Below, piece after piece: positions 1 to 64,000 of a stretch of DNA of 64,000 bases. This DNA is from Spiractinospora alimapuensis (lineage in GTDB: Bacteria; Actinomycetota; Actinomycetes; Streptosporangiales; Streptosporangiaceae): positions 3,682,010-3,746,009 of the forward strand of contig NZ_CP072467.1 in NCBI RefSeq assembly GCF_018437505.1. Direction: 5' to 3'. Position 1 is the stretch's first letter, and every line of letters begins with the position of its first letter. The position numbers and the translations under genes are program-made. The notes beneath the pieces are model-generated. The model was not told where the DNA came from, ran no database searches, and saw only the letters and a list, made by a program, of their open reading frames with translations.

Positions 1-130
1 TCGGCTCGGGGGTGGTCGTCCACGAGGCGATCACCCGCCGCACCCGGTACACGTGTCCGCGCCACGCGAAGAGGGCGGGCTGTCCGGAGGTCGTGGACTG
101 GACGTCGATCTGTTCGTTCAGGAGACTCAT
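1..130 (-). CDS. DUF6504-like protein, N-terminal part only
   Basis: The window starts inside this gene, so only the first 43 codons are visible, from the ATG at 130 reading leftward. The fragment has the pattern GQPALFAWRGHVYRVRRV followed by a Trp-rich turn. This resembles the small DUF6504 proteins of actinobacteria, which often sit near DNA polymerase IV-type genes. The function is unknown, and the family call rests on this short segment only. Confidence 0.5.
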   Translation of the reverse strand, partial: MSLLNEQIDVQSTTSGQPALFAWRGHVYRVRRVIASWTTTPEP

Positions 131-312
131 GCGGACAGTCTATCGAACAGGGATTCGATTTGATGGCGACACGCACGGCAAATAATGCGAATCTTCTCGC
201 GTGGTGTCGCTCGTTCGGGTCCGGTCTGGCACCGAATGCTAGCGCTCTTGGGGGCGTGGCGCCGGTCGGATCGACGCGGCGGCAGGTCGCGGCCGGTTCC
301 GACTGACGTGGG

Positions 313-1203
313 CTACTCGAGGAAGGCCGCGATCCCCTCGGCGACGCCGGCCGCCGCGTCCTCGCGCCAGTCCGGGTCACTCAGCAACGCGGCGTCCTCC
401 GCGTTGCGCATGTTGCCCGCCTCGAGGAACACCTTGGGCACCGTGGAGAGGTTGAGGCCACCGAGGTCGTCTCGGACGTGGATGCCGTCCTCGGTCGAGA
501 TGTAGTCGGAGATCGCCATGTCGGCGGCCTCGGCGTAGGAGTCCCGGACTGACTCGCCGAGGTCCCGGGAGGGCTCGACGATGTCCTCGGTGTGTCCGCT
601 CACCTCGGCGGGCGCGATGATGTGGAAGCCGCGTCCGCTCGGCGGTCCGCCGTCGGCGTGCAGGGAGATGGCGGCGTCGGCGTCGATGTCGTTCGCGGCG
701 CCGGCGCGGTCGGGCAGGCAGGGGCCCACGCCGTCGTTGTCCTCACGGGTGAGGACGACCTCGGCTCCGTCCGCTTCGAGCAGGTCACGCAGCTCGGTGG
801 CGAGGTCGAAGTTGAACTCGTGCTCGGCGTATCCGTCGTCCGTGGAGGCGCCCACGGTGTCGCAGTTCTTCATGAGTCCACCGGCGTCGATCTGTTCGTT
901 GATCACGTCGGGTGCGGTGTGGTTGGCGCCGTTGTGCCCCGGGTCGATCACGACGGTGAAGCCGTCGAGCGGGCCGGGTGGGTCCGTCGGTTCCTCAGGC
1001 TCGTCGGTTCCGTCCCCCCGCGGGTCCTGCTCCCCGTCGGCGTCGACCGTGTCGGGTTGGTCCCCGGTGGACGGTGACGGTGGGTCCTCCGAGGTGTTCG
1101 CGCACCCCGCCAAGAGAAGTGCGAGGACGATGGCCGGCACCGCACGCGGTATCGCTGACCGGTGTGGCCGGGACGGGACGGAGAGCGGGATCGCGGCCTC
1201 CAA
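313..1203 (-). CDS. Lipoprotein N-acetylmuramoyl-L-alanine amidase (Amidase_3)
   Basis: Predicted zinc amidase that cleaves the bond between MurNAc and the stem peptide of peptidoglycan, anchored outside the membrane as a lipoprotein. A short Arg-containing n-region leads to a hydrophobic core and a lipobox LLLAGC with Cys34. An acidic Pro/Asp/Glu-rich linker (about 38-80) precedes the catalytic domain (about 83-296). Expected Amidase_3 landmarks are visible: VVIDPGHNG (His90), the YAEHEF glutamates (127/129), SLHADG (His182) and FLEAGNM (Glu261). The start used is a TTG at 1203 with a weak ribosome site. An internal start would shorten the signal peptide too far, so TTG is preferred but uncertain. 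Confidence 0.88.
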   Translation of the reverse strand: MEAAIPLSVPSRPHRSAIPRAVPAIVLALLLAGCANTSEDPPSPSTGDQPDTVDADGEQDPRGDGTDEPEEPTDPPGPLDGFTVVIDPGHNGANHTAPDVINEQIDAGGLMKNCDTVGASTDDGYAEHEFNFDLATELRDLLEADGAEVVLTREDNDGVGPCLPDRAGAANDIDADAAISLHADGGPPSGRGFHIIAPAEVSGHTEDIVEPSRDLGESVRDSYAEAADMAISDYISTEDGIHVRDDLGGLNLSTVPKVFLEAGNMRNAEDAALLSDPDWREDAAAGVAEGIAAFLE

Positions 1204-1309
1204 GCTCGGCTCGATGTATCCGGGATGCGAGCTTAGGCGATGCGGGTGGTTGGGGTGTTATCGCTGCTCAGGCCGGACCGGGTGTGCTGGGTGGCGTCGG
1301 CGCGTGAGA

Positions 1310-1340
1310 AGGGGCGGGAGCTCCGATCGGCCCCGCCCCT
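1310..1340 (-). terminator. Hairpin downstream of bldC
   Basis: A 9-bp perfect inverted repeat (AGGGGCGGG at 1310-1318 with its complement at 1332-1340) and a 13-nt loop lie about 100 bp past the bldC stop. There is only a short T tract, as is common in high-GC actinomycetes. It may terminate bldC before the amidase gene. Confidence 0.45.
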
Positions 1341-1437
1341 GCTCAAAACCGCGCCGTGAACTTCTTCCTGGCGGACATCGGAACCGACCCCGATGCCGCG
1401 CGTCTCCCCCCGACAGGATTGCCGTCCGTGCGGGAGG

Positions 1438-1641
1438 CTACTCCGAGCGCTGACTTGGGATGCCCGCGAGCAGCGCGCGAACCTCGGTCTCCCGATACCG
1501 GCGGTGCCCACCCAGCGTCCGAATCGAGGTCAGCTTGCCCGCCTTCGCCCAACGCGTGACGGTCTTGGGGTCCACACGGAACATCGTGGCGACCTCGGCA
1601 GGGGTCAACAGGGGCTCCGCCTCGGGCGTGCGAGTTGACAT
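1438..1641 (-). CDS. bldC: BldC, MerR-like developmental DNA-binding protein
   Basis: Small DNA-binding protein of 67 residues with a winged-helix MerR-type domain. In Streptomyces BldC represses early entry into development and binds DNA cooperatively at direct repeats. The core motifs LLTPAEVATMFRVDPKTV and TLGGHRRYRETEVRAL are those of BldC and match Streptomyces BldC almost residue for residue from memory. The ATG at 1641 is chosen because it gives the known length and has a strong AGGAGGAG site about 12 nt upstream; the frame stays open further upstream, but that part has no BldC similarity. The gene has a long intergenic region on its 5' side. Confidence 0.93.
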   Translation of the reverse strand: MSTRTPEAEPLLTPAEVATMFRVDPKTVTRWAKAGKLTSIRTLGGHRRYRETEVRALLAGIPSQRSE

Positions 1642-2520
1642 GTGTTTGGCCTCTCCTCCTGGATCTGTGTGCCGATCCTGAGCCGTTAATCCTGGCACTT
1701 GGCCCGGATGTCCAATATTGCCCTCATGGTCTATATTGAGCCACCCGAGGTGATTGTGCGACCACTTAACGCGATTTTGCGGGAGGGTTCCCCTAATCCC
1801 GACCATCGACTGGGTCACGCTGAGTGATTCTAGCGATACGTTTAGTGGCATGTGGCGTATTCGGTCAAAACTTCGTTGTCCGGCCCTGTTTCGCTCGATC
1901 CCGATCGGCCGGAGTGTTAGCGCGACGCCGACGCGGCCGCGGAGTCCGGCCTCCAGTCCCAGCATCGCGTGACCGGTCACGGTCGTGCTTTCGTTCGTGC
2001 ATTCGAAGTGTCGCAGTCGCCTGGGGTTCCCGATGTGCAAATCTGGAATGCCACGTCATGCCCCGGTCTCGGCGCGTCGTCTCACTACGCAGAGTGCGGC
2101 TTCGGCCGAGACAAACGGCCGAACGCGGCTCTCCCCTGACCGAAAGTGGACAGGTATGCCCATTTTGTTCCCTTTTGATGGGGCCTGCGTAACTCCTCCC
2201 AAAAGGACACCAGGGAAGGGGCCAAAGAGACCAGTTCACTCAGGTAAAAATCTGGTGTTCCAGGTGTGGAGTGCGTGTCGCGCCCGCCGCCGTGGTCCAG
2301 CCGGAGCGTCGGAGCCCCGGACCGTCAGGAACGTCGCAGGAGGTCGCGGACCGGTAAACCGGTGGCGTTGCCTGGGTAAACCCCGCTGAGCGACGGAGCG
2401 TGCGTCCTGCGGGGGCCTGGGTGTCACTGGTGCGGCGGCCGTGGTCACCGGAGGGGCGGGAGAGGCCCGGTGGCTCGGCGGGCGAGCCGCCCCGCTCCGG
2501 GGAGTGCCGACCTCGGCGGT
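1642..2520. other. Long non-coding region upstream of bldC
   Basis: About 880 bp without a convincing gene. It is visibly more AT-rich than its surroundings, particularly 1690-1900. It holds a spaced inverted repeat (1713-1738) and a hairpin with 7-bp arms at 2101-2107 and 2117-2123. Short open frames on both strands are Arg/Pro-rich and have no ribosome sites. A long regulatory region or 5' leader for bldC is the simplest reading. Confidence 0.5.
1713..1738. promoter_or_regulatory. Spaced inverted repeat upstream of bldC
   Basis: CAATAT at 1713-1718 and its complement ATATTG at 1733-1738 are separated by 14 bp, inside an AT-rich patch about 75-100 bp upstream of the bldC ATG. It could hold promoter elements or an operator. 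No specific regulator can be assigned from the sequence. Confidence 0.3.
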
Positions 2521-3537
2521 TCAGTTCGCGCGTTCCAGAGCACGAACCGCCCGCCACCGGCGTTTGAGTCTGCGGTACATGGCCAGCGCGACGGGACGTT
2601 GCCCCAGCCGGTCACCGTCGATCGCGGCCGCGACCTCCGCCGCCGAGTGGTCCGCGCGCAGATGGTCGTCGCTCAGAAGCTGCACCAGGCCGCCGTAGTC
2701 CAGTTCGATGAGCGAGTTCGGGTGCCACGTGTGGAGCCACTCCTCGAGGCTCGGCATCCGGCGCAGCGCTGGGAGGATGCCCTCCCGGCGGGCGAGGGCC
2801 GCGTCCCCCGGGCGTGGGTCCCGGGTGGGTGGGAGGAGCTGGTGCACGGTCGCCGCCCGCCGACGCGCCTCCGACATCCCGGTGACGTACAACAGGGACC
2901 TGGGCGGAGGCTCGGGACGTTCGGGGCTGAGCTGGTCGTGCGGGGAGGAGGGCGGAGCGTGCTTCCCGCCGAGGACGAGGCAGCGCTCGGCGTCCTCGAA
3001 CAGCGCGAACCAGGTGAGGGGGATCCGCCAGGTGCTGGTGAGGATCTGGGCCGCGGACGGTTCCCCGTCGCGTGCCCAGGACTCGTAGCCCGCGCGGGCC
3101 GCGCCGGCGGCGGTGTCCGGGAGGTAGGAACTCAGCAGGCCCCGGGGGGTGGATCGCCAGAAGTCACGGAACGCCATCCACGACCGCAGGCGCGTCTGCC
3201 ACGGGCAGACGTAGGTCTGTCCGTTCCACCGCCGCACGTAGGCGTGCTCGCTCTCACTGTGTGGAGCGACCCGAGCGGGGGAGGATACGGCGCGCCGGAG
3301 ATTTTCCGCGTGTTCTGCCGCGACAGCCCCGTGCCGGCGGGGACGGTGGGGGGAGTGGGCGTAGGCACGCCAGTACGCTCGTGTGCGTGGAGGGTAAGCC
3401 GATATAGGCTGGTAGACACGGAGATAGGCGGCGTATGGCAGCACGGACGCATGGTCGCATAGATCCACGGTCGACGCCGCGAGGCGATCGGCTTGGCGCA
3501 TGCCCTGAGGGCGGCGGCGTAGGCAGGCGCGTTCCAA
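2521..3537 (-). CDS. Conserved actinobacterial protein of unknown function
   Basis: A 338-residue frame with good coding character and no recognisable catalytic motif. It has the segment VLPYAAYLRVYQPISAYP near residue 33, then a Trp- and Arg-rich middle (WMAFRDFWRSTP, TWFALFEDAERCLVL). A helical C-terminus follows, including EEWLHTWHPNSLIELDY and a basic tail. No signal peptide or membrane segment was seen. The start may be the Met at residue 13. It lies between bldC and the divergent DUF3073 gene, a neighbourhood I associate with bldC in other actinomycetes, which supports a real gene. The function is not known to me. Confidence 0.72.
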   Translation of the reverse strand: MERACLRRRPQGMRQADRLAASTVDLCDHASVLPYAAYLRVYQPISAYPPRTRAYWRAYAHSPHRPRRHGAVAAEHAENLRRAVSSPARVAPHSESEHAYVRRWNGQTYVCPWQTRLRSWMAFRDFWRSTPRGLLSSYLPDTAAGAARAGYESWARDGEPSAAQILTSTWRIPLTWFALFEDAERCLVLGGKHAPPSSPHDQLSPERPEPPPRSLLYVTGMSEARRRAATVHQLLPPTRDPRPGDAALARREGILPALRRMPSLEEWLHTWHPNSLIELDYGGLVQLLSDDHLRADHSAAEVAAAIDGDRLGQRPVALAMYRRLKRRWRAVRALERAN

Positions 3538-3667
3538 ACCGGGTACGGTTGTATCCGAACGTAAGCTGGCGCCTGTCGTCAGTGCGGTGACGGCCGCCAG
3601 CCCGGCGTCGCGGATTCATGAGTGATGTGGGGTTTGAGGTAACCCGATCGTTGAGGGGGTCGAGCCA

Positions 3668-3910
3668 ATGGGGCGCGGCCGAGCCAAGGCCAAGCAGCAG
3701 AAGGTGGCCCGGCGGCTGAAGTACAGCGCCGGCGGAACCGATCTCGATCGGCTGCGGGCAGAGCTGGGTGTCGTTGATGAGGACGCGTCGGACGACGCGC
3801 CCGAAGAAGAGAATGTCGGCCCTTACGATGACCTGGTCGAACGCTACGCGGATTTCGCGGAGACCGACACCAGCGGCACGGAGGAAGAGCGCTCTGACAG
3901 CGCTCGCTGA
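3668..3910 (+). CDS. DUF3073 domain protein
   Basis: Small 80-residue protein. The basic N-terminus (MGRGRAKAKQQKVARRLKY) is followed by a short conserved core with YSAGGTDLDRLRAEL. The C-terminus is strongly acidic and probably disordered. This basic-then-acidic layout is typical of the actinobacterial DUF3073 family, whose role is unknown; the highly charged head suggests nucleic-acid or ribosome contact, which is inference. A GAGGGGG ribosome site lies about 10 nt before the ATG. It is convergent with purM, as I recall in related genomes. Confidence 0.9.
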   Translation: MGRGRAKAKQQKVARRLKYSAGGTDLDRLRAELGVVDEDASDDAPEEENVGPYDDLVERYADFAETDTSGTEEERSDSAR

Positions 3911-3995
3911 CGGATAGCCGAACGGGGACCAGGCGTTGAGCGTGGTCCCCCCGGCATTGTTCACACGGGGGTCGCGGCGTACGCCGTCACTGATC

Positions 3996-5081
3996 TCATC
4001 CCGCATGTGATCCACTCAGCACCACGTCGTCGAGGTCCGATGTGACCGATCCCATGTGCCATGCCGGCAGGGAGCGTTCGTCCAGGATCCGGAGCGTTTC
4101 GTCGAGGTTCTCCGCGGCGACGACGGCGACCATCCCAACACCCATGTTGAACGTGGCCTCCATGTCCTCGGTGCTGATGTCGCCGTGCGTCGCGAGTACG
4201 TCGAAGACACGTTGTGGTCGCCAGGTGTTGCGGTCGATCCGTGCGCCGAGTCCGTCGGGGAGCGAGCGGGCGAGGTTCGCGGCGAGGCCACCACCGGTGA
4301 TGTGGGCGAAAGCGTGGACCTCGGTCTCCGCCGCGAGCGCCAGGCAGTCCTGGGCGTAGATCCGGGTCGGGGTGAGCAGGGCCTGGCCGAGGGGTTCGGC
4401 GATCTCGGGGAGTTCGGTCGCGAACGTGAGGTCCGTCGTGTCCACCACATGCCGGATCAGCGAGTACCCGTTGGAATGTGGCCCCGAGGACGCCATGGCC
4501 ACCAAGGCGTCGCCCGGGCGGACCCGGTCGGGGCCGAGGATCGCGTCGGCCTCGACGACTCCGGTGGCGGCACCGGCGAGGTCGTACTCCTGGGGGTCGA
4601 GCATGCCGGGGTGTTCGGCGGTCTCCCCGCCCACGAGCGCGCATCCCGCGCGGACGCACCCCTCGGCGATGCCTCCCACGATCTCGGCGACCCGCTCCGG
4701 GTCGACCGATCCGCAGGCGATGTAGTCGGTCATGAAGAGCGGTTCGGCCCCGACCACCACGAGGTCGTCCACCACCATGGCGACGAGGTCGATCCCGATC
4801 GTGTCGTGGCGGCCGAGCGCCTGCGCCAGCATCACCTTGGTGCCCACGCCGTCCGTGGAGGTCGTCAACACCGGGGCGCGGTACTTGCTCGGGTCGAGCT
4901 GGAAGAGCCCCGCGAATCCGCTCGCGTCCGCGCGCTGTTCCGGCCGCTTGGTGCGGGCGGTGTGGCGCTTCATGAGCTCGACGGCCCGTTCCCCCGCGGC
5001 GATGTCGACCCCGGCCGCGGCGTAGGCGGAGGGCCCCTTCCCGGTGGGACGGCCGGCGGGACTGGCGGAGCTGGCGGACAC
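3996..5081 (-). CDS. purM: Phosphoribosylformylglycinamidine cyclo-ligase
   Basis: AIR synthetase: converts FGAM and ATP to aminoimidazole ribotide, the fifth step of de novo purine synthesis, in the cytosol. Motifs include GKGPSAYAAAGVDI, TTSTDGVGTKVMLA, MVVDDLVVVGAEPLFMTDYI and the C-terminal ITGGGLAANLARSLP and FNMGVGMV, all typical of PurM. The length (361 aa) is usual. The start is a GTG at 5081 with AGAAAGG just upstream; the frame continues open further upstream but only as the shadow of purF. It lies 176 bp downstream of purF on the same strand and is probably co-transcribed. Confidence 0.96.
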   Translation of the reverse strand: MSASSASPAGRPTGKGPSAYAAAGVDIAAGERAVELMKRHTARTKRPEQRADASGFAGLFQLDPSKYRAPVLTTSTDGVGTKVMLAQALGRHDTIGIDLVAMVVDDLVVVGAEPLFMTDYIACGSVDPERVAEIVGGIAEGCVRAGCALVGGETAEHPGMLDPQEYDLAGAATGVVEADAILGPDRVRPGDALVAMASSGPHSNGYSLIRHVVDTTDLTFATELPEIAEPLGQALLTPTRIYAQDCLALAAETEVHAFAHITGGGLAANLARSLPDGLGARIDRNTWRPQRVFDVLATHGDISTEDMEATFNMGVGMVAVVAAENLDETLRILDERSLPAWHMGSVTSDLDDVVLSGSHAG

Positions 5082-5257
5082 GGTGACCTTTCTGGTCGGC
5101 GGAGGACTACGGCGTCGATGTGGTGTGCGGGCGGGCTCCCGCGCACTCGCGCGGTCGCGGATCGTCGGAGACGTGGGTGAGGCGGTCGCGGGCCTGGGCC
5201 GCCGCGTCGATCCGGGCCGACCAAAGGGCCTGGGGCGCGCCACGGCCACCCGGCCGG

Positions 5258-6712
5258 TTAGGCACCCCGCGTGGGCTCCAGGTGGAACTTGCCCCGTGCC
5301 TCGTCGGCGACCTCCGTTGGGTAGTCGCCGTCGAAACAGGCGCGACAGAGGTTCGGCTTGGGCACGTGGGTGGCCTCCACCAGTTGGTCGAGGTCGATGT
5401 AGCCCAGTGAGTCGGCGCCGATGGAGTCGCGGATCTCGGCGAGGTCCATCTGGCCGGCGATGAGCTCGTTCTTCGTCGCGAAGTCGACCCCGTAGTGGCA
5501 GGGCCAGGCGACGGGTGGGCTGCTGATGCGCACGTGGACCTCGCGGGCCCCCGCGTCGCGGAGCATTCGGACCAGCGCCCGTTGGGTGTTGCCGCGAACG
5601 ATCGAGTCGTCCACCACGATCAGCCGCTGGCCCTCGATCACCTCGCGCAGCGGGTTGAGCTTGAGGCGGATTCCGAGCTGGCGCAGGGTCTGGCTGGGCT
5701 GGATGAACGTGCGGCCGACGTAGGAGTTCTTGACGAGCCCCTGGGCGTAGGGGATGCCGCTGGCCTCCGCGTAGCCGACCGCCGCCGGCGTGCCCGACTC
5801 GGGAACGGGGATGACGAGGTCGGCGTCGACCGGGTGCTGCCGGGCGAGGCGGCGCCCTACCTCCACCCGGGTGCTGTGCACGTTCCGGCCGGAGATCGAG
5901 GTGTCGGGCCGGGCGAGGTACACGTACTCGAAGAGGCACCCACGGGGGGTCTCCGGCGCGAACCGCAGTGACCGCACCCCGCGGTCGTCGATGGTGAGGA
6001 GCTCGCCGGGGGCGACTTCCCGCACGAACTCCGCTCCCACGATGTCGAGGGCGGCCGTCTCGCTGGCCACGACCCAGCCACCGGCGCCCGCCATCCGGCC
6101 GAGCACCAGAGGGTGGATGCCCAGCGGGTCCCGCGCGGCGTACAGCGTTGACTCGTCCATGAAGACGAGGCAGAACGCTCCCTCCACGTGCGGCAGGACC
6201 TCCATCGCGGCGTCCTCGACCGATTCGCCGGCGTCCCGCGCCAACAGCGCGGTCAGCACCTCGGTGTCGGTCGTCGCGCTCAGCCGGGCGTTGCCCGCGC
6301 GGGCCACCAGTTCCGGCACGTTGGTGAGGTTGCCGTTGTGGGCGAGCGCGAGGCTGCGCCCCGCCGTCATCCGGAACGTGGGCTGCGCGTTGGACCAGAC
6401 CGAGGATCCGGTCGTGGAGTAGCGACAGTGTCCGATCGCCAGGTGGCCCCGCAGCGACTCCAGGGTCGCCTCGGTGAACACCTGGGACACCAGTCCCATG
6501 TCCTTGTAGACGACGACACGTTCGGAATCGCTGATCGCCATTCCGGCTGACTCTTGGCCGCGGTGTTGTAGCGCGTACAGGCCGAAGTAGGTGAGTTTGC
6601 TGACTTCCTCACCGGGTGCCCATACGCCGAAAACGCCGCAGGCGTCCTGCGGTCCAGCCAGATCGTGCTCGGTGCTGGACCCGTCCTCCGAATTCGGCAC
6701 GGGACTCAGCAT
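5258..6712 (-). CDS. purF: Amidophosphoribosyltransferase
   Basis: Catalyses the committed step of purine synthesis: PRPP plus glutamine to phosphoribosylamine. The class II glutaminase nucleophile is Cys25 in DACGVFG, so the first 24 residues are a propeptide expected to be removed. HCRYSTTGSS and the LAHNGNLTN motif complete the glutaminase half. The PRPP loop VVDDSIVRGNT lies around residue 350 in the phosphoribosyltransferase half. C-terminal cysteines (LCRACFDGDYP) fit the Fe-S-type PurF class. The length of 484 aa is normal. The ATG overlaps the stop of the upstream sterol-carrier gene by 7 bp. Confidence 0.97.
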   Translation of the reverse strand: MLSPVPNSEDGSSTEHDLAGPQDACGVFGVWAPGEEVSKLTYFGLYALQHRGQESAGMAISDSERVVVYKDMGLVSQVFTEATLESLRGHLAIGHCRYSTTGSSVWSNAQPTFRMTAGRSLALAHNGNLTNVPELVARAGNARLSATTDTEVLTALLARDAGESVEDAAMEVLPHVEGAFCLVFMDESTLYAARDPLGIHPLVLGRMAGAGGWVVASETAALDIVGAEFVREVAPGELLTIDDRGVRSLRFAPETPRGCLFEYVYLARPDTSISGRNVHSTRVEVGRRLARQHPVDADLVIPVPESGTPAAVGYAEASGIPYAQGLVKNSYVGRTFIQPSQTLRQLGIRLKLNPLREVIEGQRLIVVDDSIVRGNTQRALVRMLRDAGAREVHVRISSPPVAWPCHYGVDFATKNELIAGQMDLAEIRDSIGADSLGYIDLDQLVEATHVPKPNLCRACFDGDYPTEVADEARGKFHLEPTRGA

Positions 6713-7203
6713 AGCCGCTGGCCATCGTGGTCAATTCCGGTGGGGTGCGTCCACAGGGGCAACTGCGACGTTAGGTCGGCGCGTGTGCCGCTCGCCTGCA
6801 CGTCGACCGCGGTGCGGGCGTCGTCCCACGTTCGTTCACCGGCGGCCAGCGCCAACCAGGTGAGCGGGGCGCACTCCACGACCGAGGCGGGGGTGCCGCG
6901 TGTGTGCCGGGGGCCGGCCAGGCACTGGACGGCGCCGTAGGGCGGCACGCGAACCTCCAGGGCGTTGCCCGGGGCGCGTTCGACGAGGACGTCGAGGCTG
7001 ACCCGCACGGCCGCGCGGACGGCGGTCCGTTGGGGTTGGTCGCCGCGTTCCTGGGCCCGCAGCACCGCGTCCACGGCGGCGGCGAGCAGGGTCATGCGGT
7101 GGGAGGATCCCGTCCAGGGGGCCCGGCCGTCCGCCGCGAGTTGCGCGTCGAGCCCTTCGCGGAGTTCGCGCAGACGGCGCTCCGCCTGTTTCTTTCCGGC
7201 CAT
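6706..7203 (-). CDS. Sterol-carrier (SCP-2-like) family protein
   Basis: A 165-residue protein with the pattern of the actinobacterial sterol-carrier family found beside pur genes: a basic helical N-terminus, AAVRVSLDVLVERAPGNALEVRVPPYGAVQCLAGPRHTRGTP, then an SCP-like C-terminal half with TWLALAAGERTW and SGTRADLTSQLPL. The lipid-binding role is by family analogy only. The ATG at 7203 starts MAGKKQAERR; longer upstream frames run into repeat DNA. It is translationally coupled to purF. Confidence 0.8.
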   Translation of the reverse strand: MAGKKQAERRLRELREGLDAQLAADGRAPWTGSSHRMTLLAAAVDAVLRAQERGDQPQRTAVRAAVRVSLDVLVERAPGNALEVRVPPYGAVQCLAGPRHTRGTPASVVECAPLTWLALAAGERTWDDARTAVDVQASGTRADLTSQLPLWTHPTGIDHDGQRLC

Positions 7204-7252
7204 CGCCCCCAGCGTAGGCCCCCGTGACCACGACCGTCCCCGCTCCCTGTTC

Positions 7253-7325
7253 TCTCCCACCAGGATTTCTCCACCCTCATCAGGGCTTCTCCGCATCGAG
7301 CGGGTGGGGGTGCACATCCACCTGC
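7253..7325 (-). repeat. Dispersed intergenic element, copy A
   Basis: Read on the minus strand this begins GCAGGTGGATGTGCAC and ends with CCTGATGAGGGTGGAGAAA then TCCTGGTGGGAG. Very similar sequences occur at 46849-46920 and 61401-61475. It lies in the 389-bp divergent gap between the sterol-carrier gene and the DUF47 gene, where no other feature was seen. Confidence 0.7.
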
Positions 7326-7592
7326 TGTAGCGCGGTGGATCGCCCCCAAGTGGCAGCGGAAGCGGAGCGCGTGGTGGGGTGTCCAACGGAACACGCCCAC
7401 GAGTCTTCTGTGCGACAAGTCTTGTTTGAGGGTTTATATCCTGTTTATCGAAAGTCGCTGGTAAGCGGGCGAAACGGGGCGTGCCAAGACATGTCCCAAT
7501 CTGGAGGGGATCACTAGGATGGTGACGCCTGACGCCGGCGTCCCCCACTCGCATTGGGTCTGGACGTCCCATCGCAACCCCGGGAGTCAGAT

Positions 7593-8210
7593 GTGCGCCT
7601 GTGGCTGAACCGGCGGGATGACAGCTATTACGAGATGTTCGCCGCGTCGGCGGACAACCTCGTCGTCGCCTCGCGGCTCCTGGTGGACCTGATCAGTGAT
7701 GGGTCCGATCGGGAGGCCATCACCGAGAAGCTCCGCACCTGTGAACACACTGGTGACGAGCACACCCACGCGATCCTGCGCCGACTGAACCAAAGCCGGG
7801 CGACCCCGTTCCAGCGTGAGGACATCTACCGCCTCGCCTCGTGCCTGGACGACGTCGTGGACTCAATGGAGGCCGCGGGGGACCTGATCGACCTCTACCA
7901 GCTCGAGCAGCTCCCCAAGGGGATCGTGGACCAGGTGGAGGTACTGGAGCGCGCCGCCGAGCTGACGGCGGGCGCGATGGCCCGACTGCGCGACGTCGGG
8001 GACCTCGCCGACTACTGGATCGAGATCAACCGACTGGAGAACCAGGCGGACCGGATCTACCGTCGCCTGCTCGCCCGCCTGTTCAACGGGACCTATGACG
8101 CGTTGACGGTGCTCAAGCTCAAGGACGTCATCGAGGAGCTGGAGAGCGCGGCGGACGCCTTCGAGAACGTGGCGAACACCGTGGAGAGCATCGCGCTGAA
8201 GCAGTCCTGA
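7593..8210 (+). CDS. DUF47 family PhoU-like protein
   Basis: All-helical 205-residue protein of the DUF47 (TIGR00153-type) family, related to PhoU. It is normally the accessory regulator of a low-affinity Pit phosphate permease. Typical features are RRDDSYYEMFAASADNLV at the start, the CEHTGDEHTH metal-binding-like segment, and repeated Glu/Asp helices such as INRLENQADRIYR. The GTG at 7593 is chosen for the GGGAG site 8 nt upstream and because family members start just before the RRDD motif. No Pit permease gene is adjacent here. Instead the gene converges on pstB. Confidence 0.9.
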   Translation: MRLWLNRRDDSYYEMFAASADNLVVASRLLVDLISDGSDREAITEKLRTCEHTGDEHTHAILRRLNQSRATPFQREDIYRLASCLDDVVDSMEAAGDLIDLYQLEQLPKGIVDQVEVLERAAELTAGAMARLRDVGDLADYWIEINRLENQADRIYRRLLARLFNGTYDALTVLKLKDVIEELESAADAFENVANTVESIALKQS

Positions 8211-8254
8211 CACGGGCTGACGCGGACGGAAACGGGCGCGGAGCCAACGACGAA

Positions 8255-8289
8255 CCCCCACACCCGGCAGCGATTCTCGGGCGTGGGGG
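8255..8289. terminator. Bidirectional terminator between DUF47 gene and pstB
   Basis: A hairpin of CCCCCAC (8255-8261) with GTGGGGG (8283-8289), one mismatch, then CCCG/CGGG and an 11-nt loop. It sits between two convergent genes and can serve both. There is no long T tract. Confidence 0.7.
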
Positions 8290-8310
8290 AGTCCGGCGGT
8301 CGAGGACGGG

Positions 8311-9090
8311 TCAGCCGAAACGGCCGGTGATGTAGTCCTCTGTTTCCTTGCGGTCGGGCTTCGTGAAGATCTTCGCCGTGTCGCCCCGCTCCACGAGGTG
8401 GCCCGGCTTTCCGGTCCCTTTCGTGTTGAAGAACGCCGTGGTCTCGCTCACGCGGGCCGCCTGCTGCATGTTGTGCGTCACGATCACGATCGTGTAGTTG
8501 GCCTTGAGCTTGGAGATCAGGTCCTCGATGGCCAGCGTGGAGATGGGGTCCAGCGCCGAGCAGGGCTCGTCCATCAGGAGGACCTCGGGCTCCACCGCGA
8601 TCGCGCGGGCGATGCACAGGCGCTGCTGCTGACCGCCGGACAGCCCCGTACCGGGGGACTTCAGTCGGTCCTTGACCTCTTCCCAGAGGTTGGCGCCGGT
8701 GAGCGCCCACTCCACGAGGTCGTCCGCCTCGGAGCGCTTCATGCGCTGGTTGTTGAGCCGGACGCCCGCGATCACGTTCTCGTAGATGGACATAGTGGGG
8801 AAGGGGTTGGGCTTCTGGAACACCATCCCGATCTCCCGCCGCACGGCGACCGGGTCGACGTCGGGGGAGTAGATGTCCTGGTCGTCCAGCATCACCTTGC
8901 CGTTCACCGTCGCACCGGGGAGCACCTCGTGCATCCGGTTGAGGGCGCGGAGGAACGTGGACTTGCCGCACCCCGAGGAGCCGATGAACGCGGTCACCGA
9001 GCGCGGTTCGATGGTCATGGAGACGTCCTCGACGGCGAGGAAGTCCCCGTAGTAGACGTTCAGTCCGGAGACGTCAATTCGCTTCGCCAC
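8311..9090 (-). CDS. pstB: Phosphate ABC transporter ATP-binding protein
   Basis: ATPase subunit of the high-affinity phosphate importer. Walker [10 protein letters not shown] is at about residues 37-45, the signature is LSGGQQQR, Walker B is VLLMDEP, and the H-loop lies in VTHNMQQ. The PstB-specific segment [18 protein letters not shown] is present. The length of 259 aa is standard. It is the last gene of the pstC-pstA-pstB operon, with a 34-bp gap after pstA. Confidence 0.97.
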
Positions 9091-9124
9091 TGCCTCTGTC
9101 CGATCGCGTCAGTACGTACACAGG

Positions 9125-10201
9125 TCACCGCCCGACCTTGGGCGCGAGGAACCGGGAGATGAGCCGGGCCGCGAGGAAGAGCAGCATCACCACGAGGATC
9201 AGGGTCAGGGCCGCGGCCCACGCCCGCTCGTAGTTGATGGCGCCTCCCATGCGCACCTGCGAGTAGATGAAGACCGGCAGGCTCATCATCTGCCCGTCGA
9301 ACAGGTCCCAGTTGATCCGGACCGCGGAGGAGCCAGCGGTGAGGATCAGCGGTGCCGTCTCCCCCACAACACGCGCGATGGCCAGCATGATTCCGGTGGT
9401 GATGCCCGCGGTGGCCGTGGGGAGCACCACCTTCACGATGGTCCGCCACTTGGGGACGCCGAGGGCGTAGGACGCCTCCCGGAGTTCGGCGGGCACCAGG
9501 CGCAGCATCTCCTCGGAGGAGCGCACGACCACCGGGATCATCAGTACGGACAGCGCCACCGCGCCGGCGGCGCCGTTGGTGTGGCCCGGACCGAAGAGCA
9601 TCATCCACAGGGCGACGACGAACAGCCCCGCCACGATGGACGGGATACCGGTCATGACGTCGACGAAGAAGACGATGGCCTTGGCCAGGCGCCCCCGCCC
9701 GTACTCCACCAGGTAGATCGCGGCCAGGATGCCGATCGGGACGGAGATGAGGGTCGCCATCCCGGTGATCATCAGGGTTCCGACGATGGCGTGGTAGACG
9801 CCACCGGCGTCCATGCTCGGCAGGACGCCGTTCATGGAGACGCTGAGGAAGTAGCCGTCGAAGCGGGGAAGCCCGCGGGAGATCACGGTCCACAGCAGTG
9901 AGACCAGTGGCACCATCGCCAGGCCGAAGCAGGTGTAGACGACCGCCGTGACGAACCGGTCCCGTGCCCGCCGCCGGTTCTCCACGATGGTGGAGGCCAG
10001 TGTGATGCCCACCGCGTACAGCACCACGGTGCACACGGCGAGCAGCGGGAGGGAGAAGATGCCGAACGCGGCGGAGCCGCCCGCGGACACCGCGGCCACT
10101 CCCACGAGGAGCAGCGGCGGGAAGTAGCGCGGGAGGGAGCCGGCCAGCAGTTTGGAGTCGCTGATCGGCGGCTCGGGCGGAGCTTCTGTGGTGGTGGTCA
10201 T
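9125..10201 (-). CDS. pstA: Phosphate ABC transporter permease PstA
   Basis: Inner-membrane permease subunit of the phosphate importer. A soluble N-terminal stretch is followed by several hydrophobic helices, with the permease coupling loop EMLRLVPAELREASYALGVPKWRTI and MTGIPSIVAGLFV typical of PstA. At 358 aa it is longer than E. coli PstA because of two extra N-terminal helices (about 28-70), as is common in actinobacteria. Its ATG overlaps the pstC stop (ATGA, 10198-10201), indicating translational coupling. Confidence 0.95.
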   Translation of the reverse strand: MTTTTEAPPEPPISDSKLLAGSLPRYFPPLLLVGVAAVSAGGSAAFGIFSLPLLAVCTVVLYAVGITLASTIVENRRRARDRFVTAVVYTCFGLAMVPLVSLLWTVISRGLPRFDGYFLSVSMNGVLPSMDAGGVYHAIVGTLMITGMATLISVPIGILAAIYLVEYGRGRLAKAIVFFVDVMTGIPSIVAGLFVVALWMMLFGPGHTNGAAGAVALSVLMIPVVVRSSEEMLRLVPAELREASYALGVPKWRTIVKVVLPTATAGITTGIMLAIARVVGETAPLILTAGSSAVRINWDLFDGQMMSLPVFIYSQVRMGGAINYERAWAAALTLILVVMLLFLAARLISRFLAPKVGR

Positions 10202-11193
10202 GCCATGGCCCCCTTGCGGGAGACGATGAGGCGCGCGGCCATGTTCACCAGCAAAGTGATCACGAAGAGCATCAGACCAGCGGCGATGAGAGCGGAGACC
10301 CCGTAGCCGGTGGCTTCGGGGTACTGCAGGGCGATGTGGGCGGCGATGGTCTGGTTACCGCTCTGCAGCAGGAACCAGGACGCCACCAGGGACGGCGACA
10401 GCACCATGGCCACGGCCATGGTCTCGCCGAGGGCGCGGCCCAGGCCGAGCATCACGCCGCCGATCACACCCCGACTGCTGTAGGGGAGGACCGACATCCG
10501 GATCATCTCCCACCGGGTCGCGCCCAGGGCCAGGGAGGCCTCGCGGTTCGCGGTGGGAACCTGCTGGAACACGTCCCGGGAGATCGCGGTAACGATCGGG
10601 AGGATCATGACGGCCAACACGATGGCGGCGGTGAGGATCGTGCGTCCGGTCGTCGAGATGGGGCCGGCGAAGAGGGGGATCCAGCCAAGGTAGCGCTCCA
10701 TGAACGCGTAGGCCGGAAGCAGTTGGTGGACCAGCCAGCCGATCCCCCAGAGTCCGTAGACCACGCTGGGGATCGCGGCGAGGAGGTCGACGAGGTAGCC
10801 GAGGACGGCCGCCAGTCTCCGGGGCGCGTAGTACACGATGAACAACGCGATCCCGATGGCGACCGGTGTCGCCATGACCAGAGCGAGGGCGGCGGCGAGC
10901 ACGGTACCGAACCCGAGGGCCGCGATACCGAACGCGGGCGACTCCCGCGTGTTCGCCTCCCACTCGCTGCTGGTGAAGAAGTTGACGGTGTTGGCCGCGA
11001 GAGAGTCCCACGCCTGAATCACCAGGAAGGCCGCGACACCGGCCAGGATGAGCAGGATCAGGAATCCTGACGCCCGGGTGCTGTTGGCGAACACGGAGTC
11101 GCCGATGCGTCGTCGCGTGGACGATGCGTTGTTCGGCGGGACAACCGGTGGGGGGGACTCGGTGCCGGTCAACTCGTTCCCCGACAGTGGCAT
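10198..11193 (-). CDS. pstC: Phosphate ABC transporter permease PstC
   Basis: Partner permease of PstA. It has six predicted membrane spans starting at SGFLILLILAGVAAFLVI, the loop FQQVPTANREASLALGATRWEMI, and LLAAIPSVVYGLWG, both PstC-like. The length (331 aa) is normal. It is the first gene of the operon. Upstream lie a PHO box and then mshD; the periplasmic binding protein gene pstS, which usually precedes pstC, is not here. Confidence 0.95.
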   Translation of the reverse strand: MPLSGNELTGTESPPPVVPPNNASSTRRRIGDSVFANSTRASGFLILLILAGVAAFLVIQAWDSLAANTVNFFTSSEWEANTRESPAFGIAALGFGTVLAAALALVMATPVAIGIALFIVYYAPRRLAAVLGYLVDLLAAIPSVVYGLWGIGWLVHQLLPAYAFMERYLGWIPLFAGPISTTGRTILTAAIVLAVMILPIVTAISRDVFQQVPTANREASLALGATRWEMIRMSVLPYSSRGVIGGVMLGLGRALGETMAVAMVLSPSLVASWFLLQSGNQTIAAHIALQYPEATGYGVSALIAAGLMLFVITLLVNMAARLIVSRKGAMA

Positions 11194-11346
11194 CCCGCCA
11201 CCGCAACCGCCGCCGGGCGGGCAAGGGTCAGTCGAAGGCCCACGCCTTTACCTTTCCTGACGGTCCTACCGTGATCGGTTCCGAGCACGGCTGTGTGGAT
11301 TTGACCTGGTTGGACCGTATTCAGGTGAGGTGACCAAAGCCCCCGC

Positions 11347-11368
11347 GGCCGGTGAACGGAAGATGAAC
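11347..11368 (-). promoter_or_regulatory. PHO box (PhoP-type operator) upstream of pstC
   Basis: On the minus strand two 11-bp direct repeat units follow each other, GTTCATCTTCC then GTTCACCGGCC. They match the actinomycete PhoP box of GTTCACC-like heptamers with 4-bp spacers. It is about 155 bp upstream of the pstC start. A further lone GTTCACC (complement of 11399-11405) lies 31 bp beyond. Phosphate-starvation induction of pstCAB is therefore likely. Confidence 0.75.
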
Positions 11369-11478
11369 ACCACATCTTGTTCAGGCAAAATCCTGGCGGG
11401 TGAACGACCAACGCCCTGCCCGCGACACGGTCGTGACGGGAACCGGGCAGAGCGGTGAAGGGGGTGAACCCCGGGGCC

Positions 11479-12429
11479 TCAGGTGTGTCCGGGAGCGGAG
11501 TAGAGGACGTCAGTGGTCCACACCGAGAAGCCCACCGACTCATAGAGGTGAACGGCGGCGTGGTTGTTCTCCTCCACGTAGAGCAGAGCCCAGGGCAGGC
11601 CCCGTTCCCGGAGGTAGCGCACACCTTCCACGGTGAGCGCACGGCCAAGCCCCGTCCCCTGCCACGCGGGGTCGACGCCGACCACGTACACCTCGCCCAC
11701 CGGCTCGTCGGCGAGGCCGGCGCCGTCGGCGTGGACCTTGGTCCAGTGGAAGCCGGCGATCCGTCCACTCTCCCGGTCGACGGCGACGAAGAAACCGTCA
11801 GGATCGAACCAGTCCTCCTGCTGACGCTGACGCAGGTCCTCCAACGTCATCGCGCCCTGCTCCGGGTGGTCGACGAACGCGCGCCGATTGGCCTCCAACA
11901 CGGCCTCGTCGTCCTTGCCGGGCTGGAAGGCGCGGATCTCCAGCCGATCGGCCGCCGCGTCCCGCAACTCCGGCCGGGCGAGCCGGACCGGCCCGTCGTG
12001 GTCACGCAGACGCATCCGCAGCTTGCGCAGCCCGCGCACCCGAACCATGCCATGCCGGACCGTCAGTGCGCGCGCCCCCGGGTGCTGGCCGTGCGCCCAC
12101 ACGGCGAGCCGATGGTGGTCGGCGATCATCGCGGACAGGAGTTCCTCCCCGTACCCGTGTCCGCGTCGCTCCGGCGCCACCACGAGCTCGCCGGTGTCGT
12201 TCTCCACGTACCCGAAGCCCGCCAGCCCCGCCTCCGCGTCCTCCAGCAGATAGAACCGGGCCCCCGGAGCCGCCCCGTGCTTGACCCGCAGCAGGGTCTG
12301 CTCCGACAGAGCCGCGACCCCGTCGTGCTCGTCCGCGGCCTCCCCCAGCGCCAACACCGCGGGAATGTCCGCCTCGGTCAGGGTCACACTCGTGCGCAGA
12401 TGACTCATCACCCCATTGTGCTGCGCCAC
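11479..12429 (-). CDS. mshD: Mycothiol synthase (acetyltransferase)
   Basis: Transfers acetyl from acetyl-CoA to Cys-GlcN-inositol, the last step of mycothiol synthesis. It has two tandem GNAT domains. The N-terminal one contains ELVVAPERRGHGYGEELLS; the C-terminal one contains WFDPDGFFVAV, GFHWTKVH, GEVYVVGVDPAWQGTGLGRAL and LLYVEENNHAAVHLYESVGF. The segments FVDHPEQG and GFHWTKVH are hallmarks of MshD. The GTG at 12429 has GGGAGG close upstream; the ATG at 12408 is an alternative. It is transcribed in the direction of pstC but probably separate from it, given the PHO box between them. Confidence 0.93.
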   Translation of the reverse strand: MAQHNGVMSHLRTSVTLTEADIPAVLALGEAADEHDGVAALSEQTLLRVKHGAAPGARFYLLEDAEAGLAGFGYVENDTGELVVAPERRGHGYGEELLSAMIADHHRLAVWAHGQHPGARALTVRHGMVRVRGLRKLRMRLRDHDGPVRLARPELRDAAADRLEIRAFQPGKDDEAVLEANRRAFVDHPEQGAMTLEDLRQRQQEDWFDPDGFFVAVDRESGRIAGFHWTKVHADGAGLADEPVGEVYVVGVDPAWQGTGLGRALTVEGVRYLRERGLPWALLYVEENNHAAVHLYESVGFSVWTTDVLYSAPGHT

Positions 12430-12741
12430 ACCCCCTCCCGCGACGACAGCCGCGAGTCAAGGCGATAGCGAGTAGGTCACACTCCGAGCCGGGAACCGCG
12501 CGGCGCTCCGCGTCTAGCCCCGGTCGTGCTGGGCGACGTTGCGCGCGTACTCCGACGGAGGGGCGGCGACGTACACGAGTTCCGTTTCCTCGGGACGGAA
12601 GCTACGGCCTCAATCGCCCTTGAGATCAAGGCCGCACGGCTACGGGCTCTCCGGCCGGCCCGGCGCGTGGGTCGCGCGACAGGGGGACACTCAGGGATGT
12701 CCCGGATGTGGGGATTGGCGTCGTGATGAATACTTGGTGGC
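12430..12741. other. Gap with no visible gene
   Basis: A 312-bp divergent gap between mshD and the DUF1707 gene. Short frames are present, but none has a ribosome site or a recognisable motif. It presumably holds the two promoters. Confidence 0.5.
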
Positions 12742-13404
12742 ATGGGCGATGAGCGGGTGAGAGCCGGAACACCGGAGGTTCGAGCTTCGGACGCGGAGCG
12801 GGACGCGCTGGTCACGCGGCTCGGTGAGGCGATGGCCGAAGGGCGGCTGGACGTCGCGGAGTACGAGGAGCGAGTGGACGTCGCCCTCGCCGCGCGCAGC
12901 CGTGGCGAGCTGGAGCGGTTGACCGACGACCTGCCGGCGCCGACACCCGCCAAGCGAGACGGGCCGATGCAGGGCGCGGAGCGCCTCACCGATAGTGTCC
13001 CGACGAGCAGCACGGCCATCTGCGTCATGGGCGCCGCGGTCCGCGACGGCACCTGGACCGTGCCGAAGAAGTTCACCGCCCTCTCGGTGATGGGACACGC
13101 CGAGATCGACCTGCGTGAGGCCCAGTTCACCGCCAAGCACACCACGATCCAGGCCCACTCGCTCATGGGTTCGGTCGAGGTCGTCGTTCCCGACGACGTG
13201 CACGTGCGCGTCGAGGGAGTCGGCGTGATGGGCGCCTTCTGGATGGACGACGACCCCGCCGACGTCCCCGCCGACGTGCCGATCGTCACCGTCACCGGCA
13301 TCTCCCTCATGGGCGCCGTGTGGAGCAGCACCCAACCCCGCGAACACCAGAAGCCCCCGAAGAAACGCTGGTGGCACCGACGCAAGAGCGTCACCGAGGG
13401 CTAA
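12742..13404 (+). CDS. DUF1707 (SHOCT-like) and LiaF-like C-terminal protein
   Basis: A 220-residue soluble protein. The N-terminal DUF1707 domain (about 13-65) has VRASDAERDALVTRLGEA and GRLDVAEYEERVDVALAARS. The C-terminal half has repeated small beta units each with a SVMG/SLMG-type turn (ICVMGAAV, LSVMGHAEID, HSLMGSVEV, VGVMGAFW, ISLMGAVW), as in the LiaF/DUF2154 cell-envelope stress family. A basic tail (PPKKRWWHRRK) ends it. There is no membrane helix. A role in envelope stress is by family analogy. Confidence 0.85.
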   Translation: MGDERVRAGTPEVRASDAERDALVTRLGEAMAEGRLDVAEYEERVDVALAARSRGELERLTDDLPAPTPAKRDGPMQGAERLTDSVPTSSTAICVMGAAVRDGTWTVPKKFTALSVMGHAEIDLREAQFTAKHTTIQAHSLMGSVEVVVPDDVHVRVEGVGVMGAFWMDDDPADVPADVPIVTVTGISLMGAVWSSTQPREHQKPPKKRWWHRRKSVTEG

Positions 13405-13532
13405 CCACCCTCGGGCGAGTCCCTGTGGCGCAGCCGCACCGGCCAGCCGGAACCACGCCGCACCGAACACCCCGCGCCTGTGCTTCTGGGCGGGGTTCAC
13501 ACCTGCCGATACTGCGCGCCCACGTCACCCAG

Positions 13533-13622
13533 CGGTCCATCCCCGCGGGCGCGGGGCTTACCGCCCGGCCCACGCCCGCGGATGGTGGGAGGCCGGTCCA
13601 TCCCCGCGGGCGCGGGGCTTAC
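13533..13622 (-). CRISPR. Two-repeat orphan CRISPR mini-array, type I-E-like
   Basis: Two identical 29-bp repeats (13533-13561 and 13594-13622) are separated by a 32-bp spacer (13562-13593), a period of 61 bp typical of type I-E. On the minus strand the repeat begins GTAAGCCCCGCGCC and ends GCGGGGATGGACCG, with the same internal CCCCGC/GCGGGG palindrome and ACCG end as E. coli type I-E repeats. By that orientation the leader would lie above 13623. No cas gene is in the window. The rest of the gap 13405-13844 holds no gene, only a hairpin with 7-bp arms at 13714-13732. Confidence 0.85.
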
Positions 13623-13844
13623 CAGGGCGCGACCTGGGCTTCTTTCCGGGCGTTATCGTTCCGCGATATGCGGGGCGAGTCTATGCACCTCATGATGCCC
13701 CAATAGGCCGGAAAGTGGACGGAAAACGTCCACATTGTTCGTCGGTGTGCTTGCTCGATCGCGGAATCGCGGACGGGTTGTGTCCGCGATGACGGTGGAG
13801 CGCGGTCACGGGTGTTCGTTGGTCACGGGGGCCCGCGTTCCGCC

Positions 13845-14840
13845 TCACTTGCGGCGGCGGCCTCGGTAGCCCGCGCGTACCCGTCGGGCGGGGGCGAGTG
13901 GTGTGGCCAGCAGGAGGAGGAGCAGCAGGGTCACCAGCAGCACCGCGGGGGTCATCGCCGCTCGTGCCGGAGCGGGATCCGTCGCGAGGTTCACGGACTC
14001 GGCGTCCTCGTCCTCCTCCTCGCTCCCCGGCGTGATGAAGGGAAGCTCCGCGAGTCCCTCGGCGTCGCCGGGCGAAGGTCCGCTCGGGACCGACGGCAGC
14101 GGCGCGGGGTCGCGCGGGTCCGGCCCGTCGCCGTCCCGGGGACTGGGCGCGTTGGCGCGTGGCGCGCCGTCGGAATCTCCCCCGTCGCTGTCACTGGGAC
14201 GGTCGGAGGTCCGGTCCGACCGTGGCGGTGCGGACGACGTGGGTGCCGAACTCGTGGGATCCGACGATGTCGGGTCCGATGACGTCGGTGACGGCGTCGA
14301 GGTGGGCGACGGCGTCTGCGTCGGAGACGGTGTCGGGCTCGGCGTGGGCGTTGGCGTAGGAGTCGGGGACGGCGTCGGCTCCGACTCGGGAACGACGTTC
14401 AGTCGCGTCTCGGTGCGTACCGACGACGGCTCCTCGCCGTCCTCAGGCTCGCCGACCACGTAGTCGACCTCGACCGCGAGCACGGTACCGCCCGGCTCGC
14501 TCGGCGCCTCCCCGGACACGACGCCGGTCGCGGTGTCGCCGGGAGCGACGACACCCTCGACGAGCGACGACTCCAGGCCGCCACAGGAATCACAGCTCGG
14601 CCGCACCGCCGTGATGTGGATGTCCTCCGCGCTCGCACCACCGGTGGTGTTCTCGGCCTTGAACACGACCCGCAGGTCGTCCCCGACCTCCACGGTGGCG
14701 GTCTCGGGCGAGGTCAACCCCACCGGACTGACATCGGCACCGGCCGTGGGGGCGAGCGCGACGTGTCCCGCGGCGACGGCGAGAGCGGCGAAGCCCGTGG
14801 CGAGCAGACGCGATCGCGCGCCCGTGCCCCTGGCGTTCAC
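13845..14840 (-). CDS. Secreted Pro/Thr/Ser-rich wall-spanning protein
   Basis: A 331-residue surface protein. It has an N-terminal signal peptide (basic n-region, then LLATGFAALAVAAGHVALA, cleavage near ADV). An Ig/CARDB-like beta domain (about 36-150) contains VEVGDDLRVVFKAENTTGG and a CDSC pair. A long spacer made of PTPSPTPT and DPTSS repeats (about 155-215) and an acidic stretch follow. One C-terminal membrane helix of Leu/Ala ends in a basic tail RRVRAGYRGRRRK. It is probably wall-spanning and membrane anchored. There is no sortase LPxTG motif. The function is unknown. Confidence 0.8.
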   Translation of the reverse strand: MNARGTGARSRLLATGFAALAVAAGHVALAPTAGADVSPVGLTSPETATVEVGDDLRVVFKAENTTGGASAEDIHITAVRPSCDSCGGLESSLVEGVVAPGDTATGVVSGEAPSEPGGTVLAVEVDYVVGEPEDGEEPSSVRTETRLNVVPESEPTPSPTPTPTPTPSPTPSPTQTPSPTSTPSPTSSDPTSSDPTSSAPTSSAPPRSDRTSDRPSDSDGGDSDGAPRANAPSPRDGDGPDPRDPAPLPSVPSGPSPGDAEGLAELPFITPGSEEEDEDAESVNLATDPAPARAAMTPAVLLVTLLLLLLLATPLAPARRVRAGYRGRRRK

Positions 14841-15069
14841 CGGTCCCCCTTCAGGCTCGTGGTGGCCGGCAGAAACACAACCGACCCAGACCTCGTCCGA
14901 ATTCTAGGGTGTTGACCCGTAATCTGACGAGCGTCCAGGCCGGTTCCGGACGCGGCTTCTGTGCGAATTTATCCATCTCGGGTCAGACGAGACGAAAGTC
15001 GCCGATGTCGCCCGCGTTGCCGCAGGGCAGGGTGGGTCCGGTGAACGCCTCTCCGGTCGGTGATCCCGA

Positions 15070-15915
15070 CTACGGCGCGAGAGACACGCCGGAGTCCGTG
15101 TCGGCGGACGAGGCACCCATTGTGGTTGACGCGGACGACGAACCCGTCCCGCCCTCCCGCGCTGGCACCTGACCCCCGGCGGGCTCGGCGCCGTGCCGGC
15201 TGGCTGACTCCGCCATACTCTGCCGCCCGGATGGCTCCGTCACGACGAACCGATAGCCGACGTTGCGCACGGTGCCGATCAGGGCCTCGTACTCGGACCC
15301 GAGCTTCGCGCGCAGGCGGCGGACGTGGACGTCGATGGTGCGGGTGCCGCCGAAGTAGTCGTAGCCCCACACCTCCTGGAGTAGCTGCGCCCGGGTGAAG
15401 ACGCGCCCGGGGTGTTGGGCCAGGAACTTCAACAGCTCGAATTCCTTGAAGGTGAGGTCGAGCGTGCGAGCGCGCAGGCGTGCCGTATAGGTGGCCTCGT
15501 CGATGGTGAGGTCGCCGCGGCGGATCTCGCCGGGCTGGTCGCCGGCGGTCTCGCTCTGGCCGACGGAGAGGCGCAGCCGGGCCTCGACCTCGGCCGGGCC
15601 GGCGGTGCTGAGCAGGAAGTCGGCGGCGTGCCAGTCGCCGCTGATGGCCGCCAGGCCGCCCTCGGTGAGGATCGGCAGCATCGGGCAGTCGACACCCGTC
15701 GTGTCCAACAGGCGGCACAGGTTGCGGGCGCCGGCGAGGTCGGAACGGGCGTCGACCAGGATCGCGTCGACGGAGGAGGCCGTCTGCTCCGGGAGCGAGA
15801 TGAGCGCGCCCGCCTCGGCCGGTGCCACCCGTACGGAGTGCAGAAGGAGTCCGAGTGCCGGGAGCACTCGATCGGAGGGTTCGCTGGAGTTCGTGAGTAG
15901 AAGCAGGTGGCTCAT
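15070..15915 (-). CDS. glnR: GlnR-type orphan response regulator of nitrogen metabolism
   Basis: OmpR-family regulator. The opening [20 protein letters not shown], the AEAGALI and ILVDARSDL receiver segments, and the C-terminal winged helix [21 protein letters not shown] through [20 protein letters not shown] follow GlnR of Streptomyces closely. The receiver domain lacks the usual full set of acidic phosphorylation-pocket residues, as in GlnR, so it is expected to work without a cognate kinase. It would control glnA, amtB and nitrate genes elsewhere. The C-terminal tail after about residue 232 is Ser/Gly-rich and longer than usual. Confidence 0.88.
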
Positions 15916-16035
15916 GCGTCACTTCTTCCGGTTGCCACGCGAAACGCGGTGGAGCGAAGGCGCCGTTGCCCCCGTTGCGGTGGTGCTGACCAGTAGGTGT
16001 GTGCCTCCGTTGTCCCCTACAAGGATAATGAACCC

Positions 16036-16296
16036 ATGGCGACGGTAACCATGCGGTACTGGGCCGCGGCCAAGGCGGCCGCCGGCAGGGACCAAGAAGA
16101 GTGCACGGCCGACACGCTCGCCGAGGCGCTGGAGAGTGTGCGTGTTCGGCACGGTGAGGACGGTCGTCTCGCCGCTGTGCTGGAGCGCTGTTCGTTCCTC
16201 GTCGACGAGACCCCCGTTGGGGCCCGGCCGCACGCGGAGGTACGGTTCGGCGACCAGGCGACGGTGGAGGTTTTGCCACCGTTCGCGGGCGGGTGA
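16036..16296 (+). CDS. MoaD/ThiS family sulfur-carrier protein
   Basis: Small 86-residue ubiquitin-fold protein ending in the Gly-Gly (PPFAGG) that becomes a C-terminal thiocarboxylate in MoaD and ThiS. It has the N-terminal strand TVTMRYWAAAKAAAGR typical of the MoaD side of the family. The ATG at 16036 is chosen for AAGGA 10 nt upstream. It overlaps the next gene, a thiol-redox protein. Whether it serves molybdopterin or another sulfur transfer is not decided by the context. Confidence 0.88.
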   Translation: MATVTMRYWAAAKAAAGRDQEECTADTLAEALESVRVRHGEDGRLAAVLERCSFLVDETPVGARPHAEVRFGDQATVEVLPPFAGG

Positions 16297-16568
16297 GACG
16301 TATGGACCGTAATGGGCGTGTCGAAGCTCACACCATCACGCTTCTGGGCAGGGCAGGCTGCCACCTCTGCGACGAGGCCCGCGACGTGATCACACGCGTC
16401 GCCGCCGACACCGGCGCCGTGGTCCATGAACGCGACATCGACGAGGCGTCGCGGTGGGAGCGAGACGAATACTGGGACAAGATCCCCGTGACCTTTGTCA
16501 ACGGCGCGCAGCACGACTTCTGGCGGGTGAGCGAGAAGCGGCTTCGCCGGGCACTCGAGGAGGGATGA
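16293..16568 (+). CDS. Glutaredoxin-like small thiol protein (DUF836)
   Basis: A 91-residue thioredoxin-fold protein with GRAGCHLCDEAR, a CxxC redox site, and the cis-Pro loop KIPVTFVNG. The glutaredoxin-like DUF836 family fits. The GTG at 16293 overlaps the stop of the MoaD-like gene, so the two are co-translated; an ATG at 16302 is the alternative start. It precedes the Rex operator and rex by about 60 bp. Confidence 0.88.
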   Translation: MRRMDRNGRVEAHTITLLGRAGCHLCDEARDVITRVAADTGAVVHERDIDEASRWERDEYWDKIPVTFVNGAQHDFWRVSEKRLRRALEEG

Positions 16569-16629
16569 ACGACGCGTGGCGAGCGGCGAGGTTTCGGATC
16601 GTCGGCGGGGCAGCCGCCGCGGGCCAACT

Positions 16630-16647
16630 TTGTGCCCTTATTCACAA
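16630..16647 (+). promoter_or_regulatory. Rex operator (ROP) and promoter of rex-hem operon
   Basis: TTGTGCCCTTATTCACAA matches the 18-bp Rex consensus TTGTGAAnnnnTTCACAA at 12 of 14 fixed positions. It overlaps a candidate -35 (TTGTGC at 16630) with a -10 TAACCT at 16653-16658, spacing 17 bp. Binding there would block transcription of rex and hemACD when NADH is low. This fits the known Rex autoregulation in Streptomyces. Confidence 0.8.
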
Positions 16648-16778
16648 CCGCGTAACCTGACCGCCATCAATCAGGCCGACGGGGTTGCCGCATGGGGGCG
16701 GTGTGGCGTGCGGGTCGCTGGTTCCGCGCGAGGTCTCGTGTTCCTCCTCGTCCGAACGCTGATCCGGAGCGCCCATCC

Positions 16779-17465
16779 GTGACACGCAGAACCCCCCGGC
16801 CGCGCGAACGCGGGATCCCCGAAGCGACCGTGGCGCGACTGCCGATCTATCTGCGAGCGTTGCAGGCGCTGACGGAACGTGGCGTGCTCACCGTGTCCTC
16901 GGAGGACCTCGCCGCGACGACGGGCGTGAACTCCGCCAAGCTCCGTAAGGATCTCTCCCACCTCGGTTCCTACGGGACGCGCGGGGTCGGCTACGAGGTG
17001 GAGTACCTCGTGTACCAGATATCCCGTGAACTTGGTCTCACCCAGGACTGGTCGGTCGTCATCGTCGGTATCGGAAACCTGGGCCGCGCCCTCGCGCACT
17101 ATGGGGGCTTCCAACACCGTGGGTTCCGCATCGTCGCCCTCCTGGACACCGCGCCGGCGGTGGTCGGTCAGGAGGTCGCCGGGATCCAGGTCCGCCACCT
17201 CGACACCCTGGAGGACGTCGTCGGGAGCGAGGGCGTGTCGATCGGGGTCGTGGCCACTCCCGCCGCCGCCGCGCAGGCGGTCTGCGACCGTTTGGTGCAG
17301 TCGGGAGTCAGCAGTGTGTTGAACTTCGCTCCCGTGGTTCTCACCGTGCCGCCGCGGGTCGAGGTGCGCAAAGTGGATCTCTCCATCGAGTTGCAGATCC
17401 TCGCGTTCCACGCGCAACGGCGGGCTGACGGCGACTCGGGAGTCGTCCCCGGCGTAACGCTGTGA
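16779..17465 (+). CDS. rex: Redox-sensing repressor Rex
   Basis: Senses the NADH/NAD+ ratio and represses respiratory and heme genes when the ratio is low. The N-terminal winged helix has RGIPEATVARLPIYLRAL and TTGVNSAKLRKDLSHLGSYG; the Rossmann domain has IVGIGNLGRALAHYGGF. VRKVDLSIELQILAFH near the end forms the domain-swapped helix. The GTG at 16779 (228 aa) matches known Rex starts; CGGAG lies about 10 nt upstream. It heads the operon rex-hemA-hemC-hemD-hemB. Confidence 0.95.
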   Translation: MTRRTPRPRERGIPEATVARLPIYLRALQALTERGVLTVSSEDLAATTGVNSAKLRKDLSHLGSYGTRGVGYEVEYLVYQISRELGLTQDWSVVIVGIGNLGRALAHYGGFQHRGFRIVALLDTAPAVVGQEVAGIQVRHLDTLEDVVGSEGVSIGVVATPAAAAQAVCDRLVQSGVSSVLNFAPVVLTVPPRVEVRKVDLSIELQILAFHAQRRADGDSGVVPGVTL

Positions 17466-17663
17466 GCGGCCGACACGTCCCGGTCCGGGCTGGGAGGTCG
17501 AGCCGAAGTCACCGTATCCTTCCTACTCGTTACCGTAGAGGTAGCGGGCCAGGAAACACGACCTAAGGGCCATAGGGTCGAATGAATCGGGACACCACGC
17601 GGGTGGCGGGTGTCCCGGCGGCCGGCGGACCGCGCCGATACGGCTGTTGTTTTGGAGACGTCA

Positions 17664-19031
17664 ATGACTGTCCTCACCGTAGGACTGAGCCACAAGAGGT
17701 CACCGGTAGCGCTGCTGGAGCGCATCGCGCTCGCGCCTGAACAGCGCCCGGAGCTCCTCACCGAGCTGGTTGCCCTGCCCGGAGTCGACGAGGCCATCAT
17801 CGTGTCGACGTGCAACCGGGTCGAGGTGTACGCCGCGGCCAGTGACCCCCACGAGGCGACGACCTCGATCTGCGGTGCGCTGTCGCGGCGCACGGGCGTG
17901 CCCGAGGCCGACATCGAGCGCGAGCGCTACGTGCACGTCGGTGACCAGGCCGTGCGTCACCTCTTCTCCGTCGCGTGCGGACTGGACTCGATGGTCGTGG
18001 GGGAGGGGCAGATCCTCGGCCAGGTGCGTGACGCCCTCAAGGACGGCCAGCGGGAGGGCACCGTCGACCGGGTCCTCAACGACGTCGGACAGCGGGCGCT
18101 GCGCGCGGGCAAGCGGGCCCACACCGAGACCCACCTCGACCAGGCCGGCGCCGACATGGTGACCCACGGCCTGAACGTCGCCACCCGGCACCTGCGTCCC
18201 GGCGCCGACCCCCTCACCCTGACCGGCCTGCGCGTCCTGGTGCTGGGCGCCGGCTCGATGAGCGCCCTCGCCGCGAACACCGCGGTGCGCCGGGGCGCCG
18301 AGACACTGCTGATCGCCAACCGCACCTTCGAGCGCGCGGCGCGGGTCGCGGAGTGCCTCGAGGAGGCCTACGACACCGTCGGTACCCGGGCGGTGCCCTT
18401 CGACGACGTCGCCGGGGAGCTCGACAAGGTTGACCTGGTCATCACCTGTACCGGCGCGCAGGAGACCGTGCTGACGCGCGACGACGTCGCCGCCGCCGTC
18501 GACGGCCGCGTCGACCACCCGCTCGTCCTGCTCGACCTCGCGCTGCCGCACGACATCGACCCCGGCGTCCACGACCTCACCGGCGCGATCCTCGTCGACC
18601 TGGAGGCGCTGCGGGCCGCGGCCCGCGAGCACGCGACGGATTTCCACGACACCCAGATCGTGCCGGCCGTGCGTGAGATCATCGACGAAGAGGTCACCGA
18701 GTACGTGACGGTGCGCCAGGCCGAGAAGGTCGCGCCGACGGTGAAGGCACTGCGCAGCCGGGCGGCGGACGTGGTCGCCGCCGAGTTGGCGCGGCTCTGG
18801 GGGAGACTGCCTGACCTGGAGGACCAGGACCGCGACGAGGTCGCCTACGCCGTGCGCCGCGTCGCCGACAAGCTTCTGCACCACCCGACGGTGCGGATCA
18901 AACAACTGGCCGGTGGCCCCGCCGGACACACCTACGACGCCACGGTGCGCCAACTCTTTGACCTCGACCCGCCCACCAGCGGCACGGAGACAGCCGCGTG
19001 GGCCGTGGCCGGACGTGAGGGAGACGCATGA
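17664..19031 (+). CDS. hemA: Glutamyl-tRNA reductase
   Basis: First committed step of the C5 heme pathway: reduces Glu-tRNA(Glu) to glutamate-1-semialdehyde using NADPH. The catalytic Cys is Cys50 in IVSTCNRVEVYA; SVACGLDSMVVGEGQILGQV is the signature. The NADPH Rossmann motif is VLGAGSMSALAA. The C-terminal helical dimerisation domain is present, and the length of 455 aa is normal. The ATG at 17664 has GGAG 8 nt upstream. It overlaps hemC by 4 bp. Confidence 0.96.
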   Translation: MTVLTVGLSHKRSPVALLERIALAPEQRPELLTELVALPGVDEAIIVSTCNRVEVYAAASDPHEATTSICGALSRRTGVPEADIERERYVHVGDQAVRHLFSVACGLDSMVVGEGQILGQVRDALKDGQREGTVDRVLNDVGQRALRAGKRAHTETHLDQAGADMVTHGLNVATRHLRPGADPLTLTGLRVLVLGAGSMSALAANTAVRRGAETLLIANRTFERAARVAECLEEAYDTVGTRAVPFDDVAGELDKVDLVITCTGAQETVLTRDDVAAAVDGRVDHPLVLLDLALPHDIDPGVHDLTGAILVDLEALRAAAREHATDFHDTQIVPAVREIIDEEVTEYVTVRQAEKVAPTVKALRSRAADVVAAELARLWGRLPDLEDQDRDEVAYAVRRVADKLLHHPTVRIKQLAGGPAGHTYDATVRQLFDLDPPTSGTETAAWAVAGREGDA

Positions 19032-20035
19032 GACCGCTGCTGTTGGGCACACGCCGCAGCACCATGGCCACCACCCAATCCCAGGGGGTGGCCGACCAAC
19101 TGTCCGCCGCGACGGGGCGCGCGGTCGAGCTGGTGCCCACCACCAGCTACGGGGACGTGACACGCGCGCAGCTCACCCAGCTCGGCGGGACCGGCGTGTT
19201 CGTCGCCGCCATCCGGGACGAGCTGCTCGCCGGACGGGTCGACTTCGCGGTGCACTCCCTGAAGGACCTGCCCACGGCCCTCGTCCCGGAGCTGGTGCTG
19301 GCCGCGGTCCCCGAGCGGGACGACCCCCGGGACGCGCTGTGTGCCCGGGACGGCGCCCGGCTCGCCGACCTGCCCTCCGGGGCGCGCGTCGGGACGGGAT
19401 CTCCGCGCCGGGTCGCCCAGCTCGCCGCCCTGCGCCCCGACCTCTCCTTCGTCCCGATCCGCGGTAACGCCGAGACCCGCCTGGGCAAGGTGGCCTCCGG
19501 TGAGGTCGACGCCGTCGTGCTCGCCCACGCGGGACTGGCCCGCATCGGCCGGCTGGACGACGTCACCGACGTCCTGGAGGTCGACGACGTCCTCCCGGCG
19601 CCGGGACAGGGAGCGCTGGCGGTCGAGGCGCGGGACAGTGACAGCGTCATCGACCTCCTCGCCGCCGTGGACCACGCGGAGACCCGGATCGCGGTGCACG
19701 CGGAACGGACCGTGCTCGCCGAACTGGAGGCCGGCTGCGCCGCTCCCGTGGGCGCGTACGCCGTGGTGAGCGCCGGGACCCTGCGTCTGCGCGCCGTGGT
19801 CGCGGCCACCGACGGCTCCGAGCAGATCCACGACGAGGCCGAGGTGGCGTTGCCGCGGGTCGAGGCCGGAGCCGAGCCCCGGGACAACCCGAGAGACGAC
19901 GCCAAGCAGGGGGCGGCCGGCACCGCCGACGCGACGGCGCTGGACACCGCGCGACGGCTCGGCCGGGACCTGGCGCTGCGAATGATCGGCAATGGCGCCG
20001 ACCGCATCGTCGCGGACGCCCGAGCCAGCGAGTAA
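19028..20035 (+). CDS. hemC: Porphobilinogen deaminase (hydroxymethylbilane synthase)
   Basis: Polymerises four porphobilinogens to hydroxymethylbilane. The cofactor-binding Cys is Cys237 in LEAGCAAPVGAY. LGTRRSTMATTQS, FAVHSLKDLPT, GTGSPRRVAQL and RGNAETRLGK are typical anion-binding and active-site loops. The length is 335 aa, with a charged low-complexity insert near 285-310 (EAGAEPRDNPRDDAKQG) in the C-terminal domain. It is coupled to hemA through ATGA. Confidence 0.96.
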   Translation: MRPLLLGTRRSTMATTQSQGVADQLSAATGRAVELVPTTSYGDVTRAQLTQLGGTGVFVAAIRDELLAGRVDFAVHSLKDLPTALVPELVLAAVPERDDPRDALCARDGARLADLPSGARVGTGSPRRVAQLAALRPDLSFVPIRGNAETRLGKVASGEVDAVVLAHAGLARIGRLDDVTDVLEVDDVLPAPGQGALAVEARDSDSVIDLLAAVDHAETRIAVHAERTVLAELEAGCAAPVGAYAVVSAGTLRLRAVVAATDGSEQIHDEAEVALPRVEAGAEPRDNPRDDAKQGAAGTADATALDTARRLGRDLALRMIGNGADRIVADARASE

Positions 20036-20060
20036 CGCAATGAACCATCAGGGAGTAGAC

Positions 20061-21698
20061 GTGACAAGCGAGGGTGAGGCATCCGTCGCCGACGGCCACG
20101 TGGCCGCTGTGGGTGCGGGGCCGGGTGACCCGGAGCTGCTCACGCTGCGCGGAGCCGCGCTGCTGGAGCGGGCCGATGTCGTGTTCGGCCTCAGCGAGGA
20201 CGAGGAGATGGCGTCGTTCCGGGACGCGCTGCTGCAGCACCGCGGCGCGAACACCCGCGTCCTGGGGCCCGATGAGTACGGCGACGACCCCGACGCCCTG
20301 GCCGTGGCCAAGGCCTGGGAGGGCAAGCGGGTGGTACGGCTCTACGCCGGTGACCCGCTCCTGGGTGGCCAGGTGGACAACCTCGCCGACGCGTGCCGCG
20401 CGGCCGGGGTGGAGTTCGAGCTCGCCCCGGGGCTGTCCGCCGCCCTCACCGTGCCGTCCTACGCCGGAATCCCCCTGATGGCGAACAACGCGTCGGAGAC
20501 GCGGCTGATCGACGGGAGCGGCGACATCGCCCAGCTTCCCGGCATCGAGCGGCAGGACACCACACTCGTCGTCCTCAACGCCCAGGGCGAGGGGGACGAC
20601 CCCTTCTTCGACCGCGTCACCAAGCCGTTGGTCGCCGCCGGACGCCCCACGACCACACCCATCGCGGTCGTGCGCATGGGCACCACCACGAAGCAGACCA
20701 CCGTGGTCTCGACACTGGGCAAGCTCGCCAGTGCCCTGCGGTCCACGGACGCCAAGGGCCACCACGTCACCCGCCCCGCGACCGTCATCGTCGGCCCGGG
20801 CGTGCGCCGCCAGTCCGACCTGACGTGGTTCGAGAGCCGGCCGCTCTTCGGATGGCGGGTCCTGGTGCCGCGCACCCAGGCCCAGGCCGCCGGACTGACC
20901 GAGCAGCTCCGTGGCTACGGGGCGGTTCCCGAACAGGTTCCCACTATCTCAGTGGAGCCGCCGCGGACCCCACAGCAGATGGAGCGCGCCGTCCGTGGCC
21001 TGGTGAACGGCCGGTACCAGTGGGTGGCCTTCACCTCCACCAACGCCGTCCGCGCCATCCGGGAACGTGTCGAGGAATACGAGCTGGACGCGCGCGCGTT
21101 CGCCGGGGTACGGGTCGCGGCGGTCGGTGAGGCGACGGCCGACGCGCTGCGGGACTTCGGGATCGAACCCGACCTGATGCCGGCCCCGGAGACCCAGTCC
21201 AGCACCGGGCTGGTGGAGGTCTGGCCGCCCTACGACCCGGAGCTCGACCCGATCGAACGGGTGCTGCTGCCGCGCGCCGACATCGCCACCGAGACGCTGT
21301 CCGCCGGAGTGCAGGAGCTCGGTTGGGCGGTCGACGACGTCACCGCCTACCGGACCGTGCGCGCCGCACCCCCGCCCGCGCCCGTGCGGGAGGCCATCAA
21401 GGGCGGCGGTTTCGACGCCGTCCTCTTCACCTCCTCCTCGACGGTGCGCAACCTGGTCGGTATCGCCGGCAAGCCGCACGCGGCCACCGTCATCGCCGTG
21501 ATCGGCCGCGAGACGGAGAAGACCGCGCTCGAACACGGCCTTCGAGTGGACGTGGTCGCCGAACGCGCGTCCGTGGCCTCACTCGCGGAAGGACTCGCCG
21601 CCTTCGGAACGAAGCGGCGCCAGGAGGCCATCGACGCCGGCAAGCCCGTGCTGCGTCCCAGCCAGAAGCGACGCGGACGCCGACGCAAGACAGTGTGA
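20061..21698 (+). CDS. hemD: Fused uroporphyrinogen methyltransferase-like / uroporphyrinogen-III synthase
   Basis: Two-domain protein. The N-terminal half is a tetrapyrrole-methylase fold (AAVGAGPGDPELLTLRG; RVVRLYAGDPLLGG; LAPGLSAALTVPSYAGIPL). The C-terminal half (about 260-530) is uroporphyrinogen-III synthase, which closes and inverts ring D. The methylase active-site loops differ from CobA (YAGDPLLGGQVDN where CobA has a GDP-FGRGGEE-type loop), so SAM methylation is doubtful. The start used is the GTG at 20061 with AGGGAG 7 nt upstream; the ATG at 20040 is in frame with a weaker site. A basic tail (KRRGRRRK) ends the protein. Confidence 0.9.
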   Translation: MTSEGEASVADGHVAAVGAGPGDPELLTLRGAALLERADVVFGLSEDEEMASFRDALLQHRGANTRVLGPDEYGDDPDALAVAKAWEGKRVVRLYAGDPLLGGQVDNLADACRAAGVEFELAPGLSAALTVPSYAGIPLMANNASETRLIDGSGDIAQLPGIERQDTTLVVLNAQGEGDDPFFDRVTKPLVAAGRPTTTPIAVVRMGTTTKQTTVVSTLGKLASALRSTDAKGHHVTRPATVIVGPGVRRQSDLTWFESRPLFGWRVLVPRTQAQAAGLTEQLRGYGAVPEQVPTISVEPPRTPQQMERAVRGLVNGRYQWVAFTSTNAVRAIRERVEEYELDARAFAGVRVAAVGEATADALRDFGIEPDLMPAPETQSSTGLVEVWPPYDPELDPIERVLLPRADIATETLSAGVQELGWAVDDVTAYRTVRAAPPPAPVREAIKGGGFDAVLFTSSSTVRNLVGIAGKPHAATVIAVIGRETEKTALEHGLRVDVVAERASVASLAEGLAAFGTKRRQEAIDAGKPVLRPSQKRRGRRRKTV

Positions 21699-21730
21699 CC
21701 CCGACTGACGGCGAGCGAAAGAGAGAGACG

Positions 21731-22714
21731 ATGACCGCCCGGTTCCCCGAGGCACGTCCCCGTCGACTGCGGACGTCCCCGGCCATGCGCCAACTCGTGG
21801 CCGAGACGCGGGTCCACCCGTCGGATCTGATCCTGCCGCTGTTCGTCAAGGAAGGCGCCAGCTCTCCGGTCCCCGTCAGCTCGATGCCGGGCGTGGTGCA
21901 GCACACGCGCGACAGCGTGCGCAAGGCCGTCAACGACGCGGTGAGCGCCGGGGTCGGCGGCGTCATGCTCTTCGGAATCCCCGAGGTCAAGGACGACCGT
22001 GGCTCGGGCGCGGACGACCCGGCTGGAGTCGTGCAGCGGTCCCTGCGCGACCTGTCCGACGAATTCGGCTCCGACATCGTCGTCATGGCCGACCTCTGCC
22101 TCGACGAGTACACCTCACACGGGCACTGCGGACTGCTGACGAAGTCCGGCGACGTCGACAACGACGCCACGTTGGAGCGTTACGCCTCGATCGCGGTCGC
22201 CCAGGCCGCGGCCGGGGTGTCGGTCGTCGCGCCCAGCGGGATGATGGACGGACAGGTCGCCGCGATCCGGTCCGCCCTGGACACCGCCGGCTACTCCAAC
22301 GTCGCGATCCTGGCCTACGCGGCCAAGTACGCCTCGGCGTTCTACGGACCGTTCCGTGAGGCCGCCGAGTCCGCGCCTCAGTTCGGCGACCGCGCCGCCT
22401 ACCAGCAGGACCCCGCCAACGTGACCGAGGCGCTGCGCGAGATCCGGATGGACGTCGCCGAGGGCGCGGACATGGTGATGGTGAAGCCGGGGTTGGCCTA
22501 CCTCGACATCATCGTGCGCGCCGCGGCCGAGACCGACGTGCCGCTCTCCGCCTACCAGGTGAGCGGCGAGTACGCGATGGTGGAGGCGGCGGCCGCCAAC
22601 GGCTGGCTCGACCGCGAACGCGTGATCCTGGAGACGCTCACCTCATACCGACGGGCCGGGGCGCGCCAGATTCTGACCTACTGGGCGGAGGAGGCGGCGC
22701 GCGCGCTGCGCTGA
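21731..22714 (+). CDS. hemB: Delta-aminolevulinic acid dehydratase (porphobilinogen synthase)
   Basis: Condenses two ALA molecules to porphobilinogen. The active-site lysines lie in AYAAKYASAFYGPFR and MVKPGLAYLDI. The metal region reads ADLCLDEYTSHGHCG: the middle Cys of the Zn-type triad is Asp, the arrangement I recall for mycobacterial HemB. The length is 327 aa. GAGAGAGACG just before the ATG at 21731 is the ribosome site. It is the last heme gene of this block; hemL follows 1.8 kb further on. Confidence 0.96.
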   Translation: MTARFPEARPRRLRTSPAMRQLVAETRVHPSDLILPLFVKEGASSPVPVSSMPGVVQHTRDSVRKAVNDAVSAGVGGVMLFGIPEVKDDRGSGADDPAGVVQRSLRDLSDEFGSDIVVMADLCLDEYTSHGHCGLLTKSGDVDNDATLERYASIAVAQAAAGVSVVAPSGMMDGQVAAIRSALDTAGYSNVAILAYAAKYASAFYGPFREAAESAPQFGDRAAYQQDPANVTEALREIRMDVAEGADMVMVKPGLAYLDIIVRAAAETDVPLSAYQVSGEYAMVEAAAANGWLDRERVILETLTSYRRAGARQILTYWAEEAARALR

Positions 22715-22769
22715 ATCCGCTGATCTCGAGAAGTAACTCCACAACAGGGTCGAGGGGGAGGAGCCGGGA

Positions 22770-23432
22770 TTGGCAGACGTGATCAGTAGGAGAGGGCGAC
22801 GGCGACGTCGAACCGCGCCGATGTCCTCAGTGGCGATGGAGTACGCCCAACAGGGCTGGCCCGTCGCCCGAGGCGCGGAGCCGGGAACCCCCGGCATGGG
22901 GAGCTGTACCTGTGACCGGCTGGGCTGTCCGGCCCCCGGAGCCCACCCCATGTCCGCGGCATGGGCACTGGAGTCCACGACGGACCCCTCCGTCGTGTCC
23001 CGCTGGTGGTCGATGTCTCCCAACGCCAACATCATCCTGCCGACGGGCCGGGTGTTCGACGTCATCGACGTCCCCGCGAACCTCGGCATGTTGGCTCTGG
23101 CCCAGGTCGGCCGCTCCGGAACCCCCTGTGGGCCGGTCGCCGCCATTCCCGGTGAGCGGTACCTGTTCTTCGTGGCGACCCGCGGTGCGCCGGAGGACGA
23201 GAACGAGTGGTGGACCTGCCATCTGGACTGTGTCCCCGAGACGGTCGCCGACAGCCCCGGCCTGCGCTGGCACTGTCGCGACAGCTACGTGGTCGCACCC
23301 CCCTCCCTCCTCCCCTCCGGAGTCCAGGCCACCTGGATCCGCACCCCCCAAACCGACTTCGCCTCCCTGACCCTCCCCGACCCCATCACCATCCTCAACC
23401 TCCTAGCCGACAGCGCCGCCCCCACCCCCTGA
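22770..23432 (+). CDS. Small bifunctional primase/polymerase (prim-pol) domain protein
   Basis: A 220-residue protein resembling the stand-alone prim-pol N-terminal domain proteins of actinomycetes. Features are AMEYAQQGWPVARG, CTCDRLGCPAPGAHPMSAAW, WWSMSPNANIILPTGRVFDVIDVPA and a late SYVVAPPSLLPSG. In true prim-pols an acidic pair follows the GRVFDVIDV strand; here DVIDVPANLG keeps Asp but loses others, so polymerase activity is uncertain. The start is a TTG at 22770 with a strong GGAGGAG site. It is 55 bp after hemB, with no obvious link to heme synthesis. Confidence 0.8.
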   Translation: MADVISRRGRRRRRTAPMSSVAMEYAQQGWPVARGAEPGTPGMGSCTCDRLGCPAPGAHPMSAAWALESTTDPSVVSRWWSMSPNANIILPTGRVFDVIDVPANLGMLALAQVGRSGTPCGPVAAIPGERYLFFVATRGAPEDENEWWTCHLDCVPETVADSPGLRWHCRDSYVVAPPSLLPSGVQATWIRTPQTDFASLTLPDPITILNLLADSAAPTP

Positions 23433-24486
23433 CCCGCCCGCGTGACAGCGGAGGCCGCGAACACCGCGATTCATCACCGCCTGGGTGTCGCCATTTCCCG
23501 TGCGACGCCGTGCACCTCGGCGCGTCCCGACGCGGGGCCCGGCCGGAGGGCAACCGCGCACTGGACGGCTCGCTCGATCTCCTCTGTGGAGGGAGCTGGC
23601 GCGGTGCCGCGCGCGGTTTCACGCAGGTGCGGTCTCCGACCCGCGTGTGGCAGGGAGGCCCCACCGCGTGGCTCCGCGGCGGTGCGCCCCGCGCGCCCCG
23701 ACAGCGGTTCCCGCCGTGACTCGGACGCCTCGTCGGGGTGACCGGATCGCCGTGGGGGCGTGGCTCTGAGGGATCCGCCGACGTGTGACGTTTCCACGTC
23801 CTGACACCTCGCGGGCCGTGGGCGACGGTGAAGCGCTTCCGCTCAGCCGTGCGACACGGTGCGAAGTTCGTCGCGTCCCTGGAGCCGGAGAAAAGCGGAC
23901 GCCATCGGCTGGCCGTTCGCCGGGGATTGGACATGCGCGAAGGTATCCGTCGAGAGGCACCCACGCGTCGTGTCCGTCCCGTTCGCGTGTGGCCCAGGAG
24001 GCCACCGCCGCTGGCTCGCCTTCGGCGAGTCCAGCAGGCCTGACCGCCGCTCCGTGGCCCGACGGACGCCCCATCGGGTGACTCTTCTCTGTGTGGACTG
24101 TGGAGGTCCGCTGAGCTCCTGCGCAGCCGGAGAACGCGGATACCGCGCGGTCCGACAGTGTTTCCCGCGGTGAGTCGGACGCCCTTCGGGCGGCTCATTT
24201 CTCTGGGTGTCGGCGGATGCGGGGGGTGTCCACCTGGACCCGCGCGAACGTCCAGCGCGCCTTCGCCAGCGCGCGGCTCGGGGGCAGCGCTCCGCCACGG
24301 CGGGGAGGTCGTCGTCGCGGAGGGCGGGGACGTGCCGGCATCCCTCTGGCAACGCATATCCCCTGATCGGAGTGGGTGCGGGGCCTCCGGGCGGCCGGAG
24401 CATCGGTGTCGTCGAGGCCAGCGGGCGCGGGGGAACACGAGCGACCCCACACTCCCGCCTAGGCGTCGCGGTGTCACACTGGTTGG
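23433..24486. other. About 1 kb without a convincing gene; imperfect internal repeats
   Basis: Several open frames exist on both strands, but all are Arg/Pro/Gly-rich, lack ribosome sites and match nothing I recognise. Imperfect direct repeats are visible. The stretch near 23697-23732 (CGACAGCGGTTCCCGCCGTG...) resembles 24151-24187 (CGACAGTGTTTCCCGCGGTG...), both leading into GACTCGGACGCC/GAGTCGGACGCC. The stretches around 23641 and 23988 (GTGTGGC...AGGAGGCC) also resemble each other. It may be a decayed duplicated sequence. Confidence 0.45.
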
Positions 24487-25779
24487 GTGAGCAGCCAAGA
24501 GACATCGAGTGAGCTATACGAACGTGCGGCGTCGGTGATTCCCGGTGGGGTGAACTCGCCGGTGCGGGCCTTTGGCGCCGTCGGAGGGGTGCCTCCGTTC
24601 ATGCGGCGGGGGGAGGGGCCGTACCTGTTCGACGTGGACGGCAACTCCTACGTCGACCTCATCTGCTCGTGGGGGCCGCTGCTGTTGGGGCACAGCCACC
24701 CCGCGGTGCTCGGGGCGTTGCGGGAGGCGGCCGAGAGCGGGGCGTCGTTCGGGGCTCCCTCGCCGGGCGAGGTCGAGCTAGCCGAGGAGATCGTGTCCCG
24801 CACCTCGGTGGAGAAGGTCCGGCTGGTGAACTCCGGGACGGAGGCCACCATGTCGGCTGTCCGGTTGGCGCGGGCCGCCACCGGGCGGAGCAAGATCGTG
24901 AAGTTCGCCGGGAACTACCACGGACACGTCGACGCCCTGCTGGCCGCGGCCGGGTCCGGGGTCGCCACGTTCGCGCTGCCGGACTCTCCCGGCGTGACCG
25001 GGGCGAACGCGGCCGACACCATCGTGCTTCCCTACAACGACGTCCAGGCCGTGCGTGACACCTTCGCCGCCTCCGGCCCGGACATCGCCTGCGTGATCGC
25101 CGAGGCGTGCCCCGCGAACATGGGCGTCGTCCCACCGCGCGACGGCTTCAACGCCGAGCTGCGACGTGTCACCCAGGAGCACGGCGCGCTATTGATCCTG
25201 GACGAGGTCCTCACCGGTTTCCGGGTCAGCCCCCAGGGGTGGTTCGGCATCGACGGGGTCCAGGCCGACCTGACGACGTTCGGCAAGGTCATGGGCGGCG
25301 GCATGCCCGCGGCCGCGTTCGGTGGACGTGCCGACGTGATGGACCTCCTCACGCCCGGGGGCGCCGTCTACCAGGCCGGTACCCTGTCGGGGAACCCGCT
25401 GGCGACGGCGGCGGGGCTCGCCACGCTGCGCAACGCCACCGCCGACGTGTACGCGCACATCGACCGCGTCAGCCGGCAGGTGAGTTCCGCGGTGGGCGCG
25501 GCGCTGCGGGCGGAGGGTGTGCCGCACCGGGTGCAGCACGGCGGAAACCTGTTCACGGTGTTCTTCACCGACGCCGAGGTCGTCGACTTCGACGGCGCGC
25601 GGGCGCAGCACACCGGGCGCTTCGCGGCCTTCTTCCACGCCATGCTGGAGCAGGGCGTCTACCTGCCCCCCGCCGCGTTCGAAGCGTGGTTCTTCTCGGC
25701 GGCGCATGACGACCGGGCGATCGACACGGTCATCAGCGCCCTCCCGGCGGCCGCCAAGGCGGCGGCGCGGGTCGAATAG
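24487..25779 (+). CDS. hemL: Glutamate-1-semialdehyde 2,1-aminomutase
   Basis: PLP enzyme that converts glutamate-1-semialdehyde to 5-aminolevulinate, completing the C5 route begun by HemA. The opening [40 protein letters not shown], the YNDVQAVR stretch, [10 protein letters not shown] and the PLP lysine in [18 protein letters not shown] are diagnostic. The length of 430 aa is usual. The start is a GTG at 24487. It lies apart from rex-hemACDB, behind the gene-free kilobase, so it probably has its own promoter. Confidence 0.96.
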
Positions 25780-25799
25780 TCAGGACGGAGTCCCCCGGA

Positions 25800-26417
25800 A
25801 TGCCCACAACCACCGTGGTTCACCTGTTGCGGCACGGCGAGGTTCACAACCCCGAGCGGGTCCTCTACGGTCGGCTGCCCGACTTCCACCTCAGCGAGCG
25901 GGGCCAGGACATGGCTCGGCTCGCGGCGAAGTGGTTCGAGGGGCGGGACGTCGCCCACGTGTTGTCTTCACCACTCGAGCGGACTCAGGAGACGGCGTCC
26001 CCGCTGGCGACGGCCTTCGACCTCGACATCGAGATCGACGAGCGCCTGATCGAGCCGGTCAACGTGTTCGAGGGGAGCAAGTTCACGCGACAGAGCCTGG
26101 TCGAGCCCCGAACGTGGGCGCGTGTCTACAACCCGTTCCGACCGTCGTGGGGTGAGCCCTACACCGAAGTGGTGCGGCGGATGGTGGAGGCGGTGAAGGA
26201 CGCTCGCCGGGCGGCGTGGGGCCGCGAGGCCGTCTGCGTCAGCCACCAGGCCCCCATCTGGTTGCTGCGGCGGGCGGCGGAGCGCAAGCGCCTGTGGCAC
26301 CGTCCAGACCGGCGCCAGTGCAACCTCGCTAGCGTGACTACGCTAACCTTCGTTGAGTACCACTTGGTCAGCGTGGGCTATACCGAGCCGGCCGCCAGTC
26401 TCTACCCATCCACGTGA
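25800..26417 (+). CDS. Histidine phosphatase family protein (phosphoglycerate-mutase-like)
   Basis: A 205-residue protein of the histidine phosphatase superfamily. The catalytic RHG motif is in [11 protein letters not shown], with a second Arg and Glu in [15 protein letters not shown], and the late His in [13 protein letters not shown]. The substrate is not predictable. It follows hemL by 20 bp and is probably co-transcribed; in related actinomycetes a member of this family sits after hemL and before cytochrome c biogenesis genes, which are not found here. Confidence 0.9.
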
Positions 26418-26580
26418 CTGGACTCCAGCTCCTGACCGGCTCGCCCACTTCGGCGTCACACTCGGGTGTGACGTGGACCGTCCCAGGGCCGGAGACTCTC
26501 GGGCACGTGGTATTTCGTCCGGCGCGCCGCGGCTGTGGTCCTGGCGCGTCCATCGTCAACCGGAGCGAAGAGGTGATCCC

Positions 26581-26679
26581 ATGGGATCTGTCGTCAAGAA
26601 GCGTCGTAAGCGGATGGCGAAGAAGAAGCACCGCAAGCTCCTGAAGAGAACTCGCGTCCAGCGACGCAACAAGAAGTAA
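26581..26679 (+). CDS. Ribosomal protein bS22 (AURKAIP1/COX24 domain)
   Basis: Only 32 residues, almost half Lys or Arg ([20 protein letters not shown] then a basic tail to RRNKK). It closely matches the small mycobacterial protein bS22 found on the 30S subunit and the COX24/AURKAIP1 domain. The ribosome site AGAGGTGA lies 8 nt before the ATG. The next gene starts 2 bp after its stop, so the two are co-translated. Confidence 0.92.
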
Positions 26680-26681
26680 CG

Positions 26682-27653
26682 ATGGCGTCGATGCGGCGGA
26701 CCGTCCTCGTCACCGGAGTGGCGGAGCCCTTGGGCGCGAAGGTCGCCGCCACCCTCGGGGAGGACTCCCGCTTCGAGCGGGTGCTCGGCGTCGACTCGGC
26801 GCCGCCCGCGGGCCCCACCGGCCGGATGGAGTTCGTCCGCGCCGACCTGTGCGACGGTGGACTGCCCGCGTTGATCGCGGAGTCCGGCGCCGACACGGTG
26901 CTCCACCTCAGCCTCGCCGGTCGGGGTAGTGGGGGTGCCTCGGCGGGCTCTCGGCGCCGCGCCCGGGGGGCGCACAGCCTCCTCGGCACCATGCAGGTGT
27001 TGGCCGCGTGCCAGAGTTCCGCGCACGTGCGACGCCTCGTCGTGCGGTCCAGTACCTCGGTCTACGGAGCGTCCCCGGCGCCGGACGCGGTCGAGGGCGA
27101 ACGCTACGTCCAGGGGCTCGCCCGGCGCCGCCCGGAGATCTCGGTCGCGGTACTGCGACTGGCCAACGTGATCGGCCCCTCGGTGGAGTCCCCGGTGACG
27201 CGGTACATCGACGGTTCGTTCGTGCCGCGCGTCCGGGGGGATGACCCCGCGATGCCGTTCCTGCACGAGGACGACGGAGCCGAGGCGATCCGCCGTATGG
27301 CGGTGACCGACGACGACGGTTTCTTCGACGTCGCCGCGGCCGACGCGATCCCGTTGTCCCAGTGCGCGCGCCGTGCCGGCCGCCCGGACGTCCGGCTGCC
27401 CCGTCCCGGGCTGCGGGTCCTGTGCAGCCTCGCCCGCAACGGCCGGCTGGGCGAGTACGACCAGGTCCGGCAGCTCTGCTGTGGTCAGCCACTGGACATC
27501 AGCCGGTTGGAGCGGGCCGTGGGGTGGCGTCCGCGCTACACCTCGATGCAGGCCCTGGAGGCCTACCTCTCCGAGCGGCGTGACCACGGCTCCCGGAGGC
27601 GGCGTCGCCAGCGCCGTAGGGAACAGCCCGCGCCGCGCGGGCTCGCCGCCTGA
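26682..27653 (+). CDS. NAD-dependent epimerase/dehydratase family protein
   Basis: Extended short-chain dehydrogenase of 323 residues. The Rossmann start RRTVLVTGVAEPLGAKVA has a TGxxxxxG pattern; the active site would be around SSTSVYGASPAP (YxxxK is not intact, as the Tyr lacks a Lys four residues on). The C-terminus is very basic (RRRRRQRRREQ). The substrate is unknown. Pairing with bS22 is conserved in actinobacteria as I recall, hinting at a housekeeping role. An ATG at 26691 is an alternative start. Confidence 0.85.
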   Translation: MASMRRTVLVTGVAEPLGAKVAATLGEDSRFERVLGVDSAPPAGPTGRMEFVRADLCDGGLPALIAESGADTVLHLSLAGRGSGGASAGSRRRARGAHSLLGTMQVLAACQSSAHVRRLVVRSSTSVYGASPAPDAVEGERYVQGLARRRPEISVAVLRLANVIGPSVESPVTRYIDGSFVPRVRGDDPAMPFLHEDDGAEAIRRMAVTDDDGFFDVAAADAIPLSQCARRAGRPDVRLPRPGLRVLCSLARNGRLGEYDQVRQLCCGQPLDISRLERAVGWRPRYTSMQALEAYLSERRDHGSRRRRRQRRREQPAPRGLAA

Positions 27654-27750
27654 CAGGTCGTGACAGCGCCGAGAGGACCGCGAGCGGCCCCCTCTGTGGG
27701 CATCGCTCCGGACGCACGTCGGTGGGGTGGCCGCGGATGCGTCGGGGACG

Positions 27751-28548
27751 TCAGTGTCCCTGGCCGCCGCGGGCACGCCACGCCTGGGCGGCGGCGCCGG
27801 CCGCCACTCCCAACACCGCCGCCGGAACCACGGTGCGCAGCGCCGTGCGGGTGGTTCGGAACTCGTGCACCGGCCAGCCCAAGCGGGTGGCGTGGCGTCG
27901 CAGCGCCCGATCCGGGTTGACCGCGTTGGGGTAGCCGACCGACCTCAGCAGCGGCAGGTCGTTGGAGGAGTCGCTGTAGGCCGTGCACCGGCTGAGGTCG
28001 AAGTCCTCGGTGTCGGCCAACCGCACCACGGCGTGCGCCTTGGCTTGGCCGTGCAGGAGATCACCCACGAGTCGGCCGGTGTAGACCCCGTGGTCGCGCT
28101 CGGCGATGGTGCCCAGCGCGCCGGCCAGCCCCAGCCGCTCCCGGATGACGTCGGCGAGCTCGACGGGCGTGGCGGTCACCAACCAGACCGGGTCGCCGGC
28201 GTTCTGGTGGCGCCGGACCAGGGACAGGGTCTCCTCCCACACCCGGTCGGCCATCGTCTCGTCATAGATCTCGGCACAGATCGCCTGAAGATTCTCCGCT
28301 GTGTGACCCGCCACAAAGCCGAGTGCCGCCTCCCGCGCCGCCTGGATACTCTCCCGGCGCTCCGTCCCGCTGGCGCGGAACAGGAGCTGCCCCCAGGCGA
28401 ACCGCATGAGGTCCCGCGTTGTGACCAGGTCACGGGCTGCCAGGCCACGTGCCAGGTGGTAGATCGCTGCCCCGCGCATCAGGGTGTTGTCGACGTCGAA
28501 GAACGCCGCGGAACGCCCGTCCGGGCGGTGCGGCGTGAAGCCTCCCAT
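27751..28548 (-). CDS. HAD-IB family phosphatase
   Basis: A 265-residue HAD-superfamily hydrolase of the SerB-like subclass. Motif I is FFDVDNTLMRGAAIYH, motif II the Thr in WLVTATPVELAD, and motif III/IV KAHAVVRLA with YSDSSNDLPLLRSVGYPNAVNPD. The C-terminus has a hydrophobic stretch VVPAAVLGVAAGAAAQAW that may associate with the membrane. Actinobacterial members of this group act on phosphoserine-like or lysophospholipid substrates; the actual substrate is not evident. Confidence 0.88.
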   Translation of the reverse strand: MGGFTPHRPDGRSAAFFDVDNTLMRGAAIYHLARGLAARDLVTTRDLMRFAWGQLLFRASGTERRESIQAAREAALGFVAGHTAENLQAICAEIYDETMADRVWEETLSLVRRHQNAGDPVWLVTATPVELADVIRERLGLAGALGTIAERDHGVYTGRLVGDLLHGQAKAHAVVRLADTEDFDLSRCTAYSDSSNDLPLLRSVGYPNAVNPDRALRRHATRLGWPVHEFRTTRTALRTVVPAAVLGVAAGAAAQAWRARGGQGH

Positions 28549-28650
28549 GCCGATGAGCCTACGGCCCGTTGGCGGAGTTTTTCGTCACGCGGCGCTTCAT
28601 GCCCGGGTCTGGACGCGAATACTTCGCGAATGCAGCATGATTGATGCGGG

Positions 28651-29787
28651 ATGGTCGAGGTAGGGCTGGCACTGATCTGCGCGCTCGTGGCCTGGAGTGC
28701 CACGGCTGCCTTGACTGTGCGCTGTTACCGGGTGCCGCGGACGCACGTGGTGGCCTGGCTCATCTCGGTCGTCGCCCTGATGGTGGCCCTGACTGGCGCT
28801 CTGCCCGCGGCCTTCCTCGATTTCTCCACGGCCACGTTCCGCGTCTTCCAGCTCGGTGTCGGACTCCTGGCACCGTTGTGGGCGGCCTGGGGCGTCGCTG
28901 AGTACACGCTGCGCTCGTTCCCGGGGCGGCTGGCCGTGCGGGAGGGCGTGGTCCTGTTCACCATCGTGCCGGTGGTGATCCTGTGCCTCGACCCGCTCAG
29001 CGGCACGTTCGACGGAAGCTATCCCCAGGCGGACGTCCACTACCAAATCCCGGCCATGGTGGCGCTGGGAGCCGCACACACCTTCTCGGTCGTGGTGCTC
29101 GTGGCCTGCGCGGTGGCGTCCGTGCTGCAACACCAGCGCCGCGACGACGACGCGTTGGGGCGTCTGCGCGTGATCGGCCTCATCGGCGGCGCGGTAGTGA
29201 TTCAGATCATAGTGGCGCGAATGGGGCTCGGACCGTTCGGTCAACTGGCGTTGTTGGCCGCGTTGGGGTGCCTGTGGCAGGCGGCCAGCGTCGCGGCCAC
29301 GATCCCCCGGGCGATCGACACCGACGACGGTCGGCATGGCGGTGCCGGCGACGAAGACGAAGACGACGAGGAGCAGGAAATGCTGCGGCGCAGGCGGGAC
29401 AACACCGAAAGCTACGCCGGTGGCGAGAGCGCGCCTCGGGCCCCCCGCGCGCCCCGCACCAAGGCGAAGATCACGATCTACACCGTCTTCGAGGGCTACG
29501 CCGAGGCGTTCGACGCTCGTATGGCCCACGTCGTCGAGGCAGTGCGTCGCTACGAGCCGGAGACCCTCATGTTCGTGAGCCACCGGGTGCCGTCCGCGCC
29601 GGCGCAGCGCATCGTCTACGCGATGTACCGGGACGACCTCGCCGCCGAACAGCACGAGCAGCAGCCGCACATTCAGGAGTTTCTCAGGGACTCGTCGCGC
29701 CTCGTCTCCGCCACCAACGTGATCGAGCTGGAGACGGTGGACGGCAAGGCCGATCAGGCGCTGGTCGCGATGCTGATGGGGCAGTGA
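28651..29787 (+). CDS. Membrane protein fused to an ABM-like (antibiotic biosynthesis monooxygenase fold) domain
   Basis: A 378-residue protein. About seven hydrophobic segments (residues 4-220) are arranged like a small sensory or MHYT-type membrane domain. A disordered acidic and Arg-rich linker (DEDEDDEEQEMLRRRRD) follows. The C-terminal domain (about 272-375) has the ferredoxin-like ABM fold pattern: ITIYTVFEGYAEAFDAR, EPETLMFVSHRVP, IVYAMYRDDLAAEQHEQQPH. ABM domains often oxidise quinones or bind heme. No catalytic role is certain. It is divergent from the HAD phosphatase. Confidence 0.75.
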   Translation: MVEVGLALICALVAWSATAALTVRCYRVPRTHVVAWLISVVALMVALTGALPAAFLDFSTATFRVFQLGVGLLAPLWAAWGVAEYTLRSFPGRLAVREGVVLFTIVPVVILCLDPLSGTFDGSYPQADVHYQIPAMVALGAAHTFSVVVLVACAVASVLQHQRRDDDALGRLRVIGLIGGAVVIQIIVARMGLGPFGQLALLAALGCLWQAASVAATIPRAIDTDDGRHGGAGDEDEDDEEQEMLRRRRDNTESYAGGESAPRAPRAPRTKAKITIYTVFEGYAEAFDARMAHVVEAVRRYEPETLMFVSHRVPSAPAQRIVYAMYRDDLAAEQHEQQPHIQEFLRDSSRLVSATNVIELETVDGKADQALVAMLMGQ

Positions 29788-29927
29788 CCGCAGCTCGTCG
29801 CGATTGCCCGGTTTTCTAACAGTTCGCTGGGAATGGACGGGGAAGGGCGGCGATCGTCGGGTCTTGCAGTACCCTTCCTGGTGCCAATCACCGCGTCTGG
29901 GTTCCAGGGGAGCATGCAGGAAGTACG

Positions 29928-30602
29928 ATGCGCAAACTTCTCGTTCTACTGATCTTGCTCGCCATCGCCCTTGTGGGCACGGACAGGGCCTTGCTCTACG
30001 GCGCGGAGAGCGAGTTGGCGAAGCGGGTCAGCCAGCAGTACCCGATGGACGCCGAACCGGATGTCGACATCGGCGGCTTCCCCTTCCTCACCCAGGCCTT
30101 CGGCGGCACCTACTCCGAGATCAACCTCGTCACCGGCGCCTTCGCCTACGAGGAGATCCAGTTCGAGCGGATCGACGTCACGCTGTACGACGTCGAGGCC
30201 CCACTCGCCGACCTGATGACCAGCCCGACCGCCTCGGCGCGCAGCGCGGAGGGGACGGCGCTGCTGCCCTACAGCGAACTCCAGCGTCGGCTGCCCGAGG
30301 GGTTGTCGATCGAGCAGGAGGGCGGGGAGCCCCGGATCTCCGGAGACCTCGCGATCCAGGGATTCAGCGTGCCCGTGGAGAGCGGGATCGAGATCTCGGT
30401 CGCCGACTCCGTGCTCACGGTCACCCCGACCGACATCGAGATCGGCGAGGCCATGGTGGACCTCGGCGGCGTCGGCGACGAGCTGGCGTTCGACTTCCCC
30501 GTGGACGACCTCCCCTTCGATCTCGCGATCACCGACGTCGAGGCGCTGCCCAACGGCGTGCAGATCACGGTGGAGGGCACGGACATCCCGCTGGTGGCGT
30601 GA
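29928..30602 (+). CDS. LmeA family (DUF2993) secreted/membrane-anchored protein
   Basis: A 224-residue protein with an N-terminal signal anchor (MRKLLVLLILLAIALVGTDR) and the DUF2993 domain: ELAKRVSQQYPMDAEPDVDIGGFPFLTQAFGGTYSEINL, then beta-rich repeats ending AITDVEALPNGVQITVEGTDIPL. LmeA of mycobacteria is a phospholipid-binding periplasmic protein needed for lipomannan elongation; the role here is by family analogy. It is followed by the promoter and leader peptide of the sulfurtransferase operon. Confidence 0.85.
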   Translation: MRKLLVLLILLAIALVGTDRALLYGAESELAKRVSQQYPMDAEPDVDIGGFPFLTQAFGGTYSEINLVTGAFAYEEIQFERIDVTLYDVEAPLADLMTSPTASARSAEGTALLPYSELQRRLPEGLSIEQEGGEPRISGDLAIQGFSVPVESGIEISVADSVLTVTPTDIEIGEAMVDLGGVGDELAFDFPVDDLPFDLAITDVEALPNGVQITVEGTDIPLVA

Positions 30603-30619
30603 GTGGGCGTAACCCGCGG

Positions 30620-30648
30620 GTGACATCCACAGCCCAACCACGTACCAT
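30620..30648 (+). promoter_or_regulatory. Promoter of the Cys leader peptide / sulfurtransferase transcript
   Basis: The -35 is GTGACA (30620-30625) and the -10 is TACCAT (30643-30648), with a 17-bp spacer. The GTG of the leader peptide begins 8 nt after the -10, so transcription and translation would start at about the same base (leaderless mRNA). Confidence 0.6.
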
Positions 30649-30655
30649 CGTGGGT

Positions 30656-30745
30656 GTGACTCCCCTGGCAGATGCGCTACTCACGAAGCGCCGCGCGGTC
30701 GACTACGGCCGTTGCGCCACGGCGCTGTGTCGCGGTTGCCGCTAG
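30656..30745 (+). CDS. Ms5788A-type Cys-rich leader peptide (29 aa)
   Basis: A GTG-initiated 29-residue reading frame whose C-terminal half is GRCATALCRGCR then stop, three Cys in nine residues, after a LLTKRRAVDYG core. That core and the terminal cysteines match the leaderless Cys-attenuation peptides known in mycobacteria (Ms5788A family) upstream of sulfur genes. It lies 241 bp ahead of the sulfurtransferase-sseC operon. By analogy, slow translation at its Cys codons under Cys shortage would raise expression of the downstream genes. Confidence 0.8.
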   Translation: MTPLADALLTKRRAVDYGRCATALCRGCR

Positions 30746-30986
30746 AGCGGACCGGCAGGCACGTCCGACGTCGTCGACTGTCCATCCGGGGACGCGAGAT
30801 CGCTTCCCGGGCCAGGAATCCGACGCCATGAGCAGAGTCCGATCCCCCCGGAAGAGATCTCTCCTCACACGTTTCGGTCGTGGAGTCCTGATCCACGCTG
30901 AGCCCACGCACCGGTCCGGCTCTCGCACGAGTTCGTTCGCACCTGTTTCGTCGCTTGCGCTGTAGACACATTCCGAGGAGATTCCC

Positions 30987-31826
30987 ATGAGCCGTTCCGA
31001 CGCCCTGGTGGACGCCGAGTGGGTGGAGTCCCACCTGGACGACAGCAACGTCGTGTTGATCGAGGTCGACGAGGACACCACGGCCTACGACAAGGGCCAC
31101 ATCCGTAACGCGGTCAAGCTGGACTGGAAGACCGACCTGCAGGACCCCGTCCGGCGTGACTTCGTGGACCGGGCCGGCTTCGAGGCGCTGCTCTCGGAGC
31201 GGGGCGTGTCCAACGACGCCACGGTCGTCCTGTACGGCGGGAACAACAACTGGTTCGCCGCCTACGCCTACTGGTACTTCAAGCTCTACGGGCACCAGAA
31301 CGTGAAGCTGCTCGACGGTGGCCGCAAGAAGTGGGAGCTGGACTCCCGCGAGCTCGTCACCGACGTTCCCACCCGTGAGCGCACCAACTACGTCGCCAAG
31401 GACCAGGACCTGGCGATCCGCGCGTTCCGCGACGAGGTCGTGGATGCCATCGGCACCAAGGACCTCGTCGACGTGCGCTCGCCCGACGAGTTCGTCGGTC
31501 GCCTGCTGGCCCCCGCGCACCTGCCGCAGGAGTCGGCGCAGCGTCCGGGGCACGTGCCCACGGCCCGCAACATCCCGTGGTCCAAGGCCGCGAACGAGGA
31601 CGGCACCTTCAAGTCCAACGAGGAACTGAAGGCCCTGTACGAGGAGGCCGGTGTCGACCTCGACAAGGACATCATCGCCTACTGCCGTATCGGCGAGCGC
31701 TCCTCGCACACCTGGTTCGCCCTGCACGAGCTGCTGGGCCTGAACAACGTGAAGAACTACGACGGTTCGTGGACGGAGTACGGCTCCCTGGTCGGCGTGC
31801 CGGTGGAGCTCGGGGAGGCCAAGTGA
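30987..31826 (+). CDS. Thiosulfate/3-mercaptopyruvate sulfurtransferase (rhodanese)
   Basis: Two rhodanese domains in 279 residues. The first lacks a catalytic Cys (VLYGGNNNWFAAYAYW region); the second has the active-site loop AYCRIGERSSHTWF with Cys233. It transfers sulfane sulfur from thiosulfate or mercaptopyruvate to an acceptor. The ATG at 30987 has a GAGGAGA site (CCGAGGAGATTCCCATG). Its stop overlaps the start of sseC (GTGA), as in the mycobacterial cysA2-sseC pair. Expression is probably controlled by the Cys leader peptide upstream. Confidence 0.95.
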   Translation: MSRSDALVDAEWVESHLDDSNVVLIEVDEDTTAYDKGHIRNAVKLDWKTDLQDPVRRDFVDRAGFEALLSERGVSNDATVVLYGGNNNWFAAYAYWYFKLYGHQNVKLLDGGRKKWELDSRELVTDVPTRERTNYVAKDQDLAIRAFRDEVVDAIGTKDLVDVRSPDEFVGRLLAPAHLPQESAQRPGHVPTARNIPWSKAANEDGTFKSNEELKALYEEAGVDLDKDIIAYCRIGERSSHTWFALHELLGLNNVKNYDGSWTEYGSLVGVPVELGEAK

Positions 31827-32134
31827 GTGTCGCTGACGGTTGCGGAGCACCTGAGGGCGGCGTCGCGCTGCGCGACGGCGAGGCCGGCGACCAGGCGGTG
31901 ATCCAGGGAGTGGTCCGTCGCGACGGCGAGCCGCTGCGCGGAGCCTACGCACGGCTGCTCAACCCGCAGGGCGACTTCGCGGGAGAGGTCGCCACCGGCG
32001 ACGAGGGCACGTTCCGGTTCTTCGCCGCGGACGGCGACTGGACCATCCGCGTCCTCGCCTCCAAGGGTTTCACCGGAGAGTTCTCGGTGCACGCCCAGAC
32101 CGGAAAGATCGTGGATCTTGAGGTGACCGCCTGA
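31823..32134 (+). CDS. sseC: SseC, DUF1416 family protein
   Basis: A 103-residue all-beta protein of DUF1416. It has a Cys near the start (DGCGAPEGG), AVIQGVVRRDGEPLRGAYARLLN and a Fn3/CarboxypepD_reg-like core GTFRFFAADGDWTIRVLA. Its partner is the rhodanese immediately upstream, overlapping by 4 bp (GTGA). The biochemical role in sulfur transfer is not established. It is followed by a strong terminator. Confidence 0.93.
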   Translation: MSVADGCGAPEGGVALRDGEAGDQAVIQGVVRRDGEPLRGAYARLLNPQGDFAGEVATGDEGTFRFFAADGDWTIRVLASKGFTGEFSVHAQTGKIVDLEVTA

Positions 32135-32164
32135 TCGGCGTCGCTTCACGTCTTTGACCTGCGC

Positions 32165-32192
32165 AGGGCCCGGGGATTTGTCCCCGGGCCCT
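32165..32192 (+). terminator. Strong hairpin terminator after sseC
   Basis: A perfect 12-bp stem (AGGGCCCGGGGA at 32165-32176 with its complement at 32181-32192) with a 4-nt TTTG loop. It is followed by TCCTGTTT. It ends the sulfurtransferase-sseC transcript 30 bp after the stop. Confidence 0.85.
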
Positions 32193-32311
32193 TCCTGTTT
32201 GCGGACCCGTGAGTGGCCGAAACCAGTGACATTTGGACGGCGGCCTGACACGATGCCGTCGTACCAGGAACCCTCCGCGGTCCCCCGCTCACGGTCGGGA
32301 GGTTCGAGGCA

Positions 32312-34222
32312 GTGGATGGCGCGAGTGATCGTTCGACTCGGAGCGACGCGGTGTACCTCGGGTGGAGGCACACCATCCTCGCGCCGGACCCCGGTGCGCC
32401 ACCCAAACGGCCCACTCCCGGGGACATCCTCCAGGTCAGCGACGAGTGGCTGGCGGAGCAGCGGCGCGAGGGAACCACGACCAACCGGCCGTTATGGCTC
32501 GCCGCCCTGGGCCTGGTCCTCATGGTCGTCCTGTGGCCGGTGTTGGGGCAGCTCCGGATCCTCCCGGGTGTCCTGGTCGTGGTGTTGGTGGCCCTGAGCG
32601 TGCTGCTCGCGGTGCCGCTGGCCGTCGCACTGTGGCAGGGGCACTCGGTCACCCGCGCACGGATGGCCGCGGAACGCGAGCGCGTCGCCGCCCGGCAGGA
32701 GTCCGCGGAGCGGGAGTTACGGGACCGCCAGCGGGAGCACGCCGAGCGCTACCGGGAGTGGCAGCAGCGCAAGCAGGCGTTCGAGGCGCAACCGCGGTGG
32801 TACACCGTCACCGTGCCCCGGCGGCACTCCCGCGTGGACCTGATCGGAGGCACGGACGCCGGTTGGGCCGCGGTCCTCACCACTATGGCCGGTTCCCGGT
32901 TGCGCTCCGGCGCCGACGTCACCATCCTCGACCTCACCGGGCGGGCCGTCGCCAGTGGGCTGGTCGCGCTCTCCCGCGCCTGTGGGATTCCGACGGCGGT
33001 GCGGGTCGTACCCGCGGACGTGTCCCGGCTGGGGCTCGGGACCGATCTCCCGCCCCGCGCCTTCGCGGAGGTTCTCGCCCGCGTCGCCCGCATCCAGGAC
33101 CCCAACCGGAGCCTGGACGCCGACCGAGGCCTCCTGGCACCGCTGGTCGAGCTGGTGGGCGTGGACGTACCGGCGATCCTCACCGCGCTGGCCACGGTCG
33201 GCGGGGACACCGATGCCGACACCTTGTGGTCGAACGCCGAGGACGCGGCCACACTGCGTGCCACGCTGCGCGAGCAACTCGGTGAGGACCGGCGGACACG
33301 GGACCGGGCCTGGGGCCTGCAGCAGCTCCTCACCCCGCTGGAGAGTCTGGGAACCCGCCTGGCCGGTGCGGATCCCACCCAGCTCACCGTTGTCGCCACC
33401 GACCGCGGATCCGGCCGTTCGGCGACGGCCCTGTTCGGCGGGTACGTCGCCTCGGTGATGGCGGAGCGGCTCCGCGCGGGTGAGGACCAGGAACCCGACC
33501 CCTGGTGGCACACCGTGATCGTCTGCGGGGCGGAACACCTCGGCGGTGCCGAGATCGACCACCTGACCGCCGCCGCCGACCGGTCGGGGGCCGGCGTGGT
33601 CTTCCTCCGTGGCCGCGTCGTCGAGGACGGGCACCACCCCGCCGACAACTCCATGGTCCTCGCCATGCGCATGCCCGACGCCCTTTCCGCCCGCATCGCC
33701 GCGGAACGGCTCCGTGGCAGCGGGGGAGACCCGGCGGCGCTCACCCCCCACCCCCTCACCGAGATCGTCGGCGAGGCCCTGCGTGACAGTGTCCCCAGCA
33801 GCTACCGCCCCGACTCCGTCACGGTCGACACCGGCGGGTATCCCCGGATGAACGCCGGCAAGCTGGTCGCCCCGCTGGAGTACGTGCGCCAGGTACGAAC
33901 CGCGACCTCGTGGGGCAGGACCACGCGCCAGGCCGAGGAGATCGACTCCGCCGACCCGCTCGGCGACACCGGACGCGCCGTGGAAGTCGACGAGAAGGGC
34001 CTACGCACCCTCCCCTTCACCGCGCTGGTCGCCCGGGAGCCCGACGGTCTGGTCCTCGTCGACGCCAACCCCGGCATCATGGGCCTCCCAACGGCGACCC
34101 TGACCACGGTGCGCGACACGCCACCACCGCTCGTCCCCGCCCACCCCCCACAGGAAGGCGAAACCGAGGCGAACCTGGGCCCACCCCCAAGCCGCCTCGA
34201 CTGGCGCAGCGGCACCGGGTGA
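32312..34222 (+). CDS. Large two-TM protein with a degenerate ATPase-like domain, unknown function
   Basis: A 636-residue protein. After about 60 soluble residues there are two adjacent membrane helices (LWLAALGLVLMVVLWPVL and VLVVVLVALSVLLAVPLAV). An Arg/Glu coiled-coil follows (ARMAAERERVAARQESAERE...), then a cytoplasmic globular part beginning RWYTVTVPRRHSRVDLIGG. The order of strands looks like an FtsK/VirB4-type P-loop domain (VDLIGGTDAGWAAVLTTM in the Walker A place), but the GKS/T lysine is absent. The start is GTG at 32312 (GGGAGG 11 nt upstream). A scaffold rather than a motor is inferred. It is unrecognised otherwise. Confidence 0.7.
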   Translation: MDGASDRSTRSDAVYLGWRHTILAPDPGAPPKRPTPGDILQVSDEWLAEQRREGTTTNRPLWLAALGLVLMVVLWPVLGQLRILPGVLVVVLVALSVLLAVPLAVALWQGHSVTRARMAAERERVAARQESAERELRDRQREHAERYREWQQRKQAFEAQPRWYTVTVPRRHSRVDLIGGTDAGWAAVLTTMAGSRLRSGADVTILDLTGRAVASGLVALSRACGIPTAVRVVPADVSRLGLGTDLPPRAFAEVLARVARIQDPNRSLDADRGLLAPLVELVGVDVPAILTALATVGGDTDADTLWSNAEDAATLRATLREQLGEDRRTRDRAWGLQQLLTPLESLGTRLAGADPTQLTVVATDRGSGRSATALFGGYVASVMAERLRAGEDQEPDPWWHTVIVCGAEHLGGAEIDHLTAAADRSGAGVVFLRGRVVEDGHHPADNSMVLAMRMPDALSARIAAERLRGSGGDPAALTPHPLTEIVGEALRDSVPSSYRPDSVTVDTGGYPRMNAGKLVAPLEYVRQVRTATSWGRTTRQAEEIDSADPLGDTGRAVEVDEKGLRTLPFTALVAREPDGLVLVDANPGIMGLPTATLTTVRDTPPPLVPAHPPQEGETEANLGPPPSRLDWRSGTG

Positions 34223-34653
34223 CGGGTCCTGCGGACGCCGACGCCGCCGCGCGGGGGTTCGTTGGGCGACCACGCCCCGAGCGCGGTCTTCCTTCCCGAC
34301 AGAGGTGTCCGCAGGGTGGGGACCCTTGGGAGCCGGCCGGCCGACCCAGCGTGAACGTGCGGCGCACGCCTCGCACGGTCACCACCTGTGGACGTCCGAG
34401 GGCGCCGCGACGCGGCGCCCTCGGTGGGGCGTCACCCGTGTCTGGAGTGCGCGTTGGTGTGGTGGGTGGACCGATGTGTACCTCCCAGCGGTCCGGACTC
34501 GGTCGGAGTCCCCCGGCGGCGGTGCGTGAAGGTCTGGTCACATTTGGGTGCGCTCGGCCAGGCGATGGCCGGGGCTCTGGGCGGTCCAACATAGGCTGGG
34601 GGCATCCGAAGACCGTTTCGCGGTTCTGGCCGTCCTCACCTTGTGGAGAGACC
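34223..34653. other. 431-bp gap with a strong palindrome
   Basis: No convincing gene. A near-perfect palindrome occupies 34396-34424: 14-bp arms beginning CCGAGGGCGCCGCG around one A. It could terminate the upstream transcript or be a binding site. The end of the gap (34580-34653) should contain the murT promoter. Confidence 0.55.
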
Positions 34654-35910
34654 TTGGGCGAACTCCCCTTGCGCGCACGGGTGGCTCGCGTGCTGGGCAA
34701 GAGCACAGCGGCGCTGTCGCGGGCGACCGGCCGCGGCGACGGGTCGGTCATCGGCGGCCGGGTCGCCCTGCGGGTGGACCCCAAACTACTTTCGGAGCTG
34801 TCCGAGGACCGGCGTCTCGCCCTGGTCAGCGCGACCAACGGGAAGACCACCACCACTCGCCTCATCGCCACGGCGCTGCGCCACATCGGGCCGGTCGCGA
34901 CCAACGAGTACGGCGCGAACATGCCCACCGGGCACATCACCGCGCTGGCGAACAACCTGGACGCCACCAACGGTGTGCTCGAGGTGGACGAGAAGTACCT
35001 GCCGCAGGTCCTGCGGGACGCGCGACCGGCGGTGGTCGTGCTGATGAACCTCAGCCGGGACCAGATGGACCGCGCCACCGAGATCAACCTGCTGGCCAAG
35101 CGGTGGCGGGACACCCTGAGCCTGGTCGACACGCACGTCGTCGCCAACGCCGACGACCCGCTGGTGGCGTGGGCGGGGTTGGCGTCGCGGCGGGCGACCT
35201 GGGTCTCCGCCGGCCAGCGGTGGAAACAGGACTCCTGGTGCTGCCCCGAGTGCGGCGCCCACCTCAAGCGGGAGCCCGACCCGCACTGGCAGTGCCCCGA
35301 GTGCGGCCTGCGCCGCCCGGAGGCGACCTGGAGCGTCGACACGGCCTCGGACACGGTGACCGGACCGGACGGTGTGGTCCACCGGATCGGTCTCCAGTTG
35401 CCGGGCGACGCCAACCGGGCGAACGCGGCGATCACCCTCGCCGCCGTCGCGGAGTTCGGGGTGGACCCGGCGACGGCCCTGGCCCGACTGCGTGAGGTGC
35501 GTTCGGTCGCCGGCCGCTACACCTCGGTGGAGACCGACGGCGTCGAGGTTCGCCTGCTGCTGGCCAAGAACCCGGCCGGGTGGCTGGAGTCCTTCGCGGT
35601 CCTGGACGACCCGAACACGCCCGTGCTGCTGTCGGTGAACGCGCAGATCCCCGACGGCAAGGACACCTCCTGGCTGTGGGACGTCGACTACACCGTGCTG
35701 CGTGGCCGGCGGGTGTTCGTGTCGGGTGAACGCCGCACCGACCTGGCGCTGCGCCTGGAGACCGACAATGTTCCCTTCGAGCTCACCGACCGGGTGGACG
35801 ACGCCGTACGGCGCATCAAGCAGGATCGTCCCGACACCCGCAAGGTGGACGTGATCGCCAACTACACGGCGTTCCAGCAGATCCGCGCCGCGTACGGCCG
35901 CGTCGAGTAG
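34654..35910 (+). CDS. murT: Lipid II isoglutaminyl synthase subunit MurT
   Basis: With GatD it amidates the alpha-carboxyl of D-Glu in lipid II to D-isoglutamine. It has the Mur-ligase ATP site SATNGKTTTTRLIATAL and a four-Cys zinc ribbon (CCPECGAHL ... CPECGLRR, about residues 204-230) typical of MurT. The C-terminal DUF1727 domain has LLLAKNPAGWLESF and SVNAQIPDGKDTSWLWDVDY. The start is a TTG at 34654 with GGAGAG just upstream; length 418 aa. The GatD gene follows after 12 bp. Confidence 0.94.
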   Translation: MGELPLRARVARVLGKSTAALSRATGRGDGSVIGGRVALRVDPKLLSELSEDRRLALVSATNGKTTTTRLIATALRHIGPVATNEYGANMPTGHITALANNLDATNGVLEVDEKYLPQVLRDARPAVVVLMNLSRDQMDRATEINLLAKRWRDTLSLVDTHVVANADDPLVAWAGLASRRATWVSAGQRWKQDSWCCPECGAHLKREPDPHWQCPECGLRRPEATWSVDTASDTVTGPDGVVHRIGLQLPGDANRANAAITLAAVAEFGVDPATALARLREVRSVAGRYTSVETDGVEVRLLLAKNPAGWLESFAVLDDPNTPVLLSVNAQIPDGKDTSWLWDVDYTVLRGRRVFVSGERRTDLALRLETDNVPFELTDRVDDAVRRIKQDRPDTRKVDVIANYTAFQQIRAAYGRVE

Positions 35911-35922
35911 GAGGCGACCCAG

Positions 35923-36636
35923 ATGGGCGACACCAGCAGCACGCTTCGGATCGTGTGGATCTACCCCGACCTGCTCAGTACCTACGGGGACCGCGGTAAC
36001 GCGCTGATCCTGCAGCGGCGGGCGGAGCTCCGCGGCATCAGGACCGAGATCGTCGAGGTGAACTCGAGCGATCCGGTGCCCACGGAGGGCGACGTCTACG
36101 TGCTGGGCGGGGGAGAGGACCGGCCCCAGATCCTCGCGGCGGAGCGACTGCGGGCCGACGGTGGCCTCGCCCGGGCCGCGCGGCGCGGCAAGGCCATCCT
36201 GGCGATCTGTGCCGGCTACCAGATCATCGGGGAGAGCTACGGCGACGACGCCGCCAACCCACTTCCCGGAGTCGGCATCCTGGACATCCGTAGCGGCCGG
36301 GGCGACAAGCGTGCCGTGGGCGAGATCGTCGCCGACGTCGACCCGATGCTCGGGATCGGCCGCATCACCGGTTTCGAGAACCACCAGGGCCGCACCGAGG
36401 TCGGCGGGAACGCGTTCCCGCTCTCCCGCACCGTTCGTGGTATCGGTAACGGTTCCGGTACCGAGGGCGCCTACTCCGGTCGCATCATCGGCAGCTACCT
36501 CCACGGCCCCGCCCTGCCCCGCAACCCCGCCCTCGCCGACCTACTCCTCCAGTGGGCCGTGGGCTCCGACCTGGCCCCCCTCGAGCCCGGCTGGGGCGAG
36601 TACCTCCACAAGGAACGCCTCGCGGCGGTGCAGTAG
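35923..36636 (+). CDS. gatD: Lipid II isoglutaminyl synthase glutamine amidotransferase GatD
   Basis: Class I glutaminase supplying ammonia to MurT. The nucleophile is Cys96 in AILAICAGYQIIGES and the catalytic His is His194 in GSYLHGPALPRNP, as in CobB/CobQ-type amidotransferases. The N-terminus (IVWIYPDLLSTYGDRGN) is highly typical. At 237 aa it is a little shorter than the Staphylococcus enzyme. Co-transcription with murT is nearly certain. Confidence 0.95.
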   Translation: MGDTSSTLRIVWIYPDLLSTYGDRGNALILQRRAELRGIRTEIVEVNSSDPVPTEGDVYVLGGGEDRPQILAAERLRADGGLARAARRGKAILAICAGYQIIGESYGDDAANPLPGVGILDIRSGRGDKRAVGEIVADVDPMLGIGRITGFENHQGRTEVGGNAFPLSRTVRGIGNGSGTEGAYSGRIIGSYLHGPALPRNPALADLLLQWAVGSDLAPLEPGWGEYLHKERLAAVQ

Positions 36637-36772
36637 GGACGAGCGGGCGTTTCTTGAGTACGCCCCACTTGTTGGCCCGCTCGAGAGCGGCGGTGTGTGC
36701 GGTAGCGAGGGGCAGGGAACTATGACCGCTTGGGCTGGCGTTTTCTCGTAACCGTTCCGCTACTGTGTCGCT

Positions 36773-37909
36773 ATGACGGCAGAGGCGCCGTGGGCATGCG
36801 TGGGGACGGACTGGGCCGCCGCGTTGGCGGCCGCACCGCGCGAGTGGTTCGTGCCGGATGTGGCCTGGACGACCGGGGACGGCCTGCTCGACCGCCAGGC
36901 CGATCCGCAGGGATGGTGGGCCGCCATCGCGCGGGACGACGCGATCGTGACGCAGATCGACGATGGGCGCACCGAGCTCACCGACGACTCCCCGTGGACC
37001 ACGCTGGACTGGACCAGCTCCTGCTCCGCCCCGAACATGGTCTTCGACTTCCTGCGGCTGTTGGATCCCTATCCCGGTGATCGAGTGCTGGAGGTCGGCA
37101 CCGGAACCGGGTGGACGGCCGCCCTGCTGTCCGCGCGGTTGGGCGCGGAGTGGGTGACCTCCATCGACATCGACGCATCGGTCGCTGCGGCGGCCCGGGC
37201 GCGGCTGGAGTGCGCCGAGTTCACCCCCACTCTGCTGGTCGGGGACGGCGCCGAGGGCCATCCGGCAGGCGCCCCGTTCGACCGCGTGCACGTCACCTGT
37301 GGCGTGAGCGAGATCCCCCCGGCCTGGGTGGAGCAGACCCGCCCGGGTGGAGTCATCGTGCTCCCGTGGATGCCGTTTCACTCCGGGGGCTACAAGGTCC
37401 GCTTGGTGGTGGCCGATGATGAGCGGGCGGTGGGCCGGATCCACGGAACCGCCGCCTACATGCCGATGCGTGCCCAGCGGCTCCCACGGACGTCGGCGGG
37501 GAGTGAGGCCACGCGATCCAGGAGCCGGATCGATCCCCGTCGGATCGACGCCGGGGGCGACGGCTTCCGGATTGCCGTACTGGGCCTGCTTGGTGGGGTG
37601 ACGAATCGCGGCGGCGGCACCAACCCCGTTGACGGTACCTTTCGCTACGTACTCATTGACGGCATATCCGACTCCCACGCGATCGCGATCCAGCCGCCCA
37701 GCGGCGGTCCGGCGGAGGTGAGGCAGCGTGGCCCTCGCCGGCTCTGGGACGAACTGGAGTCGGCCTACCTGCAGTGGGTCGGTTGGGGAGAACCAAGCGT
37801 GGATCGCCTCGGTGTCACCGTGAACCGCGCCGGCCAGCACGTCTGGTTGGACAGTCCCAATAACCCTCTGACGGAGGTCCCCCATGGGAGACGGCGGCAA
37901 GCACCGTAA
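36773..37909 (+). CDS. PCMT-like SAM-dependent methyltransferase with extra C-terminal domain
   Basis: A 378-residue protein related to protein-L-isoaspartate O-methyltransferases. The N-terminal segment PREWFVPDVAW and the short motif SCSAPNMV (in place of the usual SQP/SSP active-site loop) precede SAM motif I RVLEVGTGTGWTAALLSARLG. FDRVHVTCGVSEIPPAW and PGGVIVLPWMP follow. The last about 150 residues form an extra domain not found in PCMT. Such proteins often work with ATP-grasp ligases on ribosomal peptides, but no ATP-grasp gene is nearby. Its 3' end overlaps a Cys-rich miniprotein gene by 26 bp. Confidence 0.85.
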   Translation: MTAEAPWACVGTDWAAALAAAPREWFVPDVAWTTGDGLLDRQADPQGWWAAIARDDAIVTQIDDGRTELTDDSPWTTLDWTSSCSAPNMVFDFLRLLDPYPGDRVLEVGTGTGWTAALLSARLGAEWVTSIDIDASVAAAARARLECAEFTPTLLVGDGAEGHPAGAPFDRVHVTCGVSEIPPAWVEQTRPGGVIVLPWMPFHSGGYKVRLVVADDERAVGRIHGTAAYMPMRAQRLPRTSAGSEATRSRSRIDPRRIDAGGDGFRIAVLGLLGGVTNRGGGTNPVDGTFRYVLIDGISDSHAIAIQPPSGGPAEVRQRGPRRLWDELESAYLQWVGWGEPSVDRLGVTVNRAGQHVWLDSPNNPLTEVPHGRRRQAP

Positions 37910-38024
37910 GCCACCCGAGGACTGCGGTATGTGCGGTGGTAAGGGCTACACCACCTGCAACAAGGACAACGAGGAAGTCCGGATCACCTGCGTCGGGTGC
38001 AATGGGAGCGGACAGCAGCCCTGA
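37884..38024 (+). CDS. Cys-rich 46-aa miniprotein (DnaJ-type CxxCxG motifs)
   Basis: A short gene starting at ATG 37884 with GGAGG about 7 nt upstream. The product begins MGDGGKHRKPPEDCGMCGGK and later has ITCVGCNGSGQQP: two CxxC pairs of the DnaJ zinc-finger type plus one extra Cys. A small zinc-binding domain is likely. It overlaps the methyltransferase gene in another frame, so the two are translationally linked. Zinc chaperone, RNA-binding adaptor or modified peptide are all possible; there is no direct evidence. Confidence 0.75.
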   Translation: MGDGGKHRKPPEDCGMCGGKGYTTCNKDNEEVRITCVGCNGSGQQP

Positions 38025-38030
38025 GTCCCC

Positions 38031-38933
38031 CTACCGCCCTTGCGCCGCGACCGCGAGGCTGTTGGCTACGGCCTTGAGGGCTGGGCTGCGGGCGGTGCCG
38101 GCGCGGGTGGCGAGGGAGATCGTGCGGGTGATGGGGGTGTCCGCGAGGTGGCGGACGACGATGTCGGTGTCGCCGGGCTCGAGGGCGATCTCGGGGGCGA
38201 GGGCGATCCCCAAGCCGGCGCGGACGAGCGCGATGATGACGGTGTAGTCGTTGCTGGCGTAGTCGACGCGGGGTTGGAAGTCCGCGGCGGCGCAGGCGCG
38301 GTTCAGGGCGGCCCGGCCGGAGGTGTCGCTGTAGGCGCCGATCCAGGTTTCCTCGGCCAGGTCGGTGAGGGGGATCGCGTCGGGGCCGAGTTCCCTCCCC
38401 GGGGGCAGCAGGAGGACGAAGCGTTCCTCCCGCAGCGGGCGCAGGGTGATGCCCGGCGAGTCCAGCGGTGGCAGGAGCCCGTACTCGTAGACCAACGCCA
38501 GGTCGGTCTCGTGGTTGTGCAGCGCCTCGATGCTCTGGGTCGCCTCCCGTTCGTCCAGGATGACCCGAAGCCCGGGGTGCCGGCGTTGGCACTCGGCGAT
38601 CGCCTCGGGCACCAGGCTGCGCGCGACGGTGGGAAACGCCGAGAGCCGGACCGGTCCCGTCACGGTGGCCGCGAGTTCCGCCAGCGCCGACTCCGCCTCC
38701 TCCATCCCGGCGAGCAGCCGTTCGGTGTGGTCGACGAGCAGGAGTCCGGCGTCGGTGATGCGCAGACGACGCCCCTCGCGGACGTACAGGGTGGTGCGCG
38801 CCTCCCGTTGCAACGCGGCGAGCTGCTGTGACACCGCGGAGGGCGTCATGGACGAGGCGTCGGCGACAGCGCTCACCGTGCCCCGTCGGGCGAGTTCCCG
38901 CAGTAGCCGCAGGCGTCGCAGCTCCATCATGTA
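38031..38933 (-). CDS. LysR family transcriptional regulator
   Basis: A 300-residue regulator. The N-terminal HTH has MELRRLRLLRELARRGTVSAVADASSMTPSAVSQQLAALQ, followed by a periplasmic-binding-like effector domain (PVRLSAFPTVARSLVP; DLALVYEYGL; AGLGIALAPEIAL). The ATG at 38933 is taken because the HTH starts right there; the frame is open further upstream. It is divergent from the hydrolase/enolase pair, which it probably controls in response to a substrate. Confidence 0.9.
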   Translation of the reverse strand, partial: YMMELRRLRLLRELARRGTVSAVADASSMTPSAVSQQLAALQREARTTLYVREGRRLRITDAGLLLVDHTERLLAGMEEAESALAELAATVTGPVRLSAFPTVARSLVPEAIAECQRRHPGLRVILDEREATQSIEALHNHETDLALVYEYGLLPPLDSPGITLRPLREERFVLLLPPGRELGPDAIPLTDLAEETWIGAYSDTSGRAALNRACAAADFQPRVDYASNDYTVIIALVRAGLGIALAPEIALEPGDTDIVVRHLADTPITRTISLATRAGTARSPALKAVANSLAVAAQGR

Positions 38934-38996
38934 GTCGAGCTTAAAGGTATCCACGTATTTTGTCGCTGGTCTGAATCGTGGCCGTCCGCGCATCCT

Positions 38997-40217
38997 GTGG
39001 GCATGACCATGACACAGCCTCCGGCGACGCCCTCCACACTCAGGCCGACGTCGCCGTTCGCGGGCCCCACGGAGCTCGCCGCGCCGCCGCCCAGCACGGA
39101 GCGACGCCTACGCGCGGTGCGCGAGGAGATGGGCCGCCGGGGTCTCGCCGCGCTCGTTCTCGTCTCCCCGGAGAGCCTCTACTACCTGCTGGGGTTGGAC
39201 TACCAGGGCTACTTCGCGTTCACCGCGCTCGTCATCCCCACGGTGGGCGAGCCGGAGCTGGTCACGCGGGCGATGGAGGGACCCACGGTCCGGGCGCAGG
39301 TCCCGCACTGCCGCCACCGCCCGTTCCAGGACGGTGAGGATCCGGCGACCGTGGTCGCCGCCGCGGTGCGCGGCCATGTCGCGACGGGGGACGCCCTCGG
39401 GGTCGAGGACGCGGCGATGTTCTTTCCGCCCCGGATCCGCGCCGCGTTGGCCGCCGAGCTGCCGGAGCTGGTGTGGGTGGACGCGAGCGACCTCGCGGGT
39501 CCGCTTCGGGAGGTGAAGGACGCCGACGAGATCAGCGCCACCTCCGCCGCGGCACGGCTGTCCGACGCGGCGATGAGCGCCGGGATCGGTGCCGTCCGCG
39601 CGGGTGCCCGGGAGTACGAGGTCGCCGCCGCCGTCTACCAGGCGATGGTGGCCGCCGGTGGGCACACCCCGGGGTTCGCCCCGCTGATCCGGGCCACCGC
39701 CCGGCTGGACCAGGAGCACGTGACGTGGTCGGACCAGGAGCTGGTGTCGGGTGACGGTGTACTCCTGGAGCTCTCGGCCTGTGTGCGTCGCTACCACGCC
39801 CCGCTGACTCGCACGGTCTTCGTGGGGTCGGCGCCGCCCGAGGCCGTCATCGCCCACGCCGCCGCCCAGGCGGGGATGCGCGCGATCGTCGACCACCTTC
39901 GACCGGGAGCCGTCGCCGCCGACGTGTTCGCCGCGTGGGAGAGCGCGGTGGCCGCGGTGCACCCGCAGTCCGCCCCGGAGCGGCACCACTGCGGCTACCT
40001 GGTGGGGATCGGGTTCCCGCCGAGCTGGGTGGGCGGCGGTGAGGTGCTGGGCGTCCGCCGGGGCTCTCCCCGCGTCATCCGCCCCGGGATGACGTTCCAC
40101 GCCATGAGCTGGGTGCGCGATCCGATCGGGTTCGTCCTGTCCGACACCGTGCTGGTGCGTGAGGACGGAGCGGAGCGGCTCACCCAGGTCCCGCAGGACC
40201 TGACGATCGTCCCCTGA
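38997..40217 (+). CDS. Creatinase-fold (M24-like) hydrolase without metal ligands
   Basis: A 406-residue pita-bread-fold protein (N-terminal domain to about 185, then the M24 domain). In true metallo-aminopeptidases the core reads DxGxxxxGYxxDxTRT; here it is LLELSACVRRYHAPLTRTVFVG, without the two Asp ligands. This is the pattern of creatinase and of ectoine-hydrolase-type enzymes, so it more likely hydrolyses a small C-N compound than a peptide. Conserved His lie in GGHTPGF and ERHHCGYLVGIGFPPSW. Start M1 or M4 (39006). It is first in a divergent cassette with LysR. Confidence 0.85.
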   Translation: MGMTMTQPPATPSTLRPTSPFAGPTELAAPPPSTERRLRAVREEMGRRGLAALVLVSPESLYYLLGLDYQGYFAFTALVIPTVGEPELVTRAMEGPTVRAQVPHCRHRPFQDGEDPATVVAAAVRGHVATGDALGVEDAAMFFPPRIRAALAAELPELVWVDASDLAGPLREVKDADEISATSAAARLSDAAMSAGIGAVRAGAREYEVAAAVYQAMVAAGGHTPGFAPLIRATARLDQEHVTWSDQELVSGDGVLLELSACVRRYHAPLTRTVFVGSAPPEAVIAHAAAQAGMRAIVDHLRPGAVAADVFAAWESAVAAVHPQSAPERHHCGYLVGIGFPPSWVGGGEVLGVRRGSPRVIRPGMTFHAMSWVRDPIGFVLSDTVLVREDGAERLTQVPQDLTIVP

Positions 40218-40310
40218 ACCGCCGGCGCGGGTTCCGGAGGGGTGTCGCGACAGGAAGTGTCAGCGGGGCTCGCGGTAGCCCTGACCAGAAGAGAACGACA
40301 GGGGAGTTGC

Positions 40311-41477
40311 ATGCGTATCACCGCCGTTCGGGCGACCCCGATCGCCGTTCCGTTGCGGGTGCCCGAGGTGTGGGCCTTCGGCCGCCGCACCGGGCAGATC
40401 AGTGTGCTGGTGGAGGTGGACACCGACGAGGGAGTCACCGGGATCGGTGAGGCGGCGGCCTATCCGTCGGTGGACGTGGTCCTCGCCGCGCTCCGGGGGC
40501 TCGAACCACTCGTGGTGGGGGAGGACCCGATGGCGGTCGAGCGGCTCACCAAGCGGGTGGAGGTGGTGGGGACGTGGCACCACATGCGTAACCAGAGCCC
40601 GGCGCTCGCCGCGGTGGACATGGCGTGCTGGGACATCGTGGGCAAGGTGTGTAGTCAGCCGTTGTCCACCCTGTTCGGTGGGGTCTTCCACGACACGGTG
40701 GAGTTCTTCTACTACGTGACCGGCGCGGAGCCGGACCAGCTACGGCAGATGGCGGAGGAGGGCACCAAGGCGGGGTTTTCGACCTTCTACCTCAAGGTGG
40801 GCGCGCCCGACCCACGGGAGGACCTGGAACGGGTGGCGGCCGTCCGGGACGGCGCGGGGGCCGCGGGGCGCATCCGGGTGGACGCCAACGAGGCCTGGTC
40901 GCCGGCGGCCGCCATCCGGATCCTGCGCGAGATGGAGCCGTTCGGGCTGGAGTTCGCGGAGCAGCCGGTCTCCGGCCGCAACCTCACCGAGATGGCCTAC
41001 GTCCGGTCGCGGGTGGACACCCCGTTGCTGGCGAACGAGGCGTCCTGGACCCGCTTCGATCAGATGGAGACGGTCCGGCACGCCGCCGCGGACGCGATCT
41101 CGGTGGACAACCAGATGGACGGCGGACTGATGAACCTCAAGCGCTCCGCCGGGATCTGCGAGGCGGCGGGGCTCGGAGTGGTCAAGCACAGCCTGGGCGA
41201 GCTGGGCGTCGCGCTCACGGCATCGCTGCACGTGCTGTCGACCACTCCGAACTTCATCTACGCCAACCAGGGGTACGCGTCGATCCTCGCCGACGACATT
41301 CTCGCCGAGCCCTATGAGCATCGGGACGGTCGGCTGGCCCCGCCGAGTGGCCCCGGTCTGGGGGTGAGCCTGGACCGGGAGAAGGTGGGGCGCTACGCGG
41401 AGGACTACGCCCGTGATCCGGCGGCGTTCGCGTTCACCAGCCGGGCCACGGGAGCGGCGCACCTGCCTCGGTTGTGA
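40311..41477 (+). CDS. Enolase-superfamily enzyme (mandelate racemase / muconate lactonizing type)
   Basis: A 388-residue protein with the enolase capping domain and (beta/alpha)7 barrel. The metal ligands are Asp in RIRVDANEAWSP, Glu in LEFAEQPVSG and Glu in PLLANEASW. One barrel Lys is present in FYLKVGAPDP (the KxK pair is reduced to YxK), and a His-dependent end resembles VVKHSLGELGVALTASLHV. It could racemise, dehydrate or cycloisomerise a carboxylate. The ATG at 40311 has GGGGAG 6 nt upstream. It is probably in one operon with the M24-like gene, 93 bp apart. Confidence 0.88.
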   Translation: MRITAVRATPIAVPLRVPEVWAFGRRTGQISVLVEVDTDEGVTGIGEAAAYPSVDVVLAALRGLEPLVVGEDPMAVERLTKRVEVVGTWHHMRNQSPALAAVDMACWDIVGKVCSQPLSTLFGGVFHDTVEFFYYVTGAEPDQLRQMAEEGTKAGFSTFYLKVGAPDPREDLERVAAVRDGAGAAGRIRVDANEAWSPAAAIRILREMEPFGLEFAEQPVSGRNLTEMAYVRSRVDTPLLANEASWTRFDQMETVRHAAADAISVDNQMDGGLMNLKRSAGICEAAGLGVVKHSLGELGVALTASLHVLSTTPNFIYANQGYASILADDILAEPYEHRDGRLAPPSGPGLGVSLDREKVGRYAEDYARDPAAFAFTSRATGAAHLPRL

Positions 41478-41483
41478 GAGCGG

Positions 41484-41927
41484 TCAGACGGCGGGCGTGG
41501 GAGTCGTTTCCGAGTTGGAGCCGCCGAGGAGCCGGTCGCGCAGGGCCAGGATTCGGGCCCGGCGTCCCCACGCCACCACGACCAGCAGCAGGGTGAGGAC
41601 CAGCGGCACGATCGGGGTGCCTTCGGAGAGCATGAAGAGATCCGCGGAGACCGCGCCCGCCATGACCAGGGCCAGGCCGGTGGCCGCGAGTCCGCTCAGC
41701 AGCGGGATCAGCAGGCCGACGGCGCCCAGCAGTTGGAGCACCCCGGTGAGGTAGCGAAGCCACTGGCCGAAGCCGAGCTCGTCGAAGAGTGAGACCTGGG
41801 CCTCCGCGCCGAGCAGCTTGCCCGAGGAGGTCATGAGGAAGGCTAGCGCCAACAGGCCCTGGAGTGTCCATAGGATTACGTTCTGTAGGCGCGACGGGGT
41901 GCGCGGGGATGCGGCTTCGGTGCTCAT
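41484..41927 (-). CDS. DoxX family membrane protein
   Basis: A 147-residue protein with four membrane helices (LQGLLALAFLMTSSGKLLG; YLTGVLQLLGAVGLLIPLL; LAATGLALVMAGAVSADLFM; VPLVLTLLLVVVAW). The DoxX family is associated with thiol or quinone redox. It is divergent from a MarR-type gene, sharing the operator at 41959-41988, so it is probably a target of that regulator. Confidence 0.92.
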   Translation of the reverse strand: MSTEAASPRTPSRLQNVILWTLQGLLALAFLMTSSGKLLGAEAQVSLFDELGFGQWLRYLTGVLQLLGAVGLLIPLLSGLAATGLALVMAGAVSADLFMLSEGTPIVPLVLTLLLVVVAWGRRARILALRDRLLGGSNSETTPTPAV

Positions 41928-41958
41928 GCGGGCTCCTTGGTTCGGTGATTGCTACGCA

Positions 41959-41988
41959 AGACAATATTCCGCGATGCAACTATTGTCT
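41959..41988. promoter_or_regulatory. Inverted-repeat operator between doxX and marR
   Basis: AGACAATA (41959-41966) and its exact complement TATTGTCT (41981-41988) are separated by 14 bp in the 99-bp divergent gap. MarR proteins typically bind such a site to repress both genes. Confidence 0.7.
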
Positions 41989-42026
41989 AGCTCGGTTTTT
42001 GGGGAACCGATAGGTAGCCTTTGCGC

Positions 42027-42539
42027 ATGAGCGGATGTCACCGGGTGGAGGGCTGCGACGATCCCCGCATCGCGGCCTTCGGGCTCGTCATGGACGTACG
42101 GTTTCTCCTCTCCTGTCGACTCGCGCCGGTGATGGCGCGGCACGGGATCGCCGAGCGTGACTTCGACGCCGTGCTGCAGCTCGCCCGTAGCCCCGATGGC
42201 CAGCTTCGGATGTCGGACCTCGCCGCCAAGACGGGCATGTCCACCAGCGGTATGACCCGTGTCGTCGACCGGCTCGAACGCCAGGAACTGGTCACCCGTC
42301 ACCCACACCCCACCGACCGCCGCGCCTCCATCGTCGGCCTCACCGAGGACGGCGTCGCGCGACTGCGGGAACTCATGCCCGACCTGCACGCCGCCATCGA
42401 CCAGTGGTTCACCGCGCGACTCTCCGACACCCAACGCGAGCAGGTACTCGGGGGGCTCGGTCTGGTCCGCGAGGCGCTCCTCGACTCCTCGGAGACCGAG
42501 CCCCCCGCGGGCGCTTTCGGTTCGCCCGGGCACTGCTGA
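42027..42539 (+). CDS. MarR family regulator, Cys-rich N-terminus
   Basis: A 170-residue winged-helix regulator: RMSDLAAKTGMSTSGMTRVVDRLERQELVTRHPHPTDRRASIVGLTEDG is the classical MarR DNA-binding region. Four cysteines are placed at 4, 10, 30 and 170, the first two in MSGCHRVEGCDD. This raises the possibility of thiol-based sensing, as in quinone- or peroxide-responsive MarR proteins. The ATG at 42027 is taken; a TTG at 42021 is an alternative. It shares the divergent operator with doxX and is followed by an NmrA-type gene. Confidence 0.9.
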   Translation: MSGCHRVEGCDDPRIAAFGLVMDVRFLLSCRLAPVMARHGIAERDFDAVLQLARSPDGQLRMSDLAAKTGMSTSGMTRVVDRLERQELVTRHPHPTDRRASIVGLTEDGVARLRELMPDLHAAIDQWFTARLSDTQREQVLGGLGLVREALLDSSETEPPAGAFGSPGHC

Positions 42540-42666
42540 GGGGCGGTCATCCCCCGGTGGGACGCACGTCCCCCCAGGGGCTGAATCCGTTTCCCGATCC
42601 ACGGCCGATGTGGCTGGCCTCCCGTTCCTCGTACGTTCGCGGTACCGAACGACGAGGAGGAAGTCC

Positions 42667-43527
42667 ATGTTCACCATCGCCGGAGTTACGGGCCACGTGG
42701 GATCCGCCGTGGCCGACACCCTGCTCACCGCGGGCGAACCCGTCACCGTCCTGGTCCGCCGCGCGGAGGCCGGAGAGTCGTGGCGGAGCAAGGGAGCCCG
42801 GGTGGAGGTGCTCGGCCTCGGCGACCGAGCCCGGCTCGCCAACGTACTGCGTGCCAGCGAGGGGTTCTTCACCCTGCTGCCCACCACGATGGACTCGACG
42901 GATCCCGAAGGGGACCACCGAGGGCTCGCCGACCACATCGCGGGTGCCGTCGGGGACAGCGGGGTGCCACACACCGTCATGCTGTCGTCCATCGGGGCTC
43001 AGCACGCGGGCGGGACCGGCCCGATCGCCTACCTCCACCACCTCGAGGGTGCACTGCGCGCCACCGGCACCACGTTGACGGCGCTGCGCCCGACCCACTT
43101 CCAGGAGAAGATCGAAACCGTTCTCGCCCCCGCGATACACGAGGGCGTGTATCCCGTCTTCGGCGCCACGGACCACGCCGTACCCATGATCGCCACCCGG
43201 GACATCGGCGCGGTGGCCGCGGAGCACCTGCGGGGCCGCGGGACCGACAGCGCGGTGGAGCTCCTCCTCGGCCCCTCCTACACCGAGCGAGAGGTGGCCG
43301 CGCGACTCGGCGAACTCCTGGGCAAGGAGCTCAACGTCGTCGCCCTGCCGCGCGAGAGCTGGGAGTCGACGTTGGAGGAGAGCGGGGTCTCCGCCGAGTT
43401 CGCCCCGGTGCTCGCCCAGCTCTACGACGCCGAACGCGACGGCCTACTGGCGCCCACCGGCCCGGCCCGCGTGCTGCCGACCGAGCTGGACGCGACGCTG
43501 AAGGAGGTCCTCGCGGACACCGCCTAG
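42667..43527 (+). CDS. NmrA-like NAD(P)-binding protein
   Basis: A 286-residue atypical short-chain dehydrogenase: FTIAGVTGHVGSAVADTLL is the GxxGxxG nucleotide loop. The segments MLSSIGAQHAGGTGPIAYLHHLEGAL and LRPTHFQEKIETVL are typical of the NmrA/QOR2-like group, which includes quinone reductases and redox sensors. The ATG at 42667 has a strong GGAGGAAG site. It follows the MarR gene and probably belongs to the same regulon. Confidence 0.9.
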   Translation: MFTIAGVTGHVGSAVADTLLTAGEPVTVLVRRAEAGESWRSKGARVEVLGLGDRARLANVLRASEGFFTLLPTTMDSTDPEGDHRGLADHIAGAVGDSGVPHTVMLSSIGAQHAGGTGPIAYLHHLEGALRATGTTLTALRPTHFQEKIETVLAPAIHEGVYPVFGATDHAVPMIATRDIGAVAAEHLRGRGTDSAVELLLGPSYTEREVAARLGELLGKELNVVALPRESWESTLEESGVSAEFAPVLAQLYDAERDGLLAPTGPARVLPTELDATLKEVLADTA

Positions 43528-43682
43528 GCAACGCCAACCTCCGTTGATCTTGTAGTTGTCGCCAGCGTGGGCCCCTTGGTTGACGACGACGGCAAGATCG
43601 ATGGGGTGTGTCCGCGCGCAGTACTGTGAACAGTGGAGTCGCGCCGCCGAGACGCGACCTGGCAGAGCGGGAGATGGTCCGC

Positions 43683-44186
43683 ATGGTGACCATTGCGACA
43701 GTGATCGGCGTGATCTCGGCCCTCCTGATCGGCGTCAACGCGGGGATCTTCGTCGCGTTCTCGGTGTCGGTGCTCCCGGGGCTGAACCGGATACCGCCGG
43801 AGCACGCCATACCGGCGGCGCGCGGCGTCAACCGCGCCATCCTCAACCCGGTGTTCTTCGTGTTCTTCCTCGGCGCCTTGGTGGGGCCGATCGTGGCGGC
43901 GGTGTTCGCCTATATCGCCGGCGTGCCGGTGGCCGGGTGGTTGTCGGTACTGGCCGCCGTGATCTACCTGGTGGGGACGTTCGGGGTGACCATGGCGATC
44001 AACGTGCCGTTGAACAACCAACTGGAGAACGACGGTGATCCCGACCCCGAACGGGATCCGTCGGGACGGTCCGCCCAACGGTGGGCGACGTTCGCCATCC
44101 CTTGGATGAATTGGAACGCGGTGCGCTCCGTGGCCTGCGTGATCGGCCTGCTCGCGCAGGTCGGCGCGCTCGTCGCCCTCGCCTGA
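43683..44186 (+). CDS. DUF1772 membrane protein (anthrone-oxygenase-like)
   Basis: A 167-residue protein with four hydrophobic helices and the DUF1772 pattern: GVNAGIFVAFSVSVLPGL, then VNRAILNPVFFVFFLGAL and MAINVPLNNQLE, ending WMNWNAVRSVACVIGLLAQ. Related to anthrone oxygenases and to hydrophobic proteins found with NmrA/MarR genes. The ATG at 43683 is chosen because GGGAG lies 9 nt upstream; the earlier in-frame ATG (43674) has no usable site. Confidence 0.85.
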   Translation: MVTIATVIGVISALLIGVNAGIFVAFSVSVLPGLNRIPPEHAIPAARGVNRAILNPVFFVFFLGALVGPIVAAVFAYIAGVPVAGWLSVLAAVIYLVGTFGVTMAINVPLNNQLENDGDPDPERDPSGRSAQRWATFAIPWMNWNAVRSVACVIGLLAQVGALVALA

Positions 44187-44239
44187 ACCACGCGCACCGC
44201 CGAAACGACCATGGGACGGAACACGTGAAGGGTGGGCAT

Positions 44240-45508
44240 ATGGACGGCCCGGGTCAGGACGATCGCGGCGCGCCTCCGGGACCGGAGTGCGCGTGGGAGG
44301 AGGAACTCCGCCCGGCCGGCGTCGACGGCTCCCTGTCCCGCGCCTACCGCGTCAGCCTCGGCCTCTTCGCCGTCGCGATCCTCGTGGCGGCGGGGGTCGT
44401 CTCGGTCTGGACCGAGGACGCCGAACCCGGGGGGATCCTCCTCCTCGTCGTCGCCATGGCCCCGTGGTGGACGATGGTGTTCGCGCGAACCGACCACGGT
44501 CCGACCTGGGGGTTCGCCGCGGCCACCGTGGCTCCGGTGGCGGCCCTGGGCTTCGGTTGGTGGCCGGCCCTGCCCGTCGAGCTCGGCGGGAGCGCGTTGC
44601 TGACCGCCTCGGTCAGCATGCTGCTCATCGTCCTGCTGTACTCCGCCTTCGCCCCCTGGCGACGGGCCGTGGGAGCGATCGCCTCCTGCTACCTGGCGTG
44701 GCTGGTGCCGGCGGGGACCGGCTGGCTGGTCGGTGGGCAGGCCGTGGACCTGACCTCAGTTTTCCTCTGGCACCTCGGGTTCCTGTTCTGCTGGGCCGCG
44801 GGGCACGCGGCGCGGTTCAGCTTCGCCACCAGCCGGGAACTCGCCGCGGCGCGGGTGGAGCTCACCCGGCGTGAGGCCACCGAACAACGACGACAAGCGG
44901 CCCAGGAGGTGCACGACGTCGTGGCACACACCCTCGCGGTGACGATGCTCCACATCACCGCCGCACGGATGGCCGCCCGCCGAGGCGACGTGGCCGCCGC
45001 CGAGGACGCGCTCCAGGAGGCGGAGGCGCACGGCCGAGCCAGCCTGACCGACATCCGTCGCGTGGTGCGTCTGCTGCGCGGCGGCGAGAACACCGCCCCA
45101 CAGCCGTCCCTCCAGGACGTGCCGGACCTGGTCGCCGGCTACCGCGCCGCCGGTGTTCCCGTCGACCTGAGCACCACGGTGACGAGTGTGCCCGCCAACG
45201 CCGGCGCGGAGCTCGCGACGTACCGGGTGCTGCAGGAGGCCCTCGCGAACGCGGCCCGGCACGGCACCGGCGGAGCGACGGCCTCACTGGAGGCGGTGCC
45301 CGGAGGGATCGCCCTCGCGGTGCGTAACCCGACACGGACCGGTGCGGCCGACGCGACTCCGGGCACCGGGGTGCTGGGGATGCGGGAACGCGCCACGGCC
45401 GCCGGGGGAACGATGAGCGCCGGCGTGGATGACGGAGGCGAGTGGGTGGTGCGCGCGTTCCTCCCCGTGGAGTCGGACGCGGCGGCGACGCGGGAGGTCA
45501 CCACGTGA
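44240..45508 (+). CDS. NarL-type sensor histidine kinase
   Basis: A 422-residue kinase. Six or so membrane helices (about residues 35-190) precede the HisKA_3 domain with the phospho-His in QEVHDVVAHTLAVTMLHI and the ATPase domain (ATYRVLQEALANAARHG; GTGVLGMRERATAAGG). The sensor part has no recognised ligand motif. The ATG at 44240 was chosen over a GTG at 44225. The stop overlaps the start of the response regulator. Confidence 0.92.
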   Translation: MDGPGQDDRGAPPGPECAWEEELRPAGVDGSLSRAYRVSLGLFAVAILVAAGVVSVWTEDAEPGGILLLVVAMAPWWTMVFARTDHGPTWGFAAATVAPVAALGFGWWPALPVELGGSALLTASVSMLLIVLLYSAFAPWRRAVGAIASCYLAWLVPAGTGWLVGGQAVDLTSVFLWHLGFLFCWAAGHAARFSFATSRELAAARVELTRREATEQRRQAAQEVHDVVAHTLAVTMLHITAARMAARRGDVAAAEDALQEAEAHGRASLTDIRRVVRLLRGGENTAPQPSLQDVPDLVAGYRAAGVPVDLSTTVTSVPANAGAELATYRVLQEALANAARHGTGGATASLEAVPGGIALAVRNPTRTGAADATPGTGVLGMRERATAAGGTMSAGVDDGGEWVVRAFLPVESDAAATREVTT

Positions 45509-46143
45509 TCCAGGTCCTGTTGGTGGACGACCAACCCCTCGCCCGCGCCGGCCTGCGACGCATCCTTGAGCCCGAGGACGACCTGACCATCGTGGGCGAG
45601 TGCGCCGACGGTGACGAAGTCGTGGACGCGGTCTCCGCCCACCGGCCGGACGTCGTGGTGATGGACGTCCGGATGCGCCGTGTGGACGGTGCCACCGCGA
45701 CCCGCCACCTACGTACGGGAACCCTGCCGCCCCCGGTGCTGATCCTGACCACCTTCGACGACGACGAGACCGTCGCTGCGGCCCTGGGTGCCGGCGCGGC
45801 GGGCTTCGTGCTGAAGGACGCCCCCGGAGAGGACATAGTCCGGGCGACCCGCACCGTGGCCACCGGCGGGTCGTGGCTCGACCCACAGATCGCGGGGCAG
45901 GTGTTGGCGACCTACCGGCGGGTGTGGGGCCGGGGCGGCAAGGCAACGGCCACCGACCTCACCGACCGAGAGCGCGACGTCCTCCACCACGTCGGGCGAG
46001 GCTCCACCAACGCGGAGGTCGCCGCGGCCCTCCACGTCAGCGAGGCGACGGTCAAGACCCACCTCGGCAACATCCTCACCAAACTCGACCTCCGCGACCG
46101 CCCGGCCGCCATCGTCTTCGCCCACGACCACGGCTTGGTGTGA
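45505..46143 (+). CDS. NarL/FixJ-type response regulator
   Basis: A 212-residue partner of the preceding kinase. The receiver has QVLLVDDQPLARAGLRRIL, phospho-acceptor Asp in VVVMDVRMRRVDG, and Lys in FVLKDAPGED. The LuxR-type HTH has LTDRERDVLHHVGRGSTNAEVAAALHVSEATVKTHLGNIL. The GTG at 45505 overlaps the kinase stop (GTGA). Confidence 0.94.
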   Translation: MIQVLLVDDQPLARAGLRRILEPEDDLTIVGECADGDEVVDAVSAHRPDVVVMDVRMRRVDGATATRHLRTGTLPPPVLILTTFDDDETVAAALGAGAAGFVLKDAPGEDIVRATRTVATGGSWLDPQIAGQVLATYRRVWGRGGKATATDLTDRERDVLHHVGRGSTNAEVAAALHVSEATVKTHLGNILTKLDLRDRPAAIVFAHDHGLV

Positions 46144-46190
46144 CGACGGGAGAACGGGGGCCGTCAGCCGAGTTCGTTGGACTGTACGTC

Positions 46191-46671
46191 GTGGAGGAAC
46201 GCCCGCCACTCTGGCCACTGTGTACGGCCGATACGGTACGCGCCGCGCGGGTGTGGGCGCGAGCTCCGGGTGGGCGTCCAGAGGTGCGACGATGCCGTGG
46301 TGACGCTCAGTGAGCTGGTCACCAATGTGGTCGTCCATTCCTTGAGCGGTGCTCCTGGGGTACATCCCGCGCTGTGCTGGATGTGGACGACACTCGGATG
46401 CGGAGCACCGTCATCGACCTCGGGGGATCACCTATCCCGGCCCCCATCATCCTCACCGGCAATCCTCGAAGACGACATGGAGGTGCGCGGGCGCGGACTG
46501 GCCGTCGTTCACCAGCTCGCTGGCGGCTGGTGGGTGTCCACGGGCAATCACGAGTGCTCCGTCACCGACGAATTCGCGTTGAACGGAGCCCAGCCCACGG
46601 GCTTCCGCTCCGCACCACCACTCACGCCTGAGGCACGCGAACGCTACCTCCGACCCAACCCCCATCGGTGA
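46191..46671 (+). pseudogene. Frameshifted HATPase_c_2 (RsbW-like) anti-sigma/ATP-binding gene
   Basis: Pieces of one typical actinomycete small ATPase of the anti-sigma class occur in two alternating frames. TADTVRAARVWAR (from GTG 46191) is followed about 46262 by CDDAVVTLSELVTNVVVHS in the next frame. From about 46365 LDVDDTRMRSTVIDLGG is back in the first frame, and from about 46460 LEDDMEVRGRGLAVVHQLAGGWWV is in the second. At least three frame breaks are needed. Either it is a genuine pseudogene or the sequence has errors here. Confidence 0.65.
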
Positions 46672-46848
46672 GCTGGCCCGTGCGCGCCTGCCGCACCTCG
46701 CCCTGTGTTCCCCGCTCCTCCACCGCGACAGGGACCGGGCGGGTGTCCACCCCCGACCTACCCGACCTCCGACTCCTGGAACGACGGATCTGCGTCCACC
46801 TCACCCGTCCCAACGGTTCACGTGGGTGGAGTGGACCCCGCTCTGGCG

Positions 46849-46920
46849 GGTGGGGGTGCACAACCATCGGGTGGATGTGTGGAAAACCTGATGGAGTGGA
46901 GAAACTTCGATGGGGGAGCG
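46849..46920 (+). repeat. Dispersed intergenic element, copy B
   Basis: Contains GGTGGATGTGTGGAAAACCT, then GATGGAGTGGAGAAACTTCG and ATGGGGGAG. It aligns with copies A and C over roughly 60 bp with scattered differences. It lies between the frameshifted ATPase gene and the 3' end of the YqeB-like gene. Confidence 0.7.
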
Positions 46921-46959
46921 GCGCGGGACAAGGACCCCCATGGCGGGAAGGGCCCGGGC

Positions 46960-47649
46960 TCAACGGACGACGCGGAAGTGCTGCTTGCCATCACGGTCGC
47001 GGAGCATCACGTCGAGCGCCACCAGTTCGGAACGCAGCTCCTCGGCGTCGTCGGCCTTGTCGTTCTCCAGGGCCTTCGCTCGCGCCTTCAGCAGTGCGTT
47101 CGCCGAGGTCGACAGTTCGGGGAGACCATCGACCCAACGACGGTACTCCTCGGCGTGGGGGTCCTCCTCCATCCACGGGAATCCGTGTTCCTCCAGCGCG
47201 GCGCGCAGACGCTCGCGGTCGGGGAGGTCGCCGCCCTGGCGAAGCACCTCCCGCGCGTCCGGTCCCACCACCACGAGGTCCTTTCCGTCCACGAACACCG
47301 CGTCGACGTTGGCGCGCTCCACAGTGCGTGGACGGTTGTCGCGTACCGTGCGAAGCTCGTCGTCCCGCACGGTGACGGTGACGTACTCGCTCTCGCTCAT
47401 CAGCGCGAGCACCACCCCGCCCACGATGCCGAGCACCGCGCCGCCGATCGCCGCCGGAAGCTCCGGCAGGTTCGCCGCGAGCTCCACCGGACCGGGCAGC
47501 GGCAGCCAGTCGAATCCCACCAACCACTCGGCGAGGCGGGGCAGCAGCCAGCCCAGCACCGCCCCCGCCAGCGGGAAGCCGAGCCAGATCAGGGCCCACT
47601 CTCCTCGGGGCCGCGTCAACGTGGTCTCTGGCGCTCCGTGTGGTGTCAC
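46960..47649 (-). CDS. YqeB family membrane protein
   Basis: A 229-residue protein with two membrane helices (LIWLGFPLAGAVLGWLLPRL; AIGGAVLGIVGGVVLALM) around a short external loop. A PH-like domain with YVTVTVRDDELRTVRDN follows, and a charged helical C-terminus with RGGDLPDRERLRAAL-like and DPHAEEYRRWVDGLP segments. This matches the YqeB family known from Bacillus and actinobacteria, function unknown. The GTG at 47649 is used because GGGGAGGGAACC precedes it; the ATG at 47670 lacks such a site. Confidence 0.75.
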   Translation of the reverse strand: MTPHGAPETTLTRPRGEWALIWLGFPLAGAVLGWLLPRLAEWLVGFDWLPLPGPVELAANLPELPAAIGGAVLGIVGGVVLALMSESEYVTVTVRDDELRTVRDNRPRTVERANVDAVFVDGKDLVVVGPDAREVLRQGGDLPDRERLRAALEEHGFPWMEEDPHAEEYRRWVDGLPELSTSANALLKARAKALENDKADDAEELRSELVALDVMLRDRDGKQHFRVVR

Positions 47650-47847
47650 GGTTCCCTCCCCGTACGTCATGTCCCTGACGCTACGGAGGGCGCGTCCGCC
47701 CGCGCATCGGCCGCCGGTACCCGCCGCAACGACTTTCGTCGCTCCGTTGGGCGGGCGACTCACCCCAAAGTCGCCGATTCGCCGAAGGAGGTCTCCACAT
47801 CGCCCGCGAGACGCCGCCCGCGGCGCTGACCACGGTAGTTTCCCACC

Positions 47848-48996
47848 ATGAGCACCATCGAGTCCTGGGCCCGACGCCGAGACGTCCGCGCCCGGCTCAC
47901 CGACACCGGCGCGTTCGTGCTCGCTCTGGGATACATGTCCGTGTGGCTGGTCATCCTGGTGGACGACGCGACCGTGAACGTGGGCGTCCTCCAACGCAAC
48001 CTCGTGCTCGCTCTCCTGGCCTGTCTGGCGCTGTGGTGGCGTCGCCGTTGGCCCGTCGGAGTCGCGGCCGTGCTGGTCCCGTTGGCGGCCGTCGCCGACC
48101 TCGGACAGGGCGCGTTGATCATCGCCCTGTTCACCGTCGCCGCGCACCGATCCACCCGGGCGACGTTGACTCTCGCCGGTGCCTTCCTCCTCCTTCGGGC
48201 CGGCCTCGTGCTGGGCTTCTCCGACGTCACCACCGATGTCGCCTGGGTGTTGGTCTTCTCCGCGACCACCACGATCGCCGCCGTGGGCTGGGGTTTCTTC
48301 GCGCGACGCAGGACCGAGCTGATGGCGTCCCTGCGAGATCGGGCCGAGCGGGCCGAGACCGAGGCGCGGCTCCGGGCCGAACAGGCACAGCGCAGCGCCC
48401 GGGAGCAGGTCGCCCGTGAGATCCACGACGTTCTGGGGCACCGGCTCTCCCTGCTCAGTGTGCACGCGGGCGCGCTCGAGTACCGGCCGGACGCCTCGCG
48501 GGACGACGTCTCCCACGCGGCCCGCGTGATCCGGGACAGCGCCCACGCCGCACTCCAGGACTTGCGCACCGTCGTCGGCGTCCTCCGCGCCCCGGTCGGT
48601 GAACTGCCCGCCCCGACCGAAGAGGACCTCGCCCGGCTCGTCACCGAGACCCGCGCGGCCGGAACCCCCGTTGAGTTCGTGCGCGCCGTGGAGGGAACCC
48701 CACCGGACGACGCCGTGCGAGCCGCCTACCGGGTGGTGCAGGAGGGGCTCACCAACGTACGCAAGCACGCACCCGGAGCGGGCGCGGACGTGCGGCTCTC
48801 CGGCTCCGCCAGGACCGGACTGACCGTGGACGTCACCAACACCCCGCCCGAACGCCCCTCCGAGCCCCCCGACACGACCGGACAGGGGCTGCTCGGTCTC
48901 ACCGAACGCGTCACCCTGCTGGACGGACACCTCGAACACGGACCTGACCAGGAGGGTGGCTTCCGACTCCACGCCTGGCTACCGTGGCCCGCGTGA
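47848..48996 (+). CDS. NarL-type sensor histidine kinase (second system)
   Basis: A 382-residue kinase with four to five hydrophobic helices (about 22-155) and a coiled linker (RDRAERAETEARLRAEQAQ). The HisKA_3 site is REIHDVLGHRLSLLSVHAG, with N-box YRVVQEGLTNVRKHAPGAG and G-box GQGLLGLTERV. It is separate from the system at 44.2 kb and not a close duplicate: the kinase cores differ throughout. Its stop overlaps the response regulator start. Confidence 0.93.
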   Translation: MSTIESWARRRDVRARLTDTGAFVLALGYMSVWLVILVDDATVNVGVLQRNLVLALLACLALWWRRRWPVGVAAVLVPLAAVADLGQGALIIALFTVAAHRSTRATLTLAGAFLLLRAGLVLGFSDVTTDVAWVLVFSATTTIAAVGWGFFARRRTELMASLRDRAERAETEARLRAEQAQRSAREQVAREIHDVLGHRLSLLSVHAGALEYRPDASRDDVSHAARVIRDSAHAALQDLRTVVGVLRAPVGELPAPTEEDLARLVTETRAAGTPVEFVRAVEGTPPDDAVRAAYRVVQEGLTNVRKHAPGAGADVRLSGSARTGLTVDVTNTPPERPSEPPDTTGQGLLGLTERVTLLDGHLEHGPDQEGGFRLHAWLPWPA

Positions 48997-49667
48997 CCGA
49001 TACCGACCAGGTGAGCGTGCTCATCGTCGACGACGACCCCCTGCTGCGAACCGGCCTACGCATGATGCTCGACGGCGCGGAGGGAATCCGCGTGGTGGGC
49101 GAGGCCGCCGACGGCACCGAAGTCGAGAACGAGGTCCGCCGCACCGCCCCCGACGTCGTGCTGATGGACATCCGCATGCCCGGCATGGACGGGCTCGCCG
49201 CCACGCGACGGCTCCGATCCCGCCAGTCCGCGCCCGAGGTGATCGTGCTGACCACCTTCGACGCCGACTCCCACGTCCTGGGGGCGCTGCGGGCCGGAGC
49301 CGCCGGGTTCGTCCTGAAGGACACCTCACCGCCGGAGATCGTCGCCGCCATCCACCGCGTCGCCCACGGCGATCCGGTCCTCTCCCCCTCCGTGACCCGA
49401 CGCCTGATGAACCGCGTCGCCGAGTCAGACCAGGACCGGCGCCGCCGCCAGGCCCAGGACCGGCTGGCGGTCCTGAACGAACGGGAACGGGCGGTGGCCG
49501 ACGCGGTCGGATCCGGAAAGTCCAACGCCGAGATCGCCGCGGACCTCTACCTCGGGGTTCCCACGGTGAAGACCCACGTGTCCAACATCCTCACCAAACT
49601 CGACCTCAACAATCGCGTCCAGGTCGCCCTCCTCGTCCACGACGCCCGCGCGGGGGAACCGGAGTAG
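48993..49667 (+). CDS. NarL/FixJ-type response regulator (second system)
   Basis: A 224-residue regulator: SVLIVDDDPLLRTGLRMML, phospho-Asp in VVLMDIRMPGMDGLAATR, Lys in FVLKDTSPPE, and HTH with LNERERAVADAVGSGKSNAEIAADLYLGVPTVKTHVSNIL. The GTG at 48993 gives a GTGA overlap with the kinase; GTG 48984 is an alternative. The target genes are unknown. Confidence 0.93.
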   Translation: MTDTDQVSVLIVDDDPLLRTGLRMMLDGAEGIRVVGEAADGTEVENEVRRTAPDVVLMDIRMPGMDGLAATRRLRSRQSAPEVIVLTTFDADSHVLGALRAGAAGFVLKDTSPPEIVAAIHRVAHGDPVLSPSVTRRLMNRVAESDQDRRRRQAQDRLAVLNERERAVADAVGSGKSNAEIAADLYLGVPTVKTHVSNILTKLDLNNRVQVALLVHDARAGEPE

Positions 49668-49790
49668 CAGGGACGTCGACCCGCCGACCCGCCCGCCGGA
49701 CGAGCTCCCCTGACACCCGGGTTCGACCTCTGACGCCGGCACCGAAGCTCCGGGATCGGTGGATGCCAGGTCCCCCCCGGGGGGCGGCGG

Positions 49791-50195
49791 TCAGTGCGTG
49801 ACCGCGACCGCTTCGACCTCCACCAACTGGTCGTCGTAGCCGAGGCACGCGACGCCCAGCAAGGTGCTCGGCGCGTCGTGGTCACCCATGTGCGCCCGCA
49901 CCACGTTCCAGGCGGCCACCAGATCGTCCTGGCGGGAGGACGCCACGTAGACGGTCGTCTTCACGACGTTCTGCAGGTTCGCCCCGGCGCCCTCGAGCGC
50001 CGTCGCCAGGTTGCGCATCACCCGCTCCGCCTGGCCGGCGTAGTCGCCGACCGCGACGGTGTTGCCCGCGTCGTCCAGTGGACAGGCCCCCGCCGTCCAC
50101 ACGGCCCGAGCGGGCATGGACGCCACCGCCGCGTAGGCGTAGTCCACCGCGTCGGTGAGGTCGTCGTTGCGGACCAGTGTTACCCCGTTGGTCAT
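49791..50195 (-). CDS. RidA family (YjgF/Rid) protein
   Basis: A 134-residue Rid-fold protein. RidA deaminates reactive enamine/imine intermediates from PLP enzymes. The segments YAYAAVASMPARAVWTAGACPLD, VKTTVYVASSRQDDLVAAWNV and TLLGVACLGYDDQLVEVEA match the family; the RidA Arg expected near residue 105 is not obvious, so it may be a Rid subfamily without imine deaminase activity. A Cys-containing LGVACLG loop replaces the usual RxxxEV. Confidence 0.85.
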   Translation of the reverse strand: MTNGVTLVRNDDLTDAVDYAYAAVASMPARAVWTAGACPLDDAGNTVAVGDYAGQAERVMRNLATALEGAGANLQNVVKTTVYVASSRQDDLVAAWNVVRAHMGDHDAPSTLLGVACLGYDDQLVEVEAVAVTH

Positions 50196-50347
50196 GGATC
50201 TCCTCGATGAAGGTTCAGTGTTCAGCCCTGATATGTCTCATTCAACGGGCCTCCGAGCAGGGGAGTTCCGGGCGACGGGTGCTCGGAGTGTGACGTTCAC
50301 GCGTGCCACGAGATCTTGCGTCGCCCTCACCCGCTATCGTCGTACGT

Positions 50348-50938
50348 ATGATCGATATCGAGCCGGCCGCACGGCGAATGCGGAACCTGGCCGCTGGCGT
50401 TCCCGACGACGAGCTGGCCGCACCGACACCGTGTGCGGAGATGCGGGTGGGCGACCTGCTGGACCACGTCCTGACGCTCGCGTGGGCCTTTCGGCTCGCC
50501 GCCGAGAAGGAGACGACAGCGGCGGACGGCCCGCCCCCGGTTCCGAAGGCGGAGAACCTGCCGTCGGACTGGCGGACGCGGCTTGACCACCGGCTCGGCG
50601 CTCTGGTCGAGGCCTGGTCGGATCCCACCGCGTGGGAGGGAGAAACCGCGGTCGGCGGCGTGGCGGCGCCTGGCGAGGAGGTCGGGATGATCGCCCTCGA
50701 CGAGCTGGTCCTGCACGGGTGGGACCTCGCCCGCGCCACCGGGCAGGAGTACGTGTGCCCCCAGGACGACGCCGAGGCGTGCTACGCCTTCGTCTCCGCA
50801 GTCCCACCCGACGATCCCGCCGCACGCGAAGGCCTGTTCGGCCCCGTGGTCCCGGTCCCCCAGGACGCCCCGTTGTTCGACCGAGTGCTGGGCCTCAGCG
50901 GTCGCGACCCGAAGTGGACACCGCCCGCGTCCGGCTGA
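50348..50938 (+). CDS. TIGR03086/maleylpyruvate-isomerase-like DinB-fold protein
   Basis: A 196-residue helical-bundle protein of the MDMPI/DinB superfamily: ELAAPTPCAEMRVGDLLDHVL (His metal ligand), ALDELVLHGWDLARATGQ (second His) and the C-terminal LFGPVVPVPQDAPLFDRVLGLSGRDP are typical of TIGR03086. The family binds a metal with conserved His and some members use mycothiol. The ATG at 50348 is used; the substrate is unknown. Confidence 0.88.
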   Translation: MIDIEPAARRMRNLAAGVPDDELAAPTPCAEMRVGDLLDHVLTLAWAFRLAAEKETTAADGPPPVPKAENLPSDWRTRLDHRLGALVEAWSDPTAWEGETAVGGVAAPGEEVGMIALDELVLHGWDLARATGQEYVCPQDDAEACYAFVSAVPPDDPAAREGLFGPVVPVPQDAPLFDRVLGLSGRDPKWTPPASG

Positions 50939-51222
50939 AGTTCCTCGACCGGTTCCCGTCCCGCCCAGCCGGGACGTCTGGGGCGAGGAACCAGTCGGTG
51001 CCCGACCGGCGCCCTCCACTGTGGACCGAGCCCGCGCGTACTGCGTTCTCCGGTCGCGATGGATTTCGCTCGTGTGCTGGTCCTCCCGCCGAGGACGCCG
51101 CCGCATGTGGGGGCCCGATCGGGCTTGTCCAACACCTGCGGCCGGCCGATGTTCACCCGTTCTGTTCGCGCTCGCGGGTTTTTCGTACGCTGGGCCGGAG
51201 CCGAGAGACGGGGAGACACGCC

Positions 51223-52122
51223 ATGCCGTGGCAGTTCTACGCGGTGCACCTGCTGCTCGGGACGGTGTTCGTCGGCTTTGGTGGGTACCGGTTGTGGCGG
51301 GAGCGCGAGCTTCGTGTCGGGGGTGTCTCGACCTATGCGGTGATCGTCGCGCACGACGTCCACTACGGTGCGGGAGATCCCGGGGGCATCCACGTCGAGA
51401 ACCGGTCCGCGGATCCCGGCCGGCCCACGCGGTTCCCCTGGTCGGTCGGGACCGGGGACCGGAGCCTGACGCAGGCGCCGATCGTCGAGTTCACCACGGC
51501 GGAGGGGCGGACGGTCCGTGCGCGGTCCCGGGTCAGTACGACCGCCACGAGCTTCACCCCGGGGCGCGTCGTCACCGTGCACTATGACCTGGCCTCCCCC
51601 CAGGAGGTCGCGATCGACGGGCACGGACGTGGCCTCCTACGGCTGTTCGTCGCGATCGGGGTGTTGCTGTTCGTCATCGCCACCGTATTCGCCGTCGTCC
51701 CCGACGACGAGCTGGGGCCGTGGATCGCCGCCGGGGTGCCGCTGATCCTGGGCAGCGCCTTTCTCGGGATCGGTGGCCACGGGGTGGCGCGGGTGGTGAA
51801 CACACGCCGGCGCGGGACGGCCGCCACCGGAACGATCGTCGGCGAGTCGACGTCGTCCACCCGGGAGGGCATCACGCTGTACCACCCGGTGGTGCGGTTC
51901 CAGCTCCCCACCGGGCACACCGTCGACGTGCCGTCCGAGCGTGGCCGCGTCCTCGGCCGTCCACAGCGTGGGGAGAACGTCACCGTGCGGTACCTGCCGG
52001 AGGACCCCTACCGGATGGCTCTCGCCGGAGACCGCCCGCGCCCCCTGTTCGTGCTCTTCTCGTTCGTCGGGGCACTCATTCTGGCGGGGGGACTGATCGT
52101 GACGGCGATCGTCGTCCTGTGA
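51223..52122 (+). CDS. DUF3592 membrane protein (two copies of the domain)
   Basis: A 299-residue protein with an N-terminal helix (YAVHLLLGTVFVGFGGYRLW), a beta-rich DUF3592 domain (GVSTYAVIVAHDVHY ... PGRVVTVHYDLASPQEVAI), two central helices, a second DUF3592 copy (GTAATGTIVGESTSS ... RGENVTVRYLPEDPYRMAL) and a final helix. Function unknown. The ATG at 51223 has GGGGAGA about 7 nt upstream. Confidence 0.85.
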   Translation: MPWQFYAVHLLLGTVFVGFGGYRLWRERELRVGGVSTYAVIVAHDVHYGAGDPGGIHVENRSADPGRPTRFPWSVGTGDRSLTQAPIVEFTTAEGRTVRARSRVSTTATSFTPGRVVTVHYDLASPQEVAIDGHGRGLLRLFVAIGVLLFVIATVFAVVPDDELGPWIAAGVPLILGSAFLGIGGHGVARVVNTRRRGTAATGTIVGESTSSTREGITLYHPVVRFQLPTGHTVDVPSERGRVLGRPQRGENVTVRYLPEDPYRMALAGDRPRPLFVLFSFVGALILAGGLIVTAIVVL

Positions 52123-52141
52123 CCCCAGCCCGGCTCGGGCC

Positions 52142-53611
52142 TCACATGACCATCTGGTCGAGAGTGCTCGCGCGCAGCGGTCGGCGCGCGGCGTAGTCAA
52201 CCCAGGCCGCGCGCATCCGTCGGACCGCGGTGCTCAGCGTGTCCCGGTCGCCGGAGAAGGGGATCCGCACCCAGGGGGAGGTGCCGCCCCCTGGGGTGAG
52301 GGCGTCGCCGGGGAGGAGCACCACCCCGTGCCGGGCCGCGATCTGCGTGTAGGCACCGGCCTCTCCCTCGGGGAGGCGGACCCACATACTCTGTCCCCCC
52401 TGCGGACGAACCCACTGCCAGGTGGGAAGGTGTTCGGCGAATTCGTTGACCAGGTGTTCGAACCGATGGCGCAGCGCGGTCGCCCGGCGGTGGGCGAGGT
52501 CGTCCAGGACGGGGAACAGGCTTGCCGCCGCCAGTTGGGAGCAGAACTCCCCGCTCATTCCCGCCAGTGTGCGGAGGCGGAGGAGTTGGGAGATCACCTC
52601 CGCGTCGGCCCGCACCCAGCCGATCCGAAGCCCGCCCCACACCGACTTGCTCAGGGATCCCACCGTCACCACCTGTTCCCCGCCGGGGTAGGAGGCGAGC
52701 GGGGGCGGAGCGGGGTCGTCGAAGGGAAGGTCGACCATGGTCTCGTCCTCGACCAGCATCACGTCGTACTGGCGCGCCGCCGCCGCGATTCGTCGCCGCC
52801 GCGCGGGCGGGATGACCGTCCCCGTCGGGTTGTGGAACGTGGGGATCAGGTAGGCGAGCACCGGGCGGGAGCCGGCGAACCGGTCCAACAGACGCGTGAC
52901 GTCCACACCTTCCCCGCCCACGGGCACCGTGCGTACGACCGCCGAGGCCGCACCGAAGAGGGCGAGCGCGCCCGGATAGGTGGGGTTCTCGCACAGCACC
53001 GTGTCCCCGGCGCTGACATACCCGCGGACCAGGAGGTCGAGCGCCTGCTGCGCGCCGTTGGTGACCAGGATCTGGTCGGGGGTGGTGGGGAGTCCGCGGT
53101 GGGTGTAGCGCTCCGCCACGGCCTGGCGCAGCGCCGGATGGCCGGCGGGGTGGACCCCGATGTCGCCGTGCACGGTGGTCAACTGGTCCGCGGCTTGGGC
53201 GTAGGCGTCCTGGAGCTCGCGTGGTGGAGCGTCCGGGGCGACACAAGCGAGCAGCACCGCGTCGGTCGTGTTCTCCTGGAACATGCTGAGGAACTGGGGG
53301 GTGTTGGGAGCGTTGCCCACGGTGTGGGCGACCGGCTGGCTCCGAGGCGCCACACGCGTTCCGCTGCCCTGTCGACGCAGAACGTAACCATCCTCACGCA
53401 GTCGGTCGAAACAGGCCACGACCGTGCCTCGCCCCACTGCCAGCAGCGTCGCCAGCCGACGTTCCGGAGGCAGCGGGGTGTCCGAGGGGAGGGTGCCCTC
53501 GTCGATCAAGGCACGAAGACGCGTGGCGAGCAGCAGATACAGCGGTCCACGCCCATTCGCCCACCGGCCGAGCAGGGCGGACAGAGCCTCGGGGGAGATT
53601 GGTTCAGGCAC
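52142..53611 (-). CDS. MocR-type PLP-dependent transcriptional regulator
   Basis: A 489-residue fusion of a GntR winged helix (PLYLLLATRLRALIDEGTLPSDTPLPPERRLATLLAVGRGTVV) and a fold-type I aminotransferase domain. The PLP lysine is in VGSLSKSVWGGLRIGWVRA. Also visible are PTFHNPTGTVIPPARRRR and VTNGAQQALDLLVRGYV. It senses PLP or an amino acid adduct and probably controls the divergent lyase gene. The start is a GTG at 53611, inside the palindromic operator. Confidence 0.93.
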   Translation of the reverse strand: MPEPISPEALSALLGRWANGRGPLYLLLATRLRALIDEGTLPSDTPLPPERRLATLLAVGRGTVVACFDRLREDGYVLRRQGSGTRVAPRSQPVAHTVGNAPNTPQFLSMFQENTTDAVLLACVAPDAPPRELQDAYAQAADQLTTVHGDIGVHPAGHPALRQAVAERYTHRGLPTTPDQILVTNGAQQALDLLVRGYVSAGDTVLCENPTYPGALALFGAASAVVRTVPVGGEGVDVTRLLDRFAGSRPVLAYLIPTFHNPTGTVIPPARRRRIAAAARQYDVMLVEDETMVDLPFDDPAPPPLASYPGGEQVVTVGSLSKSVWGGLRIGWVRADAEVISQLLRLRTLAGMSGEFCSQLAAASLFPVLDDLAHRRATALRHRFEHLVNEFAEHLPTWQWVRPQGGQSMWVRLPEGEAGAYTQIAARHGVVLLPGDALTPGGGTSPWVRIPFSGDRDTLSTAVRRMRAAWVDYAARRPLRASTLDQMVM

Positions 53612-53633
53612 AGAACCAATAATGCAGTATTGG
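53598..53633. promoter_or_regulatory. MocR operator with three ATTGG half-sites
   Basis: ATTGGTTC (53598-53605) faces its exact complement GAACCAAT (53613-53620) across 7 bp. CCAATA (53616-53621) faces TATTGG (53628-53633) across 6 bp. The three half-sites overlap the mocR start codon and lie in the divergent promoter, suggesting autoregulation and control of the lyase gene. Confidence 0.6.
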
Positions 53634-53672
53634 ACCTACACCTGGAATCAGAACTGGGAGAAACTGCGGCAC

Positions 53673-54890
53673 ATGGCACAGAACGACGCGTTCGACCCGA
53701 CCACCCCCGAGCTTTCCCCCAGCTCCCGCGCGATCCACACCGAGGCACCGGCGGACCTTGGCGGCGCGCCGCTCGGGATTCCGTTGTACCAGAGCCAGGT
53801 GTATCGCTTCGCCAAGGCCGACCAGCTCGCCGACGCGTTGGCGGGCCCGGGAGCTCCCTTCGTCTACGGCCGGCACGGAAACCCCACCGTGGCGGCCTTC
53901 GAGCAGGCCATGGCCGACCTGGAGGGTGGCGCCGCCGCGTGGGCCGCCGGTTCCGGTATGGGCGCGATCACCTCGACCGTCCTGGGGCTGTTGGGCGCGG
54001 GGGACCACGTGGTGGCGCAGAACGCCATCTACGGCGGCACCAGGACCGTGCTCAGTGACCTCGCGGCCCGGTGGGGCCTGGAGGTCAGTTACGTCGACCC
54101 CACGCCCGACGCCGTGCGCGCCGCGCTGCGTCCCAACACCAGGCTGGTGCACCTGGAGACCATCGCCAACCCGACCGGCGCCGTGCACGACCTCAAGGGC
54201 ATAGCCGCGGTGGCCCGGGAGGCGGGTGCCTACACGGTCGTGGACAACACGTTCGCCACACCGTTGCTCTGCCGCCCGATCGAACACGGGGCGGACATCG
54301 TGGTCCACTCCGCCACCAAGTACATCGGGGGACACGCCGACGTACTGGGCGGCGTCGCGGTGTTCGCCGACCGTGGCGTGCTCGACACGGTGTGGCCCCG
54401 CGTCGCCGAGTACGGCTCAGCGCTGGACCCGTTCGCGGCGTGGCTCCTCGCCCGGGGGCTGCAGACCCTCGGTGTGCGGATGCGGCAGCACAGCGCCAAC
54501 ACCCTGGAGCTCGCCACGCGCCTGGATCGGCATCCTGGGGTACGCCGCGTGCACTACCCCGGCCTCCCGGACCACCCCAGCCACGCCCGTGCCACGGAGC
54601 TGCTCGACGGAGGCTACGGCGGGGTCCTCGCCTTCGAACTGGACGGAGGCCGCGAGGCCGGCCGGACGTTCATCGAGGCGGTGCGTCTGGTCTCGCTCTC
54701 CGCGTCCCTCGGTGACGTCAAGTCACTCGCCATGCACCCCGCGACCGTCTCCCACCGCCACCTCACCAGTGAGGAACTCGCCGCCGCCGGCATTGACGAG
54801 GGGCTCATCCGGTTCAGCGTCGGGATCGAGGACGTCGAGGACATCTGGCGGGACGTGGACCAGGCCCTCGCCCACGCGACCGGGGCCTGA
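53673..54890 (+). CDS. Cys/Met-metabolism PLP enzyme (cystathionine/methionine gamma-lyase family)
   Basis: A 405-residue trans-sulfuration family enzyme. Features: YGRHGNPTVAAFEQAMADLEGG, TNP-type VHLETIANPTGAVHDLKG, the PLP lysine in DIVVHSATKYIGGHADVLGG, and MHPATVSHRHLTSEELAAAGI near the end. It could be cystathionine gamma-synthase, a gamma-lyase or a sulfhydrylase; the MocR partner suggests amino-acid-responsive catabolism. The ATG at 53673 is taken because GGGAG lies 12 nt upstream; an ATG at 53623 lies inside the operator. Confidence 0.9.
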   Translation: MAQNDAFDPTTPELSPSSRAIHTEAPADLGGAPLGIPLYQSQVYRFAKADQLADALAGPGAPFVYGRHGNPTVAAFEQAMADLEGGAAAWAAGSGMGAITSTVLGLLGAGDHVVAQNAIYGGTRTVLSDLAARWGLEVSYVDPTPDAVRAALRPNTRLVHLETIANPTGAVHDLKGIAAVAREAGAYTVVDNTFATPLLCRPIEHGADIVVHSATKYIGGHADVLGGVAVFADRGVLDTVWPRVAEYGSALDPFAAWLLARGLQTLGVRMRQHSANTLELATRLDRHPGVRRVHYPGLPDHPSHARATELLDGGYGGVLAFELDGGREAGRTFIEAVRLVSLSASLGDVKSLAMHPATVSHRHLTSEELAAAGIDEGLIRFSVGIEDVEDIWRDVDQALAHATGA

Positions 54891-54929
54891 GGACGGCCAC
54901 CGTCCACCGGCCGGGTCACAGGGGGTCGC

Positions 54930-55967
54930 TCACCCGGGGAGGACGCGCAACAGCGCGTCGCGCGCGGCGGCGTGCCGCGTTCCGGCGAGACGCGTCATCC
55001 ACCGCGACGAGGTGACCACGCGTTGCGCCGGCCCGCGCCGTCGGGCGTCGTACCGCGCCAGCGCACGGGGGACGTGATCCTCTCGCGCGAGGGCCCGCGT
55101 GAGCGCGACGGAGTCCAGGAGCGCCTGGCAGGCTCCCTGGCCCAACGACGGGGTCATGGCGTGTGCGGCGTCCCCCACCAGTGCCACGTTTCCCACCACG
55201 AACGACGACAGGTGCGGCGCGAGCTCGTGGATCGGGTGGCACAACACCTCGTCGGCGTCCGCCTCGGCCAGGATCCGTGGGATCGGTGCGTGCCACCCGC
55301 GGAACCGCGCGCGGAGATCGGCGAACGACTCCGTGCTGGTGGGCGCCGTCGCGACGGCGGCGTACCAGTTGGTGGTGCCGGGCCCCTGCGGCGTGATCCC
55401 GAAGATCTGTCCAGGTCCCCAGGTCTCACCGTATTCGGGCGGCCGTACGTCGGTCACGCCACGCCACGCGACGACCCCCGCGTAGCGCACGCGAGCGACG
55501 TCGTCGAAGAACGCCCCACGGACCGTGCTGCGAATGCCGTCGGCACCGACGACGAGGTCGTAGTCCCGCCTGAGCTGGGACGGATCAGTGATGGTGACCC
55601 CGGTCGACACCCGTGCCGTGGGGATCGCGGACCGGAGGAGCTCCATCAGCGCACCGCGGGACAACATCCGCACCGGCTCGCCGTGCCGGCGTTCGATCCG
55701 CTCCAGCGGCAGGCGGGAGACGCGGCGCCCGTCGGGGCGGCGGACCGTGGCGGATCGGTACGGCACCGTGCGCGCGTGGAGGTCATCCCCGAGGCCGAGC
55801 GCGCGGAGGGCGTCCTGTGCAGACGGGTGGATCCCCAGGGCGGTCCCGGTCGTGACGACGTCGGGCCAGCGCTCGAGGACCGTCACGTCCCATCCGCCCC
55901 TCACCAGACCGACACTGGTCGCGAGGCCGCCGATCCCGGCGCCGATGACGACGGCCGTGCGTGTCAC
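54930..55967 (-). CDS. FAD-dependent monooxygenase (salicylate-hydroxylase-like)
   Basis: A 345-residue flavoprotein of the aromatic hydroxylase group: TAVVIGAGIGGLATSVGLV (FAD GxGxxG), LERWPDVV, DLVVGADGIRSTVRGAF (DG motif) and VALVGDAAHAMTPSLGQGA (GD motif). The GTG at 55967 has GGAGGTGAGGA upstream and is preferred over the frame start at 55982. It is divergent from a TetR gene with a palindromic operator in between, so it is probably induced by its substrate, an aromatic or antibiotic-like compound. Confidence 0.9.
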   Translation of the reverse strand: MTRTAVVIGAGIGGLATSVGLVRGGWDVTVLERWPDVVTTGTALGIHPSAQDALRALGLGDDLHARTVPYRSATVRRPDGRRVSRLPLERIERRHGEPVRMLSRGALMELLRSAIPTARVSTGVTITDPSQLRRDYDLVVGADGIRSTVRGAFFDDVARVRYAGVVAWRGVTDVRPPEYGETWGPGQIFGITPQGPGTTNWYAAVATAPTSTESFADLRARFRGWHAPIPRILAEADADEVLCHPIHELAPHLSSFVVGNVALVGDAAHAMTPSLGQGACQALLDSVALTRALAREDHVPRALARYDARRRGPAQRVVTSSRWMTRLAGTRHAAARDALLRVLPG

Positions 55968-55994
55968 TCTCCTCACCTCCACAATGGACTACCC

Positions 55995-56014
55995 CATCAG
56001 TGGTACCACTAATG
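55995..56014. promoter_or_regulatory. TetR operator between monooxygenase and tetR
   Basis: CATCAGTGGTACCACTAATG is a 20-bp near-perfect palindrome (9 of 10 paired positions; the central AGTGGTACCACT is perfect) in the 78-bp divergent gap. It is the obvious binding site for the adjacent TetR protein. Confidence 0.75.
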
Positions 56015-56045
56015 TGGTGGTTTGGCGAGTGGATAATGGAGCGCG

Positions 56046-56642
56046 ATGGTGGAGAACCGAGAACGCCGCGACCGACTGCGAGACACCGCGATCGAAGTGC
56101 TGGCGGCGGATGGTGCCCGCGGGCTGACCCATCGTGCGGTGGACCGAGTGGCGGGACTTCCGCAAGGAACGACCAAGAACTACTTCGGGACCCGCGACGC
56201 GCTACTGGAGACGACCGCCGAGCGGTGTGTGGAGCGGTACTGGATGGAGCTGCGCACGGCGCAGGACGAGGTCGTGCGCGATCGGGCCACGTTGCTCGAC
56301 CTGCTCACGCGGCTGGTCGACAGAGCGGTGACCCACAACCGGTCACGCCTCGTCGCGTATCTGGAGCTCCACGCCGAGGGATCGCGCCGCCCGGCGATCC
56401 AGGAGGTCCTCGCGCGCCTGACCGAAGCGGATCTCGACGCGCACCTCGACGCCCAACGGCAGGCCGGTCTCCCCGCGACGCGGCGCAGCGCGGCGATGGT
56501 CGTCCTCGGGGTCAACACCGCGCTCACCTACCTGGTGACGCAACCGCGCTCGACGCTGGAGGCGTACGGGCTGGACGACCCCGGCACCTACCTCCGTGAC
56601 CTGCTGACGGCGGTGTACCCGTCGTCGGAGGCGTCGGAGTGA
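56046..56642 (+). CDS. TetR family repressor
   Basis: A 198-residue regulator: RDRLRDTAIEVLAADGARGLTHRAVDRVAGLPQGTTKNYFGTRDALLE is the TetR HTH. The all-helical ligand domain contains RLVAYLELHAEGSRRPAIQEVL. It probably represses the divergent FAD monooxygenase and itself through the palindrome at 55995. Confidence 0.93.
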   Translation: MVENRERRDRLRDTAIEVLAADGARGLTHRAVDRVAGLPQGTTKNYFGTRDALLETTAERCVERYWMELRTAQDEVVRDRATLLDLLTRLVDRAVTHNRSRLVAYLELHAEGSRRPAIQEVLARLTEADLDAHLDAQRQAGLPATRRSAAMVVLGVNTALTYLVTQPRSTLEAYGLDDPGTYLRDLLTAVYPSSEASE

Positions 56643-56941
56643 CGCACTCCCGCCCTCTCGCGGGGACTCGGCGGGGCTTGTCGTACGGTCAGTCGGCCCC
56701 AAGGCGAGCCGGGGTCCGGTAGGGACGTCGATGCGCGACCGTACGGGGATGTGGTGTCAAGTGCGGTCGTTGAATCAGGGGCGGTGCCCTCCGGCGAGGG
56801 TTCCGCCGGTGGTCGGCCCACCGGACATCCCTTGAATCGGCTATAGCGGCGGCGAGGAAGCCTTCCCGCCCGAGGCCAGCCGGTCGTTCACCGTCTGCCG
56901 CCATGGTGGTGTCACGGCGAGGGGAGGTGGATACAGGCGGC

Positions 56942-57181
56942 ATGACCTTCGTCCTGATCACACTGGCGTACGCCAGCGTCGCGGTCCCCACCCTGTTCGC
57001 GGAGCTCGTGTATCTCCTGGTCTTTCGGCGGAGGGCGGGATCACCGCCACCACCAGGACCTCTCGGTCCGGGTCCGTACGACGCGCGGCACCAGTGGCGC
57101 ACCGTGCAGCCTCCGGCCGGGGGAGTGAGGCGGAGCGGCGAGCCGTGTTCCGCTACTGGGTGTCGTCACTGGGTCGCCTGA
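56942..57181 (+). CDS. Possible small membrane protein
   Basis: A 79-residue frame starting MTFVLITLAYASVAVPTLFA, which gives one good membrane helix followed by basic residues and a Pro/Gly tail (PPPPGPLGPGPYDARHQW). GGGGAGGTGG lies about 13 nt upstream of the ATG. There is no homolog that I recognise. Its end overlaps the IS remnant, so the stop may be accidental. Low certainty. Confidence 0.3.
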   Translation: MTFVLITLAYASVAVPTLFAELVYLLVFRRRAGSPPPPGPLGPGPYDARHQWRTVQPPAGGVRRSGEPCSATGCRHWVA

Positions 57182-57480
57182 CACGGATGTCGTATCCAGG
57201 GAGTGGACGCATTGGTGAGCTGCCCCGCCAGAGTCGACTAGGTCGTGTTCTTTTGCGGGCTTTCGGATGAGGGAGCGGCCGTCGCCCCGGCGATCGTGAG
57301 CCCCCGGCACCCCCAACAGTGCCCCCAAGAGGCACAGCGGTGCAAGATTCACGACCTGGTGGCGAACGCGGCGATACCGCTCGACCAGGTTCAGCCAGGA
57401 CGCGGGAGTTGGGATCACGCGCGGGTGGACCGTGCGGGGCATGGAGGTCGAAGAGTGGGCCCATGTCCGACCCGGCTGTT
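57167..57480 (-). mobile_element. Decayed IS630-type transposase fragment
   Basis: On the minus strand a frame contains HPRVIPTPASWLNLVER (57378-57430), the signature near the last catalytic Glu of IS630/Tc1-like DDE transposases. In another frame the sequence ends with LAGQLTNASTPWIRHP then stop near 57167, resembling the C-terminus of such enzymes. The two pieces are out of frame and the upstream two-thirds are missing, so this is a dead fragment. Terminal inverted repeats were not found. Confidence 0.5.
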
Positions 57481-57826
57481 GGTGCGGCGCGAAGGCATCC
57501 CAGGTGCTCCACACGGCGTTCTGTTCAGGCCGGCGCGTGCGGCCACGGATCGTGCCGACTCGTCGGCGTTCGTGGCCGGTTTGTCCTGCGGCCTCGCGGC
57601 ACTCATCACCCCGAGCTGGACGTCGGTGATCGCGTGCGTCCGGGACAGGGGGGCGCGAGGTTTCGCGGATACCACCCGGGGGGTAGGGCCGGGATTCCCC
57701 GCACGGACCCCGCGAGAACGCCGATTCCCACGCGCGGGAGCCCTCAGCTTCCACGAGGCACCAGCGAATACCAGCCGGCGCCCTCGGTCCGGCTGGTGCG
57801 AGAACGTGGCGGGATGCGCCGGGCCG

Positions 57827-58249
57827 CTAGGCGTCCTTGAGCGCGGCGGCGGCTTCGGCGCTGCTGTCCTGGAGGAACGTGGTGCACCGTTCGGCCTCGT
57901 CGGTCTCCCCGATCTCGCCGGCCGCGCGCGCGAGCACGTGCAGGCAGCGCAGGAAGCCGCGGTTGGGCTCGTGCTCCCACGGGATGGGGCCGTGCCCCTT
58001 CCAGCCGGACCGACGCAGTTGGTCCAGCCCACGGTGGTAACCGGTGCGCGCGTAGGCGTAGGCCGTGACCACCTGGCCGTCGGCGATGGCCCGCTGGGCG
58101 AGCTCCGCCCAGGCCGCGGAGAACGTGGGATACTTGGCCGCGACCTCGGTGGGGTCGCTGGCCGCGGCGAGCGCGGCGGCGGGTTCGGGGGTCTCCGGCA
58201 GGTAGGTGGGAGGCGGCCCACCGAGCAGGTTCTCGTGCATCGGACTCAT
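57827..58249 (-). CDS. DUF3151 family protein
   Basis: A 140-residue actinobacterial helical protein: HENLLGGPPPTYLPE, then VAAKYPTFSAAWAELAQRA, AYAYARTGYHRGLDQLRRSG, WKGHGPIPWEHEPNRGFLR and ERCTTFLQDSSAEAA are strongly conserved DUF3151 features. It resembles a TPR-like repeat protein; the function is unknown. The ATG at 58249 (MSPM) or 58240 is the start. It lies directly upstream of the aldolase gene on the same side. Confidence 0.92.
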   Translation of the reverse strand: MSPMHENLLGGPPPTYLPETPEPAAALAAASDPTEVAAKYPTFSAAWAELAQRAIADGQVVTAYAYARTGYHRGLDQLRRSGWKGHGPIPWEHEPNRGFLRCLHVLARAAGEIGETDEAERCTTFLQDSSAEAAAALKDA

Positions 58250-58317
58250 GCCCCCAGCATGCCAGGCCACAACCGGACCCGGGCCGGGGTCGCCCCTGGG
58301 GCGACCCCGGGGGCGCG

Positions 58318-59340
58318 TCACTTCACGCGGGTGCCGGCGGAACGCAGGTTCTGGCAGGCCTCCACCACGCGCTCGGCCATGCCGGCCTCGGCGGCCTTGC
58401 CGTAGGCGCGCGGGTCGTAGGCCTTCTTGCTGCCGATTTCGCCGTCGATCTTCAGCACACCGTCGTAGTTCTTCATCACGTGGTCGACGATCGGCCGCGT
58501 GAAGGCGTACTGGGTGTCGGTGTCGACGTTCATCTTCACGACGCCGTAGTCGATCGCGGCGCGGATCTCCTCCTCGGTGGAGCCGGATCCGCCGTGGAAC
58601 ACGAAGTCGAAGGGCTTGGTCTTGCCGTACTTGGCGCCGACGGCCTCCTGGGCCTCCTTGAGGACCTCGGGGCGCAGCTTCACGAAGCCCGGCTTGTAGG
58701 AGCCGTGCACGTTGCCGAAGGTGAGAGCGGTCATGTAGTAGCCGTTCTCGCCGAGGCCCAGCGCGTCGGCGGTCGCCAGCGCGTCCTCGGGGGTGGTGTA
58801 CAGCTTCTCGTTGATCTCGCCGACGATGCCGTCCTCCTCACCACCGACGACGCCGACCTCGATCTCCAGGATGATCTTGGCATCCTTGCACTGGGCGAGG
58901 AGCTCCTTGGCGATCTCCAGGTTCTCGCCCAGCGGGACCGCGGACCCGTCCCACATGTGCGACTGGAACAGCGGCTCCTCACCGCGTGCGACCCGCTCCT
59001 TGGAGATCGCGACGAGCGGCCGGACGAACCCGTCCAGCTTCTCCTTCGGGCAGTGGTCGGTGTGCAGGGCGACGTTGACGGAGTACTTCTCCGCCACCAC
59101 GCGCGCGTACTCGGCGAACGCGACCGACCCGGTGACCATGTCCTTGACCGTCGCGCCGGAGAGGAACTCGGCCCCGCCGGTCGACACCTGGACGATGCCG
59201 TCACTCTCCGCCTCAGCGAACCCCCGCAGCGCCGCGTGCAGCGTCTGGCTGGAGGTCACGTTGATCGCCGGATAGGCGAAGCCCTGGGACTTCGCGCGGC
59301 TGAGCATTTCCGCATAAACCTCGTGGGTCGCGATAGGCAT
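58318..59340 (-). CDS. fba: Class II fructose-bisphosphate aldolase
   Basis: Zinc-dependent glycolytic/gluconeogenic aldolase of 340 residues. Metal and substrate ligands are visible: VALHTDHCPKEKLDGF, EIEVGVVGGEEDG, FGNVHGSYKPGFVKL and FVFHGGSGSTEEEI (GGSG loop), followed by VVKMNVDTDTQYAFTRP. The start ATG at 59340 has AGGGAG 8 nt upstream. Confidence 0.96.
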   Translation of the reverse strand: MPIATHEVYAEMLSRAKSQGFAYPAINVTSSQTLHAALRGFAEAESDGIVQVSTGGAEFLSGATVKDMVTGSVAFAEYARVVAEKYSVNVALHTDHCPKEKLDGFVRPLVAISKERVARGEEPLFQSHMWDGSAVPLGENLEIAKELLAQCKDAKIILEIEVGVVGGEEDGIVGEINEKLYTTPEDALATADALGLGENGYYMTALTFGNVHGSYKPGFVKLRPEVLKEAQEAVGAKYGKTKPFDFVFHGGSGSTEEEIRAAIDYGVVKMNVDTDTQYAFTRPIVDHVMKNYDGVLKIDGEIGSKKAYDPRAYGKAAEAGMAERVVEACQNLRSAGTRVK

Positions 59341-59597
59341 GGTGATACTCCCTGGTGAACCGGGGCGCGGATGGCCAGATTGGACACCTCTCACCGTAGT
59401 GGGTCCAGGACGAACACGGCCGCCGTGGCACCCCACTAAGAGGTCTAGACCATTATGCCAGGGTCGACCCCAGTGCGGGATTTCCCGCACTCTCCGTTAC
59501 GGATTGGACGGAAAACTACGGTGATGGTGGGAAGAACGGGACTTTTTTGACATCAGAGGCATCGATTGTTGGCCTGATCCACGCTAGATTCTGCTGC

Positions 59598-60017
59598 GTG
59601 GGGCGACATCGGAACGATCCTCGTGGCACAGGCCAGGTGCTGGCAATCGCTGGCGCGGTATTGCTATTGGTCACGCTCGTGGCCTTGGGCGGCTTTTTCC
59701 TGTGGCAGTCCATACCTTCCAGCAACAGCGCGGTCCTGGACGACGCGGCAGAGATGTCGAGCTCTGATCCCGACCCGGGCGACACGACGCTTTACCTGCG
59801 GGTCGTCGGCGACTCCAGCGACGTGCTGGTACGCGAGTCGGGTGGGCAGGTACTGACCGACACCACGCTCGGTCACGGTCAGTACGTGAGCTACGACCAC
59901 CCAAGCATGGAGGTGCACATCAGCGATCCAGGAGCGGTGGAGGTGTACACCAACGGCGAGCTACAGGACCTGAGCGACGAACCCGACGACGCGACGCTCT
60001 CGGTGCGCGCGGACTGA
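59598..60017 (+). CDS. Membrane-anchored protein with RodZ/DUF4115-like C-terminus
   Basis: A 139-residue protein: about 13 basic residues, one membrane helix (VLAIAGAVLLLVTLVALGGFFLW), a Ser/Asp-rich linker, and an extracytoplasmic beta domain (TTLYLRVVGDSSDVLVRESGG ... GAVEVYTNGELQDL) resembling the DUF4115 domain of RodZ. The GTG at 59598 lies 7 nt after a candidate -10 (TAGATT, 59585-59590), so a leaderless start is likely. The longer frame from 59547 begins with a TTGACA that looks like a promoter element. Confidence 0.7.
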   Translation: MGRHRNDPRGTGQVLAIAGAVLLLVTLVALGGFFLWQSIPSSNSAVLDDAAEMSSSDPDPGDTTLYLRVVGDSSDVLVRESGGQVLTDTTLGHGQYVSYDHPSMEVHISDPGAVEVYTNGELQDLSDEPDDATLSVRAD

Positions 60018-60153
60018 CCGGCGCGGCGACCAACCGCGCGATCCGTGTGACGTCGGCACACGGACCAGAGGCGACGGCGCACTCCGCCGCGCCTCCCATC
60101 GTCGTTCCCTGACCGCATCGGTACCTGTCGCACATCGGAGATAGCGTGTGGGC

Positions 60154-61359
60154 ATGTCGCGATCTGCCCCCTCCTCCGCCGGACGTCGTACGGACCTGTC
60201 CGCAGCACAGGCGCGGCGCGTCGCGCTCGCCGCCCAAGGGTTCCTGGACCCCCGACCGAGTGGCGCCGCCACCCTGCGCCACGTCCGCCGGGTCGTGGAC
60301 CGGGTCGGTGTGATCCAGATCGACAGCGTGAACGTGGTGACCCGCAGCCAGTACCTTCCGCTTTACTCGCGCCTGGGCCCCTACGACCCGGCGTTGCTGG
60401 ACCGGGCGACCGGCAGCCGTGACCGACACCTGGTAGAGTACTGGGCGCACGAGGCGAGCCTCATCCCCCCGGACACGCACCGACTGCTCCGCTGGCGGAT
60501 GGCCCGCGCCGACGAGGAGGCCTGGGGTGGGATCCGGCGTATCAGTCGGGAGCGGCCCGAGTTCGTGAAGACGGTCCAGGCCGAGGTGGAACGCATCGGC
60601 CCCGCGACGGCGCGCATGGTCGCCGCCGCTCTGGAGGAGGACCACGCCCGGGACAAGGAGCACTGGGGCTGGAACTGGAGCGACACCAAGGTGGCGCTGG
60701 AGTACCTGTTCTGGTCCGGAGCGATCACCACCGACGGCCGAACCGCACAGTTCGAACGCCGCTACGCGACCTTGGAGCAGGTCCTCCCGTCGGAGGTCCA
60801 CGGGGCCCCCGACCCGGACCCCGACGACGCCCGCCGTGATCTCATGCGAATCGCCGCGCGCGCCCACGGGATCGGTACCGAGCTCTGCCTCCGGGACTAC
60901 TTCCGCCTGGGAGTCCGCGAGGCCCGCCCCGCGCTCCAGGACCTCGTCGACGCGGGGGAACTCCTTCCGGTCCGCGTGGAGGGCTGGGACAGTCCGGCCT
61001 ACCTGCACCCCGAGGCCAGAATCCCTCGCAACGCCTCCGCACGCGCGCTCCTCAGCCCGTTCGACTCCCTCGTCTGGCAACGCGAACGCACCGAGTCCCT
61101 CTTCGGCATGCGCTACCGCCTGGAGATCTACACTCCTGCCCCCAAACGGGTCCACGGCTACTACGTTCTCCCGTTCCTGTTCGGCGATCAGCTCGTCGCC
61201 CGCGTCGACCTCAAGGCCGACCGCAAGAACGGCGCCCTACTCGTCCGCCGGACCACCCTCGAACCCGACGCCCCGGCGGAGACCAGCACGGAGCTGACCG
61301 CGGAACTCCGCCAGATGGCCGACTGGCTCGGCCTCGACCAGGTCCGCCACGACGCGTAG
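60154..61359 (+). CDS. YcaQ/AlkX-like winged-helix DNA glycosylase
   Basis: A 401-residue protein of the HTH_42 (YcaQ) superfamily, which unhooks interstrand crosslinks and alkylated bases. The catalytic QxD motif is in [26 protein letters not shown] (Gln55, Asp57). Also present are [25 protein letters not shown] and [21 protein letters not shown]. The ATG at 60154 lies 7 nt after a -10-like TAGCGT, so translation may be leaderless; a GTG at 60148 is the alternative. Confidence 0.88.
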
Positions 61360-61400
61360 GGGCCGGGATTCGCGGGTGTGTGCGAATCGCCCCGCCAGAG

Positions 61401-61475
61401 CAGGTGAATGCGCACATCCACCTGGTGGATGTGCGCAATTCCTGATGAGGGTGGAGAAACCCTGATGGCGGGAGG
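61401..61475 (+). repeat. Dispersed intergenic element, copy C, with long palindrome
   Basis: Contains a perfect palindrome with 14-bp arms (61409-61422 and 61424-61437) around a central T, each arm including GGTGGATGTGC. It is followed by CCTGATGAGGGTGGAGAAAC and CCTGATGGCGGGAG. It lies in the gap between the converging 3' ends of the YcaQ-like gene and the thiolase gene. Confidence 0.75.
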
Positions 61476-61485
61476 GGAGGGTGGG

Positions 61486-62628
61486 TTACACGCGCTCCAC
61501 GATGGTGGTGTTGGCCTGGCCGCCGCCCTCGCACATGGATTGGAGACCGTAGCGGCCGCCGGAGCGGTGGAGTTCGTGGACGAGTTTCGTCATGAGGATC
61601 GCGCCGGTCGCGCCCAGGGGGTGGCCGAGGGCGATGGCTCCGCCGTTGGGGTTGGTGGCGTCCAGGTTGGCGCCCGTCTCCTGGGCCCAGGCGAGCGGGA
61701 CACAGGCGAAGGCCTCGTTGATCTCGAAGGAGTCGATCTCGTCGATGCCCAGTTGTGCCTTGCGTAGGGCCGTGCGGGTGGCCGGGATGGGGCCGGTCAG
61801 CATGAGGACGGGGTCGTCTCCGGTGACCGTGAGCTGCACGATGCGCGCCAGCGGGGTGAGGCCGTGTTCCTCGACGGCACGTTCGGAGGCGATCAGCAGC
61901 GCCGCGGCGCCCACGGAGACCTGACTGGCGACGGCCGCGGTGAGGGACCACCCCTCGCGCAGTGGGGCGAGCCCGGCCATCTTCTCCAGGGTGGTGTCGG
62001 GGCGGACCCCCTCGTCGGTGTCGACGCCGTTGATCGGGGCGATCTGGTCGGCGAACCGGCCCTCGGCGATCGCGGCCGCGGCGCGGTGGTGGCTACGTAG
62101 GGAGTACTCCTCCATCTGCTCCCGGCTGAGCCCCCACTTCTCCGCGATGAGCTGTGCCCCGCGGAACTGCGAGATCTCCTGCTCGCCGTAGCGGTCGGTC
62201 CAGCCGGTGCCGTAGATGGGCAGTCCGTTGTCCAGGGAGAACTGGACGTTGGCGCCCATGGGAACCATCGCCATGTTCTCGACCCCGCTGGCGACGACCA
62301 GGTCCTGGGTGCCCGACATGACGCCCTGGGCCGCGAAGTGCAACGCCTGCTGCGAGGAGCCACACTGGCGGTCGATGGTGACGCCGGGTGTGGTCTCGGG
62401 AAGGCCGGCGGAGAGCCACGCCGTGCGGGCGACGTCCAGGGCCTGCGGTCCCGCCTGGCTGACGCACCCCATGATGACGTCCTCGACCGCGACGGGGTCC
62501 ACGTCGGTCCGTTCCATCAGGGCACGAAGGACGTGCGCCCCGAGATCCGCGGGATGGGCGTCCGCCAGCTTCCCCTTCCGCGTTCCCACGGGCGTGCGGA
62601 CCGCTCCAACGATGTACGCCTCAGCCAT
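61486..62628 (-). CDS. Acetyl-CoA acetyltransferase / thiolase
   Basis: A 380-residue thiolase. The nucleophile is Cys89 in TIDRQCGSSQQALHF; the His is in NGGAIALGHPLGATGA and the second Cys in MCEGGGQANTTIVE. Chain elements such as INEAFACVPLAWAQE are typical. It could serve beta-oxidation or acetoacetyl-CoA metabolism; the neighbours do not decide. Confidence 0.94.
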   Translation of the reverse strand: MAEAYIVGAVRTPVGTRKGKLADAHPADLGAHVLRALMERTDVDPVAVEDVIMGCVSQAGPQALDVARTAWLSAGLPETTPGVTIDRQCGSSQQALHFAAQGVMSGTQDLVVASGVENMAMVPMGANVQFSLDNGLPIYGTGWTDRYGEQEISQFRGAQLIAEKWGLSREQMEEYSLRSHHRAAAAIAEGRFADQIAPINGVDTDEGVRPDTTLEKMAGLAPLREGWSLTAAVASQVSVGAAALLIASERAVEEHGLTPLARIVQLTVTGDDPVLMLTGPIPATRTALRKAQLGIDEIDSFEINEAFACVPLAWAQETGANLDATNPNGGAIALGHPLGATGAILMTKLVHELHRSGGRYGLQSMCEGGGQANTTIVERV

Positions 62629-62726
62629 GACTGCCTCCCGGCCGACCTGTCCGTGTGCTCAGAATCCCACTGCCGTCTAACCGAACCATATTCGGTTTGT
62701 GGTCTGAAGCAAGGGCCCAGGGTCGT

Positions 62727-64000
62727 CTAGGAGCGGTCGGTGAAGAACGTGGAGTCCGTGGGGCCGCCGAGATTCTCCTGCGCGATCTCCTGCAGCAGGG
62801 CCACGAGCTCGGGATGGTCCTGGGGCGAGTAGTCGGCCAGCGCGCGCTCCAGAGCCGAGCGTTGGGCGGAGAGGAGGCGCCGCGCCGTGTCGCGGCCTCG
62901 GACGTTCAACGCCCACGCGGGTGAGTCCCCCGTGAGCATCGACGCCGAGGAGAGTTCGTCGCGTACCGCCGGCAGGCGCTCGGCCGAGTCCGGTGCCCGC
63001 GCCACGAGTTGGTCCAGGGTGAGCGGGCCGGACACCGCGAGCTGCGTCAACGCCCAACACGCCGCCGGCGACAGCGTGACCCCCGCCGCCTCCGCCAGGC
63101 GTTCGTACATGCGCCGGGTCCCCTCCTTGCCCGCGTGGTGGTAGGCGAGCCGTTCCACGCGGTCCAGGGCCGCCCGCTCCGTCCACACCGGCGCCACGGA
63201 CTCGTCCAGGTCCGGGGTGGAGATGGTCGTGCGCAGGTGCACCTGCCGCAGGAGCAGCGCCAGCACGAACCCCGCCGCGGCCACGGGCACGGCCGAGAGG
63301 AACACTGAGTCCACCGCGTCGGCGTAGGCCACGATGAAGTCGCCGTGGGCCTGCGCGGGGAGGTGTTCCACCTGGGACGGGTCGTGTTGCAGCGATTCGG
63401 CGGACACTCCCGCCGGCAGCGGAGCGGTCCCGAGACGTTCCTGGATGTTCTTGGCGAGCTGGGAGGCGAAAACCCCGCCGAACACCGATGTCCCGAAGGC
63501 GCCGCCGATCGAGCGGGAGAACGTGACCGCCGACGTGGCCGTTCCGAGGTCGGAGTAGGACGCGGCGTTCTGCACGGCGGTCACCACCACCTGCATCACC
63601 AGGCCCAGCCCGATACCGAGCAGCAGGAACGTCGACCCCATCACCAAGTAGCTGGTGCCCACGTTGAGCTGGGTCATCAGCAACATCGCCACGGTCACGA
63701 TCGCCGTCCCCGCGATGGGGTATGGCTTGTAGCGCCCCGTCCAGGTCACCAGGAGCCCGCTGAGGATGGACATGGACAGCATCCCCACCACCATGGGCGT
63801 GAGCGCGAGCCCGGACGCGGTGGGGGAGTAGCCGTGCACGATCTGGAGGAACAGGGGGAGGAAGGCGAGCGAGCCCATCATCGCGAAACCGAGGCAGAAC
63901 GTGATGCCCATCCCGGTGCGGATCACCGAGCCGCGGAACAGTCGTAGGGGGAGGACGGGCTCCTCGGCGCGGCGGGCACTGACCCACCACAGGAACCCGA
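62727..64000 (-). CDS. DHA2-family MFS drug exporter with C-terminal helical/winged-helix-like extension, 5' end cut
   Basis: The frame runs past the right window edge (AEEPVLPLRLFR motif near 63950 belongs to it). Visible membrane spans include ITFCLGFAMMGSLAFLPLFLQ, VVGMLSMSILSGLLVTW, and a last span VFLSAVPVAAAGFVLALLLR. The EmrB/QacA pattern GTATSAVTFSRSIGGAFGTSVFGG is present. After the last span comes a soluble region of about 170 residues (VERLAYHHAGKEGTRRMYERL; LSPAACWALTQLAVSGPLTLDQLVARAPDSAERL) resembling a MarR-like winged helix. The substrate is unknown. Confidence 0.85.
   Translation of the reverse strand, partial: GFLWWVSARRAEEPVLPLRLFRGSVIRTGMGITFCLGFAMMGSLAFLPLFLQIVHGYSPTASGLALTPMVVGMLSMSILSGLLVTWTGRYKPYPIAGTAIVTVAMLLMTQLNVGTSYLVMGSTFLLLGIGLGLVMQVVVTAVQNAASYSDLGTATSAVTFSRSIGGAFGTSVFGGVFASQLAKNIQERLGTAPLPAGVSAESLQHDPSQVEHLPAQAHGDFIVAYADAVDSVFLSAVPVAAAGFVLALLLRQVHLRTTISTPDLDESVAPVWTERAALDRVERLAYHHAGKEGTRRMYERLAEAAGVTLSPAACWALTQLAVSGPLTLDQLVARAPDSAERLPAVRDELSSASMLTGDSPAWALNVRGRDTARRLLSAQRSALERALADYSPQDHPELVALLQEIAQENLGGPTDSTFFTDRS

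What the first reader, a model, noticed from the sequence alone, without database searches (positions are those of the whole stretch)
13533..13622. Orphan type I-E CRISPR mini-array with two identical repeats and one spacer
Identical 29-bp repeats with an exact 61-bp period and a 32-bp spacer, and no cas genes in 64 kb. The identity of the repeats suggests the array is recent or maintained. It may use Cas proteins from elsewhere in the genome, or be an isolated remnant of a larger array.
Basis: partly seen in the sequence, partly recalled or inferred. Interest (0 to 1): 0.6.

Follow-up and report, generated by a model that had tools for sequence, protein, structure and literature searches.

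The report
Short CRISPR array with intact leader
This is a genuine but very short type I-E CRISPR memory array, with its own leader, in a bacterium whose chromosome carries related arrays in many places and the matching Cas genes more than a megabase away; it is a real and fairly ordinary part of a dispersed bacterial immune system.

Summary
In detail: two identical 29-nt repeats, 61-bp period, 32-nt spacer at 13533-13622. "Orphan" holds only within the window. The 5.86-Mb chromosome has at least eight other arrays of this repeat family, a complete I-E operon with cas1e and cas2e at 4.840-4.850 Mb and a second I-E interference operon at 4.881-4.889 Mb. Neither spacer has a convincing target. 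Eight relatives keep the flanking genes 1.1-1.4 kb closer together, without the array. Best reading: a short leader-bearing array, inferred to be served in trans by the distant Cas genes; a new member of a known kind. Seen in passing and more interesting: a divergent, hairpin-keeping mini-array between cas3 and cas8e whose seed and PAM match the same intergenic region, a candidate self-repressing RNA.

The parts
13472..13500 (-). degenerate outermost (trailer-end) repeat; only the leader-side half is preserved
   Evidence: exact 61-bp register; 12 of 14 leader-side bases match the best repeat variant, reached at 6 of 127,705 other window positions; over all 29 bases 17 match, reached at 484
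13501..13532 (-). second, older 32-nt spacer implied by the degenerate repeat
   Evidence: length 32 by position; first 20 nt not found in IMG/VR
13533..13561 (-). repeat (transcribed GTAAGCCCCGCGCCCGCGGGGATGGACCG)
   Evidence: predicted hairpin -12.9 kcal/mol
13562..13593 (-). spacer, 32 nt
   Evidence: no other copy in the own genome within 3 mismatches; no convincing target
13594..13622 (-). leader-proximal repeat, identical to the previous one
13623..13800 (-). CRISPR leader
   Evidence: leader-only blastn: 70.8-77.4% identity over 155-178 aligned columns to the leaders of the arrays at 5.312, 4.894, 4.906 and 5.333 Mb, E 3e-23 to 2e-13; the other four arrays not reached at E 1e-3; alignment of 11 places, two of which lack the leader
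13715..13733 (.). perfect leader palindrome GTGGAC-N7-GTCCAC, 111 bp from the repeat in the transcribed direction
   Evidence: at -109 to -111 in 6 of 9 leaders, at most one arm mismatch; strict pattern occurs 3 other times outside the leader in the 64-kb window
13769..13787 (.). perfect leader palindrome GCGGAC-N7-GTCCGC, 165 bp from the repeat
   Evidence: in 9 of 9 leaders, at -163 to -165 in 8 and -176 in 1, at most one arm mismatch
12742..13404 (+). neighbouring LiaF-like gene lying in the same extra interval as the array
   Evidence: weak NCBIfam LiaF_C_term hit, 34.2 bits against a cut-off of 57; no tblastn match in the 80 loci

Best explanation
A genuine, short type I-E CRISPR array: leader, two intact repeats, one spacer between them, one older spacer and a half-decayed terminal repeat, on the minus strand of an ordinary chromosomal intergenic region. 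The leader would drive a short pre-crRNA; Cas6e from one of the two distant I-E operons would cut it at the repeat hairpins, Cascade would carry the crRNA, and Cas1e-Cas2e from the complete operon could add spacers at 13622/13623. It is one of at least nine dispersed leader-bearing arrays that share the Cas machinery. Shown: repeat and leader homology, register, presence of open cas genes. Inferred: expression, processing, acquisition, immunity.
For: Same-family arrays across the chromosome. Leader homology beyond the repeats to four arrays and palindromes at fixed distance. Leader-proximal TAAC and CAGGTC-like elements also seen by eye in many leaders of related genomes. Operon A: cas3, cas8e, cse2, cas7e, cas5e, cas6e, cas1e and cas2e. 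Operon B, a second I-E operon. The repeat palindrome CCCCGCNNNNGCGGGG fits the actinomycete I-E rule given in PMC4762764 (passages). Distant arrays being shorter holds for most types (PMC12814883, section 15).
Against: No protospacer found for either spacer. Only two spacers and a decayed end, so it may be idle. Four of the eight other leaders show no significant leader-only blastn match to this one. Cas6e of operon A scores just under its curated cut-off (44.0 against 45.2 bits). No expression data.
Confidence: 0.72

Rival explanations
1. An inert remnant: the leader-end stub of a once longer array, no longer transcribed or extended.
For: Only two spacers; outer repeat half decayed; arrays of 27 and 29 repeats occur elsewhere in the genome; remnants exist, such as a leader fragment at 4.9909 Mb and a lone repeat at 5.233 Mb.
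Against: The two inner repeats are identical and both leader palindromes perfect; degenerate terminal repeats are also seen in longer arrays here.
Confidence: 0.2
2. A regulatory mini-array (crRNA-like RNA) whose spacer guides Cascade to a host promoter through a partial match.
For: Single intact spacer; such RNAs are known in type I systems (start of the abstract of PMC10989794); a candidate exists in this genome's own cas operon.
Against: Repeats are canonical and identical rather than divergent; a full leader is present; AAG plus the first 9 nt of the spacer has no match in the whole genome; A(A/T)G plus the first 8 nt of either spacer has none in 226 kb of own-genome sequence, both strands.
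Confidence: 0.04
3. A neo-CRISPR made by off-target Cas1-Cas2 integration at a chance repeat-like site.
For: Two repeats flanking one spacer is the shape such an event leaves (recalled, not looked up); eight relatives lack the array.
Against: The leader is homologous to those of other arrays for over 150 bp, which off-target integration does not copy; a decayed outer repeat exists.
Confidence: 0.02
4. Chance palindromic repeats in GC-rich DNA.
For: GC-rich region.
Against: Repeat family, leader and cas genes in the same genome.
Confidence: 0.005

Closest known systems
Type I-E CRISPR-Cas of Streptomyces avermitilis (PMC4762764, passages seen)
   Same: I-E; actinomycete palindromic repeat; leader directly before the first repeat; 32-bp protospacers with an AAG PAM are reported there
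   Different: There two arrays flank the cas genes; here the array is more than 1.1 Mb from cas, and the genome holds at least nine such arrays and two I-E interference operons
Cas-distant short arrays (PMC12814883, passages and section 15; PMC5294841, passages)
   Same: Short array far from cas, with its own repeat variant
   Different: This one keeps a leader clearly homologous to those of other arrays
Other arrays of this genome at 0.323, 1.780, 2.487, 4.697, 4.894, 4.906, 5.312 and 5.333 Mb
   Same: Repeat family; distal leader palindrome
   Different: Repeat loop and 5' part differ from array to array; this is among the shortest
crRNA-like self-repressing RNAs (CreR type; recalled, plus the start of the abstract of PMC10989794)
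   Same: Two intact repeats, one spacer
   Different: No self seed and PAM match found; canonical repeats and a full leader

Membership tests
Type I-E CRISPR array | 29-nt direct repeats with hairpin, about 61-bp period, 32-33-nt spacers | tested here: met
Type I-E CRISPR array | leader next to the first repeat, homologous to leaders of cognate arrays | tested here: met
   significant by leader-only blastn to 4 of 8 other arrays
Type I-E CRISPR array | cognate I-E cas genes in the genome | tested here: met
Type I-E CRISPR array | cas genes adjacent (usual, not required) | tested here: not met
   nearest operon found about 1.14 Mb away
Type I-E CRISPR array | spacer derived from mobile DNA | tested here: inconclusive
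   intact spacer: no convincing target in phages or plasmids; both spacers: no exact 20-nt word in IMG/VR
Type I-E CRISPR array | crRNA produced and processed | not testable with these tools
   no transcriptome data held
Regulatory crRNA-like RNA (CreR type) | spacer seed plus PAM match at a host promoter | tested here: not met
   0 matches of AAG plus 9-nt seed in the whole genome; 0 of A(A/T)G plus 8-nt seed in 226 kb of own-genome sequence; other PAMs not tried for this spacer
Neo-CRISPR by off-target integration | no homologous leader | tested here: not met
   leader homologous over 150 bp

The most novel reading that the evidence does not exclude
Leader-plus-array units are being copied to ordinary intergenic sites around this chromosome, and the array here is one such outpost, still able to acquire. 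The two palindromes, 54 bp apart and at a fixed distance from the repeat, would be docking sites for an unidentified factor that marks dispersed arrays for a shared Cas1-Cas2.
Probability: 0.15. Interest if true: 0.5.

Novelty: new member of a known kind. Interest (0 to 1): 0.25.

Why it matters
It shows that an apparent orphan mini-array can be a leader-bearing member of a dispersed I-E network once the whole chromosome is examined. The leader palindromes are a concrete test bed for what directs spacer acquisition in actinobacteria. The mini-array inside the cas operon is a separate lead on self-control of I-E systems.

Tried and rejected
Spacer origin. Intact spacer: phages gave 5 weak records, none covering 80% of the spacer, best E 3; plasmids gave 99 weak records, of which 20 are listed, 7 cover at least 80% (81-89% identity), lowest listed E 0.7. 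IMG/VR, exact first 20 nt: 0 for both spacers. The older spacer was not searched in phages or plasmids. No target.

Spacer as an inverted copy of the repeat: local score 12.5, reached by 1.6% of shuffles; two other spacers of 79 score 12.5 and 13.0. A fold test ranked this spacer 71 of 79 for loss of the upstream hairpin, so unremarkable; the test is weak because the palindromic repeats also pair with each other. Dropped.

System-level spacer hits: the first 20 nt of three leader-proximal spacers from other arrays gave 0, 1 and 0 IMG/VR matches. The one match stops at exactly 20 nt and has no AAG before it, so I count it as chance. The other spacers of the genome were not searched.

Named relatives by the LiaF-like protein: 109 candidate stretches, none confirmed; a GlnR-like query was used instead. 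Same-genus comparison was impossible: only this genome of the genus is held. In 29 LiaF-like loci of relatives there was no repeat with 6 or fewer mismatches and no match to the window's GNAT, GlnR-like or secreted-protein gene, so no array-LiaF linkage was shown.

Cas3-cas8e mini-array in relatives: a strict scan found none in 30 loci, from 30 of the 60 other genomes with a cas8e hit; the same scan does find the own-genome copy (control). A looser scan gives many pairs but also 13 in the window (one of them the array itself), so most are noise; one in L170 looks real by its hairpins.

The degenerate outer repeat was scored at three lengths, 29, 14 and 12 bases, after it had been seen: 484, 6 and 50 of 127,705 positions do as well. 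Against the window's own repeat it matches 15 of 29, no better than a neighbouring off-register place at -121 (15 of 29); the case rests on the leader-side half, the register and the 32-nt spacing.

Full report
Observation. The two copies at 13533-13561 and 13594-13622 are identical, 61 bp apart, with 32 nt between. No other 25-mer in the window recurs 55-75 bp away.

Exactly 61 bp outside the left copy, at 13472-13500, lies a degenerate repeat. Its leader-side 14 bases match the best of seven repeat variants at 12 positions, a score reached at only 6 of 127,705 other positions on both strands of the window. At full length the match is weaker (17 of 29, reached at 484 of 127,705), so only the leader-side half is preserved. 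The stretch between, 13501-13532, is again 32 nt. Degenerate outer repeats also occur in other arrays of this genome. To the right, 13623-13800 aligns with the leaders of other arrays: leader-only blastn gives 70.8-77.4% identity and E from 3e-23 to 2e-13 to four arrays, plus a leader fragment at 4.9909 Mb. The leaders of the other four arrays (0.323, 1.780, 2.487, 4.697 Mb) did not reach E 1e-3 in that test, although all four carry the distal palindrome. The leader fixes the direction: transcription on the minus strand, with the newest spacer at 13562-13593.

The leader. Two palindromes stand at fixed distances: G(C/A)GGAC-N7-GTCC(G/T)C about 164 bp from the repeat in 9 of 9 leaders (one of them at 176) and a GTGGAC-N7-GTCCAC type about 110 bp away in 6 of 9, allowing one mismatch between arms (the 1.780-Mb array was anchored on a degenerate repeat). 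The window copies are both perfect. The strict pattern occurs 3 other times in the 64-kb window and once outside the leaders in the other array loci. It was not found in 27 loci of related genomes, but leader-proximal TAAC and CAGGTC-like elements are visible by eye in many of them. What binds the palindromes is unknown.

The genome. The window is part of a 5.86-Mb single contig. Eight further arrays of this repeat family lie at about 0.323, 1.780, 2.487, 4.697, 4.894, 4.906, 5.312 and 5.333 Mb, from three repeats (some degenerate) to 29; a script counted 79 spacers including the older one here. There is one lone repeat at 5.233 Mb, and a related repeat type at 2.4816 and 4.9907 Mb. Repeats are uniform within most arrays and differ between arrays mainly in the hairpin loop and in the bases before the hairpin.

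Cas genes. Operon A, 4.840-4.850 Mb: cas3, cas8e, cse2, cas7e, cas5e, cas6e, cas1e and cas2e. Each passes the cut-off of an NCBIfam model except cas6e, 44.0 against 45.2 bits. Operon B, about 4.881-4.889 Mb: cas3, cas8e, cas7e and a Cas6-type protein by Pfam (the Pfam-to-Cas names CT1975 = Cas7e and CRISPR_assoc = Cas6e are recalled); cse2 and cas5e are assigned only by position and look. The cas1e and cas2e models found one copy each, both in operon A. Both operons are more than 1.1 Mb from the window array. Which one serves it is not known.

Setting. Of the 11 best GlnR-like loci (Nocardiopsis and near genera), 8 also hold the GNAT gene; in those the GlnR-to-GNAT distance is 1414-1671 bp against 2794 bp in the window. 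The other 3 lack a GNAT match and were not used. The surplus is the LiaF-like gene plus the array. No repeat with 7 or fewer mismatches lay in that interval, and no LiaF-like match was found in any of the 80 loci (a 7-mismatch hit in L051 lies elsewhere). So the interval was gained here or lost in the relatives, which belong to other genera (only one genome of this genus is held). Six proteins flanking five of the other arrays are ordinary chromosomal types: two protein kinases, a TPR protein, a DEAD/DSHCT helicase, an amino-acid permease, a nitroreductase/phosphoribosyltransferase fusion; none is a mobile-element gene. The flanks of the other three arrays were not scanned.

Prevalence. In 150 genomes sampled from the family, 65 matched the array-plus-leader query, mostly through the repeats, and 61 carried a cas8e (both counts include this genome). 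One of 27 related loci (L149) is a two-repeat array with a degenerate outer repeat and a leader, much like this one. Such short arrays are therefore not unique.

Targets. Neither spacer has a convincing target (for the intact one; 31, 32 for both). The intact spacer has no second copy in its own genome within 3 mismatches. AAG plus its first 9 nt does not occur in the genome, which speaks against a self-regulating role.

Conclusion. The array is a true, short, leader-bearing I-E array, most likely served in trans. Presence of parts is shown; expression, processing and acquisition are inferred. Literature seen: passages of PMC4762764 and PMC5294841, passages and section 15 of PMC12814883, the start of the abstract of PMC10989794, and search listings. 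It is a new member of a known kind.

Noticed in passing
L019:8336-8425 (own genome 4843335-4843424), between cas3 and cas8e: A divergent two-repeat mini-array with a 32-nt spacer. Both repeats differ from the array repeats but keep the hairpin through paired changes. Of five PAMs tried, AAG plus the spacer's first 8 nt matches once in the same intergenic stretch, at L019 8120-8130 (minus strand), overlapping a promoter-like TTGCGA-17-TATGGT that starts at 8129: a candidate self-repressing crRNA. AAG plus this seed occurs twice in 452,020 positions of own-genome sequence, the other at L019 4821.
   Followed up: partly
L170:1035-1125 (unnamed relative G139), upstream of its cas8e: A similar-looking divergent two-repeat element, about 375 bp before the cas8e match, found only by a loose scan; both repeats fold into hairpins. 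No A(A/T)G plus 7-nt seed match found in the 1,560 bases scanned. It may mean that such elements recur at I-E cas operons in this family.
   Followed up: partly
L221:11157-18666 (own genome 4881156-4888665): Second type I-E interference operon (cas3, cas8e, cas7e, Cas6-type by Pfam; cse2 and cas5e by position); the only cas1e and cas2e hits of the genome lie in the other operon.
   Followed up: partly
L159:1150-1480 and L014:1615-1705: A second, related repeat type (GTCTGTTCCCCGCGCGCGGGGATGGTCC and similar); at L159 it abuts a fragment of the window-type leader.
   Followed up: no
L010:2600-2650 (own genome about 4906600): A degenerate repeat and the start of a second leader-like stretch just beyond the leader of the 4.906-Mb array, suggesting tandem arrays.
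   Followed up: no
window 12742-13404: LiaF-like gene in the same extra interval as the array; closest family relative found is 57% identical, with no CRISPR repeat in its locus.
   Followed up: partly
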